Assembly (NCBI RefSeq): GCF_005889725.1
Contig: NZ_VCKX01000001.1
Coordinates: forward strand, 62,001 to 126,000
Source: Nonomuraea zeae
GTDB lineage: Bacteria; Actinomycetota; Actinomycetes; Streptosporangiales; Streptosporangiaceae
Direction of reading: 5' to 3'
Length of the DNA: 64,000 nucleotides
The notes beneath the pieces are model-generated. The model had not been told where the DNA came from and did not search any database. It saw only the letters and a program-made list of their open reading frames with translations. The position numbers were made by a program, and so were the translations under genes. This document shows positions 1 to 64,000 of the stretch, one piece after another (the first letter of the stretch is position 1; every line of letters starts with the position of its first letter).

Positions 1-1
1 G

Positions 2-1144
2 CCCCTGTTCCTCATCGACGACTACGCCCTGCGGCATCCCGGCCTGCGGGAGGCCCTCGACGATATCTGCGGCCTGCTCGGCGCCCCCGTGCTGCAGCTG
101 CGCTACCGGCGCGGCCCCATGCTGTTCGAGCGGCTGCAGACCTCCGAGGTGGCGAACTTCGCGGGCTGGCTCAACCAGTTCAGCCCCGTCCACAACGATC
201 TGGTCCAGGCGTGCGACCTGCTGGTGACGGTGGAGGACCGCAACCTCTACGAGAGGACCGCGGGCCGGCTGCCCTCCTGCCGGAAGATAGCGATCAACAC
301 GGACCCGGAGAAGGTGCTCAAGAACGAGTACCTGGACGCCGACGACGTCCTCGTCATCGGGGACTCCCCGGGCGTGCTGTCCCGCCTCGCCGATCGGCTG
401 CGGCACACCGGGCACACGCGCACGGAGCCGTGGTGGCCGCACGAGGAGGTGCGCGCGGCGGCCCGCGTCACGCCGGAGCCCGCCGACCCCTGGATCGAGG
501 AAGGGCGCGGCGCGGTGGCCGGCGCGCTGGCCGGCGTCCTGGCCGGCTGGGACACGCCCGTGCTGGTGGACGACAGCCAGATGTTCGGCGGCCTGCTGTC
601 GGAGCACTACGACGACCTGCCGCCGGGCCTGCGCGTCTTCGGCGGGCACGGCGGGTTCGTCGGCGGGGGCCTGTCGTACGCGGTCGGCCTGGCCGTCGCC
701 GACCCGCGGGCCCGGGTGATGTGCACGCTCGGCGACCAGGGGTTCACCAACTCCTTCCAAGGGCTGGTGGCCGCCGTACAGGAGCGGGCCCCCGTGCTGT
801 TCGTGGTGTGCAACAACGGCAGGTCGGTGTCGCTGACCAAGCAGGCGCTCGCCTCCTTCGGCGGCACGGAGACGGGTCGCGCCTACCTGTCGAACGTCGC
901 CGGGTTCTCCTACTGCCAGGTCGCGGCCGCCTTCGGCATGCCGGCCGAGCGCGTCCCGATCCCGATCGGCGGCCAGGAGGACGAGCTGCGCCGAGCGATC
1001 TCCGAGCTGCCGGACATCCTCGCGCGGGCCGCGGCGGCGAACGGGCCCGCCCTGGTGGAGCTGGTCCTGCCCGCCGACCCCGAGGTCTGGCGCGGGATCT
1101 GGATCACGCAGGGCTTCGAGCAGCGGACGGCGGTGCCGGTGTGA
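2..1144 (+). CDS. ThDP-dependent enzyme, acetolactate synthase/decarboxylase-like (5' end outside window)
   Basis: The reading frame is open from base 2, so the gene begins outside the window and its pyrimidine-binding domain is missing here. What remains is the central domain and the C-terminal diphosphate-binding domain. The ThDP/metal motif is present as GDQ, then 24 residues, then NN (near 733-822); Gln replaces the usual third-position Gly, but the Asp and Asn metal ligands are kept. Members of this family decarboxylate 2-oxo acids or ligate the resulting two-carbon unit to an acceptor. The stop overlaps the next start (TGATG), so the two are translationally coupled. A second, decayed ThDP enzyme lies in the same operon at 5513-8179 and may be its partner. 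The substrate cannot be read from the sequence. Confidence 0.85.
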   Translation, partial: PLFLIDDYALRHPGLREALDDICGLLGAPVLQLRYRRGPMLFERLQTSEVANFAGWLNQFSPVHNDLVQACDLLVTVEDRNLYERTAGRLPSCRKIAINTDPEKVLKNEYLDADDVLVIGDSPGVLSRLADRLRHTGHTRTEPWWPHEEVRAAARVTPEPADPWIEEGRGAVAGALAGVLAGWDTPVLVDDSQMFGGLLSEHYDDLPPGLRVFGGHGGFVGGGLSYAVGLAVADPRARVMCTLGDQGFTNSFQGLVAAVQERAPVLFVVCNNGRSVSLTKQALASFGGTETGRAYLSNVAGFSYCQVAAAFGMPAERVPIPIGGQEDELRRAISELPDILARAAAANGPALVELVLPADPEVWRGIWITQGFEQRTAVPV

Positions 1145-1785
1145 TGGGGCTCTACCTGGACTCCGCCGGCCTGGACGACGCGGCCGCCGCCGCCGGGCTG
1201 GGATTCGTGCGCGGGATCACCACCAACCCCACGCTCATGCGGAAGGAGACCGGCGACCCGCTGCGGCACCTGCGTGACCTGCTCGCCGCCGTCGACCTCC
1301 CCGAGATCTACTACCAGCCGACCGGCGCGTACGGCGCGCTCCAGGAGGAGGCCGAGGAGGCGTGGTCGGCGGACAAGGACCGCGTCGTGCTGAAGCTCCC
1401 CGCCACCCCGGGCGGGGCCGCGCTCGCCGGGACGCTGGTGCGCCAGGGCGCCCGCGTGGCCCTGACCGCCGCCCAGACGCCGCACGCGATGATCGTCGCC
1501 GAGTCGATGGGCTGCGCGGCGGTGATCCCGTACCTGGACCGGGCCGTGCGCGACCTCCGCACGGACGCTGAGCTGATCCGGTCGCTGGCCGGGCTGCGGC
1601 GCGGATCCACCCGCGTCATCGCCGCCTCGGTGAAGAACGCAGGGCAGGTCCTGCAGGCCTTCGCCTCCGGAGCCGACGCGGTGACCACGCCGCTCCAGGT
1701 CCTCAGGGAGCTGCTCAGGCACCCGGCGAGCATCGAGGCCGAGCTCGCCTTCGCCCAGGAATACCGCACTGCCGGAAAGGAGTAG
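1144..1785 (+). CDS. Transaldolase / fructose-6-phosphate aldolase-like protein
   Basis: 213 aa, the length of the short FSA/TalC class of transaldolases rather than the ~330-aa classical enzyme. Family motifs are in order: GITTNPTLM near residue 28, VLKLPAT with the Schiff-base Lys near residue 84, a TAAQTPHA segment, and GADAVTTP near the C-terminus. Known members cleave or form the C3-C4 bond of ketose phosphates through a lysine Schiff base. The ATG overlaps the upstream stop by one base. Together with the class II aldolase downstream it suggests carbon-skeleton assembly of a sugar. Whether it is a transaldolase or an aldolase cannot be decided by eye. Confidence 0.85.
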   Translation: MGLYLDSAGLDDAAAAAGLGFVRGITTNPTLMRKETGDPLRHLRDLLAAVDLPEIYYQPTGAYGALQEEAEEAWSADKDRVVLKLPATPGGAALAGTLVRQGARVALTAAQTPHAMIVAESMGCAAVIPYLDRAVRDLRTDAELIRSLAGLRRGSTRVIAASVKNAGQVLQAFASGADAVTTPLQVLRELLRHPASIEAELAFAQEYRTAGKE

Positions 1786-1792
1786 AACTGCG

Positions 1793-2989
1793 ATGTCCGT
1801 CCTGATGCCGACGAATCCCGCCGTCCTGGCGACCGCCGTGGCCGACTCCCTCGTGATCGCATCCGACCTGGGGGCGCGTCGCGCGGGCCTGCTCTACTGG
1901 GAGCTCGCGCAGCCGTGGACCGCGGCCGTGGTCAAGGCCGTGCAAGAGAGCGACGACCCCATCAGGTCCCTGGGCCAGGCCCTCGCCGATGACCCCGCCG
2001 ACCCCGGAGCCTACTTCGCCCTGACCTCGGCCCTGCTCCGCCGCGACCCGGGCGAACCCGCGGTGCGAGCGCTGTTCGACCTGGCCTGGCAGGCGGAGTG
2101 CAACTCGCGGGTGGGGTATCACATCGGCCGCTCGTACGGCGGGCCGCAACCCCCGGTGCCCGCCGAGGAGCTGATCGGGAGACCCGCGGGCGAGCCGCCG
2201 TCCGAGCCGTCCGGGGCCGGGGCGCTCATCGTCATCCCGTTCCGCGACCGCGACACCGGCGGTGTCCGGCTCCGCAACCTGCTCGCCTGCCTGCTCGCCC
2301 TCCGCGACCAGTCGGCGGCGCGCGAGGAGTATCGCGTCATGGTCGTGGAGTCGGACGATGTGCCCCGGTGGCGCGAGCACATCGAACCGTACGCCGACCA
2401 CTACCTGTTCGCTCCCAAGTCCGGGTTGTTCAACAAGTCCTGGGCGGTGAACGCGGGCGTCATGAACTGTCCCGGTCAGGTCGAGCTGGTCTGCATCCTG
2501 GACGCCGACGTCCTGGCCGACCGCGAGTTCGTCGCGCGTAACGTGGCCCGCTTCCAGCGGCCGGGCACGGCCGGCCACCTGACGTACCGCGACATGTTCT
2601 GCCTCGACGACGACGCCACCTCATGGGCGATCCGCGAGCGGATCCACCGCAAGGCGGCCCACGCCGACCCTGCCCATCTGCGCGGCTTCCTCCTGCGGCG
2701 GCCGCCCGGCTGCTGCCTGTGGGTACGGCGAGCCGTCTTCGAGGGCATCGGCGGGATGGACGAACGCTACGAGGGCTGGGGCGGCGAGGACCACGACTTC
2801 GTCTACCGCTTCGACATCGCCGCCCCCTTCGACAGCTACGAGGACCCGCTGCTGCACATGACCCATCCCGAGGCGTCGGTCCTGAACGACGACGGCAGCC
2901 TGATCAACGCCCACATCCCGCCGCTGAGCTGGAAGCCCGCCGAGCCCATCGGGCGGCTGGACCGGTTCGCGCGGGCGGAAGGAGCCTGA
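1793..2989 (+). CDS. Family 2-type glycosyltransferase (chondroitin polymerase/galactosyltransferase C-like)
   Basis: 398 aa. The first ~140 residues match nothing I recognise. The GT-A fold begins at VIPFRDRD (about residue 148) and includes the LDADV acidic motif (about residue 240) expected for metal/nucleotide-sugar binding. The GWGGEDHDF motif (about residue 328) is typical of the glyco_transf_7C/chondroitin-synthase type acceptor-side motif. It should transfer a sugar from a nucleotide donor in the cytoplasm. It starts 7 bp after the transaldolase, within the same operon. No membrane segment is visible, so a soluble small-molecule transferase is plausible. Confidence 0.8.
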   Translation: MSVLMPTNPAVLATAVADSLVIASDLGARRAGLLYWELAQPWTAAVVKAVQESDDPIRSLGQALADDPADPGAYFALTSALLRRDPGEPAVRALFDLAWQAECNSRVGYHIGRSYGGPQPPVPAEELIGRPAGEPPSEPSGAGALIVIPFRDRDTGGVRLRNLLACLLALRDQSAAREEYRVMVVESDDVPRWREHIEPYADHYLFAPKSGLFNKSWAVNAGVMNCPGQVELVCILDADVLADREFVARNVARFQRPGTAGHLTYRDMFCLDDDATSWAIRERIHRKAAHADPAHLRGFLLRRPPGCCLWVRRAVFEGIGGMDERYEGWGGEDHDFVYRFDIAAPFDSYEDPLLHMTHPEASVLNDDGSLINAHIPPLSWKPAEPIGRLDRFARAEGA

Positions 2990-2990
2990 G

Positions 2991-3701
2991 GTGTACGAGG
3001 CAGTGCTGTTCGACATGGACGGTGTCGTCGCCGACACCGAGCAGTCGGTGACGGAGTTCTGGCAGCGGCTGGCCGGCGATCTCGGCTACCTGCTGGGCGC
3101 CGAGGACCTGGAACGGCACGTGTACGGCCACCGTGCCGACCACACGCTGCGCGTGCTGTTCCCGGAAATCCCGGCGAGCCGCCACGACGAGATCTACCGG
3201 CAGCTCAGGGAGAACCAGGAGAGCCTGGTCTACACCGCGATTCCCGGCGTGCTGTCCCTGCTCGGCGCGCTCTCGCAGGCGGGCGTGCCGCTCGCCCTGG
3301 TGACGGGCGCGCAGGACTGGAAGGCCGCCGAGGTGCTTCGCCAGCTCGGCCTGCCCGCCGCCTTCGACGTCGTGATCTGCGCCGACGACGTGCCGTACGG
3401 CAAGCCGGACCCCGCCGGCTACCTGCTCGCCGCCGAGCGCCTGAGCGTGGGCATCGGCCGCTGCCTCGTCTTCGAGGACGCCGTGAGCGGCGTGGTCTCC
3501 GCGGTCGCGGCCGGTGCCGCCTGCGTGGCCCTGGCCACGTCGCGGCGCGCGGCACAGGTGCTGGACGCCGGCGCGACGGCCGTCGTACCGGACTTCCGGG
3601 ACGCCGCGTTCGACGCGCTCACCCGCACCCTGCGGGTGGACGCGCGAACCGGGTTCTCCTTCGCTCTCGAACGCGAGAGCCAGCGGATCGACGTCGGATA
3701 G
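2991..3701 (+). CDS. HAD-superfamily hydrolase, beta-phosphoglucomutase/phosphatase-like
   Basis: 236 aa with a GTG start one base after the upstream stop. HAD motif I is FDMDGVVAD (residues 7-15, nucleophile Asp8 and acid/base Asp10); motif II is the Thr in LVTGAQ; motif III is the Lys in YGKPDP; motif IV is VFEDAVSG. The four-helix cap between motifs I and II fits subfamily I (beta-phosphoglucomutase or sugar-phosphate phosphatase). It probably dephosphorylates or isomerises a sugar phosphate made by the neighbouring aldolases. Mutase and phosphatase activities cannot be told apart here. Confidence 0.85.
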   Translation: MYEAVLFDMDGVVADTEQSVTEFWQRLAGDLGYLLGAEDLERHVYGHRADHTLRVLFPEIPASRHDEIYRQLRENQESLVYTAIPGVLSLLGALSQAGVPLALVTGAQDWKAAEVLRQLGLPAAFDVVICADDVPYGKPDPAGYLLAAERLSVGIGRCLVFEDAVSGVVSAVAAGAACVALATSRRAAQVLDAGATAVVPDFRDAAFDALTRTLRVDARTGFSFALERESQRIDVG

Positions 3702-3713
3702 CGAGGGACGGTC

Positions 3714-5531
3714 ATGGACGAGCTGTTCACCCCGCCGGTGGACCGGTGGGACCCCAAGATCGCCCGGGACCTCTCGGGCAGGGACGAGGTCATCTACCGC
3801 TCTCACCTGGTCGGCGCCGACCCGGCGCTGACCAAGGAGGGCGGCGGGAACTTCTCCGTCAAGGACGTCACGGTGGACCACCGCGGCCGCTCCACCCGGG
3901 TCCTGTACATGAGCGCCTGGGGCTGTGACGGCGCCACCACCACGGCGGACGACTTCCCGGCGCTGCGCCTGGACGAGCTGCTGCGGCTGCGGGACTCCGG
4001 CCCGTTGAGCGAGACCGAGATGGTCGGCCACCTGGTCGACAGCGGCCTGCACGGCGAGCAGCGCCGTCCGGGCATCGAGACGCTGACCCACGCGTTCATC
4101 CCCGCCCGCCACGTCGACCACTGCCATCCCGACGCGGTGATCGCGCTCACCTCGTTCCCGGGCGGGCGGGAGGCGGCCGAGGACGAGTTCGGCGAGGAGG
4201 CGGTCTGGTTCGACTACCGCCAGTTCGACGCCGGCGTGGCCCGCGAGCTCGCCGGCCGGATCGCGGCCGGGCCGCGGTGCCGCTTCGTGCTCCTGGCCAA
4301 CCACGGGATCTTCACCTGGGCCGACACCAGCGAGCAGTGCTACCGCAACTCCCTGGAGGCGGTCGAACGCGCGATGCGGGCGCTGCGGAAGGCGCAGCGC
4401 CGGCCGGCGGACCTCGGCGGACCGGTCGTGAGCCCGCCGCCGCCCGAGCCGGCCGCGGAGCTGCTCGCCGAGCTGCTCCCGGCGATCCGCGGCGCCCTGT
4501 CGGACCCGGACCGCGGCGTCGTCCTGCACGCCGATCGCAGCCCCGAGGCAGTGGGCTTCGCCTCCTCCGAACGCGGGCCCCGGTGGACGCAGGCGGGGCC
4601 GGGCTGCCCCGACCATCTGGTCACGGTGGGGTACCGGCCCCTCGTCCTCGATCGGGTCCCCACCGGCCCCGCGGAGGTGCTGGCCGCCATCCGCCGCCAC
4701 CGCGACTGGTACGACGCGTACTACGAGCGGCACGTGCCCCAGCACGCCCGGGCCCTGGGCAAACGCGACAACAGGCCCCGCGCGGTCGTGCTGCCCGGCC
4801 TGGGCGTGGTGAGCTGCGGCCCCGACGCCGCCAAGGCGCGCCTGTGCGCCGATCACCTGGCGCAGACCATGACGGTCATCAGGGCGGCCGACGCGGCAGG
4901 CGGCTACCGGTCGCTGTCGGAGGCCCAGGGCGCGGCCGACGAGTACTGGCCGCTCCTGCGGCTCAAACCGCAGCTGCGCGCGGCCGAGGAGCCGCTGGCG
5001 GGCCTGGTGTTCCTGGTCTCCGCCGACGACGCTCACGCGGACGCGGTCGCCGAGCGCCTGGCCGCCGCGGGCGCCCACGTCGCGCTCGCCGCTCCGCCCG
5101 AGCGGCACGCGGCGGCCGTCGCCACCGCCGCCACGATCACCGCCGGCCACGGCGAGCGCCGCGCGGTGGCGCTCGCCCGGGACACCGACCAGAGCGCAAT
5201 CCGGGAGGCCGTGCTGTCCTACGGCGGCTTCGACGCGGTCATCGACGCGGACGGCGACCTGGCCCGCGCCGCGCTGACGGTGTTCGCCAGGCAGGGCCGC
5301 CACGGCTCGATCCTGCTCACCCGCGACACCGGCCAGAAGCTTCCCGTCCACGGGCTGCCCGGCGGCGGCGCGTCCGTCCACACCGTCGTCGCCGCGGACC
5401 CGGAGGCAGTGGCCCGGGCGGCGGTCTTCCTCACCGGCTCCGGCGGCACGTCGTGGCGGGACACGACGCTCGTCGCCACGGCCGGAGCCAACGCGACCAC
5501 AAGGAGAAACCCATGTCCAGCGATCTGCTGA
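3714..5531 (+). CDS. Class II aldolase fused to a decayed short-chain dehydrogenase domain
   Basis: 605 aa. Residues ~1-390 are a class II (RhaD/fuculose-aldolase type) domain with metal-binding His clusters in HVDHCHPDAV (about residue 128) and LANHGIFTW (about residue 193). Residues ~430-590 align with the SDR half of bifunctional aldolase/dehydrogenases. In that half the nucleotide-binding Gly-rich loop reads VSADDAHADA instead of TGxxxGxG, and no YxxxK pair is visible, so the oxidoreductase half is probably inactive or repurposed. Full-length relatives cleave or form deoxy-sugar phosphates. The 3' end overlaps the next gene by 19 bp, where an AAGGAG ribosome site (5501-5506) sits inside this coding region. 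Confidence 0.8.
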   Translation: MDELFTPPVDRWDPKIARDLSGRDEVIYRSHLVGADPALTKEGGGNFSVKDVTVDHRGRSTRVLYMSAWGCDGATTTADDFPALRLDELLRLRDSGPLSETEMVGHLVDSGLHGEQRRPGIETLTHAFIPARHVDHCHPDAVIALTSFPGGREAAEDEFGEEAVWFDYRQFDAGVARELAGRIAAGPRCRFVLLANHGIFTWADTSEQCYRNSLEAVERAMRALRKAQRRPADLGGPVVSPPPPEPAAELLAELLPAIRGALSDPDRGVVLHADRSPEAVGFASSERGPRWTQAGPGCPDHLVTVGYRPLVLDRVPTGPAEVLAAIRRHRDWYDAYYERHVPQHARALGKRDNRPRAVVLPGLGVVSCGPDAAKARLCADHLAQTMTVIRAADAAGGYRSLSEAQGAADEYWPLLRLKPQLRAAEEPLAGLVFLVSADDAHADAVAERLAAAGAHVALAAPPERHAAAVATAATITAGHGERRAVALARDTDQSAIREAVLSYGGFDAVIDADGDLARAALTVFARQGRHGSILLTRDTGQKLPVHGLPGGGASVHTVVAADPEAVARAAVFLTGSGGTSWRDTTLVATAGANATTRRNPCPAIC

Positions 5532-8179
5532 CCAGCCTTGAGGGGCTGGTCCCCCCCGACCAGCACCTCCTGGCGTCGTGTTTCGACGCGCATCACACGA
5601 TCGGCGGCGGCCTGTTCGCGATCAACGGCACCGTCGAGGAGATCGACCGGGTGTCCAGCACCGGCCTGCACGCGGACGACGGGCTGCTGTACCGGTGCCT
5701 GTGGAGCGCCGAAGGCAGCCCCGCCGAGCTGGTCGCCTACGACACGACCGGCGTGCGGCGCTACCACCGGCTCGACGACGTCTCCACCCCGCACGACATC
5801 CTCGCCCTGAACGGCCAGGTGCTGGTGGTGGGCACCACCCAGAACGAGGTGCGGTGCATGGCGCCCGACGGCAGGGTGGCCTGGCTCTGGCGGGCGCCAG
5901 GTGAGCAGGACAGCTGGCACCTGAACAGCCTGGCCGTGGCCGGTGACCAGATCGTGGTGTGCGGGTTCGGCCCGTTCCTGCGCCGCCGCGGCTGGGACGA
6001 GAACGGCAAGCCGGCCACCGGGCAGGTGGTCAACCTGGAGACGGGCGAGCCTGTCCTCCGTGGCCTGCACGCGCCGCACAACCCCCATTACAGCGACGGG
6101 ACGTGGTTGATCTGCGACTCGGCGGCAGGCGACCTGGTGGAGTTCTCCGACGCGACCCGGCAGGAGATCCGGCGGCTCGGTCTGCCCGGCTGGCCACGGG
6201 GCCTGGCCGTGACCGACCGGTACCTGTTCGTCGGCGTCAGCCCGCACCGGTACCTGACCGCCTCGGTGGAGACGGCGGCCGTCGCGGTCGTGGACCGCCT
6301 GGAGTGGCGCCAGGTCGCGCTGGTCAGGCTGCCCGCCCGTGAGGTGTACGCGCTGGCGCTGGTCCCGTCGCCGCTCGCCGAGGGCGCCCGGCGGGGGTTC
6401 ACCGCCAACCACACCAGGGTCCACGAGCAGGGCCAGCGGCAGCTGTTCGACCGGCTGGGCCGGCGGCCGAGCCGCTTGTGGGCCATCGGCGACCGGCTGG
6501 CCGAAGAGGAGTGCCGGGCCGAGATCACACTGGCCGGCCAGGCCGAGGAGCGGGCCGAGACGGGCAGCCTGCTGACCGTGGACTGCCGGGTCGGGAACAC
6601 CGGCGCGGGCCTGCTCACCCCCGCGCCGCCGTACCCGGTCAGGGTGGTGCACCGCTGGTACGACGCGGACGGGCAGGAGGTCCCGACCCAGCCGATCAAG
6701 GCGGCGCTGCCGCGTACGCTGCCGCCCGAAGGCGTCGTCGAGGTGCCCGTCAGGGCACGCACGCCCGACGAGCCCGGCGACTACCGGCTGCGCATCACCC
6801 TCGCTCAGGACGGCGGCGTGCCGTTCGACGAGCTGGACCCGTCCGCCGCCGCGGACGTGCGCGTGCGGGTGCTGGCCGACGGCCCGGCCGCCGAGGCGCT
6901 GGCCGCCTTCGGCCTGCGGCCCCCCGAGGTGCAGGCGGCGCGGACGGCGGGCAGCACCGTGCACGACATGATCCGTGCGCTGCTGGCCCGCACCGGCGAT
7001 GGCGTCAACGGGCTCACCGCGGCGCTGATCGAGGAGCGCGGACGGCAGGAGTTCGTCAAGGCGCTGGCCATCGCGCTCGGCGCGTCGGAGCGGGCGCTGA
7101 CGCACTCCGTCGCCCAAGCCCTGCCCGATTCTGACGACGTGCTGCTGACCGGCGCGGAGGCCGTGGCGCTGACCCTGCGCCGCTCGGGCGTCGGCATCGT
7201 CTTCGCCGGATCCGGTGAGCCGCTCCTGCGCGACGCCATGGCGCGCCTGGGCCTGCTGGCCGAGGTGGCCGGAGACCGCGCGGCGGCGATCCAGGCGGGC
7301 GGTGCGAGCATGGTGCGGCCGGGGAACGGCGTGGCCGTCCTGTCGGGCACCCGGGGCCTGGCCGACGCGCTCGGCGCGCTGTCCGATCTGCGCCACGACG
7401 ACATCGGCATGGTCGCGGTGGTCGAGTTGCCCGGCGACGGCGAACCCGGCCTGCCCGCGGCCTGCGGCGCCTTCGTCAAGTCCTGGTACGAGCCGGACGG
7501 ACCGCCCGGCGATCCCGAAGGCCGCGGGGCGGCGGCGCACGCTCTGGTGGCGACGGTGCGGCAGGCGCTGGACGACAGCAGGCAAGCGCCTCTCGGCCCG
7601 GTGCTCGTGGCTCTCCCCCGCCATCTGGCGGAGACCGCCTGGGTGCCGTTGACCGCGCTGCCGGGCGCCGGCCGGGTGATCGGTGAGACGGCCGGGCGGC
7701 CGGCCCGCCAGGTGGCGCCGGTGGCCGACGTGCTCGGCGGCGTGCTCGGGGCCGTACCGCCGGGCGTGTATGTCACCGGCGGCGCCGCCCTGGCCACCGG
7801 GCTGGCCCTGGGCGAGCCGTCCGCCAGGGTGGTGTGCGGCCTGGGCGGCCAGGACGGCGGGGACGGGGTTCGGGAGCTGGTCGCCGCCGCGCGGCAGGCG
7901 GCGCCGGTGACGTTCGTGGTCTGCGACGGCGCCTCGCGGTACGGCGAGATCGCCGACGCGCTCGGGGTGCGAAGCCGCCGGGTGGACCTGAGCGGCCGGC
8001 TCGACGGCGACTACCTGGCCGCGCAGGGGAAGGCGTTCGCCGTCACGCTGCAGGCCATGACCGATCACCCCGGGCCGAGCCTCATCGAGCTGGTCCCTCC
8101 CGCGGGCACTCGGCTGTGGGACACGGGCTGGATCAGCATGCTGGAGCTGCCGACGACGGTGGGAGCGGGAAATGCGTGA
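5513..8179 (+). CDS. DUF4915 beta-propeller fused to a decayed ThDP-enzyme-like half
   Basis: 888 aa, with the ATG set by AAGGAG seven bases upstream; longer frames lie antiparallel to or inside other genes. Residues ~1-320 resemble the DUF4915/TIGR03032 propeller family (HDILALNGQ, WHLNSLAV, a repeated APHNPHY-type segment). Residues ~335-455 look like a beta-sandwich. Residues ~485-660 resemble the pyrimidine-binding domain and ~750-880 the diphosphate-binding domain of ThDP enzymes. In the latter the GDx...NN motif has become GGQ...DG, so cofactor and metal binding should be lost. It may be a non-catalytic partner of the ThDP enzyme at the left edge. DUF4915 proteins have no assigned reaction that I know of. 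The fusion is odd and seems deliberate, since the frame is open and GC3 is normal throughout. Confidence 0.75.
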   Translation: MSSDLLTSLEGLVPPDQHLLASCFDAHHTIGGGLFAINGTVEEIDRVSSTGLHADDGLLYRCLWSAEGSPAELVAYDTTGVRRYHRLDDVSTPHDILALNGQVLVVGTTQNEVRCMAPDGRVAWLWRAPGEQDSWHLNSLAVAGDQIVVCGFGPFLRRRGWDENGKPATGQVVNLETGEPVLRGLHAPHNPHYSDGTWLICDSAAGDLVEFSDATRQEIRRLGLPGWPRGLAVTDRYLFVGVSPHRYLTASVETAAVAVVDRLEWRQVALVRLPAREVYALALVPSPLAEGARRGFTANHTRVHEQGQRQLFDRLGRRPSRLWAIGDRLAEEECRAEITLAGQAEERAETGSLLTVDCRVGNTGAGLLTPAPPYPVRVVHRWYDADGQEVPTQPIKAALPRTLPPEGVVEVPVRARTPDEPGDYRLRITLAQDGGVPFDELDPSAAADVRVRVLADGPAAEALAAFGLRPPEVQAARTAGSTVHDMIRALLARTGDGVNGLTAALIEERGRQEFVKALAIALGASERALTHSVAQALPDSDDVLLTGAEAVALTLRRSGVGIVFAGSGEPLLRDAMARLGLLAEVAGDRAAAIQAGGASMVRPGNGVAVLSGTRGLADALGALSDLRHDDIGMVAVVELPGDGEPGLPAACGAFVKSWYEPDGPPGDPEGRGAAAHALVATVRQALDDSRQAPLGPVLVALPRHLAETAWVPLTALPGAGRVIGETAGRPARQVAPVADVLGGVLGAVPPGVYVTGGAALATGLALGEPSARVVCGLGGQDGGDGVRELVAAARQAAPVTFVVCDGASRYGEIADALGVRSRRVDLSGRLDGDYLAAQGKAFAVTLQAMTDHPGPSLIELVPPAGTRLWDTGWISMLELPTTVGAGNA

Positions 8180-9584
8180 GATCGCCTTCGCGGAGGTCCC
8201 CCTGGAGCCGTACCGGGACGCGCTCGGGGAGGAGCGGCTGGAGTCGCTCCGCCGGGGCTGCGAGCGGGTGCGGTCGCTGCTGGGCGGCCGGACCGTCTGG
8301 AACGTCAACTCCACCGCCGCGGGCGGCGGCGTGGCGGAGCTGCTGCACGTGCTCGGCCCGCTGGCCCGCGCGGCTGGCGTGGACGTGCGCTGGCTGGTGC
8401 TCGACGGTGACGCCGAGTTCCAGGCCATCGCCAAGCGGCTGGTCTCCCGCCTGTACGGCGTGGCCGGCGACGGCGGCCCGCTCGGCGACGCCGAGGCGCG
8501 CCGCTACCGTCGCCGGATCGAGGAGAGCGCGGAGCCGCTCGCCGCGTTCCTCCGGCCGGGGGACGTCGTGATCGTGCACGACCCCCAGCCGGCCGGCCTG
8601 ATCGGGACGGCCCGGCGGTGCGGCGCGAGCGTGGTGTGGCGCTGCCACATCGGCAGCGACCAGGCCAACGAGCACACGCGCGACGGCGGTCGCTTCGTCG
8701 GCGGGTTCGTCGCCGAGGCCGACGCCACCGTGTTCTCCACGATCGGTCACGTGGCGGGCTGGGCGCCCCGGCCGCTGGTCATCCCGCCCTCGATCGATCC
8801 GTGCGGCCCGAAGAACATGCCCCTCACCGGCGCGCAGGTACGCGACGTGCTCGGTGTCGCCGGGCTCATCGCCCACGAGCGGCCGGCCCCGGTCGAGACG
8901 CCCGTCCCCGTCGGCGCCGGAGTGCGGGTGCACCGGCCCGCGGTGGTGCTGCGGGAAGGACCGCCGCCGCCCGCGGACCTGCCGATGGTCGTGCAGGTCT
9001 CCCGCTGGGACCGGCTCAAGGACATGATCGGGGTCCTGGAGTCCTTCGTCGCCTCCGGCGTGGACGGCTACCTGACGCTGGCCGGCGCGGATCTGGCGGG
9101 CGTCGCCGACGACCCGGCCGCGGCCGGGGTGTACGACGAGTGCCGGCAGGTCTGGGAGTCGCTGCCCGGCGGGCACCGCCGCCGCTGCCAGCTCGTCTGC
9201 CTGCCGATGGACGACCTGCGGGAGAACGCCGTGATGGTCAACGCGTTGCAGCGGCACGCGAGCGTCGTCGTGCAGAAGAGCCTGGCCGAGGGCTTCGGGC
9301 TGACCGCGACCGAGGCCATGTGGAAATCCAGGCCGCTGGTGGCCAGCGCCGTCGGCGGGCTGCGCGACCAGGTGACCGACGGCGAGACCGGGCTGCTGGT
9401 GGGCGACCCGCGCGACGTCGCGACCACCGCCGCGCACCTGCGGCGGCTCTTCCGCGACCGGCCGTTCGCGCGCCGGCTCGGGGAGGGCGCGCGGCGGCGG
9501 GTGCGCGAGCGGTACCTGCCCGACCGTCAACTGCTGGACTGGGCCCGGCTGATCGAGGGCGTGACGACGAAGGAGGCGGCGTGA
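8172..9584 (+). CDS. GT4-family glycosyltransferase, trehalose synthase (TreT)-like
   Basis: 470 aa. The N-terminal domain has [17 protein letters not shown] (about residue 41), typical of the TreT/trehalose glycosyltransferring synthase branch. The C-terminal domain carries the donor-site EGFGLTATE (E-x7-E) motif near residue 376. Relatives join an NDP-sugar to glucose to give trehalose, or act in reverse. It overlaps the upstream gene by 8 bp. With the GH13 enzyme downstream this could form, or trim, an alpha,alpha-linked disaccharide part of the product. Acceptor and donor are unknown. Confidence 0.8.
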
Positions 9585-10558
9585 TGAGGACATTGGGACA
9601 CGACGGGCCACGGGTCTCCGACCTCGGTCTGGGCTGCATGGGGATGTCGCAGTTCTACGGCGCGTGGGACGACGACGAGTCGGTCCGCACCATCCACCAC
9701 GCGCTGGACCTCGGCGTCAACCTGCTCGACACCGCCGACATGTACGGCCCCTACACCAACGAGGAGCTGATCGGCCGCGCCGTCCGGTCCCGGCGCGACG
9801 AGGTGCTGATCGCCACCAAGTTCGGCAACGTCAAGGGGCCCGACGGCCGGGTGATCGGCGTCAACGGGCGTCCCGAGTACGTACGCGCCAGTTGCGAGGG
9901 CTCGCTGCGCAGGCTGGGCGTGGACGTCATCGACCTCTACTGCCAGCACCGGGTCGACCCGTCGGTGCCGATCGAGGACACCTGGGGGGCGCTCGCCGAC
10001 CTGGTACGCCAGGGCAAGGTCCGCCACCTGGCGATCTCGGAGGCGTCTCCGGAGACCGTCAGGCGGGCCCACGCGGTGCATCCCGTGGCCGCGGTGCAGA
10101 GCGAGTACTCGCTGGTCAGCCGCGACCCCGAGCAGGGGCTCCTGGCGACGCTGCGCTCGCTCGGCATCGGGTTCATCGCCTACGCGCCGCTCGGCAGGGG
10201 CCTGCTGACCGGAAGGATCACCATGACGGACGACCTGTCCACCGAGGACTTCCGCCGCACCCTGCCCCGGTTCCAGCCGGGAAACCTCGCCCACAACGCG
10301 CGGCTGGTGGAGCGGATCACCCGCCAGGCCCGCGAGCGGGGCGTCACCGTCGCGCAGCTGGCGCTGGCCTGGGTCCTGGCGCAGGGCGACGACATCGTCC
10401 CCATCCCCGGCGCCAAGAGCCGGGCCCGGCTGGTGGAGAACATCGGCGCCACGAACCTGCGGCTCACCGCCGCGGAGCTGGCCCTGCTGGACGAGGCCGC
10501 GCCGTTCGGATGCGCGGCCGGAGACCGCTACCCGGACATGTCAGGAGTGAACAGATGA
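9584..10558 (+). CDS. Aldo/keto reductase
   Basis: 324 aa. The AKR tetrad is visible: Asp49 and Tyr54 in [11 protein letters not shown], Lys79 in LIATKFGN and His122 in YCQHRVDP. The family reduces aldehydes or ketones with NADPH on a TIM barrel; this branch is the YdhF/Tas/AKR13-like group often acting on sugar aldehydes. ATG overlaps the upstream stop by one base (TGATG context), so it is co-translated with the glycosyltransferase. Reduction of an aldose or keto-sugar intermediate fits the operon. Confidence 0.88.
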
Positions 10559-12144
10559 GCGTCCGGACCGGTATGACCCATGAGACATGGTGGCGGGAGG
10601 CCGTCATCTACCAGGTGTACCTCCGCAGTTTCGCCGACCACGACGGCGACGGGGTCGGCGACCTGCCGGGGCTGCTGGGCAAGCTCGACTATCTGCGGGA
10701 GCTCGGCGTGGACGCCGTCTGGCTGTCCCCGTTCCACCCGTCGCCGCTGGCCGACTTCGGCTACGACGTCAGCGACTACACGGCGGTGGACCCCGCCTAC
10801 GGCACGCTCGGCGACTTCGACGTGCTGGTCCGGGCCGCGCACGAGCGGGGCATCCGCGTGCTGATCGATCTGATCATGAATCACACCTCCGCCGAGCACC
10901 CGTGGTTCGTGGAGTCGAGCTCGGATCGCACCAACCCCAAGCGCGACTGGTACATCTGGGCCGACCCCCGTCAGAGTGACGAGCCGCCCAACAACTGGCT
11001 CAGCTCGTTCGAAAGGTGCGGGCCCGCGTGGACGTACCAGCCGCGGACCCGGCAGTGCTATCTGCACAGCTTCACCCCCGGCCAGCCCGACCTCAACTGG
11101 CGCAATCCCGAGGTACGGGCGGCGATGCGCGAGGTGTGGCGGTTCTGGCTCGACCGAGGGGTGGACGGCTTCAGGATCGACGTCGCGCACCGGCTGATGA
11201 AGGACGCGGAGCTGCGTGACAATCCGGCCGAGCTCGCGCACGCCAGACGGCACACGGCTCACCCCACGCTGCGGATGCGCAATCTCGACCTGCCCGAGAC
11301 CCTCCAGGTGCTGCGCGAACTGCGGGGGACGCTCGACGAGTACGGCGGGAAGCTCGCGCTGGGCGAGGTCCCCATCAGCGACGACGGGCGGCTGGCCGAC
11401 TACTTCGGCGGCGACGGCATGCACACGGCCTTCCACATCGCATTCTGGGAGCAACCCTGGCGAGCCACCGCCTTCCGCCGGACCGTGGACGGGCTGGCCG
11501 CCCGGATCCGCCCGGGAGCCCTGCCGACCTATGCCCTGGCCACCCACGACATCTCGCGTACCGCCTCCCGGTACGGCGGCGCGGCTCGCGCCCGGGTGGC
11601 CGCCATGATGGCGTTCAGCCTGCGCGGGATCCCTTGCGTCTACTACGGCGAGGAGATCGGGATGAGCGACGCTCCGCCGCCTCTGGCGCTGGACGTCGAC
11701 GGCCGGGACGGTCAGCGCACCCCGATGCAGTGGGACGCCACCGGCCGCGGTTTCACCACCGGCACGCCCTGGATGCCGGTGGCACCGGATCAGGCCGAGG
11801 TCAACGTGGCCGTCCAGTCAGGCGACCCCGATTCGCTGCTGACTCTGTACCGGAGGCTCATCTCCTTCCGGCGCGCGTCACCGGCCCTGCGGACGGGCGA
11901 CTACCGATCCCTGGACGCCGGCGACGACGTCTTCGCCTACCTGCGTTCCGCTCCTGGCGAGCGGCTCCTGGTCGCGCTGAACTTCGCGTCCCGGCCGGCC
12001 ACGGCCGTCCTGCCTGACCTGCCGGCCAAGGGCCGGGCCGACGTGTCGACCGGCGACCGGCCGGCCGGCTCGACGGTGGACCTGCGCCCGCTGCGGCTCG
12101 AACCCGGCGAGGGCGTGATCATCAGAATCGAGGACCGGTCATGA
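10555..12144 (+). CDS. GH13 alpha-glucosidase / trehalose-hydrolase-type enzyme
   Basis: 529 aa, with ATGA overlapping the aldo/keto reductase stop. GH13 signatures are in place: the N-terminal [13 protein letters not shown] motif, DLIMNHTS (about residue 105), the nucleophile Asp209 in GFRIDVAH, the acid/base Glu271 in LGEVPISDD, and the transition-state stabiliser Asp332 in ATHDIS (Thr-His-Asp instead of the usual Asn-His-Asp). No signal peptide, so it acts in the cytoplasm. It may hydrolyse or transglycosylate an alpha-glucoside, for instance the TreT-type product, or remove a protecting glucose before export. Confidence 0.85.
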
Positions 12145-13391
12145 CCACCAACTGGGCAGGCAACATCACCTACCGGGCGGATCGTATCCACCGGCCGGCC
12201 ACCGTCGCCGAGCTGCAGGCGCTGGTGGCCGGCAGCCGGCGCATCCGCGCGCTCGGCACCCGGCACTCCTTCAACGACCTGGCCGACTCCTCCGGTGCGC
12301 TCGTGTCCCTCGCGGACCTCCGCTCGTCCGTCGAGCTGGACACGGGACGGGCCACCGCGAAGGTGCCGGCCGCGACCCGCTACGCCGAGCTCGTCCATTT
12401 CCTGGACGAACGCGGCTTCGCCCTGCCGAACCTGGGCTCGCTGCCGCACATCTCCGTCGGGGGCGCGTGCGCGACGGCGACCCACGGCTCGGGAGTGCGC
12501 AACGGCTGCCTGTCCACCTCCGTGTCCGCCATCGAGCTCGTGACCGCCGGCGGCGACCTGATCACCGTGGAACGGGGCGGCGAGCACTTCGACGGGGTCG
12601 TCGTCGGGCTGGGAGCGCTGGGCGTGGTGACCAGCCTGACCCTGGACCTGGTGCCCGCTTTCGAGATGCGCCAGCAGGTCTACGAGGGGCTGCCGCTGGA
12701 GGCGCTCGACGACCACTTCTCCGCCCTGGTCCACAGCGCCTACAGCGTGTGCCTGTTCACCGACTGGCGCGCGCCCCGCCTGACCCAGGTCTGGATCAAC
12801 GAACGGCTGGACGAGCCGCCCGCGGACGTGGTCAAGCAGCCGTGGTTCACCGCCCTGCCGGCCGACGGGCCGCGCCACCCCGTAACCGGCATGCCCACGG
12901 CGAGCTGCACCGAGCAGCTCGGCGTGCCCGGCCGGTGGCACGAACGCCTGCCGCACTTCCGCCCGGACGCCGAGCCGAGCAGCGCCGGTGACGAGCTGCA
13001 CTCGGAGTACATGCTCGCCCGCCGCGACGCGGTCGCCGCGCTGCACGCGCTGGACGGCATCCGCGACCGCGTCCAGCCCGTCCTGCAGATCTGCGAGGTA
13101 CGCACGATCGCGGCCGACCGGCTGTGGATGAGCCCCTTCTACGACCAGGACTCGGTGAGCATCCACTTCACCTGGACCTCCGACACCAGCGCCGTCCTGC
13201 CGATCGTCCGGCTGGTCGAGCAGCGGCTGGCGCCCTTCGCCGCCCGGCCGCACTGGGCGAAGATCTTCACGATCGCGCCGCCGGATCTGCGGCCGATGTT
13301 CCCCCGCCTGCCCGATTTCGCCGACCTGGTCCGCACGTACGATCCGGCCGGCAAGTTCGGCAATCCCTTCGTGGACCGCTACCTGCACTAG
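12141..13391 (+). CDS. FAD-linked alditol/xylitol oxidase-like protein
   Basis: 416 aa, the length of actinomycete alditol oxidase (AldO). It has the p-cresol-methylhydroxylase-type FAD domain with GTRHSFND, where His42 aligns with the residue that carries covalent FAD in AldO-type enzymes, then GGACATATHG, and a C-terminal KFGNPFVDRYL. Relatives oxidise the terminal carbon of polyols such as xylitol or sorbitol with O2, giving H2O2. ATGA overlaps the upstream stop. In this operon it would oxidise a polyol made by the aldo/keto reductase, or a lactone. Confidence 0.85.
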   Translation: MTTNWAGNITYRADRIHRPATVAELQALVAGSRRIRALGTRHSFNDLADSSGALVSLADLRSSVELDTGRATAKVPAATRYAELVHFLDERGFALPNLGSLPHISVGGACATATHGSGVRNGCLSTSVSAIELVTAGGDLITVERGGEHFDGVVVGLGALGVVTSLTLDLVPAFEMRQQVYEGLPLEALDDHFSALVHSAYSVCLFTDWRAPRLTQVWINERLDEPPADVVKQPWFTALPADGPRHPVTGMPTASCTEQLGVPGRWHERLPHFRPDAEPSSAGDELHSEYMLARRDAVAALHALDGIRDRVQPVLQICEVRTIAADRLWMSPFYDQDSVSIHFTWTSDTSAVLPIVRLVEQRLAPFAARPHWAKIFTIAPPDLRPMFPRLPDFADLVRTYDPAGKFGNPFVDRYLH

Positions 13392-13406
13392 GCATTGGAG
13401 AACCGC

Positions 13407-14318
13407 ATGCTGACGACCCACCGGCTCTCGCAGCTCGACGTGCTGGAGGCCGAGTCGATCCAGATCATCCGCGAGGTCGCGGCCGAGTTCGAGCGGCCCG
13501 TGCTGCTGTTCTCCGGTGGCAAGGACAGCGTGGTGCTGCTCCGGCTGGCGATCAAGGCGTTCCGCCCCGCCCCGATCCCGTTCCCTGTGCTGCACGTCGA
13601 CACGGGGCACAACTTCCGCGAGGTGCTGGAGTTCCGTGACCGGATGACGGCCGAGCTGGGCATCCGCCTGATCGTCGCCTCGGTCCAGGACTCGATCGAC
13701 CGGGGCCGGGCGAGGGAGGAGACCGGCAGACGGGCCTCGCGTAACCGGCTGCAGACCGTCACCCTGCTCGACGTGATCGAGGAGCGCGGCTTCGACGCGG
13801 CCTTCGGCGGCGCGCGCCGTGATGAGGAGAAGGCCCGCGCCAAGGAGCGCGTGGTCTCCTTCCGCGACGAGTTCGGGCAGTGGGATCCCAAGAACCAGCG
13901 GCCCGAGCTGTGGAACCTGTTCAACGCCCGGATCCGGCGGGGCGAGCACGTACGGGTCTTCCCCCTCTCGAACTGGACCGAGCTGGACGTGTGGAGCTAC
14001 CTGCGCCGCGAGTCGCTGGAGCTGCCGGCGATCTACTTCGCGCACCGGCGCACGGTGTTCGAGCGCGATGGGCTGCTGCTCGACGACAACCCGTACACCG
14101 ATCGGCAGGACGACGAGCCGGCCTTCCTGGCCACGGTCCGCTTCCGCACGGTCGGCGACGCCTCCTGCACCGGCGCGATCGAGTCGGCCGCGGCCACCGT
14201 CGACGAGGTGATCGAGGAGATCAAGGTGACGCGGGTCACCGAGCGGGGCCAGACCAGGGCGGACGACCGGGTCAGCGAGGCGGCCATGGAGGATCGCAAG
14301 AGAGAGGGCTACTTCTGA
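13407..14318 (+). CDS. cysD: Sulfate adenylyltransferase subunit 2 (ATP sulfurylase small subunit)
   Basis: 303 aa. I chose the ATG at 13407 because GGAG lies at 13397-13400 with 6-bp spacing; an in-frame TTG at 13395 would put that site inside the gene. The PP-loop SGGKDS is at residues 36-41, followed by DTGHNF and the family tail RKREGYF. With CysN it makes adenosine 5'-phosphosulfate from ATP and sulfate, driven by GTP. Placed inside a sugar operon rather than beside cysH/cysI/cysC, it probably supplies activated sulfate to this pathway. No APS kinase, APS reductase or sulfotransferase is in the window. Confidence 0.93.
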   Translation: MLTTHRLSQLDVLEAESIQIIREVAAEFERPVLLFSGGKDSVVLLRLAIKAFRPAPIPFPVLHVDTGHNFREVLEFRDRMTAELGIRLIVASVQDSIDRGRAREETGRRASRNRLQTVTLLDVIEERGFDAAFGGARRDEEKARAKERVVSFRDEFGQWDPKNQRPELWNLFNARIRRGEHVRVFPLSNWTELDVWSYLRRESLELPAIYFAHRRTVFERDGLLLDDNPYTDRQDDEPAFLATVRFRTVGDASCTGAIESAAATVDEVIEEIKVTRVTERGQTRADDRVSEAAMEDRKREGYF

Positions 14319-15580
14319 TGGACATTCTCCGCCTGGCCACGGCCGGAAGCGTCGACGACGGCAAGTCGACGCTCATCGGCCGGCTGCTGTACGACTCCAA
14401 GGCGATCTTCGAGGACCAGCTGTCGGCGCTGGAACGGATCAGTGCCGGCCAAGGCCGCGAGCACACCGATCTGGCCCTGCTCACCGATGGGCTGCGAGCC
14501 GAGCGCGAGCAGGGGATCACCATCGACGTCGCCTACCGCTATTTCGCCACACCGCGCCGCACCTTCATCATCGCCGACACGCCGGGACACATCCAGTACA
14601 CCCGCAACATGGTCACCGGCGCCTCCACCGCCGACGTGGCCATCATCCTCGTCGACGCCCGCAAGGGCGTGCTGGAGCAGTCGCGCAGGCATGCGTTCCT
14701 GGCGGCCCTGCTCCGTGTCCCGCACCTGGTGGTCGCGGTCAACAAGATGGATCTGGCGGGCTACGAGCAGGCCGCCTACGAGCGGGTCGTGAACGAGTTC
14801 ACCGCGTTCGCCGCCAAGCTCGACATCGGCGATCTGACGTTCGTCCCGATCTGCGCGCTGCACGGTGACAACGTGGTCGAGCGCTCCGTCAACATGCCGT
14901 GGTACGACGGCCCCTGTCTGCTGCGTCATCTCGAGCACGTGCACATCGCCTCCGACCGCAACCTCATCGACGCGCGCTTCCCCGTGCAGTGCGTCATCAG
15001 GCCGCCCAACGCGGACGACCCCCTCCTGCACGACTACCGCGGCTACGCCGGGCAGATCGCCAGCGGCGTGCTCCGGCCCGGCGACGAGGTGGTGCACCTC
15101 CCCTCGGGTCTGACCAGCCTGATCACCCACATCGACGGCCCCTGCGGCCCGCTGTCCGAAGCGTTCGCCCCCATGTCGGTCACCCTGCGGCTGAACGACG
15201 ATCTCGACATCTCGCGCGGTGACATGATCGCCAGGCCCCACAACCAGCCGCGGGTGATGCAGGACCTGGAGGCCGTGGTGTGCTGGATGAGCGGCGAGCA
15301 TGCGCTCACGCCCGGCACGAGACTGCTCGTCAAGCACACCACCGCCACCGCCCGGGCCGAGGTCGGCGACCTGCACTACCGCCTGGACGTCAACACGCTG
15401 CACCGCGACTCCCGGGCCCGGGCACTGACCCTCAACGACATCGGCCGGGTCCGCCTGCGCACCGCCCGGCCGATCTTCGCCGACGACTACGCGCGTAACC
15501 GGGCGACCGGGGGGTTCATCCTCATCGACGAGACGAGCAACGCCACCGTCGGCGCCGGCATGATCACCGGGCTGCGCTAG
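14318..15580 (+). CDS. cysN: Sulfate adenylyltransferase subunit 1 (GTPase)
   Basis: 420 aa, overlapping cysD by one base (TGATG). It has the EF-Tu-type G domain: P-loop AGSVDDGKST (residues 9-18), DTPGH and NKMD, then two beta-barrel domains. It ends after the third domain with no C-terminal APS kinase, unlike CysNC fusions. It hydrolyses GTP to drive APS formation by CysD. It is the last gene of the left operon; a converging gene ends 25 bp further on and no clear terminator hairpin lies between. Confidence 0.93.
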   Translation: MDILRLATAGSVDDGKSTLIGRLLYDSKAIFEDQLSALERISAGQGREHTDLALLTDGLRAEREQGITIDVAYRYFATPRRTFIIADTPGHIQYTRNMVTGASTADVAIILVDARKGVLEQSRRHAFLAALLRVPHLVVAVNKMDLAGYEQAAYERVVNEFTAFAAKLDIGDLTFVPICALHGDNVVERSVNMPWYDGPCLLRHLEHVHIASDRNLIDARFPVQCVIRPPNADDPLLHDYRGYAGQIASGVLRPGDEVVHLPSGLTSLITHIDGPCGPLSEAFAPMSVTLRLNDDLDISRGDMIARPHNQPRVMQDLEAVVCWMSGEHALTPGTRLLVKHTTATARAEVGDLHYRLDVNTLHRDSRARALTLNDIGRVRLRTARPIFADDYARNRATGGFILIDETSNATVGAGMITGLR

Positions 15581-15604
15581 CGAGACCGCACTCTCGGCGG
15601 ATGG

Positions 15605-16621
15605 CTATGCGGTGCACATGAGGCGTTCGGCCGCGGCGATGGCGTCCGAGGGCTGGCCGGAGGCCAGCTGGACGACCACCTCCGTCTCGCCGTCCGCGCT
15701 GCTCATCGCCATCCCGCTGTAGCCGAAGATCCACCCGGAATGGCTGTACACGCGCCGCCCGCAGCCGAGCGTCTGGGCGAAGATCCCGAAGCCGCCGGCC
15801 TGTAGCCGCCGGCCCAAGTCCTGGGTGAACACCCAGTGGTAGAAGCTCGACACGTCGGCCGCGGTCGAGATCAGCCCGCCCGCGGTCCAGAAGATCGACG
15901 AGTCCAGCTCGGCGTTGTCCACTCCGTCGGTGTGGATTCCGTGCGCGAGATCCTTGGGCAGGTCGTCGGCGGGTAACTCGGTCGCGGTCAGGCCCTGCGG
16001 GCCCGTGATGCGCTCGCTCAGCAGCTCCCGGTACGGCTTGCGGGACACCTTCTCCAGGATCATGCCGAGCAGGATGAAGTTGGTGTTGGAGTAGCCCTGC
16101 GCCTCTTTATCCGCATATTTCAGCAGTTCTCGGGGCGGCCAGTGCCGGAGGTGGGCACCGCCGCCCAGATCCTTGGTGAAACGCTCGTCGCGCAGGTAGT
16201 CGGAGATGCCGCTGGTATGCCTGAGCAGGTCCGCCACGGTCGCCTTCGTCTTGATGACCCCGGGCAGGACTTGGTCCACCCGGTCGGTGAGCGCCAGCCG
16301 CCCCTCCTCGACCTGCTGCAGGACGAGTGTCGCGGTGAACGTCTTGGTGATGCTCGCGATCCTGAACCGGTGATCCGTCCGCATCGGCACCCCGGCGTCC
16401 GCCCGCCCTGCCGCCGCCTGCCACGTCCGGTCGCCCTTCCTGACATGCACCACCGCGCCCGACGATCCGGCCGCGACCAGCCGCGCGGCCTCCGCCTGCA
16501 CGGCCGGCGGCGGCGATGGCCGAGCGGACGGCGCCGGTGAGGGCCGTGCGGACGGCTCCCGGGGGGCGGGAGAGCTGCACGCGACCGCGCAGAGCAGGCA
16601 GAGGACGGCTGTGATCCGCAT
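15605..16621 (-). CDS. Serine beta-lactamase-like / D,D-peptidase-type lipoprotein
   Basis: 338 aa from the ATG at 16621; an alternative TTG at 16642 lengthens the signal peptide and has no better ribosome site. Residues 1-15 form a short export signal ending ...AVAC at Cys15, a weak lipobox, followed by a Pro/Ser/Arg-rich tether to about residue 40. Class C/PBP motifs are SITK (Ser90, Lys93), YSN and HSG. The protein is thus exported and probably anchored outside. It may be a D-alanyl-D-alanine carboxypeptidase/esterase or beta-lactamase homologue; between two biosynthetic blocks it could also hydrolyse or resist the product. It converges on cysN. Confidence 0.8.
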   Translation of the reverse strand: MRITAVLCLLCAVACSSPAPREPSARPSPAPSARPSPPPAVQAEAARLVAAGSSGAVVHVRKGDRTWQAAAGRADAGVPMRTDHRFRIASITKTFTATLVLQQVEEGRLALTDRVDQVLPGVIKTKATVADLLRHTSGISDYLRDERFTKDLGGGAHLRHWPPRELLKYADKEAQGYSNTNFILLGMILEKVSRKPYRELLSERITGPQGLTATELPADDLPKDLAHGIHTDGVDNAELDSSIFWTAGGLISTAADVSSFYHWVFTQDLGRRLQAGGFGIFAQTLGCGRRVYSHSGWIFGYSGMAMSSADGETEVVVQLASGQPSDAIAAAERLMCTA

Positions 16622-16687
16622 GACACCGATATTGATCGCCAAGCCCTTCGGGGGGAAGGCCGACGGCTCGCGAGGCCGCCGCGAGCA

Positions 16688-16717
16688 AGATCATCGGCTG
16701 TCTGACCGATATGTCAA
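16688..16717 (-). promoter_or_regulatory. Candidate promoter for the beta-lactamase-like lipoprotein
   Basis: Read on the minus strand, TTGACA (16717-16712) matches the -35 consensus exactly and is followed after 18 bp by TGATCT (16693-16688), a poor -10. Distance to the ATG at 16621 is reasonable. Weak call because of the -10. Confidence 0.3.
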
Positions 16718-16962
16718 ATAAACTCGACTCAATTAGTCAATATGGGAAGACGTCTTATCGATACGAAGACCGAAACCATGGTTACGGGCATTGCATGGAT
16801 GACCGTGATCTTCACGCAGCGTGACAGCCGTCCCGGGAGCAGAGGCAGGACAGAGATCATCTGTCCAGCTTGAGAGGGTTTCGTCACTCGCTGTCAAGCC
16901 CGCAGGCACCAAAAACGCGATGCCCGAAACCTCCATTCCGTCATTGGTTGAAATTTCACTCC

Positions 16963-16992
16963 TTGACTGACTTTCGGACAAAATAATAGGAA
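16963..16992 (+). promoter_or_regulatory. Candidate promoter of the NRPS/PKS operon
   Basis: TTGACT (16963-16968), 18-bp spacer, then TAGGAA (16987-16992), close to the actinobacterial vegetative consensus TTGACN/TAGRRT. It lies in the AT-rich leader about 130 bp before the first start codon of the assembly-line operon. No other convincing pair was found in this leader. Confidence 0.45.
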
Positions 16993-17121
16993 TGGCGTGG
17001 CTTTAGGCGTTAACCGGTCCTCGCCACGGCGAACCCTGACGAGCGACCCATAGTTCCTGCTGTCCGCGCGACGACCTCGCACGGCGCCGTGGATCCGTCT
17101 GGGGGGTGACTTCGAGTAGCA

Positions 17122-18617
17122 ATGCGAGAGGAACACGTGCTACCCGAGACACCGTTCGCCTCCCTGAGGCGACACCCGCCCGGCACTCCACTCCTCTTCT
17201 GCCTCCCCTACGCGGGTGGAGACGTCTCCGCCTTCTGGGCGTGGCGGCAGGCGTTCGACGGGGTCTTCGACGTACGGGTGGTGATGCTCCCCGGTCGTGA
17301 AGGCCGGGTTGCTGAACCCGGGGCCCTCTCCCCGGAGCTGATCGCACGCTCCATCGCCGCCCACCACCGCACGCCGTACTCGATCTACGGGCACAGCATG
17401 GGCGGCCGGGTCGCCTTCGAGGTGGTGCGCGAGCTGCGGCGGCTGGGCGTGCGAGCGCCCGAGTGCCTCTACGTCGGCGCCGCGCACCCGCCGGAGCGCC
17501 GGGAGACGCTGGGGCGGTGGACGGGCCTGGGTGACGAGGACCTGATCGAGGAGCTGATCCACCGGCTGGGCGCGCCCGCGGAGTTACGGACGCAGCCCGA
17601 GGTCAAGGCGCTGCTCATCCCCGCTCTGCGGACGGACATGGAATGGCTGCGCCGCTACCGCTTCGCCCGGCAGGAGCCGCTCGACGTCCCCATCGTCGCC
17701 TTCGCCGGCGCTCATGACCGGGAGGTCGCCCATCCCGTCATGCTCGGCTGGGCCCGCCACACCTCCTCGACCTTCCGCCTGCACACGCTCGACGCCGCGC
17801 ACCTCTTCCTCGCCACGCACGGCGATCAGGTGGCGCGGACGATCGCGGCGGGCCCCCAGCAGCGCCCGGCCCCGGACGAGGTGCACGTGTGGCTGGCCGA
17901 CCTTGAGGAACTGCCCGAGCTGTGCGCGGCCGTCGAGGAGCTGTCGCCCGGGGAGGCGGCACGAGCGGCCAGGCTCGGGCAGGAGGACCGCCGGCGCTGG
18001 TTCGTCGGCAAGTCGGTGCTGCGGCGGCGGCTGCTCAGGGAGTACGGGGTCGAGCATGGAGCCGGCGAGCCGCGTACCCGGCCAGGCGGCGGCGAGCCGG
18101 GCACCCGGCCGGGCGGCACCAGGCCGGGCACCGGGACCGAGCTCACCTGCAGCCTCGGCCAGTCGGGCGGGCTCGTGCTGGTCGCGCTGACGGCGGGCCG
18201 GGAGGTGGGCGCCGGCCTCGCGCACCTCCGCCCGCCGGCCGGCGAGCAGGCCCCTTTCGAGGAGGCGCTGGACGAGCGGGAGCGCGATGAGCTGGCCGCC
18301 CTACCCGAGGAGCTGCGGTTGCACAGCGCGCTGCGCATGTGGACGGCGAAGCAGGCGGTGCTGAAGGCGGCCGGTGACGGGATGCGGGCAAATCCGGCGC
18401 TGTTCGGGTTCGCCGGGCAGCGGCCGGGCACGACGTGGACGCCCGAGGTGGCGCCCGAAGCGACGCCCGGGATGGCGCGGCTGGCGGAGTGGCGGGTGAC
18501 GCACCTGCCGCTGGGCCGGGCGGTCGCCGCGATCGCCGTCCGCGCGCCGCGCTTCCTGCTGCGTTTCGAGACGGTACGGCAAGGCCGGCTGGTACGGCAG
18601 GGCGTGGAGGCCGCAGG

Positions 18618-18621
<4 letters not shown>
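17122..18621 (+). CDS. Type II thioesterase fused to a decayed Sfp-type PPTase domain
   Basis: 499 aa. Residues ~15-245 are an alpha/beta-hydrolase type II thioesterase with GHSMGG (Ser92), Asp199 and His227 in DAAHLF; it should clear stalled acyl groups from carrier proteins. Residues ~254-490 align with 4'-phosphopantetheinyl transferases (RWFVGKSVLRRRLLREYG; MWTAKQAVLKAAGDG). The Mg-binding GxDxE has become VGAGLA (Gly365, Ala367) and the third ligand in WxxKE is Gln411, while the SHS-type motif reads SLGQSGG. All three metal ligands are lost, so this half is probably not a PPTase. A 2 x 27-bp repeat forms a Gly/Pro/Arg linker. It overlaps the NRPS by 4 bp. Confidence 0.8.
18064..18117 (+). 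repeat. 2 x 27-bp tandem repeat in the thioesterase-PPTase gene
   Basis: Two adjacent in-frame 27-bp units (18064-18090, 18091-18117) differing at a few bases, each coding a GEPxTRPGG-type nonapeptide; a third, shorter TRPG echo follows. It lies inside the PPTase-like half, in a loop between core motifs. Confidence 0.85.
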
Positions 18622-28683
<10,062 letters not shown>

Positions 28684-28687
<4 letters not shown>

Positions 28688-28875
28688 GCGCAGAGACCAA
28701 GGTCGTTCTCAACGACGAGGAGCAGTACTCCATCTGGCCCGCCGACCGGGACAACCCCTCCGGCTGGTACGACGCCGGCTTCTCCGGCACCAAGGACGAA
28801 TGCCTGGAGCACATCGAGCAGGTGTGGACCGACATGCGGCCGAAGAGCCTGCGAGAGGCGATGGACAGTGAGTGA
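28684..28875 (+). CDS. MbtH-like protein
   Basis: 63 aa with the family pattern NDEEQYSIWP, P-x-GW, and a C-terminal W-TDMRPKSLRE. MbtH proteins bind adenylation domains and are needed for their folding or activity. It overlaps the PKS stop by 4 bp and the next NRPS start by 8 bp, so it is made together with the assembly line. It is the only MbtH in the window. Confidence 0.95.
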
Positions 28876-31800
28876 TGCCTTCCCCGCTTCCTCCGGCCAG
28901 GAGCGGATGTGGTTTCTGTCGCGCTTCGAGCCCGACCTGGCCGTCTACAACATCGGGATGCTGATGCCGATGGGGGCCAGGCAGCCGGTGGACCCGCGCC
29001 GGCTGGAGCAGGCGATCGATCTGGTGGTGCGGCGCCATGAGGCGTTGCGCACCACGTTCGAGTTCCGGGACGGGCAGGTCGTGCAGATCGTCAGCCCCGG
29101 CGCGCCGCCCACGGCGCTGACGGAGACGGACCTGACCCACCTGCCGCCGGCCGCCGCCGAGGCGGAGCTGGCCCGCCTGGCCAGGGCGGACGCGGTCGTG
29201 CCGTTCGACATGGAGCGGGCGCCGCTGTTCCGGGCCAGGCAGGTCAAGCTGGCCGAGGGCGATCTGCGGCTGGTCATCGTCTTCGACCACACGATCTTCG
29301 ACGGCGTCTCCTCCATGATCTTCATGGAGGAGGTGGGGGAATGCTACGACGCGCTCGGCGAGGACCGCGCGCCGAAGCTGCCCGAGCTGCCGATCCAGTT
29401 CGCCGACTTCGCCGTGTGGCAGCGCGGCCGGCTGTCCGGCGAGTTCCTGGAGACCGAGCTGGCGCACTGGCGCGAACGGCTGGCCGGGGTGCCCGCCGAC
29501 CTCGCTCTGCCGGGCGACCGGCCGCGGCCGGCCCGCCGTACCTATCGGGGCGAGATCCGGCTCGGCGCCTACTCCCCCGAGCTGTCGGAGGGCGTGGAGC
29601 GGCTGGCCAAGGAGCTCAACGCGACGTTGTTCACGGTGATGCTCACCGCGTACGCGAGCGTGCTGTCGCGCTGGTCCGGGATCGACGACATCGTGGTGGG
29701 CACGCCGATCGCGGGACGGCTGCTGCCCGAGACCGAGCCGGTCATCGGCATGTTCGTCAACGCGGTGCCGCTGCGCGTGGACCTGTCGGGCGCGCCCAGC
29801 TTCCGCGAGGCCGCCGCGCGCGTGCGGGCGACGGTGGCGGAGGCGCTGGACCATCAGGAGCTGCCGTTCGAGCGGCTCGTGGAGGACCTGCAGCCGGCCC
29901 GGGATCTGAGCGTGCCGGCCCTCTACCAGGTGATGTTCAACCTGGCCGTCCGCACCAACGAGGGGCAGATCGGCAACGGCACCGCGAAGGTGGACATCCA
30001 GCTCGACGTCAACATGCGTGACGGGCGGTTGCACACCCGGCTGGAGTACGCCACCGACCTGTTCGATCCGGAGACGATCGAGCGCTTCGAGGCCAACCTG
30101 CGGACCCTGGTCGAGGCAGCCGTCGCCGACCCCGACCGGGCGGTGTCCGCGCTCCGGGTGCTCCCGGAGGAGGAGCGCCAGCGGGTGCTGGCCCTCGGGG
30201 CCGGCGCGCCCCGGGCCGCGCCCGGGACCCTGCACGCGTTGATCGAGGCCCAAGCCGCCGCGACTCCCGGCGCTCCCGCGGTGGTCTCCGGCGATGCCAC
30301 GCTCACCTACGCCGAGCTCAACGGCCGCGCCAACCGGCTCGCCCGGTGGCTGCGGCACATCGGCGTCGAGCGCGGCCGGCCGGTCGCGGTCTGCGCGGAG
30401 CGCTCGCCCGAGCTGGTCGTCGCGCTTCTCGCCGTGCTCAAGGCGGGCGGGGCGTACGTGCCGCTGGATCCCGAATACCCGCGGGACCGGCTGGAGTTCA
30501 TGCTCTCCGACTGCGGCGCACAGGTGCTGCTCACCCAGCGCCACCTGTCGCCCGGCGGGCCGATCAAGGCGGTGCTGCTGGAGGACGACCACGACCTCGA
30601 CTCCGGCGATCTCGAACCGGTGACCGGACCGGACGACGCCGCGTACCTGATCTACACCTCGGGCTCGACCGGCCGGCCGAAGGCGGTGGTCAACACCCAT
30701 CGCGGCATCGTCAACCGCCTGGCCTGGATGCAGGAGACGTTCGGCCTGACGGCCGGCGACGTGGTGATGCAGAAGACCCCGACCAGCTTCGACGTGTCGG
30801 TGTGGGAGCTCTTCTGGCCGCTGCTGCAGGGCGCCTGCCTCGTCCCGGTACGGCCGGGCGGCCACCGCGACCCCGGCCACCAGCGCGACCTGATCAAGCG
30901 GCACGCGGTCACCACGATGCACTTCGTGCCGTCCATGCTCGCCCTCTTCCTGGAGGAGGCGAACATCGAGTCGTGCACGTCCCTGCGGCGCGTGGTGTGC
31001 AGTGGCGAGGAGCTGCCGCCCAGGATGGCGGCCCGCTTCTTCGACCGCCTGCCCGGCGTGGAGCTGCACAACCTCTACGGCCCCACCGAGGCGGCCGTCG
31101 ACGTCTCCTGGCACGCCTGCCGGCCGGGCGAGACGGTGATCCCCATCGGCCGCCCGATGCCCGGCTGCCGCCTGCACGTCCTCGACGGGCACCTGGAGCC
31201 GATGCCGGTCGGCGTACCCGGTCACCTGCACATCGGCGGCGTCCAGGTGGCGCGCGGCTACGCGGGCCGGCCGGGGCTGACGGCCGAGCGCTTCGTCCCC
31301 GACCCGTACGGCCCGCCGGGCGCGCGCCTGTACGCCACCGGCGACCTGGCCAGGCTGCGCGCCGACGGGGAGCTGGAGTTCCTCGGCCGCATCGACGACC
31401 AGGTGAAGGTGCACGGCTGGCGGGTCGAGCTGGGCGAGATCGAGGCGGCGCTGGCCGAGGACGCCCGGGTGCGCAGGGCCGTCGTGGCCCTGCGCGACGA
31501 CGCGCCGGGCGGGCGCGGGCTGGTGGCCTACGTGGACTGGACGGGCGAGGCCGCCCAGCTGGCGCACGAGCTGCGGACCGGGCTGGCGGGCAAGCTGCCG
31601 CCGGCGCTGGTTCCGCAGGCGTTCGTCCGGGTCACCGAGTTCCCCCTAGGCCCGAGCGGGAAGCTCGACCGCGCCGCGCTGCCGCCGCCCACCGGGCCCG
31701 GCCGCAGCGATCTGGGCACCACCTACGTCGCGCCGGAGACGCCGCTGGAGGAGGAACTGTGCGCGCTCTGGGGCGAGCTGCTCGGCCGTGACCGGGTGGG

Positions 31801-32004
31801 CATCGAGGACGACTTCTTCGCGCTCGGCGGGCATTCGCTGCTGGCCGTCCTGCTGATCACCAGGTACCGGGAGGCGTACGGGATCGAGATGGACCTGCGG
31901 GTCTGCTTCGAGCTCACCACGGTGGCCGAGCACGCGCTGGCCGTACTGGAACTCCAGCTCGGCGACGTCGAGCTGGACGATCTGCTGGCAGAGGACGCGG
32001 ACGG

Positions 32005-32008
<4 letters not shown>
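28868..32008 (+). CDS. NRPS, C-A(Ser)-PCP
   Basis: 1046 aa. C domain ~8-425 with DHTIFDG: the first His of HHxxxDG is Asp140, but the catalytic second His (His141) and Asp145 remain. This variation fits a C domain that accepts a polyketide donor. A domain ~445-935; the specificity residues read D-V-W-H-V-S-L-V-D, almost the EntF serine code, so L-serine is predicted with good confidence. PCP Ser990 in GGHSL. It follows the PKS and MbtH and should add serine to the polyketide-extended chain. Confidence 0.92.
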
Positions 32009-35119
<3,111 letters not shown>

Positions 35120-35127
<8 letters not shown>

Positions 35128-38100
35128 GCGGCGTGCGCGCGTGGAGGCCCGCTTCCGCAAGGCCCTGGCGGGCCTGAACACCGGCACCGGCACCGGTACT
35201 GGCACCGGTACTGGCACCGGCCCCGGCGCTGACACCGGCGCCGCGGAGGAGATCCCGCGGCGTGCCGCGGGCAGCGATCCGCCGCTGTCGTTCGCGCAGG
35301 AGCGACTGTGGTTCATGGAGCAGTTCGCCCCCGGGACGAGCGCCTACGTGCTGCCCGTGTCGGCCAGGATCCACGGCCCGCTCGACGCCGAACGGCTGCG
35401 GCAGTCGCTCGACGCCGTGGTCGCCCGGCACGAGAGCCTGCGCATGACCTTCCCCGCCGGCCCCGACGGGCGGCCGGTGGTGCGGGTGGCCGATCGGGTA
35501 CGTGTCCCGCTGCGCGTCGTGGACGTGACGACGGAGGCGGCGGCCAGGCAGGTGCTCAGCGCCGACGCCGCGCTGCCTTTCGAGCTGGCGACCGGCCCGC
35601 TGCTGCGCGCCACCCTGGCCCGGCTGGCGCCCGGTGACCACGCGCTGCTCGTCGCCGTTCATCACATCGTCGCCGACGGCTGGTCGGCCGACCTCATCCT
35701 CCGCGAGCTCCTGACGCCGCCGGAGCGCGGTCCGCGGCTGGGTTTCGGCGACTACGCGGTGTGGCAGCGGGAGCGCCTGAGCGGCACGCGGCTGGCCGAC
35801 GACCTGGCGTTCTGGCGCGGCGAGCTGGACGGGCTGCAGGTGCTCGAGCTGCCCCTGGACCGGCCCCGCCCGCCCCGGCAGGGCTTCCGGGGCGGCTGGC
35901 ACGACGTTGAGCTGGACGTGGCGGCGTTCCGCGAGCTGTGCCGGGCCGAGGGGGCGACGCTCTACATGGGGCTGCTCGCCGCCTTCCAGGTGCTGCTGGC
36001 CCGCTGGTCCGGCATGAGCGGCTTCGCGGTGGGGTCGCCGGTGGCCGGGCGGAGCAGGCCCGAGTTCGAGGACATGGTGGGGCTGTTCGTCAACCTGCTC
36101 CCGCTGCGGGCGCGGCTGGCGGGCGATCCCGGGTTCGCCGAGTTGCTGCGCCGTACGCGGGATGGGGCGCTGGAGGTCTACGACCACCAGGAGCTGCCCT
36201 TCGAGAAGCTGGTCGCCGAGCTGGACCCCGAACGCGATGTCAGCCGCCCGCCGCTGGTGCAGGTGCTGTTCGCGCTGCAGAGCTATCGCGACGGCGGCGA
36301 GGGCTTCGAGCCGGACAGCACGACCACCCGGTTCGACCTGGAGCTCTACGCCGCCGAGCGGGGTGAGCGGCTGGGGGGACGCTTCGTCTACAACAGCGAG
36401 CTGTTCCGGCCGGAGACGATCGAGCGGCTGGCGCGGCGGTTCGCCGCGCTCCTGCGTGCGGTGGTGGCGGCGCCCGACGTGCCGGTGGGCCGCCTGGACA
36501 TCCTGCCGGCCGAAGAGCGCGAGCAGCTCGCGCGCTGGAACGCCACCGCCCGGGAGCATCCGGGCGGGCTGCTGCACGAGCTGGTCTTCGAGCAGGCCGA
36601 GCGGACGCCGGAGGCGACGGCGCTGGTCTTCGAGGGCGACCGGCTGACCTACCGCGAGCTGGCCGAGCGGGCCCGCGCCGTGGCGGCCGGGCTGGACGTG
36701 CGGGTGGACCAGCCGATCGGCGTGTGCATGGAACGCGGCCTGGACCTCCCGGTCGTGCTCCTCGGGGTGCTGGCGGCGGGTGGCGCCTACCTGCCGCTCG
36801 ATCCGGGCCACCCGGCGGAGCGGACGCGCGGCATGCTGGCCGACGCGGGCGCCGGCCTGGTGCTCACGGCAGCGGACGGGCATGCGGGCCCGGCACCCGT
36901 CGTGCGGGTGCACGAGGACAACCTGGCCTACGTCATCTTCACCTCAGGATCCACCGGACGCCCGAAAGGCGTGGGCGTCTCCCACCGGGCGATCGTCAAC
37001 CGGCTGCGCTGGATGCAGGACACCTTCCAGCTCACCCCGCAAGACCGCGTCCTGCACAAGACACCCACCACCTTCGACGTCTCGGTCTGGGAGCTCTTCT
37101 GGCCCCTCATCACCGGCGCCACCATGATCATCGCCAAGCCCGGCGGCCACCGCGACACCGCCTACCTCCGCGACCTCATCAAAACCGAACAGATCACCAC
37201 CACCCACTTCGTCCCCTCCATGCTCCAAGCCTTCCTCGAAGAAGACGACATCCAGCCCCCACCACGGATCATCTGCTCCGGCGAAGCCCTCCCACCCGGC
37301 CTCGACCTCCCCGGCCTGCACAACCTCTACGGCCCCACCGAAGCCGCCATCGACGTCTCCTGGCACCCCTGCCAGCCCGGAGAGCCGATCGTCCCCATCG
37401 GCAAGCCGGTCGACAACACCACCCTCCACGTCCTCGACCAGCACCTCCGCGAAGTCCCCATCGGCACACCCGGCGAGCTCTACCTCGGCGGCATCCAGCT
37501 CGCCCGCGGCTACCTGGGCAAACCAGCACTCACCGCCGAACGCTTCCTCCCCGCACCCAACGGCCAACGCCTCTACAAGACCGGCGACCTCGCCCGCTGG
37601 CTGCCATCCGGCGAGCTCGAATACCTCGGCCGCACCGACCACCAAGTCAAGATCCGCGGCATGCGCGTCGAACCCGGCGAGGTCGAGGCCGCCCTGCGCG
37701 CGCAGCCGGGAGTGCGCGACGCGGCCGTCACGGCGTACGAGCAGAGCCTGGTCGGCTACGTCGTCGGCGACGTGCCCGACCTCCGTGACGTCCTGCCCGA
37801 CCACCTGATCCCGCGCCGGTGGGTGCACCTGGACGCCCTGCCGCTCACCCGCAGCGGCAAGCTCGACCGGGCCGCGTTGCCCCCGCCGGAGACAGCGAGC
37901 GGCCGGCCGTACGTGCCGCCGCGTGACGAGGTGGAAGCGCGCCTCGCCACGCTCTACGAAGAGGTGCTGAAGGTGCCCGCGGCCGGGATCCTGGACGACT
38001 TCTTCGAGCTCGGCGGCCACTCGCTGAGCGCCCTGCGGCTGGCCGCCCGCATCCGCCAGGAGCTGGGACGCAGCCTGCCGGTCGCCGCCCTCCTGGCCGC

Positions 38101-38953
38101 GCCGACGATCAGCGCGCTGGCCAGGGTGCTCCGCCAGACCGATGACCTCGCGCCGCCCAGCCACGTCGTGCCGCTCAACCCGGACGGCGACCGTACGCCG
38201 ATCTTCTTCATGCACGCGCTCGGCGGCCAGGTCTTCCGCTACCACCCGCTGGCCCGCCGCCTCGGCCCCGACCAGCCGGTGTACGCCATCGCCGCGCGCG
38301 GGCTCGTGCCCGGCGAGGAGCCGCACGCCACGCTCGCCGAGATGGCCGACGCCTACGTGGCCGACCTGCTGGAGGTACGGCCGGCGGGGCCGTACGTGCT
38401 GGGCGGGTTCTGCATCGGCGGGAACATCGCTCTGGAGGTGGCCAGGCGCCTGCGCGAGCGCGGCGAGCAGGTGCCGCTCGTCGTGCTCTTCTACGCCGAT
38501 GCCGAAGAGCCCGTGGCCGGCGCGTCGCTGGAGGACGACACGGTCCTGCTGTTCCACGCGCTGGCCGGCGGGCCTGAGGAAACCCTCGGGCTGGACCCGG
38601 CCGAGCTCGCCGCCCAGCCGCCGGAGGAGCGGCTGCTGGCGGTCATGGGCGCCGCCTCGGCCGCCGACCGGCTGGCCCCCGACACCGCCGAGGTCGAGCA
38701 GGCGCGCCGCTACCTGGCCGTGTTCCGGGCCAACGCGCACGCGGTCGGCGGCTACCGGCACGAACCCTACGACGGCGACATCGCGCTCTTCGCGCCCAGG
38801 CGCGAGGACGGCACCTGGTCCTCCGTCGCCAAGGGGCGGTTCGCGCACGTCCCGATCCCCGAGGAACGCGTCCCGATCCTGTACGAACCCCTGGTCGCCG
38901 GAGCGGCCACCGAGATCAGAAGGTGGATGGATCATGGCATCCCCGACCAGTGA
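35120..38953 (+). CDS. Terminal NRPS, C-A(Ser)-PCP-TE with Cys nucleophile
   Basis: 1277 aa from a GTG at 35120 with GAGGAGG (35104-35110) upstream; the start MSERRARVE parallels that of the preceding module. C: HHIVADGWS (His181/His182). A: D-V-W-H-I-S-L-I-D, a serine code. PCP: GGHSL (Ser968). TE ~1025-1270: the GxSxG nucleophile elbow reads GFCIG, so Cys1098 replaces Ser. It releases the finished chain. Cys-type TEs are known from beta-lactone- and beta-lactam-forming systems (ObiF, SulM) as well as others, so ring-forming release is possible. A DNA block at about 36935-37690 has different codon use. The 3' end overlaps the exporter by 20 bp. Confidence 0.92.
35180..35221 (+). repeat. 7 x 6-bp ACCGGC-type microsatellite
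   Basis: Seven in-frame hexamers (ACCGGC/ACCGGT/ACTGGC) coding a (Thr-Gly)7 linker between the N-terminal helix and the C domain of the terminal NRPS. Length change by slippage would keep the frame, so strain variation is likely here. Confidence 0.9.
36935..37690 (+). other. Codon-use island inside the terminal adenylation domain (probable subdomain swap)
   Basis: Between the A3 core (TSGSTGRPKG) and about the A8 core (MRVEPGEVEAA) codon choice changes: CAA, GAA, AAA, CTC, TCC and CCC-rich strings become frequent, while the flanks use CAG, GAG, CTG and GCG like the rest of the operon. The block codes residues ~606-857 and contains every specificity position. This is what replacement of the substrate-binding core by recombination would leave. 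Seen by eye; not computed. Confidence 0.6.
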
Positions 38954-40202
38954 ACAGACCAGCCTGTGGCGCAACGGCAACTTCCTGCGCCTGTGGGCCG
39001 GGCAGAGCCTGTCGCAGTTCGGCTCGGCGATCACCTATTTCGCGATCCCCGTCATCGCGGTCACCGTGCTGCACGCCTCCGAGGAGGAGATGGGCCTCAT
39101 CGGCTTCCTGCTCCGGGTTCCGATGGTGCTCTTCCTGCTCTTCGGCGTGCTGGCCGACCGGGTGCGCAAGCGGCCCATCCTGATCTGGACGGACGTGGCG
39201 CGCTTCGTGCTGCTGATGCTGATCCCCATCGCGTGGTTCGCCGACATGCTCACGCTGGCCTGGATCTACGGCGTCATCTTCGCCATCGGGCTGCTCGGCA
39301 CGCTCTTCCAGACGGCCTACCGCAGCTACTTCCCGTTCCTGGTGCCGCCGGAGAACTTCCTGGAGGGCAACTCCAAGCTGCAGCTGACCGAGTCGACCGC
39401 CCAGACGTTCGGCCCCGGCCTGGCCGCGGCGCTGCTGAAGGTGATCTCCGCGCCCGCGCTGCTGGTCATCGACGCGGTGTCGTACCTGGCCTCCGCGATA
39501 GCGGTGGCGCTGATCAAGCGGCCGGAAGCGCGGCCGGAGCCGGACGACACCACCGCCGGGCAGGTGCACAAGGCGATCTGGCAGGGCATGGGCTGGGTGT
39601 TGCGGCACGAGCTGATCCGGCCGCTGGCCATCTCGTCGGCCGTGTACTCGCTGTTCATCCTGGGCTCGATGAACTCGATCTACGCCCTGTACGTGATCCG
39701 TGACCTGGGCGTGCCCGCGGCCTGGTTCGGCAGCATCCTGGCCGGTGGCGGCGTGGGCTCGATCATCGGGGCGCTGCTGGCCGTCAAGGTGATGCGGCGC
39801 TTCGCGATCGGCGGGGTGCTGCTGTGGTCGATCGTGTACGGCAACCTCGCGCTCTTCCTCATCCCCCTCGCCACCGGGCCGGTCTGGGTCTCGGTGACCA
39901 TGCTGGTCGCCGCGCAGCTGATCAGCGGCGTCACCTCGCAGATCTTCTTCGTCACCAACACCACGCTGGTGCAGACGATCACCCCGCCGCGGTTGCAGGG
40001 CCGCGTGGTGGCCTCGATCTACTCGCTGGGCCTGATCCCCGCCCCGCTGGGCGCTCTGGGCGCGGGCCTGCTGGCCGGCGCCCTGGGGACGCGTACGGCG
40101 CTGTGGGTGGTCGTCGCCATCGGCGCGCTGGTGCCGATGGCGGCGATGGCCTGGTCGCCCCTGGCCAAGCTCAAGGAGATGCCGGCGCCAGAGCCGCAAT
40201 GA
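38934..40202 (+). CDS. MFS exporter (EntS/MFS_3-like)
   Basis: 422 aa from ATG 38934, overlapping the NRPS by 20 bp. About 12 hydrophobic spans are visible, with the A-motif-like GVLADRVRKRP after span 2 (about residue 75). Relatives include siderophore and drug exporters such as EntS. Location at the end of the assembly-line operon points to product export and self-protection. Its 3' end overlaps the converging monooxygenase gene by 32 bp. Confidence 0.9.
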   Translation: MASPTSEQTSLWRNGNFLRLWAGQSLSQFGSAITYFAIPVIAVTVLHASEEEMGLIGFLLRVPMVLFLLFGVLADRVRKRPILIWTDVARFVLLMLIPIAWFADMLTLAWIYGVIFAIGLLGTLFQTAYRSYFPFLVPPENFLEGNSKLQLTESTAQTFGPGLAAALLKVISAPALLVIDAVSYLASAIAVALIKRPEARPEPDDTTAGQVHKAIWQGMGWVLRHELIRPLAISSAVYSLFILGSMNSIYALYVIRDLGVPAAWFGSILAGGGVGSIIGALLAVKVMRRFAIGGVLLWSIVYGNLALFLIPLATGPVWVSVTMLVAAQLISGVTSQIFFVTNTTLVQTITPPRLQGRVVASIYSLGLIPAPLGALGAGLLAGALGTRTALWVVVAIGALVPMAAMAWSPLAKLKEMPAPEPQ

Positions 40203-41190
40203 GCCGTAGCTGGCGGCTGCGCAGCCGCCGGGTGGGCGTGACCAGGCCGACGATCAGCGTGGTCGCGCCCGCCTCCTGGTAGGCCGCCATCCGCTCGCGC
40301 ACCTTGCCCGCGGGGCCGCACATGGTCATCGCGTCCACGAGCGCGTCGGGCAGCATCGTCATGGCCTCGCCCTGCCGCCCGTCCAGGAACGCCTCCTGCA
40401 TGCGGGCGGCCTCCTGCTCGAAGCCGAGCGTGGCGGCCAGGCGGTTGTAGAAGTTGGTACGGCGCGAGCCCATGCCGCCGAGATAGAGGGCGAGCATGGG
40501 CCGCATCATGTCGTAGGCCAGCTCCTGGTCCTCCTCGACCAGCGTGAGCACCATGGGCGCGATGTCGAGGCCGTCGCGGTTCAGGTGCTTGGCCATCTTG
40601 GCCAGGTGGTCGGGCGGGAAGTGGATGGCCAGCCAGCCGTCGGCGAGCTCACCGGCCAGCGCGACGGTCTTGGGTCCCATCGCGGCCAGGTAGACCGGCA
40701 GCCGGTCCTGCACCGGCGAGACGGCCAGCGTCAGCTCCTTGCCCTCGCTGCCGGGCAGGGGCAGCGTCATCGTGGCTCCGTCGTGCCGCACCGGCTCGCC
40801 GCCCAGCGCCTTGCGCACCACCTGGAGGTAGTCCCGAGCGCGGGCCAGCGGCCGGTCGAAGGGCTCGCCGTGCCAGCCCTCGACCACCTGCGGGCCGGAG
40901 AGGCCCACGCCCAGCCGGGCGCGGCCGCCGGAGAGCTGGTCGACGGTGGCCGCCGTCATCGCGGCGACCACGGGTTTGCGTCCCGACATCTGGAGCACGC
41001 CGGTGCCCAGCGCGATGCGCTCGGTCTGGCCCGCGATCCAGGCCAGCAGGCTCGCCGGGTCGGTCCCGTAGGTCTCGGCCGCCCACACGGACGAATAGCC
41101 CAGTGCCTCCGCCTCTCGTACCAGCGCCAGGTGGTCGGCCGGGCCGAGGCCCGCACCGCCCCAGTAGCTCATGCTGTAACCGAGGCGCAT
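40171..41190 (-). CDS. Luciferase-like (LLM class) flavin/F420-dependent oxidoreductase
   Basis: 339 aa with LLM signatures: MRLGYSMSYWG, a WAAETYGTDPAS motif, TVDQLSGGRARLGVGLSGPQ split over residues ~80-100, and a C-terminal GPAGKVRERMAAYQEAGATT. These TIM-barrel enzymes use FMN or F420 for hydroxylation or hydride transfer; F420 use is common in actinomycetes. It is the last gene of the minus-strand NRPS operon (start overlaps the thioesterase by 22 bp), so a tailoring role such as hydroxylation of a carrier-bound amino acid is likely. Its last ten codons lie in the antisense of the MFS 3' end. Confidence 0.88.
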   Translation of the reverse strand: MRLGYSMSYWGGAGLGPADHLALVREAEALGYSSVWAAETYGTDPASLLAWIAGQTERIALGTGVLQMSGRKPVVAAMTAATVDQLSGGRARLGVGLSGPQVVEGWHGEPFDRPLARARDYLQVVRKALGGEPVRHDGATMTLPLPGSEGKELTLAVSPVQDRLPVYLAAMGPKTVALAGELADGWLAIHFPPDHLAKMAKHLNRDGLDIAPMVLTLVEEDQELAYDMMRPMLALYLGGMGSRRTNFYNRLAATLGFEQEAARMQEAFLDGRQGEAMTMLPDALVDAMTMCGPAGKVRERMAAYQEAGATTLIVGLVTPTRRLRSRQLRLIAALAPASP

Positions 41191-41903
41191 CCCATCTCCT
41201 CAGCGATCGTGGCTGCCAGGGCGTCCGGAGTCTCCTCGGCCAGCCAGTGGGTGGAGTCGAGCTCCTTCAGCGCGGGCCTGTGCACGCTCTGCCGCCGCCA
41301 GCCCAGCAGGCCGCCCCTGGTCAGCGAGGCGTCCCGGACGCCGTACAGGACGGAGATGGGCACCGGCAGCGGTGGCCCCGGCCGGTGGTGATAGCCGGCC
41401 AGCAACCCGAAGTCGGCGCGGAGCGCCGGCTCCAGCACCGGCCAGAGCGCCTCCCGATCGGCCAGCTCCGGCGGGACGCCGCCGAGGGCGATCAGCTGCT
41501 CCCAGAACAACCACGACGGCAGCGACGGCAGGCGGCGCAGCAGCAGGGTCACGTCCGGCGCGGCGAACGAGGCCACGATCAGCCGTTCCGGCCGGCCACC
41601 CAGCTCGACCACGCGACGGCAGACGAGAAAGGCCAGCAGCGCCCCGCTGCAGTAGCCGAACAGCGTGTACGGCTCGCGCCACCCGGCGAGGTCGCGCGCC
41701 AGATCGTCGACCAGCCCGTCGAGGTCGGTCCGTGGCTCTTCGGCAAGCCTGGCCTGGCGCCCCGGCAGGTTGACCGCCCACAAGCCCACCTCGGGCGGGA
41801 AATGTCCGGCGAGCTCGCCGAGCGAGGCCGGACCGCCGCCCGCGTGCGGGAAGGCGACCAGCGCCCGCTCCCCCTCCTTGACCTGTGCGAACCACGGCGT
41901 CAT
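41169..41903 (-). CDS. Type II thioesterase with Cys at the nucleophile position
   Basis: 244 aa from the ATG at 41903, overlapping the NRPS stop by 4 bp. Family features: LVAFPHAGGG near the N-terminus, VNLPGRQAR, the elbow FGYCSGAL, VLYGVRDAS and DSTHWLAEE. In the elbow the usual Ser (GHSMG) is Cys85. Asp and His partners are kept. Type II thioesterases remove wrong or stalled acyl groups. This is the second one in the cluster; the other (17122) has normal Ser. The Cys may change its job to an acyltransferase or a slow hydrolase. Confidence 0.85.
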   Translation of the reverse strand: MTPWFAQVKEGERALVAFPHAGGGPASLGELAGHFPPEVGLWAVNLPGRQARLAEEPRTDLDGLVDDLARDLAGWREPYTLFGYCSGALLAFLVCRRVVELGGRPERLIVASFAAPDVTLLLRRLPSLPSWLFWEQLIALGGVPPELADREALWPVLEPALRADFGLLAGYHHRPGPPLPVPISVLYGVRDASLTRGGLLGWRRQSVHRPALKELDSTHWLAEETPDALAATIAEEMGCASVTA

Positions 41904-44900
41904 CGGGCCTCCCCCAGATGCAGGGCCAGTTCGGCCGGTGTCGGATGGTCGAACACGGCCCGTACCGAGACGGCCCGCCCCGCCAGCTCCTCCAGCGGGC
42001 GGATCAGCCGGACGGCCAGCACCGAGTGGCCACCGTTGAGGAAGAAGTTGTCGTGCGGCCCCAGGCCGGGCCGCTTCAGCGCGTCGCGCCACAGCGCCAC
42101 CACCTGCCGGACGAGCCCGTCGCCCGCCTCCCGCGCCGGGGCGCCGTCCTCGTCGGGCACGACCAGCTCGCGATAGGCGATCTTCCCGTTGGCGGTGGTG
42201 GGGAGCCTGCCGGTGATGATGTAGCGGGTGGGAACGGCGTAGTCGGGCAGCCGCGTCCTGGCGAAGCGCCACAGCTCCCCGTCAGCGGTCCGGCCGGTGG
42301 TCCCGAGGTCAGCGGCTCGGCCGGTGACCTCGAGATCAGCGGCCCGGCTGGTGAGCCCGAGGTCAGCGGCTCGGTCGATGAGCTCTAGAAAGGCGACGAG
42401 GCGTCCGTCGCTCTGCGGGTCGCCGTCGAGGATCACCGCGGCCGTCCGTACCGCCTCGTGCTCGTGCAGGGCCGCCTCGACCTCGCCGAGCTCGATGCGG
42501 TGGCCGCGCAGCTTGATCTGCCTGTCGTCACGGCCGAGCAGCTCCAGCGTGCCGTCGTGGCGGATCCGCGCGCGGTCGCCGGTCCGGTAGAACCGGCCGT
42601 ACCGGTCGTGGTGTCCGAAGCGCTCCGCCGTCAGCTCCGGCCGGTTGAGGTAGCCCGCGCTCACCCCCGCACCGGCGACGCACAGCTCGCCCGGCACGCC
42701 CGGCGGCAGCTCGCGGCCCGCGGCGTCGGTGACGAAGATCTGGGTGTTGGCCAGCGGCTCCCCCGCGGGGACCGGATCGAGCGGCGGCTCGCGCAGCTCG
42801 GCGGCGGTGGACCAGATGGTGGTCTCCGTGGGCCCGTAGACGTTGAACAGCCGGCAGCCCAGCTCCAGCAGGTCCCTGGCCAGGGCGGCAGGCATCGGCT
42901 CGCCGCCGCACAGTACCGTGCGGCCGGCCAGCTCCCGCCCGGCTTCCGGCGCGATCAGCCGCCACGCGGTCGGCGTGGCCTGCACCACCTGGACGTCGGC
43001 CGCGGCGATCAGGCCCAGGAGCCTGCCCGGCTGCAACTGGTCCTCGTCCGAGGCCACCACCACGACGCCTCCGGAGGCCAGCGGCAGCAGCAGTTCCAGC
43101 CAGGAGATGTCGAAAGAGGTGGTGGTGGACCACAGAACGCTCGTGGGCGCTCCGAGCCGGTCGGCGAAGTCGAGCACCAGGTTCGTCAGGTTCTCGTGCG
43201 TGACCTGCACGCCCTTGGGCCGTCCGGTGGAGCCGGAGGTGTAAATGACATAGGCGATATTGCCGTACTCGGGTGGCTCCGGTACTCCCAGCGTGCCGGG
43301 CATCGGCGCGACCGGCGTCTCACCCGCCCACGGCGGCATGCCCGCCGCGACGACCAGCCGCGCACCCGAGTCGGCCACCTGGTAGGCCAGGCGCGCCTCC
43401 GGTTGCCGCACGTCCAGCGGCAGGAACGCCGCTCCCGCCTGCCATGTGCCCAGCACCGCCGCCACCAGGTCCGCCGAGCGATCCAGGGCCAGGGCCACGA
43501 CGTCGCCGCGCCGTACCCCTCTCTCGTGCAGCAGGTCGCGGACCGCGGCCGCGCGCCCCAGCAGCTCGTCATAGCTGACCTCGCGCCCGCCCTCGCGCAC
43601 CGCCACGGCCGGGCCGGGCGCGATGCGCTCGACCAGCGTGCCGGGCCAGGTGCGGCGCGTGCCGTTGACCCGGTCGAGCAACGCCCGGTCCGCCGGCGAG
43701 AGCACGTCCCGCACCCCGCCGCGCGCCGCCTGCCGCACCACCGCGCACATCCTGGCCGCGAACGCCGCGATCTCGTCCTCGTCGTGCACCTCGGTGCTGT
43801 GCCCCATCCGGACGGTGAGCCGATCCGGCTCCTGGATGACGTTGCACTGCAGGTCCAGGCGGCTGCGGTCGATGAGGTCCTCGACGTATCCGGGCACCTC
43901 GCCCTGGATGTGCACCTTCTCGTCGCTCCAGGGCCGGTAGTTGAACATGTGCCGGAACAGCGGGACCCGCCAGTCGTCCGTGCCGTGCCCGCGGCGGGTC
44001 AGCACCGCCTCCACCGAGGCGTCGGCGTGCTCGATCCCCTCCGCGAAAGCCTCCTCCACGCGCCTGGCGACCTGCTCGAAGTCGTCGTCCAGCTCGACGT
44101 GGACGCGCAGCGGCAGCGTGCTCACGGCGTAGCCGACGCGCTTGCGCTCCTCGCCCGTCCTGGTGCTGACCGGCATGCCGATCACCAGGTCCGGGCCGGC
44201 GCCGTGCCCGCGCAGCGTCAGCAGGAAGGCGGTGGCCAGCACGATGTTGCCGGTGGTGCGCAGCGTGGCCCGCAGCTCGTCCAGCGCCGCCACCGTCTCG
44301 GCGTCGACCCGCCACGAGCAGGTGTGTCCGGCGAACGTCGGGCGGCCCGGCGAGTGCCTGCTCCCCGGCAGCACCATGGACGCGGGGTCCACGCCGTCGA
44401 GCCGGTCCAGCCAGTAGCCGATCGACTCTTCCGACGGCTCCCCCGGCTCCAGCATCGGCGCGGGCCCCGCCAATTCGGGCGGCAGCGTGCCGTGCCCGGT
44501 CTGGCTGTCGTAGAAGCGGCCCAGCTCCTCCACCAGGACTTGCAGGGAGATGCCGTCGATGACGATGTGGTGGCCGGCCAGGCACACCACGGTCCCGGCG
44601 CCGTCGGGCAGGGTGAAGTGTCCCACCCTGATGAGCAGGTCGCGGCCCAGGTCGAAGGGCTCGTCCAGGAAGGACCGCAGGTCAGCGACCAGCGTCTCCT
44701 CCGTCGTGGCCCGCACCTCGACCTTCAGCTGGGCGTCCTGGGGCGCGACCAGGTGCCTGACGGGCGTCCCGCCGACCACGGGGAACCGCAGGCGTAGCGC
44801 CGGATGCCGCTTGACCAGCCGGTTCACCGCGATCTGCAGCGGCAGCCTGCGCAGCGGTGTCTCGAACCTGAGCGCCACCGCCAGGTTCGACACGCCGCTG

Positions 44901-46012
44901 TCCGGCGCGAGCTGCTCCAGAACCCAGAAGGAGTACGGCACCGCCGGCAGCGGGCGCGGCTCCTCCACGGAGGCGGGCAGCTCCGGCTGCGGCCGCGGGA
45001 TGGGGAGGCGTTGCAGCGGGTGGTCGGGGTCGAGCGTGGCCCAGTCCACCCGGCCGCCGCCGGTCCAGAACCTGGCCACGGCGGCCAGCAGCCCCGCGAG
45101 ATCGCCACCCACCCGGACCTCGGCTCCGGCCGTCCCTTGCGCGAGGCCGCCAAGCTCTTCCCCGCTCGGGAGGTGCGCGAGGCCGCCAAGCGCCTCCCGC
45201 AGCGGAGGGCGCGCGAGGCCGGCGAGCGTCTCCTCCAGCGGGCGGTCACTCGTGAGGAGGGCCGGGTCCGGGGGTTCCGCGCGGATGCCCCAGGCGGCGA
45301 GGGTGGCGGCCAGCCCGTAGGCGGTGGCGAAGGCGGGTGGCGGCTCTACACCTCGCGCTTCCAAAGCTTCTTCGCACACGTCCACCGCCTCGGTGAACAC
45401 GCGCTCCACCCCGTACAGACCCGCCGCCTCGTCGGGGAAGGACAGGCGGACCGGCTCCTGCTCGTAGGCGTGCTCGCGGCCCAGCGCGAGAGCGGCTTCC
45501 GCGGCGCTCCGGCAGACCACCGCGCCTCGCACGGGGTGGTGGACGCGTCCCTGCTGCAGGGTGCCCGTCGCGTCGGCGTAGCGATCCTCCGGCAGTCCGG
45601 CGAAGAACCCGGCCAGGGTACGCCGTACCGACTCGGCCTCCTCCTGCGTGCGGCCGGACCACACGACCACGCGCGGGCGGCCGTCACCCGGGGCGTGCAC
45701 CGGCGGATAGCCCTCCTCGACCTCCAGGTCGTCGGGCCAGATCACCCGGTGCACCAGGTCGCCGTCGAGCAACGCCCGGTCGAGGAGCCGCAGGACCAGG
45801 GTGCCGCGCAGCGTGCCCGGTGGCAGCTCGCCGGCGTCGGTCACGGCCAGCTCGCACTCCCTGGCCAGCAGCGCCGCGCAGGCCTTGCCCACTCCGCCGT
45901 ACAGCCGGACGACCTGCGCCCCTGGATCGTGCCCGGCCTCCTCGGCCGCCCCCACCTCCTGCGGGAAGCGCCCCATCGCGATCACGGCGATGGGCTGTTC
46001 GTGAGGGGTCAC
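41900..46012 (-). CDS. NRPS with fossil KS-AT N-terminus, C-A(Gly)-PCP
   Basis: 1370 aa. Residues ~5-92 recall a ketosynthase (PIAVIAMGRFP at the start; RECELAV...LRLLDRALLDGDLVHRVI), ~113-178 a KS-AT linker, ~188-248 the first part of an acyltransferase (SFPDEAAGLYG ... AYGLAATLAAWGI) and ~304-345 a post-AT linker. No KS Cys and no AT GHSxG exist, so this part cannot catalyse. Then C with HHIVIDG (His481/His482), A with reading D-I-L-Q-L-G-V-I-W, essentially the glycine code, and PCP GGHS (Ser1330). Two tandem repeats (45139-45246; 42281-42388) lie in linkers. ATGA overlap with the upstream carrier protein. Confidence 0.88.
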   Translation of the reverse strand: MTPHEQPIAVIAMGRFPQEVGAAEEAGHDPGAQVVRLYGGVGKACAALLARECELAVTDAGELPPGTLRGTLVLRLLDRALLDGDLVHRVIWPDDLEVEEGYPPVHAPGDGRPRVVVWSGRTQEEAESVRRTLAGFFAGLPEDRYADATGTLQQGRVHHPVRGAVVCRSAAEAALALGREHAYEQEPVRLSFPDEAAGLYGVERVFTEAVDVCEEALEARGVEPPPAFATAYGLAATLAAWGIRAEPPDPALLTSDRPLEETLAGLARPPLREALGGLAHLPSGEELGGLAQGTAGAEVRVGGDLAGLLAAVARFWTGGGRVDWATLDPDHPLQRLPIPRPQPELPASVEEPRPLPAVPYSFWVLEQLAPDSGVSNLAVALRFETPLRRLPLQIAVNRLVKRHPALRLRFPVVGGTPVRHLVAPQDAQLKVEVRATTEETLVADLRSFLDEPFDLGRDLLIRVGHFTLPDGAGTVVCLAGHHIVIDGISLQVLVEELGRFYDSQTGHGTLPPELAGPAPMLEPGEPSEESIGYWLDRLDGVDPASMVLPGSRHSPGRPTFAGHTCSWRVDAETVAALDELRATLRTTGNIVLATAFLLTLRGHGAGPDLVIGMPVSTRTGEERKRVGYAVSTLPLRVHVELDDDFEQVARRVEEAFAEGIEHADASVEAVLTRRGHGTDDWRVPLFRHMFNYRPWSDEKVHIQGEVPGYVEDLIDRSRLDLQCNVIQEPDRLTVRMGHSTEVHDEDEIAAFAARMCAVVRQAARGGVRDVLSPADRALLDRVNGTRRTWPGTLVERIAPGPAVAVREGGREVSYDELLGRAAAVRDLLHERGVRRGDVVALALDRSADLVAAVLGTWQAGAAFLPLDVRQPEARLAYQVADSGARLVVAAGMPPWAGETPVAPMPGTLGVPEPPEYGNIAYVIYTSGSTGRPKGVQVTHENLTNLVLDFADRLGAPTSVLWSTTTSFDISWLELLLPLASGGVVVVASDEDQLQPGRLLGLIAAADVQVVQATPTAWRLIAPEAGRELAGRTVLCGGEPMPAALARDLLELGCRLFNVYGPTETTIWSTAAELREPPLDPVPAGEPLANTQIFVTDAAGRELPPGVPGELCVAGAGVSAGYLNRPELTAERFGHHDRYGRFYRTGDRARIRHDGTLELLGRDDRQIKLRGHRIELGEVEAALHEHEAVRTAAVILDGDPQSDGRLVAFLELIDRAADLGLTSRAADLEVTGRAADLGTTGRTADGELWRFARTRLPDYAVPTRYIITGRLPTTANGKIAYRELVVPDEDGAPAREAGDGLVRQVVALWRDALKRPGLGPHDNFFLNGGHSVLAVRLIRPLEELAGRAVSVRAVFDHPTPAELALHLGEAR
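42281..42388 (-). repeat. 4 x 27-bp tandem repeat near the end of the glycine adenylation domain
   Basis: Four contiguous 27-bp units (42281-42307, 42308-42334, 42335-42361, 42362-42388), each in frame and coding a nonapeptide close to xTxRAADLG. They sit after core A8 in the C-terminal subdomain, in an expected loop. Confidence 0.9.
45139..45246 (-). repeat. 3 x 36-bp tandem repeat in the fossil AT region
   Basis: Three in-frame 36-bp units (45139-45174, 45175-45210, 45211-45246), each beginning GCGCGAGGCC on the + strand and coding LxExLxGLAxxP-like 12-mers. It replaces the part of the AT that would hold the catalytic Ser region. Confidence 0.85.
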
Positions 46013-46314
46013 AGACCGTCCTTACGGATCCTGGCACGCACGTCGCGGCGGCTGCCGCCCAGCGGGCGGCGGCGGGCGCCGTCCTGCCTGGCGGGCGCCT
46101 GGCCCTGCGTGATCAGGTGCGAGAGTGCGCGCAGGTTCGGGTGGGTGAACATCGCGGTGACCGGCAGGCTCAGGCCCAGTGTGCTGGTGAGCTCCTCGTG
46201 CAACGCGACCAGGGCGAGCGAGTCGAGACCGGCTTCGAAGAAGTTGAGATCGGGATCGAGAGCGCGGCCCAGCCTTCGCTCCACGAGAGATGCAACCGCG
46301 TCGGCCTGGGTCAT
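46009..46314 (-). CDS. Free-standing acyl/peptidyl carrier protein
   Basis: 101 aa from the ATG at 46314, supported by AAAGGA seven bases upstream; a longer in-frame start at 46719 would add ~135 residues without carrier-protein character. The attachment site is GLDSL near residue 39 (LNFFEAGLDSLALVALHEEL). The last ~30 residues are basic and low in complexity. Its stop overlaps the NRPS start by 4 bp, so it probably works with the fossil-KS/AT NRPS, perhaps as the donor for its first C domain. No dedicated loading enzyme is adjacent. Confidence 0.88.
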   Translation of the reverse strand: MTQADAVASLVERRLGRALDPDLNFFEAGLDSLALVALHEELTSTLGLSLPVTAMFTHPNLRALSHLITQGQAPARQDGARRRPLGGSRRDVRARIRKDGL

Positions 46315-46767
46315 CCGGCGTCCTTTGTCTAGCCTGCGATCGGACGGGATCACCGTCCGCCTCCCAGCATCCTTACCGAGCGCCATAATCCACCACAAGC
46401 CCGTATTTTTCGGGATTTCGGAGCCTGGTGCGCGGCTCCCGGCGTCCGGCGGGCTCCTGCCTGGTGATCGCGGTGGTCGGGTGACCGCGGACGGCCACCA
46501 GACGCGGCACTCCACCGCCTCGCCCACAGGCACCCCGGCGTCCGTCAGCACGCGCAGGACCGACATCCAGACCAGATCGACCGCCTCACCCGCGGTCACC
46601 GTGCCGTCGGGAGCGAGGTGCAGTCCGACGTACCTCTTGACCGGGTCGGAGGTCCTCAGCGAGACGGCCGCGCCGGGGGCCGAGCAGCCCGCGGCCCTGC
46701 GATTCCGGGCCTCCGGCAAGAGCAGGGGCCTGAGTCCGAAGAGAACCCGAGAGTCAGAGCCGGGACA
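46315..46767. other. Leader of the minus-strand NRPS operon with an unassigned coding-like stretch
   Basis: About 450 bp without a confident gene. An AT-rich patch (46384-46420) may hold the operon promoter: on the minus strand TTGTGG is followed after 17 bp by TAAGGA, but this is weak. Farther upstream, 46650-46470 (minus) has strong GC3 bias and codes a segment containing YVGLHLAPDGTVTAGEAVD and RVWWP, with no start that I trust and no family I recognise. It may be a gene relic. Confidence 0.45.
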
Positions 46768-47502
46768 TCAGGCCGTCGCTCCGGCGTCCACCGTGATGGC
46801 CGTCCCGGTGATGGTGCGACCGGCCGGGCCCACCAGGTGGAGGACGGTGGCCGCGATGTCGTCCGGGGTGCCGTAGCGGCCGAGGGCGGTGTAGGAGCGT
46901 TCGGTGTCGGCGTCGGGGCCGTCGGCGGGATTCATCTCGGTGTCGGTGGAGCCGGGGTGGACGAGGTTGGCCGTGATGTCGCGGTGGCCGAGGTCGCGGG
47001 CGAGGCCCTTGGTGAGGCCGATCAGGGCGGACTTGCTCATCGAGTAAAGAGTCCAGCCGGGGTAGGGGACGCGTTCGGCCAGGCTGCTGCCGATGTTCAC
47101 GATCCGCCCGCCGGCCGGCAGGTGGCGGGCGGCGGCCTGCGACGTGAGGAAGGCGGCTCTGGCGTGGATGGCGAGGGTGCGGTCGAGCTCGTCCAGGCTG
47201 ACCTCCTCCAGCGGGCCGAACGGGGCGATCCCGGCGTTGTTCACCAGGATGTCGAGGCGGCCGAAGGTTGAGACGGTGCGGGCGACGGCTGCCTGGAGCG
47301 CCTCGGCGTCGCTTGCCTCGGTGGCCGTCGCCAGGCCGCGGCGGCCGAGCGCCTCGATCTCCTTGACCACGGCTTCCGCCCGGCTCGCCGCTGTCGCGTA
47401 GGTGATCGCCACATCGGCGCCCGCTTCGGCCAGGCGGCGGGCGATGGCCGCGCCGATGCCCCTGCTGCCGCCGGTGACGAGTGCGACCTTGCCATCGAGC
47501 AT
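46768..47502 (-). CDS. SDR-family oxidoreductase
   Basis: 244 aa, classical SDR. Cofactor loop VTGGSRGIGAA (about residue 9), NNAG, the catalytic Ser in NIGSS, YSMSK (Tyr/Lys) and the C-terminal GTAITVDAGA. The family reduces or oxidises hydroxyl/keto groups with NAD(P)H. It is transcribed away from the TetR gene and is most likely that regulator's target through the palindromes at 47517-47557. Substrate unknown; probably not part of the NRPS system. Confidence 0.9.
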   Translation of the reverse strand: MLDGKVALVTGGSRGIGAAIARRLAEAGADVAITYATAASRAEAVVKEIEALGRRGLATATEASDAEALQAAVARTVSTFGRLDILVNNAGIAPFGPLEEVSLDELDRTLAIHARAAFLTSQAAARHLPAGGRIVNIGSSLAERVPYPGWTLYSMSKSALIGLTKGLARDLGHRDITANLVHPGSTDTEMNPADGPDADTERSYTALGRYGTPDDIAATVLHLVGPAGRTITGTAITVDAGATA

Positions 47503-47516
47503 GAGTCCTCCACTAT

Positions 47517-47557
47517 GCGGAACTGATTCCGCTTAACAGTATCCGGAACGCGTTCCG
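47517..47557. promoter_or_regulatory. Paired TetR operators between the SDR and TetR genes
   Basis: Two related palindromes: GCGGAACTGATTCCGC (47517-47532, arms GCGGAA/TTCCGC) and CGGAACGCGTTCCG (47544-47557, perfect 14-bp). Their centres are 26 bp apart in the 81-bp divergent gap. They share the GGAA-N4-TTCC core, the usual shape of TetR-family sites. Confidence 0.7.
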
Positions 47558-47583
47558 TTTATCAATGCCGATAGAGTGCAGGC

Positions 47584-48132
47584 GTGGCACGGGAGCGGGC
47601 TGACGCCGCCAGGAACCGCGCGAAGATCCTTGCCGCGGCCGCAGAGATCGTCGCCACCGCGGGCATGGACGGGCTGGCGATGGCCGACGTCGCGGCCGCC
47701 TCGGGCGTCGGGGTCGGAACGCTGTACCGGCGGTTCGGCGACAGGTCGGGGCTGGCGTATGCGCTCATCGACGAGAAGGAGCGCGAGTTCCAGCAGGCGT
47801 TCCTGACCGGCCCTCCCCCGCTGGGGCCCGGGGCGCCGGCGATCGAGCGGGTACGCGCCTTCCTCCAGGCGCTGACCGATCGCACCTTCGCCCAGCTCGA
47901 CCTGCTGCTGATGGCCGAGACCGCCGGGGAGTTCGCGCGTTTCGGCGGGGCGTACGAGGCATACCACCAGCACCTGGCCCTGCTGATCGCCCAGATCAAG
48001 CCGGAGGCGGACGCGGGGTTCCTCGCCGATGCCCTGCTCGCGCCGATCGCGGCCAACCTGATCGCTCACCGGGGCCGCGAGGCCTCCGCGGTGAAGGCGG
48101 GCTTCGATGCGCTGCTCGCGGGCCTCGGGTAG
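47584..48132 (+). CDS. TetR-family transcriptional regulator
   Basis: 182 aa with a GTG start. The N-terminal helix-turn-helix is at about residues 27-46 (GLAMADVAAASGVGVGTLYRRFGDR), followed by an all-helical ligand domain. It is divergent from the SDR gene over a gap holding two palindromic sites and very likely represses both genes until a ligand, perhaps the SDR substrate, binds. Confidence 0.92.
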   Translation: MARERADAARNRAKILAAAAEIVATAGMDGLAMADVAAASGVGVGTLYRRFGDRSGLAYALIDEKEREFQQAFLTGPPPLGPGAPAIERVRAFLQALTDRTFAQLDLLLMAETAGEFARFGGAYEAYHQHLALLIAQIKPEADAGFLADALLAPIAANLIAHRGREASAVKAGFDALLAGLG

Positions 48133-48259
48133 CGACGCTTTCCCGTTCTGTTAGGCATCGGCCGGAATCGAGGCCAGGCCGCCGTCGCCGGGGCAGGCTC
48201 CGGAACACCCACGAGCGTCCACGCCGGTCTGGGCAGCCGGGGACCGATGAGAAAAACAT

Positions 48260-48272
48260 GACACAGGGTGTC
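48260..48272. promoter_or_regulatory. Short palindrome upstream of the PNPOx-like gene
   Basis: GACAC-AGG-GTGTC, a perfect 5+5 bp inverted repeat about 80 bp before the start codon. It could be a regulator site; no clear promoter boxes frame it. Confidence 0.25.
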
Positions 48273-48352
48273 GGGTATTGGATCAATCATGGGTTCACCG
48301 GTCGGCACCGACGTGGGGGTGGACCGGGCCCCATGAACAGACAAGGACCGCA

Positions 48353-48883
48353 ATGCGCGAAACACCACAAGATCTCAAAGAGCTTCAAGCTCTCCTCGAC
48401 GCCTCGCTCTCCCGCTCCACCTCGCACCTCCGCTCGATCATCAACACCGAGCGCACGCTGACCGCGGAGCAACTCACCCAGGTCCTCACCGGCATGTGCA
48501 CCCTCGCCCTGTCCACCGTGACGGCCAAGGGCGAGCCGCGGATCAGCGGTGTGGACGGGCACTTCCTGCACGGGAAGTGGCACTTCGGCACGGCGCGCGA
48601 CGCCGCCAAGGCCCGCCATCTCGCCGCCCGCCCCGCCGTCAGCGCCGCGCACATGCGCGGGGAGGACCTGGGCGTGTTCACGCACGGCACGGTGGAGATC
48701 CTCAACCCCCGGCACGGCGAGCCGGCCGCGGACTGGCCGGAACTGCTCGCCTACTTCAAGGACTTCTACGGCGACGACCTCTTCGACTGGGACAACGACG
48801 TGGTCTACTACCGGCTGCATCCGCACTGGATGACCGTCTACGCGCCCGACCTCGACAAGCTCACCGGGGCGGCCCGGTCCTGA
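48353..48883 (+). CDS. Pyridoxamine 5'-phosphate oxidase-like flavin/F420-binding protein
   Basis: 176 aa from the ATG at 48353, chosen for AAGGA at 48343-48347. Recognisable pattern: split-barrel segment LALSTVTAKGEPRISGVDGHFLHGKWHFGT, then DAAKARHLAARPAVSAAH, typical of the PNPOx/flavin reductase split-barrel superfamily. Members bind FMN or F420 and reduce or oxidise varied small molecules. No neighbour hints at its substrate; it stands alone. Confidence 0.8.
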   Translation: MRETPQDLKELQALLDASLSRSTSHLRSIINTERTLTAEQLTQVLTGMCTLALSTVTAKGEPRISGVDGHFLHGKWHFGTARDAAKARHLAARPAVSAAHMRGEDLGVFTHGTVEILNPRHGEPAADWPELLAYFKDFYGDDLFDWDNDVVYYRLHPHWMTVYAPDLDKLTGAARS

Positions 48884-49203
48884 GCGGAAGGACGAAGGTT
48901 GACTGCGTTCGTACGGGACGTCGCGAGTATGGAGTCGAAGCCGACCGGCTGAAGGTCGATCGCATCCTGGGACTGGGCGCGACGCTTTCCTGTTCCGTGG
49001 ACATGGGGACCGCCATGTGACCCTGATCGATCTCAAGTCCAGACTCTGACGGCACGCGAGCATCGCGGACAGCCACCTGGCCCTCGTGCTCCAGGGAGTA
49101 CCTGATCCCCTGCCTCGATCAGCCGCTCGCGCCGGCCGGGCCTCCGGCGGCGGGGTACTGCGGGGTAAGCCGGAGTGAGCCTGCGCCTACGGCAACACGC
49201 CAC
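48884..49203. other. Intergenic region without a recognised gene
   Basis: 320 bp between the PNPOx-like gene and the converging LysR gene. Frames in it are short and interrupted. A minus-strand stretch near 49050-48990 reads QVAVRDARVP, faintly like DUF397, but too short to call. No terminator hairpin with a T-run is visible. Confidence 0.5.
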
Positions 49204-50133
49204 TCATCTCGTCGGCCCCTCTCCCCGCCCTCCCCGCGACGGACCGCGCAACGCGGCCACCAAGGCGTCGGAGACCACCGTCAGAGCCGGGGAACCGGTC
49301 GCCGCGAGCCCGCTGATCAGGGTGATACGGGTGCTCGTGAGTCGCCGATCGTTGATCGGGACCGCGGTGAGCAGCCCAGCCTCCAGCTCGGGGCGAGCAC
49401 CTTCGAGCGGCATGAAGATCGCCACCCCCGTGCGGACGGCGAGTTCGCGCAGGAGGGCCAGTGAGTTGGTCTCGTAGGCGACGATCAGCCGGACGTGGTG
49501 TCCGGCGGCGGCTCGTTCGACCTCCTGCCGGATGCCGAAGGACTTGTCCGGAAGTGCGAGCCGCACGTCGAGCAGGTCGCGCAGGTCGCAGTTCGGCCGA
49601 GCCGCCAGCGGATGGCCCGGCTCCACCATGACGAACAGCGGCAGGGGCCGGGTCGCCAGCTCCGTCACGTCGGAGCGCGGGACCGGGCCGAAGACCAGGC
49701 CGAGATCGGCCCGGCTCTCGGCGACGAAGGCCGCCACATCGTTGGAACCCGCCGCCACCACGTTGACTTCGATGTCCGGGTGGGTGTGCGCGACCTTGGC
49801 CAGAGCCTCGGGAACGAAGCTGCTGAGCGGCGCCTCGACCGTGGCCACGCTGACCCGGCCGCCCGTCCTGTGCCGGTCGGAGCCGAACTCCATGTGCAGC
49901 CGTTCGGCCGTCGCCAGTTGCTGATCGGCGAATCCGAGCAGCACCTCACCCGCAGCGGTGAGCGTCATGCCCTTGGGCCCGCGATTGAACAGCTCGACGC
50001 CGAGGTGCTCCTCCAGGAGACGCAACTGCCGGCTGATGGCGCTGGGCGCGATGAACAGGTGATCCGCGGCACGGGCGATGGAGCCGGTCCGGGCCACTTC
50101 GCGGAAGTAGCGCAACGCTGCGGTCTCCAGCAT
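49204..50133 (-). CDS. LysR-family transcriptional regulator
   Basis: 309 aa. N-terminal winged helix (residues ~1-60: FREVARTGSIARAADHLFIAPSAISRQLRLLEEHLGVELF split over the HTH) and a substrate-binding-fold effector domain. It is divergent from the four-gene catabolic operon starting at 50256 and most likely controls it. Inverted and direct A/T-rich half-sites lie in the shared gap. Confidence 0.93.
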   Translation of the reverse strand: MLETAALRYFREVARTGSIARAADHLFIAPSAISRQLRLLEEHLGVELFNRGPKGMTLTAAGEVLLGFADQQLATAERLHMEFGSDRHRTGGRVSVATVEAPLSSFVPEALAKVAHTHPDIEVNVVAAGSNDVAAFVAESRADLGLVFGPVPRSDVTELATRPLPLFVMVEPGHPLAARPNCDLRDLLDVRLALPDKSFGIRQEVERAAAGHHVRLIVAYETNSLALLRELAVRTGVAIFMPLEGARPELEAGLLTAVPINDRRLTSTRITLISGLAATGSPALTVVSDALVAALRGPSRGGRGEGPTR

Positions 50134-50160
50134 GCCCCGCCTCCCTGCCTTGCTCGCACC

Positions 50161-50198
50161 ATGCGAAAAATTAGCATGCGTGCCGCGAAATTTGCTAA
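50161..50198. promoter_or_regulatory. Candidate LysR binding region
   Basis: ATGC-N9-GCAT (50161-50177) overlaps an inverted pair TTAGCA (50171-50176) / TGCTAA (50193-50198). The A/T-rich patch is unusual for this genome and lies in the divergent gap, as expected for a LysR regulator acting on itself and the adjacent operon. Confidence 0.5.
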
Positions 50199-50221
50199 TA
50201 GCGATCTAGTCCTCCGAATGA

Positions 50222-50253
50222 CAGTCTGTCCTGCATTCGAAAGGAGCAGACTG
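50222..50253 (+). promoter_or_regulatory. Hairpin that can hide the ribosome site of the catabolic operon
   Basis: CAGTCTG (50222-50228) pairs with CAGACTG (50247-50253), and TCCT (50229-50232) with AGGA (50242-50245) across a single bulged G. The Shine-Dalgarno AAGGAG (50241-50246) is thus inside the stem, three bases before the ATG at 50256. Confidence 0.5.
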
Positions 50254-50255
50254 AA

Positions 50256-51026
50256 ATGTTGCGTTCGGCCGGACCAGAATCCGGCTATCTATACCTGCCC
50301 GGTGTCTCCCAGTACTCGGCGGGTGTCGTGGCCGAGCCGGGCCACGGCATCGCCCGGGTCCGGTTCCCGACGCCCGTGCCGCTCGCCGCCGCGTTCAGCA
50401 CGGCGGAAAGTATCCTCGGCGCGGCCGGCCGGCCGCTGACGGCACTGTGCTCGTGGGAGCTGCGGTCGCCCGAGCCGTTCACGGAGTCGTCGTTCAGCTC
50501 GTTCAACACGGAGTACATCGCGCTGTTGGACAAGTGGGGGCTGATCGGATCGGACGGCGCCAACCCGGTGGCACGCAGCAATGTCTGCCCGACCGTGAAC
50601 CCGGTGCCGGAGCCGAGTGCGCACGCGTTCGCGTTCACCGTACGGACGGAGGCCGACACCGTTCAGTACGTGGTGTCGGGCAGCGCCGAGTCTCCTGAGG
50701 GCCTCGGCGACTATCGCGACCACATGATCGCCTATCAGGACATGTCCGCCGAGGGCCTGCTGTCCAAGGTGCGGTTCGTGACCGCCGCGCTCAAGAGCCG
50801 GATGGACGGGCTCGGCGTCTCGGGTCACGCCCCCCAGGTCGTCCAGGTCTACACGGTCCACGACGTCCAGGCGCTGCTGGCCCGCGAGGTGATGAATCCG
50901 CTGCGCAGCACGGACGGCCTCACCTGGCATCCGCACCGCCCGCCCGTCGTCGACCTCGAGTACGAGATGGACTGCCGCACGGTGGGTGCCGAATACCTCG
51001 CCGGATCTGGAGGGATCGCCTCATGA
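50256..51026 (+). CDS. RidA-like deaminase family protein (CnbZ-like, tentative)
   Basis: 256 aa, ATG set by AAGGAG at 50241-50246. The pattern RVRFPTPVPLAAAF, SWELRSPEPFTESSF, NPVARSNVCPTVNPVPEPS recalls 2-amino-5-chloromuconate deaminase (CnbZ)-type proteins of the RidA-like group, which deaminate enamine/imine intermediates. This is from memory of the family pattern. It overlaps the next gene by 4 bp and fits a route in which an amino group is removed before FAH-type C-C hydrolysis. Confidence 0.6.
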   Translation: MLRSAGPESGYLYLPGVSQYSAGVVAEPGHGIARVRFPTPVPLAAAFSTAESILGAAGRPLTALCSWELRSPEPFTESSFSSFNTEYIALLDKWGLIGSDGANPVARSNVCPTVNPVPEPSAHAFAFTVRTEADTVQYVVSGSAESPEGLGDYRDHMIAYQDMSAEGLLSKVRFVTAALKSRMDGLGVSGHAPQVVQVYTVHDVQALLAREVMNPLRSTDGLTWHPHRPPVVDLEYEMDCRTVGAEYLAGSGGIAS

Positions 51027-51853
51027 AACTCGTACGCCACTGGTCGGGCGAGACGGTGCGGCCCGGCCTCATCGACGGCTCGGGGCAGCTCAGGGACCTG
51101 TCCGGGCACGTCACGGATCTCGCGGGCGAGACGCTGGGACGCGCCGGGATCGAGCGCCTGGCCGCGCTCGACGAGGAGTCGCTGCCGGTGGTCCCCGGCG
51201 AGGCACGACTCGCAGCGCCCGTCGCGGGAACGCGGAACTTCATCGCCGTAGGGCTGAACTACCGCGATCACGCCCAGGAGACGGGCATGGACGTTCCGGC
51301 GGAGCCTGTCCTGTTCAGCAAGGCGGCCGGCGCTCTTTCCGGCCCGTACGACGATGTGATCATTCCACCCGGCGCCACCCAGGTCGACTGGGAGCTCGAG
51401 CTGGCCATCGTCGTCGGAGAGCGGGTCTACCGCGCCGATGAGGCCGAGGCGGAGCGCGCGATCGCGGGCTACTGCATCTGCAACGACGTCTCCGAACGCC
51501 ACTGGCAGATGGGCGGCACGGGCCAGTGGCTGAAAGGCAAGAGCGCGCCGACGTTCGGCCCGCTGGGCCCGTGGCTCGTCACCACCGAGGAGATGCGCGA
51601 CGTGTCCGGCCTCGCGATGTCGCTGACCTTGAACGGCGACGTCATGCAGAGCAGCAGCACCAAGGAGATGATCTTCCCGCCGGCATTCCTGCTCTCCTAC
51701 GTCTCACGGTTCATGGTCCTGGAGCCGGGGGACGTCGTGACGACCGGCACGCCCGCGGGGGTCGGGCTGGCGCATGGCCGCTACCTGCGGCCCGGTGATG
51801 TCATGCGCCTGGACATAGAGGGGCTCGGTCACCAGCGGCAGGTCGTCCGGTGA
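51023..51853 (+). CDS. Fumarylacetoacetate hydrolase-family protein
   Basis: 276 aa. FAH fold motifs: AVGLNYRDHAQETG (about residue 75), the metal-binding WELELAIV (Glu-x-Glu), a CNDVSERHWQ segment with the third acidic ligand, and GTPAGVG near the end. Members hydrolyse or decarboxylate beta-diketo or 2-oxo-enoic acids with Mg2+. Overlaps both neighbours by 4 bp, so it is fully coupled within the operon. Acts in the cytoplasm. Confidence 0.9.
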   Translation: MKLVRHWSGETVRPGLIDGSGQLRDLSGHVTDLAGETLGRAGIERLAALDEESLPVVPGEARLAAPVAGTRNFIAVGLNYRDHAQETGMDVPAEPVLFSKAAGALSGPYDDVIIPPGATQVDWELELAIVVGERVYRADEAEAERAIAGYCICNDVSERHWQMGGTGQWLKGKSAPTFGPLGPWLVTTEEMRDVSGLAMSLTLNGDVMQSSSTKEMIFPPAFLLSYVSRFMVLEPGDVVTTGTPAGVGLAHGRYLRPGDVMRLDIEGLGHQRQVVR

Positions 51854-52797
51854 GTCTTCCCGTCGTGGCCGAGGACATCCGCGCGGCACAGAGGCGGATA
51901 TCCGGCCACTGCCGCCGGACGCCGACCATCGAGGTGCGCGGGGACGACTTCGGCATCGCGCACGACATGACCATGAAGCTGGAGTTGCTGCAGCACACCG
52001 GCTCCTTCAAGCCGCGTGGCGCCTTCAACAACATGCTGGTGGAGATCGCCGGTTTCGGGGAGGCGGGCGTCGCGGCGGCCTCGGGCGGCAACCACGGCAT
52101 CGCCGTCGCGTACGCCGCACGCCGCCTCGGCGTCACCGCGACGATCTTCGTCCCGGCCACGGTCAGTCCTTTGAAGCTGGCGGCCATAGCGGAGCTGACC
52201 GATCGAGTGGTCGTGTCCGGGGACGACTACGACGAGGCCCAGCAAGCCTGCGCCGCCTACGTGCGCGACTCCGGCGCACACGAGGTGCACCCCTACGGAG
52301 TGGCCGCGACGGTCGCCGGCCAGGGGACCATCGCCCTGGAGTGGGACGAGCAGGCGCCGGGACTCGACACAGTCCTCGTCGCCGCAGGCGGAGGAGGGCT
52401 CGTCTCGGGGCTCGCGTCGTGGTGGCACGGCCACCGGGTCAAGGTCGTGGGGGTCGAGCCCCGCGGCTCCCGTGCTCTACACGCCGCGCTCGAAGCCGGG
52501 GGTCCCGTGGATGTGGCGGTCGCCTCCGTGGCGGCGGACTCCCTGGGCCCGCGAAACGTCGGAGACCTCGTACACCGCATCTGCTCACAGGCCGTCTCGG
52601 ACGTCGTCCTGGTCGACGATGACGACATCGTCCGCGCCCAGGCGGCGCTGTGGCGCAGCCTGCGGCTCCCGGTGGAAGCGGGTGGCGCGACCGCGCTGGC
52701 CGCCCTCCTCAGTGCCGCCTACCGGCCCCGCCCCGGTGAGCGTGTCGGCGTGCTGGTGTGCGGCGGGAACGTCGATCCTCGTCTGCTGAACCCTTGA
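51850..52797 (+). CDS. PLP-dependent threonine/serine dehydratase-like protein
   Basis: 315 aa, GTG start in a GTGA overlap. Fold-type II PLP motifs: HTGSFKPRGAF with the Schiff-base Lys (about residue 54), ASGGNHG, and the phosphate-binding loop GGGGL near residue 180. No C-terminal ACT domain, so no isoleucine feedback; it is of catabolic type (or a beta-hydroxyaspartate dehydratase/racemase-like enzyme). It probably deaminates a hydroxy-amino acid that feeds the FAH-like enzyme. Confidence 0.88.
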   Translation: MSLPVVAEDIRAAQRRISGHCRRTPTIEVRGDDFGIAHDMTMKLELLQHTGSFKPRGAFNNMLVEIAGFGEAGVAAASGGNHGIAVAYAARRLGVTATIFVPATVSPLKLAAIAELTDRVVVSGDDYDEAQQACAAYVRDSGAHEVHPYGVAATVAGQGTIALEWDEQAPGLDTVLVAAGGGGLVSGLASWWHGHRVKVVGVEPRGSRALHAALEAGGPVDVAVASVAADSLGPRNVGDLVHRICSQAVSDVVLVDDDDIVRAQAALWRSLRLPVEAGGATALAALLSAAYRPRPGERVGVLVCGGNVDPRLLNP

Positions 52798-52806
52798 GAG
52801 GCCCCC

Positions 52807-54108
52807 ATGCCCCCTGCCTCGGTTTCTCCGTCTCCCCTGGTGACCGGCGCGCTCTTCCGCAAGGTGTCGTTGCGGATCGTCCCGCTGATCTTCCTCGGCT
52901 ATCTGCTCGCCTTCCTGGACCGCATCAACCTCGGCTTCGCCAAGTTGAAGATGCTCGACGCGCTGGGATTCAGCGAACTCGTCTACGGCCTCGGGGCCGG
53001 CCTCTTCTTCGTGGCCTACATCGTGTTCGAGGTGCCCAGCAACGTCATCATGCAGAAGACCAGCGCGCGCTGGTGGCTGGCCAGAATCATGATCACCTGG
53101 GGGGTTCTGTCCGGCCTGACGGCGTTCGTCACCGATGTCTGGCAGTTCTACGCCCTCAGGTTCCTGCTCGGCGCGGCGGAGGCGGGCTTCGTTCCCGGCG
53201 TGCTGCTCTATCTCACCCAGTGGTATCCCTCTCAGCGACGCGCTCGCGTCATCGGATTCTTCCTCATCGGTCTGCCCGCCGCTTCGCTGGTGGGAGGACC
53301 CTTGTCCGGGTGGATCATGTCGCGGTTCGAGGGAGTCAACGGCTGGATGGGATGGCAGTGGCTGTTCCTCCTGGAGGCCGCTCCGGCCGTTGTGCTGGGC
53401 CTGCTGTTCCCGTTCGTGCTCGCGTCGAGCGTGCAGACGGCCCGGTGGCTCACCGATGACGAGAAGGGACAGCTGGCGGCGGTCCTGCGGGCCGATCGGG
53501 ACGCGCTTCCAGCGCAGGGGCACGACCTCGGAGCCGCGTTCAGGTCGGGGCGCGTGTGGCGGCTGGGGCTGGTCGCCTTCAGTTTCCTGACCGCCACGTA
53601 CACCATCAGCTTCTGGCTGCCGTCCATCCTGCAGGAGGCGGGGGCGGGCGGGGCCACGGCCATCGGCTGGCTCACCACGATTCCGAGCGCCTGCGGCATC
53701 GTGGCGCTTCTGCTCAACGGGTTCCTGTCGGACCGGGCGCGAGAGCGCCGCCGCCACATCATCGTGCCCTTCGCCCTGGCGATCGCCGGGCTGGCGGGCG
53801 CCATCGCGACGGATGGCTCTGTCCTCCTTGTCACGTTGACGATCACGCTGGCCAATATCGGGATCGTCGCCAGTTACCCCGTCTTCTGGTGCCTGCCCGG
53901 GATCTTCCTTCAGGGAGCCGCCGCCGCGGCGGGGATGGCGCTCATCTCGTCGATCGGCAACCTCGGCGGATTCGTCGCCACGTACGCGCTCGCCTGGATG
54001 AAGGACCTGACCGGAAGCGCGACGAGCGGGTTCGTCACCGCGATCGTCCTTCTGGCCATCAGCATCGTCATCATCCACCGGCTCCCGGCCGCGGAAGTGA
54101 ACCGGTGA
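52807..54108 (+). CDS. MFS transporter, anion:cation symporter (tartrate/hydroxy-acid type)
   Basis: 433 aa with about 12 membrane spans and the ACS-subfamily signature: LDRINLGFAKLKM after span 1 and a FEVPSN motif in span 2. Relatives take up tartrate, galactarate, hydroxy- or phthalate-type acids. As the last gene of the operon it should import the compound degraded by the three enzymes upstream. Confidence 0.9.
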   Translation: MPPASVSPSPLVTGALFRKVSLRIVPLIFLGYLLAFLDRINLGFAKLKMLDALGFSELVYGLGAGLFFVAYIVFEVPSNVIMQKTSARWWLARIMITWGVLSGLTAFVTDVWQFYALRFLLGAAEAGFVPGVLLYLTQWYPSQRRARVIGFFLIGLPAASLVGGPLSGWIMSRFEGVNGWMGWQWLFLLEAAPAVVLGLLFPFVLASSVQTARWLTDDEKGQLAAVLRADRDALPAQGHDLGAAFRSGRVWRLGLVAFSFLTATYTISFWLPSILQEAGAGGATAIGWLTTIPSACGIVALLLNGFLSDRARERRRHIIVPFALAIAGLAGAIATDGSVLLVTLTITLANIGIVASYPVFWCLPGIFLQGAAAAAGMALISSIGNLGGFVATYALAWMKDLTGSATSGFVTAIVLLAISIVIIHRLPAAEVNR

Positions 54109-54115
54109 ACGGCAC

Positions 54116-54275
54116 GTGCCGCCCGCATGGCTGAACTTGTGCTCGATCTTGGTTGCGGGTCATGCGGCGGCCCGGCGCTCTCTCCACGATCACCGGGTCC
54201 CAGCCGATGCGCCGCGGGCCGATCGCCGTCGCGATGCCGCTGACGCCGAGGCCGACGGCCAGGGCCCGGGGTCAT
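54116..54275 (-). pseudogene. N-terminal relic of an FAD-dependent monooxygenase
   Basis: Minus strand 54265-54163 codes AVGLGVSGIATAIGPRR then IGWDPVIVERAPGRR, the beta-alpha-beta FAD-binding start of class A flavin monooxygenases (GxGxSGxxxA...GWxPxxxER). A plausible start ATG at 54275 with GGAAGG upstream is one frame off, and the frame ends in the MFS 3' end. It is thus frameshifted and truncated. It follows the oxidoreductase gene by about 20 bp and was probably once co-transcribed with it. Confidence 0.55.
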
Positions 54276-54294
54276 GGCTTCCTTCTCCATCCGG

Positions 54295-55236
54295 CTACGG
54301 GACGAAGACGATGCGCTCCTCGGTCTCGGCGGCCCACGCCTGCGTGACCTGGGCGAGGGGTACGGCACGGGCCCGTACGTCGATCGCGCCCGCGGTCACC
54401 GATGAGGCCAGCTCCGGCAGCTCGGCGATGAAGTCGCGGGCGGGGACCGAGCCGATGCCGCTGCCGACGATCTGCAGGCGGGCGGAGCGCAGTGCCGCTG
54501 AGGGGATCGGCGCGCTCTGACCGGCGACGGATCCGATCTGGATCCAGGTCAGCGGGGTGGTGCGGTCGGCGCGGGCGGTGAGCATCGGGATCATGGCGCC
54601 GGCGGCGGGTTCACCCCACACGTAGTCGATGACCACGTCGACGTCGGCCGCGTGGCCGATCTCCCCGTGGCCGATCTGGTCGAAGGTGATCGTCTCGTCG
54701 GCGCCGAGCGCGGCCAGCGCCTTCAGGCGGGTGGCGTCGCGGCCGGCCGCGATGACCTGGGCGGCGCCGAACAGCTTGGCGATCTGGACCGCCATCCGTC
54801 CGGCGTTGCCGGTGGCGCCGAGGACGAGGACGCGCTGACCGGCGTGGAAGTCGACGCGGCGGCGCAGCGCGACCCAGGACGACATGGCCGGGTTCATCGC
54901 GGCGGCGATCTGCACGGGGTCGATGCCGCCGGGCAGGATCACGCTGCGGCGAGGGTCGATGAGGGTGCGGTCGGCGAACGTCCCCAGCGCCGTGTCGTCC
55001 AGGACCACGTAGCGGAGGTTGCCCTCCTGGTCGCGTACGACGCCGTCGACGCCGGGGACGAGCGGGTACCTCCCGCTGCTGGTGTAGTGCGAGCCGTTCG
55101 CCTTGGACCTGGTCAGGTGATGCAGGCCCGCCGCGAGCACCTCGACGACCAGCTCGTCGCCGTTGTGTGGCGCGGGGTCGGGGTGGTCGCGATAGACCGG
55201 AGGGGCGTCGGCGGCCCGGATGACGGCAGCGTGCAT
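54295..55236 (-). CDS. Zinc-less quinone oxidoreductase / MDR-family reductase
   Basis: 313 aa from the ATG at 55236, set by GGAGG five bases upstream; an upstream in-frame ATG lies in the operator region. N-terminal GroES-like fold, then Rossmann motif VLVLGATGNAGRMAVQIAKLFGA. No catalytic zinc cluster is seen. Such proteins reduce quinones or enones with NADPH. It is divergent from a MarR gene over three copies of one palindrome, so it is most likely induced by an electrophile or aromatic ligand. Confidence 0.88.
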   Translation of the reverse strand: MHAAVIRAADAPPVYRDHPDPAPHNGDELVVEVLAAGLHHLTRSKANGSHYTSSGRYPLVPGVDGVVRDQEGNLRYVVLDDTALGTFADRTLIDPRRSVILPGGIDPVQIAAAMNPAMSSWVALRRRVDFHAGQRVLVLGATGNAGRMAVQIAKLFGAAQVIAAGRDATRLKALAALGADETITFDQIGHGEIGHAADVDVVIDYVWGEPAAGAMIPMLTARADRTTPLTWIQIGSVAGQSAPIPSAALRSARLQIVGSGIGSVPARDFIAELPELASSVTAGAIDVRARAVPLAQVTQAWAAETEERIVFVP

Positions 55237-55255
55237 GGTGACCTCCAGAAGACAG

Positions 55256-55358
55256 ATGGTTTGCATTTCCAACCATCGCCATAATGGTTGGAAATGCAAA
55301 CCATGTCAACCGCGCCGGCCTTTCCACGCGTTTCGGCATGGTTGGTCATTCCAACCAT
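55256..55358. promoter_or_regulatory. Three MarR operator copies, ATGGTT-N9-AACCAT
   Basis: Identical 21-bp arrangements at 55256-55276, 55284-55304 and 55338-55358. The first two are exact reverse complements of each other (a perfect 21-bp inverted repeat with a 7-bp spacer). Centres are 28 and 54 bp apart. They cover the start region of the reductase gene and the leader of the MarR gene. Confidence 0.8.
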
Positions 55359-55377
55359 GTCGAACTAGCATGGCGGC

Positions 55378-55830
55378 ATGACCAGCGCCGACGATGTCAT
55401 GGACGCCCTCGTCCGGACCACCTTCGAGGTGGCAGGCGTGCTGACCCGCATCGGTGGCGAGCACGACCTGTCGCTCACCCAGCTACGCGTGCTCGGCATC
55501 CTCCGTGACCGCCGCGCCCGCGTCACCGAACTGGCCGCCTATCTCGGCCTGGACAAATCCACGATGTCCACCCTCATCGCCCGCGCCGAGCGCCGGGGGC
55601 TGCTGACCCGCGGCAAGAATCCCCATGACGGCCGGGTCGTCGAGGTGTACATGACTCCAGCCGGGCTCGAGCTCGCCAAGCGCGTGGAGGACGACATCCG
55701 GCGCGCCCTGGGGCCCGCGACCGGACGTCTGGACTCTGAGCAGGTCGATCGGCTGGTCAACCTGCTCGACGTCGTCTCGGCCCGCTCGTCGGGTACGCCC
55801 GCCGTACCGGGGCCGACGGCCGCGCTCTGA
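55378..55830 (+). CDS. MarR-family transcriptional regulator
   Basis: 150 aa with the winged-helix core (LTQLRVLGILRDRRARVTEL, then LDKSTMSTLIARAERRGLLTR and the wing NPHDGR...) at residues ~35-100. Divergent from the quinone oxidoreductase; the three ATGGTT-N9-AACCAT sites between them are the obvious targets, giving self-repression and control of the reductase. Confidence 0.93.
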   Translation: MTSADDVMDALVRTTFEVAGVLTRIGGEHDLSLTQLRVLGILRDRRARVTELAAYLGLDKSTMSTLIARAERRGLLTRGKNPHDGRVVEVYMTPAGLELAKRVEDDIRRALGPATGRLDSEQVDRLVNLLDVVSARSSGTPAVPGPTAAL

Positions 55831-55892
55831 CCGAACAGGGCCACGGACGGTTCCTGAGGTCTGCGGCGTTCACCCCGTCGAGGCGGTGCGCC

Positions 55893-55979
55893 TCAGGCCA
55901 CCAGGCCCCTGCGGTGGGCGTAGACCGCTGCCCGCACGCGGTCAGGCAGGTCGAGCTCGGTGAGGAGGCTGAATCGGGA
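55893..55979 (-). pseudogene. 3' relic of a LuxR-type response regulator
   Basis: Minus strand 55979-55893 codes SLLTELDLPDRVRAAVYAH then RRGLVA and a stop, matching the last helices of the LuxR HTH (usual pattern ...L-x-KLxLRDRVQAVVxAYExGLV). Nothing upstream continues it: the acyltransferase gene overlaps in another frame. It is the tail of a lost two-component regulator. Confidence 0.55.
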
Positions 55980-56913
55980 AGCGGCCGCGGCGCCAGCGCC
56001 AGTGGCGGCCGGCCTTCAGGTGGTCGACGATCGCGCGCTGGAGCGTGGTGCGGCGCGGCAGCTGGTCGAGCGGCGTGGTCAGGGTGCGGAACACGAACCG
56101 CGCCGCCTCGACGTCGGCGTCCAGCCCTTCCGGCTCCTCGTAGGGCTCCAGCTCGAACCTCCGCTGGAACTGGACGATGTTGGAGTCGCCGGGCAGGTAC
56201 TCCAGTAACTGCGGGTCGAGCAGCCACGAGCCGCAGGCGAACTCCGTGTAGCGCTCGTCGGGAAAGTGGCGCGGGAAGAACGCGCGGGCCTCGTCGAGCG
56301 ACGCCGCGACCGCCTCCGGGGTCATCGGTCCCGACTCGGGGATGTGCAGGTCGATGGTGGTGCCGCCGCGATGGTGCTGCAGCCGGCCCAGCTCGTAGAT
56401 GCCGCCGCGCGCGTGCAGCGTCAGCCAGCTCTGCATGACCGGCCAGCCCTCGCGGTTCATCCGCCGGTCGATCGCGAGGTTCCGGCCCAGGTCGGCGAGG
56501 GTCACCCAGGACACGGCATCGGCGATGCCGTGGTCGCGGTGGTATCCCCTGACGACGTCGACCAGGGCCAGGTACGCGTACACGTAGAGGTGCCGCCAGG
56601 CGGGGCCCCGGTCGCGCGGCAGCTCCGGACCGGGCGACAGCCAGCCGTGGCCTCCGAGATCGGCGCGGACCAGGGCGATCGAGCGGTCGAGCAGCCAGCG
56701 CAGCTCCGGAGTCCACAGTGGCGAGCCCGGGTCGGGCCAGCCCGCCATGATCTCGGCGGCGTCGTCCGGCCGCACCGCGAGCCGGTCGAGGATCGCGGGC
56801 GCGTCGGCCTTTGCGGGCAGCGGAGCCGACGGCCGGTCGCCGGCGAGCCGGTGCACACGGTCGACGTCCTCGACGGGTACCCCGAGCCGGGCGGCGGTGT
56901 CGTCCAGATCCAT
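55942..56913 (-). CDS. Acyltransferase-domain (NAT_N/GNAT_C-like) protein
   Basis: 323 aa from the ATG at 56913. The arrangement resembles the actinobacterial acyltransferase-domain proteins: a helical N-terminal domain, SWVTLADLGRNLAIDRR and GGIYELGRLQHHRGG, then LDEARAFFPRHFP and a GNAT-like end. Their substrate is not known to me. The final ~11 residues are read from DNA of the LuxR relic in another frame, so the native C-terminus was probably replaced at about 55980. Confidence 0.7.
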   Translation of the reverse strand: MDLDDTAARLGVPVEDVDRVHRLAGDRPSAPLPAKADAPAILDRLAVRPDDAAEIMAGWPDPGSPLWTPELRWLLDRSIALVRADLGGHGWLSPGPELPRDRGPAWRHLYVYAYLALVDVVRGYHRDHGIADAVSWVTLADLGRNLAIDRRMNREGWPVMQSWLTLHARGGIYELGRLQHHRGGTTIDLHIPESGPMTPEAVAASLDEARAFFPRHFPDERYTEFACGSWLLDPQLLEYLPGDSNIVQFQRRFELEPYEEPEGLDADVEAARFVFRTLTTPLDQLPRRTTLQRAIVDHLKAGRHWRWRRGRFPIQPPHRARPA

Positions 56914-57034
56914 GCGGACGATCCTATGATCACCGGCAACGCCACGGAGAAGGGTCAAGGAACCTCTCCTCGGTGCGAGAGGACCGGGAGCAGGTCACCA
57001 ACTGCCTCACCCCCTGGCGAGACTGCCTCTGGGG

Positions 57035-57353
57035 TTCCCCGCGCAGCGCGCTGCCTGCGCGCCCGGCGACCAGCTCACCCCGGCCGCGCAGGCGGCCCTC
57101 AAGCCGGGTGACCGCATGGTCTCCTCGAACGGCCAGAAGATCGGCCGTCTGGCACGCGGCCTTCTCCGGCGAGGAGCGCGACCCCGAGGGCCCGGTGGGC
57201 ATGGTCGGCGCGGGCCGCTTGGACGGCGAGATCCTGAGCTCCGGCTGCCGCTCGACGGCGGGCACATCGCGGGCGGCGGCGCTGGCGATGATGATCATGG
57301 CAGGCCTGCTCGTCCACGCCGACCTGGTCAACCCGCTCACACTGACGAGCTGA
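57035..57353 (+). pseudogene. Frameshifted relic of an M50 site-2 protease (Rip1/RseP-like)
   Basis: Pieces of one protein are spread over two frames. 57061-57150 codes PGDQLTPAAQAALKPGDRMV and SSNGQKIG, a PDZ loop. 57160-57240 in another frame codes EERDPEGPVGMVGAGRLDGEI. 57240-57270 codes LPLDGGHIAGG, the metal-site/C-terminal DGGH of M50 proteases. 57272-57350 codes the last membrane span, LAMMIMAGLLVHADLVNPL. The order is right, so it is one gene broken by at least two frameshifts and lacking its N-terminal half, including HExxH. Confidence 0.7.
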
Positions 57354-57414
57354 CTTCGACCGTATTTTGGGGGGACGGCTGTTCTCCTGGCGGGCCGGCA
57401 GAGAGAATGTCGCC

Positions 57415-57813
57415 ATGATCGGTCACATCGGGATCAACGTTCCTGATCTGCAGACCGCCAAGAGCTACTACGACGTTTTTATGCCGTTGCTGGGCTTCGA
57501 GGAGTTCTTCAGCACCGAGGACGAGTTCTCCTACCGTCCGGCCGGCGGGAAGCCAGGCGCCTACCTGTTCATCTACCCCGCGAGCGAGCCGGGTGACTAC
57601 TCCCGGCACCGTGCCGGGCTACAGCACGTCGCCTTCATGGTGAGCAGCCGGTCGGTGGTCGAGAAGGTGCATGAACGGGTCACTGAGCTTGGGGCCACCG
57701 TGCTGCACGAGCCCCGCGTGTTTCCGGAGTACCCGCAGCCCTACTACGCGACCTTCTGGCTCGACCCGTTCGGCATCATGCTGGAGGCCGTCTGCCACCA
57801 CGATCGGGATTGA
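57415..57813 (+). CDS. VOC-family (glyoxalase/bleomycin-resistance-type) protein
   Basis: 132 aa from the ATG at 57415. One vicinal-oxygen-chelate unit: MIGHIGINVPDLQTAKSYYD at the start, LQHVAFMV in the middle, and FWLDPFGIMLEAV at the end, giving His4, the middle His and Glu as likely metal ligands. Such proteins isomerise, dioxygenate or bind small molecules, including some antibiotics. It stands alone next to the M50 relic; function unknown. Confidence 0.85.
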   Translation: MIGHIGINVPDLQTAKSYYDVFMPLLGFEEFFSTEDEFSYRPAGGKPGAYLFIYPASEPGDYSRHRAGLQHVAFMVSSRSVVEKVHERVTELGATVLHEPRVFPEYPQPYYATFWLDPFGIMLEAVCHHDRD

Positions 57814-57837
57814 TGTCGACGGAGGACGAATCCGCGC

Positions 57838-58437
57838 TCAACGGCGGTTCACCTTCGCCTGCAGTTGAGGACGGGCAAACCAGCCGGCATCGAGTCGCTG
57901 GCCGGTCAGCGACTCCAGGGTGGCCATCGCGGTCTCCCAGTCAGGGCCCGGGCCGGAGCGATCGTGGAGGTCGCGCAACGCATCGAGATGGCCGGTCAAC
58001 GCCTCCGGGTCGGTCCCCCGCCGCTCCAGCGGGCGCAGCGTCTCCACCTCGGTGACCACCACGCCGTCCACGAGGTAGTAGAGCCTGCTGAAGTTGTTGA
58101 TCAGCCAGAACACCGAATGAACTGTGGCGCCCTGGCTGAGCCGCCGCAACACGTCCTCCTCGGCGGTGGCGGTGCCGTACCCCACGACGATGACCGTGTC
58201 ACCGCGCTGTTCGAGGAAGACCGTGTCATCGTCGTCATCGGCTTCAGCCGGCTGGTGCGGCGTCACGGTGTCCGGGTCACCGTGCAACCGGCGTACCGCC
58301 TCTTGCACCGTCAACCCCGCGTGGTGAGGCCGCACCACCGTCCAGCTCAGGTTTTCCCCGGGGCATGGCTGGAGATCGCTCAACTGCTCGAGCGTCCGCA
58401 CGTAGTGCTCGATCTGCTCCGGTGTCGGGCCTGCCAT
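57838..58437 (-). CDS. Hypothetical protein, DUF6461-like (tentative)
   Basis: 199 aa from the ATG at 58437, fixed by AAGGAGAC eight bases upstream. Contains a run of Asp (DDDDD, residue ~71) and the segment VHSVFWLINNFSRLYYLVDG then VVVTEVETLRPLERRG, which resembles the actinobacterial DUF6461 pattern (VFWNVN...F...). No catalytic residues, signal or membrane span are recognisable. It is separated by 150 bp from the kinase operon and may be independent. Confidence 0.6.
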   Translation of the reverse strand: MAGPTPEQIEHYVRTLEQLSDLQPCPGENLSWTVVRPHHAGLTVQEAVRRLHGDPDTVTPHQPAEADDDDDTVFLEQRGDTVIVVGYGTATAEEDVLRRLSQGATVHSVFWLINNFSRLYYLVDGVVVTEVETLRPLERRGTDPEALTGHLDALRDLHDRSGPGPDWETAMATLESLTGQRLDAGWFARPQLQAKVNRR

Positions 58438-58590
58438 GATCGTCTCCTTCGGAATCGCAGTCGCACGACCGTACTGCGCGAAGGGACCGGCGGCACAGGG
58501 CTCGCGACGCGCACTCCCGGGGTGGGCAAGCTCGAACGCACCACCGGCGAAGCACCCGAAGGCCCGCACCCGTCTGGTTTGCCCGCCCCC

Positions 58591-59214
58591 TTACCGCGTC
58601 GGCGAGGTGGCCTGCTGCCAGGATTGCAGGAATCGCCACATGGCGGTCGCGCCGGGATCCTGCAAACCGATGCTGCGTTCCTGCAGCCACGCCGCGCGCC
58701 CGCGCCGGGACTGGAGCGCGCGGGTGTCGACGACGGCCTTCTCCGCGACCGCGGTGGCCGCGTCCAGGCCGGCGGCGCCGTTCGTGGCGGCGCTCAGAGC
58801 GTCGGCGGCGGGCAGGATTACATCGACGATCGTCTTGTCCCCGAGCTGGGTCTTGCCGCGCTGGGCGATGTTGTCCCCGGCTGCGCGGACGAACCGGGCG
58901 GCGGCCGATACGTCGACGTCCTCGACGTCCACCCACGTCTTCGATCCGGCGAGCAGGCCCCCCGCGACGAGGGCGGCGAGCGTCGAGGGGTTGGCGTTGG
59001 CGAACGCCTTCGCGCACGCGCGGGCGATCTCCGGCGGCGTGACGTCCTCGGGCAGCGTGTCGAGCACCTCGATGACCGCGGCGGCTCCCAGCGAGACGGT
59101 GATGCCGAGGTCACCGTCACCCAGTGCCTGGTCGAGATCACGCAGCTCGTCGGCCACCTCGATGAGCTGCGAAAGGCTGCGCTTGATCGTTTCGATCAGC
59201 TCTGGCGAGCGCAT
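58591..59214 (-). CDS. dhaL: Dihydroxyacetone kinase subunit L (nucleotide-binding)
   Basis: 207 aa, start with GGAGG eight bases upstream and only 3 bp after dhaK. The ADP/Mg-binding motif LDQALGDGDLGITVSLGA is near residue 27, followed by the helical-barrel lid. It should bind the nucleotide (ATP in ATP-type kinases) and transfer phosphate to the substrate held by DhaK. In actinomycetes such split kinases also act on erythrulose. Last gene of the transport operon. Confidence 0.92.
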   Translation of the reverse strand: MRSPELIETIKRSLSQLIEVADELRDLDQALGDGDLGITVSLGAAAVIEVLDTLPEDVTPPEIARACAKAFANANPSTLAALVAGGLLAGSKTWVDVEDVDVSAAARFVRAAGDNIAQRGKTQLGDKTIVDVILPAADALSAATNGAAGLDAATAVAEKAVVDTRALQSRRGRAAWLQERSIGLQDPGATAMWRFLQSWQQATSPTR

Positions 59215-59217
59215 GGT

Positions 59218-60219
59218 TCAGACCTCCAGGAAGAACGGCGAGGACGCCGGCGCGTTGAGCAGCTCGAGGCGGGCGTCGTCGAGCTTGAGCAGGGAAATCG
59301 AGGCTCCGGCCATCTCCAGGCTGGTCGCGTATTCGCCCACGTACTTCTTCTCGATCGACAGACCGTGCTCCGACAGCACCTGGTGCGCCCGGCGGTACAT
59401 GACGTAGAGCTCTTCCAGGGGCGTGGCGCCGAGGCCGTTGACCAGTACGGCCACGCGATCGCCCGGGACCAGCTCCAGGTCCTTGACGAGCGCGTCGATG
59501 ATCCGGTCGGTGATCGCGTCCGCCGTTTCGAGCGGACCCCGGTGGATGCCGGGCTCGCCGTGGATGCCGATGCCGACCTCCATCTCGCCTTCCGCCAGGG
59601 AGAAGCTCGGCTCTCCGGTGGTGGGCAGGACGGTCGGTGACAGGCCGATGCCCATGGTGGCAGTGTGCTCGACGACGTCCTCCGCGACCGCCGCGACCTG
59701 CTCAAGGCTGTCGCCCCGCTCGGCCGCGGCGCCGGCGGCCTTGTAGGCGAACATGATGCCGGCCACGCCGCGGCGCTCGTGCTTACGCTCCTTCGGCTGG
59801 CTGGCGACGTCGTCGCGGCCCAGCACCGTACGGGTCTCGATGTCGTCGAGCTCGGCCAGATCGGCGGCGAGGTCGAAGTTGAAGACGTCGCCACCGTAGT
59901 TGCCGTACAGATACAGCACGCCGGCTCCGCCGTTGACCGCCTTCGTGGCTTCGAAGCACTGCTGGGAGCTGGGCGAGCTGAAGACGTTCCCGATCGCCAC
60001 ACCCGAGCAGAGCCCCTTCCCGACATAGCCCTTGAACAGGGGCAGGTGACCCGAGCCGCCGCCCGTGACGATGCCCACCTTGCCGGTGACCGGCGCGTCG
60101 GCCCGGACCAGGATCCGCCGGTCGTCGCCGGGGATCTTCACCTGGTCGGGATGAGCCAGGACGATGCCCTCGATCATCTCGTCGACGAAATCACCGGGCT
60201 TGTTTATGATCTTCTTCAC
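59218..60219 (-). CDS. dhaK: Dihydroxyacetone kinase subunit K (substrate-binding)
   Basis: 333 aa, GTG start with AGGA seven bases upstream. Family motifs: TGGGSGHLPLFKGYVG (about residue 52) and GIHGEPGIH (about residue 218), whose His forms the hemiaminal with the keto substrate. With DhaL it phosphorylates dihydroxyacetone or a related ketose such as erythrulose. Placement after a ribose-type ABC importer favours a tetrulose or other sugar over glycerol metabolism. No PTS DhaM is present, so ATP is the probable phosphate donor. Confidence 0.92.
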   Translation of the reverse strand: MKKIINKPGDFVDEMIEGIVLAHPDQVKIPGDDRRILVRADAPVTGKVGIVTGGGSGHLPLFKGYVGKGLCSGVAIGNVFSSPSSQQCFEATKAVNGGAGVLYLYGNYGGDVFNFDLAADLAELDDIETRTVLGRDDVASQPKERKHERRGVAGIMFAYKAAGAAAERGDSLEQVAAVAEDVVEHTATMGIGLSPTVLPTTGEPSFSLAEGEMEVGIGIHGEPGIHRGPLETADAITDRIIDALVKDLELVPGDRVAVLVNGLGATPLEELYVMYRRAHQVLSEHGLSIEKKYVGEYATSLEMAGASISLLKLDDARLELLNAPASSPFFLEV

Positions 60220-60256
60220 CGTTTTTCCTTTCCAGGTGAATAGGAGAATGCCGACG

Positions 60257-61336
60257 TCACGAGCTTGCGCGCCGGGCCGGTCGCCAGCGCACGGGCTTGG
60301 TCCACCGTCTGCGCACCTCGTCGTAGGTCATGACGGCGAGGAGGATGAGACCCTGCGCGATCGCGTACTCGTAGGCGGACAGCCGCATCGCCGTGAATCC
60401 GCTCGAAACGATCTGCAGCGTCAGAGTGGCCAGCACCACGCCGAAGACGGAGGCGAAGCCGCCCTTGGGATTGGTCCCGCCGAGCACGGCGATCACGATG
60501 ACGAGCAGCACGTACGACGAGCCGTAGTCGGCGGATGCCGTCGGATTGCGGGCGATGAACAAGATGCCGGCGATGCCACCGAGCAAGCCGGTGAGCACGT
60601 AGGTGCTGAGCAGGATCCGGCGGTTGGCGATGCCCGAGTAGCGGGCGGCGGTCGGGTTGGCGCCCAGCAGCTGAATCCGCAGGCCGAGAGGCGTGCGAGA
60701 GATGAGCACGCCGAACGCGATCGCGACGACCGCGAAGAGGCCGAACAGGATCGGGATGCCGCCGACGGTCGACAGCCCGAGATTGGTCAGGGCCGACGGT
60801 GATCCGGACAGCGTCTTGCCTCCGGTCCAGGCGACCGCGATGCCGTTGTAGATCTGCATCGTGCCGAGCGTGGCCAGGATCGGGGTGATGCCGAGACCCG
60901 AGACGAGCAGGCCGTTGACCAGGCCGCCGGCCAGCCCGACGGCGAGGCCGGCGAGCACGATGAGCGGCGCCATCTGCTCGGCCTGGCCCGGATCTCCCGC
61001 GGCCAGCGTCGTGAACAGCGTCGACATGGTGATCGCCGACAGGTTCGCGATCGACACGAGCGACAGGTCGATGCCGCCGGTGAGCATCGCCAGCATCATC
61101 GCCAGCGAGATCACGCCGATCTCCGGTGCGGCGAGCGCGATGTTCTGCAGGTTCGTCGTGCTCAGGAACACGGCCGGGTTGAGCACCGAGAACAGCGCGA
61201 AGGCGATGATCAGCAGGATGAGCATGCGCCGCGCCCCGCCCTGCGGCGAGATCCGGTCGAGCAGGCGGACCCAGCCGGTGTCCAAGGTGGAGTTGAGTTT
61301 GCCCAGCGGGCCTTGCTCCAGCCGGGTGGTCTTCAT
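60257..61336 (-). CDS. Ribose-type sugar ABC transporter permease 1
   Basis: 359 aa with 8-10 hydrophobic spans and the RbsC pattern: ISLAMMLAMLTGGIDLSLVS (about residue 75) and NPKGGFASVFGV near the end (the coupling region AVVLGGxxxxGG appears as AVLGGTNPKGG). It would form the membrane channel with the permease at 61333-62382. Overlaps that gene by 4 bp, downstream in the minus-strand operon. Confidence 0.92.
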   Translation of the reverse strand: MKTTRLEQGPLGKLNSTLDTGWVRLLDRISPQGGARRMLILLIIAFALFSVLNPAVFLSTTNLQNIALAAPEIGVISLAMMLAMLTGGIDLSLVSIANLSAITMSTLFTTLAAGDPGQAEQMAPLIVLAGLAVGLAGGLVNGLLVSGLGITPILATLGTMQIYNGIAVAWTGGKTLSGSPSALTNLGLSTVGGIPILFGLFAVVAIAFGVLISRTPLGLRIQLLGANPTAARYSGIANRRILLSTYVLTGLLGGIAGILFIARNPTASADYGSSYVLLVIVIAVLGGTNPKGGFASVFGVVLATLTLQIVSSGFTAMRLSAYEYAIAQGLILLAVMTYDEVRRRWTKPVRWRPARRASS

Positions 61337-62382
61337 GCCGTCACCTCTTGCCCGCTGTTGATCCTGATCCGGCCCCGGGCTCTCCAGGTGCCTCTGGCGG
61401 CGGCGAGCGCCTGCACCCCGACGCCGACGACCAGCAGGACGCCGACCGCGGTCCGCTGCCAGGCGCTGGGCACGCCGGCGAGGGTCAGGCTGTTGTTGAT
61501 CACCTGGATCAGCAGCACGCCGAGGACCGTCCCGAGCACCGAGCCGCGGCCTCCGAAGATCGACGCGCCGCCGAGGACCACGGCCGCGATGATGTCGAGC
61601 TCGGTGCCGACGAGCTCATGGGGGTTCGCGCTGCGGCCCATGATCATGTAGATCATGCCGCCGGCCGCGGCCATCATGCCGACGATCACGTAGACCACGA
61701 GCTGGGTGCGGTTCACCCGGATGCCGGAGCGGCGTGCCGCGTCGAGGTCTCCGCCGATCGCGTAGATGCTCCGGCCGAACATGGTGCGCCGGAGCACCAA
61801 GCTGAGCGCGAGCGCCAGCGCCACGGCGGGGATCACCAGGAGGTGCAGGTACGCGCGTCCACCCGAGGTGGTGACTTCGATGAGGTTCGTCGTCGAGATC
61901 GCCGCCATCGGATCGGGCAGGTTGGCGATGTAACGCGAGCCGATGTAGGCGAGCAGGATGCCGTTGAAGATGCCCTGGGTGCCCAGGGTGACGATCAGCG
62001 TGGGCAGCCGGAACCTGGCGATCAGGAAGCCGTTGACCGACCCCAGCACCGCCCCGATGATCAGCGCGGTCACGAACGCCCCGGCGAGCCCGAGACCGAA
62101 CGTGTCGCCGTCGAACACGGTCACCGTTGTATAGGCCGCGAAGACCGCGATCGCCGCGAACGACACGTCGATGCCACCCGAGATGATCACCATGAGCACG
62201 CCGAGTGCCAGGATCAGCGGCACGATCGAGCTGCGCAGGATGCCGAAGGCGGTCGGGAGCGAGAGGAACGCGGGATTCGCGATCGACATGCCCACGACCA
62301 GCACCACCAGGACGATCGCGAGGATGCCCTCGTTGTTGGATCCCCGCAGCCGGCGCAGGCTCAGGCCCCGGGAGCCGCTCAT
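61333..62382 (-). CDS. Ribose-type sugar ABC transporter permease 2
   Basis: 349 aa from the ATG at 62382 in an ATGA overlap with the ATPase; a frame that extends upstream covers the ATPase and is not used. Spans plus RbsC motifs: VLMVIISGGIDVSFAAIAVF (about residue 50) and AAVVLGGASIFGGRGS (coupling helix). Two different permeases and one ATPase are common in pentose and autoinducer-2-type importers. Confidence 0.92.
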   Translation of the reverse strand: MSGSRGLSLRRLRGSNNEGILAIVLVVLVVGMSIANPAFLSLPTAFGILRSSIVPLILALGVLMVIISGGIDVSFAAIAVFAAYTTVTVFDGDTFGLGLAGAFVTALIIGAVLGSVNGFLIARFRLPTLIVTLGTQGIFNGILLAYIGSRYIANLPDPMAAISTTNLIEVTTSGGRAYLHLLVIPAVALALALSLVLRRTMFGRSIYAIGGDLDAARRSGIRVNRTQLVVYVIVGMMAAAGGMIYMIMGRSANPHELVGTELDIIAAVVLGGASIFGGRGSVLGTVLGVLLIQVINNSLTLAGVPSAWQRTAVGVLLVVGVGVQALAAARGTWRARGRIRINSGQEVTA

Positions 62383-63881
62383 GCGGCCACCTTCTCCCGG
62401 ATCGCCTCTACGGTGACCTCTCCTTCCTGGAGGACCTCGACGATGCGCCCGTGGCGCACGACGAGGACGCGGTGGCAGCACGCCACGAGCTCCGGAGCGT
62501 CGTCGGAGATGATCAAGATGCCCCTTCCTTCGGCGGCCTCGGACCGGAGGATGCCGAGGATCTCCGCCTTGGACCCGACGTCCACCCCGACGGTGGGGCC
62601 GTTGAGTATGAGGACACGGGGACGGCGCGCCAGCCATTTGGCGAGCACCACACGCTGCGCGTTGCCGCCGGACAGCGACCGCACCGGAGCGCGGGTGTCC
62701 GGCGCCTTGACGCGTAGCCGCTCGAAGAGGCCGTCGATCGTCTTGCGCACGGCGCGCCGATCGAGCAGCCGGCCCCGGTTCCTGTGCTGGTCCGGCGAGC
62801 CGGCGATGATGTTGTCGGAGATCGACTTGTCCAGGAACAGCCCTTCGGTGAGCCGGTCCTCGGGCACGTAGCCGATCCCCGCGCCGATCGCATCGCGAAT
62901 CGATCGCAACCGGACCGGCCTGCCCTCGACCTTGACGGTGCCGGTGTCGTGCGGCAGGGCGCCGAAGAGCGACTCGGCGATCTCCGTACGCCCGGACCCG
63001 AGCAGCCCGGTGACGCCGAGGATCTCCCCGCGCCGCAGGGAGAAGGAGACGTCCTGGTACGCGCCGCGCAGCCCGAGCCGCTCGACTTCGAGCACGACGC
63101 CGGCATCCGGCCCCAGAGCCGTCACCTGCCGGGACTCGTCGAGTTCCCGGCCTGTCATGTGCCGGGCGATGGCCCTCGGGTCGAGGTCGTGCGCAGCGCC
63201 GGTGATGACGTGCTCGCCGGAGCGGAGCACGGTGACCCGCTGCGAGATCCGCAGGACTTCGTCCAGCTTGTGCGAGACGAAGATGAGGGCGACACCGCGG
63301 GAGCGCAGCCGCTCGACGACGGCGAAGAGCCGGTTCACCTCGGTGTGGGTGAGCGCCGTCGTAGGCTCGTCCATGATCAGCACGCGGGCGTCGTTGACGA
63401 GCGCGCGGCAGATCGCGGTCAGCTGCTTGTCGGCGACGGACAGCTGCTCGACGTCGGCGTCCAGATCGATGTCGAAACCGAGGTCGTCGACGATCGCCCG
63501 CGCGGCGGCCTGGGCGGCGCGCCCGCTGTAGAGGTGCCGCCGATCGGCGACGGCCGAGGTGAGCACGATGTTCTCGGCGACAGTGAGGTTCGGGAACAGC
63601 GAGAAGTCCTGATAGATCACCTGGATTCCGCGTTTGATAGCGTCCGTCGGATCCATCGACCGATAGCCGGTCCCGTCGATGACGATCTCGCCGGAGTCAG
63701 GCCGCTCCACTCCGGATATGATCTTGATGAGGGTTGACTTGCCGCTGCCGTTCTCGCCGGCCAGGCAGAGCACTTCGCCGGGCAGCACGTCGAGCGAGAC
63801 ACCGTTGAGTGCGGTGACACCGCCGTAGGTCTTGACGATGTCGCGCACCGCGAGGACGGGCGGGGGACTTGCAGGAGGCAT
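62379..63881 (-). CDS. Ribose-type sugar ABC transporter ATPase (RbsA-like, two NBDs)
   Basis: 500 aa from the ATG at 63881. First NBD: Walker A GENGSGKST (about residue 40), signature LSVADKQLTAI, Walker B VLIMDEPTTAL. Second NBD: a degenerate Walker A, GLLGSGRTE, signature LSGGNAQR, and Walker B VLILNGPTVGVD, in which the usual Asp-Glu is Asn-Gly, so this half may not hydrolyse ATP well. It powers uptake through the two permeases downstream. Confidence 0.93.
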   Translation of the reverse strand: MPPASPPPVLAVRDIVKTYGGVTALNGVSLDVLPGEVLCLAGENGSGKSTLIKIISGVERPDSGEIVIDGTGYRSMDPTDAIKRGIQVIYQDFSLFPNLTVAENIVLTSAVADRRHLYSGRAAQAAARAIVDDLGFDIDLDADVEQLSVADKQLTAICRALVNDARVLIMDEPTTALTHTEVNRLFAVVERLRSRGVALIFVSHKLDEVLRISQRVTVLRSGEHVITGAAHDLDPRAIARHMTGRELDESRQVTALGPDAGVVLEVERLGLRGAYQDVSFSLRRGEILGVTGLLGSGRTEIAESLFGALPHDTGTVKVEGRPVRLRSIRDAIGAGIGYVPEDRLTEGLFLDKSISDNIIAGSPDQHRNRGRLLDRRAVRKTIDGLFERLRVKAPDTRAPVRSLSGGNAQRVVLAKWLARRPRVLILNGPTVGVDVGSKAEILGILRSEAAEGRGILIISDDAPELVACCHRVLVVRHGRIVEVLQEGEVTVEAIREKVAA

Positions 63882-63936
63882 GGTGAGCGCCTTTCCACTG
63901 AGGTCCGGCGGGCACCCCCCGGACCCCCTTCTGTGA

Positions 63937-64000
63937 TCAGAAGTCGTACTTCTTGGCGGCTTCGGCGTCCGCCTCGATCGAGGCGTCACCGAGGAAGACG
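63937..64000 (-). CDS. Sugar ABC transporter substrate-binding protein, C-terminal end only
   Basis: The last ~20 codons are visible, coding VFLGDASIEADAEAAKKYDF and a stop at 63937-63939; the rest is beyond the right edge. Position before the ATPase in the operon and the ending typical of RbsB-type proteins support the call. Confidence 0.6.
   Translation of the reverse strand, partial: VFLGDASIEADAEAAKKYDF

Follow-up and report, generated by a model that had tools for sequence, protein, structure and literature searches.

A catalytically dead KS-AT remnant fused to a glycine NRPS module in Nonomuraea zeae: stepwise reduction and a possible role in carrier docking

Non-elongating KS domains (KS0) of trans-AT PKSs retain the complete KS fold without condensing, and they operate inside a PKS. 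The X-domain descends from a C domain. In glycopeptide NRPSs it recruits P450s (PMC9899208). In SLiM/beta-hairpin pairs, an N-terminal element placed before a C domain reads a short disordered motif at the C-terminus of the carrier (PMC9113145). AT remnants and docking regions of trans-AT systems, X-domains and SLiM-docking pairs are all already known kinds.

The locus analyzed here lies in a 64,000-nucleotide stretch of the Nonomuraea zeae genome (contig NZ_VCKX01000001.1, positions 62,001 to 126,000; hereafter the window), where a KS-AT remnant precedes the C domain of a glycine NRPS. Unlike KS0, it keeps only ~108 residues of KS. It resembles the X-domain as a domain kept, as we propose, to recruit a partner, but it is derived from KS-AT whereas the X-domain is derived from C and has an oxygenase as partner. 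Where SLiM/beta-hairpin pairs have a beta-hairpin domain, a KS-AT remnant stands here, and the carrier tail is Arg-rich. The best match in both sequence and fold was OzmQ KS1 (PDB 4oqj) of the oxazolomycin AT-less PKS, over the linker, the AT-like part and the post-AT linker; the OzmQ chain is longer (681-845 residues, with a whole KS deduced from length and name), while in the remnant half of the KS has been deleted and what is left is fused to an NRPS module. A half-KS with KS-AT linker and AT start before an NRPS C domain, together with living intermediates, was not found in the open-licence literature searched, as far as its accessible text extends.

The glycine NRPS was encoded by one open frame whose GTG start overlaps the stop codon of the upstream ACP gene (GTGA; Table 1). 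The C, A and PCP domains of an NRPS elongation module were all matched by Pfam, and the C motif GHHIVIDG and PCP motif NGGHS were present in the translation. We take the A-domain code to be that for glycine. A frameshift or assembly error is unlikely, as relatives of the same length have the same open frame. Elsewhere in the window (17122-18621), a single frame carried a thioesterase together with a 4'-phosphopantetheinyl transferase domain.

Table 1. Features of the glycine NRPS locus, in window coordinates. dN/dS values are for the Nonomuraea/Microtetraspora set (NG86, crude at high G+C, summed over 21 non-independent pairs).
Feature	Residues	Coordinates	Strand	Evidence and remarks
Gly NRPS (KS-AT remnant + C-A-PCP)	1-1370	41900..46012	-	open frame, 1370 aa, GTG start
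KS remnant	1-108	45689..46012	-	alignment, hhalign, model; dN/dS 0.149
KS-AT linker subdomain	109-180	45473..45688	-	Pfam PF22621; dN/dS 0.154
AT remnant (first part of AT only)	181-247	45272..45472	-	alignment; dN/dS 0.308
Loose spacer (former place of AT active-site part)	248-300	45113..45271	-	low pLDDT at 268-295; dN/dS 0.556
Post-AT linker	301-345	44978..45112	-	alignment, PDB phmmer; dN/dS 0.092
Condensation domain	362-764	43721..44929	-	Pfam PF00668, E 2.1e-49
Adenylation domain	802-1277	42182..43609	-	Pfam PF00501 + PF13193; code DILQLGVIWK
PCP	1303-1366	41915..42106	-	Pfam PF00550
Discrete ACP (~101 aa; Ser motif FFEAGLDS intact; tail SRRDVRARIR)		46009..46314	-	Pfam PF00550, E 4.6e-14 on longer ORF
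Discrete thioesterase (start codon inferred)		41169..41903	-	Pfam PF00975, E 9.8e-27
LLM-class F420-dependent oxidoreductase		40171..41190	-	TIGR03559, 341.8 bits (cut-off 335)

Residues 1-345 are, with near certainty, a genuine KS-AT didomain remnant that is catalytically dead; the linker profile, a profile comparison controlled by shuffling, the AlphaFold2 model and homologs of graded length all point to this origin. The KS-AT linker profile PF22621 matched residues 116-177 with 28.6 bits (cut-off 27) when a 350-aa piece was scanned alone, and scored 26.6 bits, just below the cut-off, on the whole protein. Pfam profiles for the KS and AT cores gave no match in the scan of the glycine NRPS, and the best NCBIfam match of the 350-aa piece reached only E 0.17. 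In phmmer searches of the PDB, 4oqj matched residues 109-340 (E 4e-6). For the KS part, an alignment of short forms only was compared with five KS-intact sequences by hhalign (residues 41-92; 93.4%, E 2.5e-7), and the resulting score was reached by none of 200 column shuffles, nor by the reversed alignment. The AlphaFold2 model of residues 1-345 found its best structural matches among KS-AT structures, with blocks of pLDDT 70-95 within residues 1-100.

The initial annotation had read residues 1-345 as keeping the order KS start, KS end, linker, AT start and post-AT linker with no catalytic residue left. This order was recovered by alignment through intermediates, and the positions of the KS Cys-His-His (nucleophile and both His), the AT Ser (GHSxG) and the AT His were found to be deleted. 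Its assignment is also borne out by KS/AT profile similarity (the PF22621 match and hhalign), by the predicted fold, which points to KS-AT rather than to another family, and by homologous N-termini in other clusters, which come in graded lengths. The KS remnant contains the N-terminal strand, a helix, part of the nucleophile helix and the following strand, a strand-helix-strand unit and the extreme KS end. Overall the remnant is acidic (51 acidic and 30 basic of 345 residues; for the KS piece the counts are 17 and 8).

The C domain retrieved 94 homologs at E 1e-60 from 7989 scored candidates, and the N-terminus retrieved 31 proteins. A KS/AT-derived N-terminus was present in 46 of the 94 C-domain homologs. 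Short N-termini of 306-433 aa were found in Nonomuraea, Microtetraspora and Planobispora (n = 17), N-termini of 478-592 aa in Streptosporangium and one further case (n = 13), a single one of 437 aa in Bailinhaonella, and full-length N-termini of 671-839 aa in Micromonospora, Actinomadura, Virgisporangium, Spirillospora and Rhizohabitans, among others (n = 14). The frame of P0039 as given begins inside the AT (279 aa), and P0045, from a contig of 3.4 kb, is a fragment. The remaining 47 (35-49% identity) were 989-1071 aa long and were judged by this length to lack such an N-terminus; of these, seven, six of them distinct, were inspected in sequence (P0054-P0057, P0082 and P0087). At the genome level, 23 of 341 genomes of the family were matched at E 1e-15, of which G040, G255, G285 and G292 hold KS-intact PKSs, leaving 19. 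A scan of genome contigs returned only six close relatives. When the N-terminus of P0024 was searched across the class, 14 of 394 genomes were matched at E 1e-100; the five inspected were PKSs, and the genome containing P0024 itself was not found among these 394. One further genus gave 5 weak matches in 297 genomes at 1e-15, and outgroup searches with C-A-PCP (6/394 and 13/54 matches) reached no locus of P0054-P0058.

Catalytic motifs were then scored in the 14 full-length forms, with three KS-AT comparators in which all motifs are kept (the window PKS at 23315-28687, P0025 and P0026). The TACSS motif was gone in all 14: in five the motif has no Cys, and in nine it is shifted and shortened but has one. 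The first KS His was kept in five and the second in eight. The Ser of the AT GHSxG motif was lost and the columns of HAFHS were gapped throughout (14/14 each). Because the motifs are already lost in every full-length form, the catalytic lesions are older than the shrinkage. Judged by these motifs, the AT is dead before shrinkage and the KS almost certainly so; some residual KS activity in the full-length forms is conceivable, since some keep KS His residues and nine keep the shifted Cys.

The C-A-PCP region was used to build a FastTree phylogeny (990 columns, 52 sequences). P0051, whose N-terminus is 718 aa long, was sister to Streptosporangium (478-592) plus Nonomuraea/Planobispora (306-433) with support of 1.0; within this group, Streptosporangium and the short forms were sister groups (1.0), and the short clade was supported at 0.99. 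The remnant was hence reduced stepwise along this lineage. Deeper nodes were weak, 0.11-0.18 in places. P0053, which has a KS-AT N-terminus of 671 aa, grouped with the N-terminus-free P0054 and P0056 (0.77), so complete loss of the N-terminus, or a separate fusion, is possible there. A separate shortening of a KS-AT N-terminus was observed in P0052 / L073 (G124), outside the Streptosporangium-Nonomuraea lineage.

Gene order was examined in 18 loci, which represent all of the 19 genomes with a remnant except G007; six pairs of a named locus and a handle were recognised as duplicates. The order ACP, remnant-C-A-PCP, TE, LLM was found in 18/18. The F420-type LLM oxidoreductase and TE (window 40171-41903) are strictly linked to the glycine module. 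The SDR gene next to the ACP (46768-47502) was rejected as a part because it lacks conservation; among 21 loci, the only match at E 1e-8 besides the window was one of 34% (L078). In G340 (L077 9150-16659) the cluster is broken, the glycine NRPS and PKS being internally deleted and the ACP and TE still recognisable. In both G292 and G255, a PKS that contains KS-AT and has a carrier at its end is followed by a C-A-PCP and a TE of this kind, an arrangement that plausibly pictures the ancestral order.

The ACP Ser motif was intact in 18/18 ACPs, and the C-terminal tail was SRRDVRARIR or near it in 17/18 (SSRQARSRSR in G310). Mean pairwise identity among the 18 was 0.81 in the tail versus 0.68 in the core, with a linker of 17-57 aa between them. 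In the window ACP, the tail region is basic (3 acidic, 10 basic residues) and the last 24 residues contain 9 R+K. As read from the sequences, this conserved Arg-rich C-terminal tail on the upstream carrier may be compared with the short carrier motif of SLiM pairs. Carrier tails were then compared in a hand-picked set in which the facing domain was assigned from gene order: R+K in the last 24 residues was 9, 9, 7, 4, 6 and 7 for six carriers facing a KS-intact KS-AT (two of them orthologs; the 4 belongs to L088), 3, 0, 3, 0 and 1 for five facing C domains, and 1 and 1 for two chain-end carriers. An Arg-rich tail was thus present on 6/7 inspected carriers facing a KS-intact KS-AT versus 0/5 facing C, the exception being L106, which lies outside the R+K count. 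In G040 (L081 2635-8345), a discrete ACP with the tail ERRELRARIRQEGR stands directly before a KS-intact KS-AT. The AT of the PKS that follows it keeps GHSLGE, with AAFHH replacing HAFHS. The end of the ACP tail probably overlaps the ribosome-binding site of the NRPS gene, which may add a constraint at the DNA level.

Given how conserved the adjacent ACP and its tail are, we consider the chances slightly better than even that the remnant docks the upstream ACP for the C domain. The acidic remnant and the basic tail fit such docking and offer weak evidence for it. A role in docking had been suggested in the initial annotation; what can now be said for it comes from the conserved ACP and its tail. 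Alternatively, the remnant might recruit or position another partner in trans, either the discrete TE or the F420-type LLM oxidoreductase, in the way that the X-domain recruits oxygenases. These two genes are as strictly linked to the module as the ACP is (18/18 loci), and glycopeptide synthetases provide the X-domain as precedent (PMC9899208), but the independent signature, from a comparison made among carriers, was found for the tailed carrier, and we regard this alternative as unlikely.

Selection on the remnant was estimated from seven sequences (the window, N. spiralis, three other named Nonomuraea and two Microtetraspora; Table 1). The KS piece, linker and post-AT linker were 93-95% identical in this clade and had lower dN/dS than the AT remnant and the spacer, with values of 0.234, 0.245 and 0.159 for the C, A and PCP domains. 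In three Planobispora-type sequences, dN/dS was 0.254 for the KS piece, 0.547 for the linker, 0.732 for the AT remnant, 1.488 for the spacer and 0.244 for the post-AT linker, with 0.244, 0.486 and 0.131 for C, A and PCP. A retained role for the remnant is therefore very probable, supported by the low dN/dS of one clade, the three-sequence Planobispora clade being less clear. The initial annotation had argued for a retained role from the open frame, for which low dN/dS in these three parts is better evidence; its term "fossil" suits the loss of the enzyme but not the conservation of what is left.

The three tightest parts are those described as packing together in KS-AT: the post-AT linker wraps around the AT and the KS-AT linker and contacts the KS (PMC11907408). 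Low dN/dS across parts that pack together would also be expected if the remnant were only a shell that helps the C domain to fold or stay soluble, with the linker and post-AT linker kept because the fusion joint packs on them. We hold this to be improbable, as homologous C-A-PCP modules without a remnant (judged by length) exist, and the strict ACP linkage and conserved tail would be left unexplained. Docking of a discrete acyltransferase, as by the AT docking regions of trans-AT synthases, would suit the best PDB match, as OzmQ KS1 (4oqj) comes from an AT-less system, but is highly improbable, since there was no discrete AT among the window ORFs scanned (a subset of all ORFs) and the PKS of the cluster has its own cis AT with GHSIGE and HAFHS. 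Neutral decay by in-frame deletions without counter-selection, with which the fall in N-terminus length along the tree, the loose evolution of the AT remnant and spacer and the higher Planobispora ratios agree, was given very little credence and was rejected for the Nonomuraea/Microtetraspora clade because of the low dN/dS (0.09-0.15, with the identity given above, in KS piece, linker and post-AT linker), the confident half-KS fold of the model also standing against it.

In an ancestor common to this NRPS and the full-length relatives, the KS-AT didomain lost its catalytic residues, and the dead KS-AT was then shortened in steps to the N-terminal half-core of the KS, the KS-AT linker, the AT start and the post-AT linker. 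Under the preferred reading of ACP docking, the upstream ACP would bind the remnant, partly via its Arg-rich C-terminal tail. This would bring the ACP to the C domain, where the ACP-bound chain could be joined directly to Gly-PCP, and the ancestral polyketide extension step or module would be skipped. Whether the retired KS-AT amounts to a new class of N-terminal docking domain, one that reads the Arg-rich ACP tail and passes the chain to C, with relatives preserving intermediate stages of the conversion, we suggest only tentatively, at somewhat less than even chances.

The remnant series shows stepwise how an assembly-line module can lose its chemistry and still keep its interface, and which KS-AT parts (half-KS, KS-AT linker and post-AT linker) are sufficient for retention by selection. 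If the docking role is true, a genome-mining tool that labels such a region a linker or a broken KS-AT would predict the wrong product, and the short forms would be a minimal natural adaptor from a PKS-type ACP to an NRPS C domain, of use in engineering.
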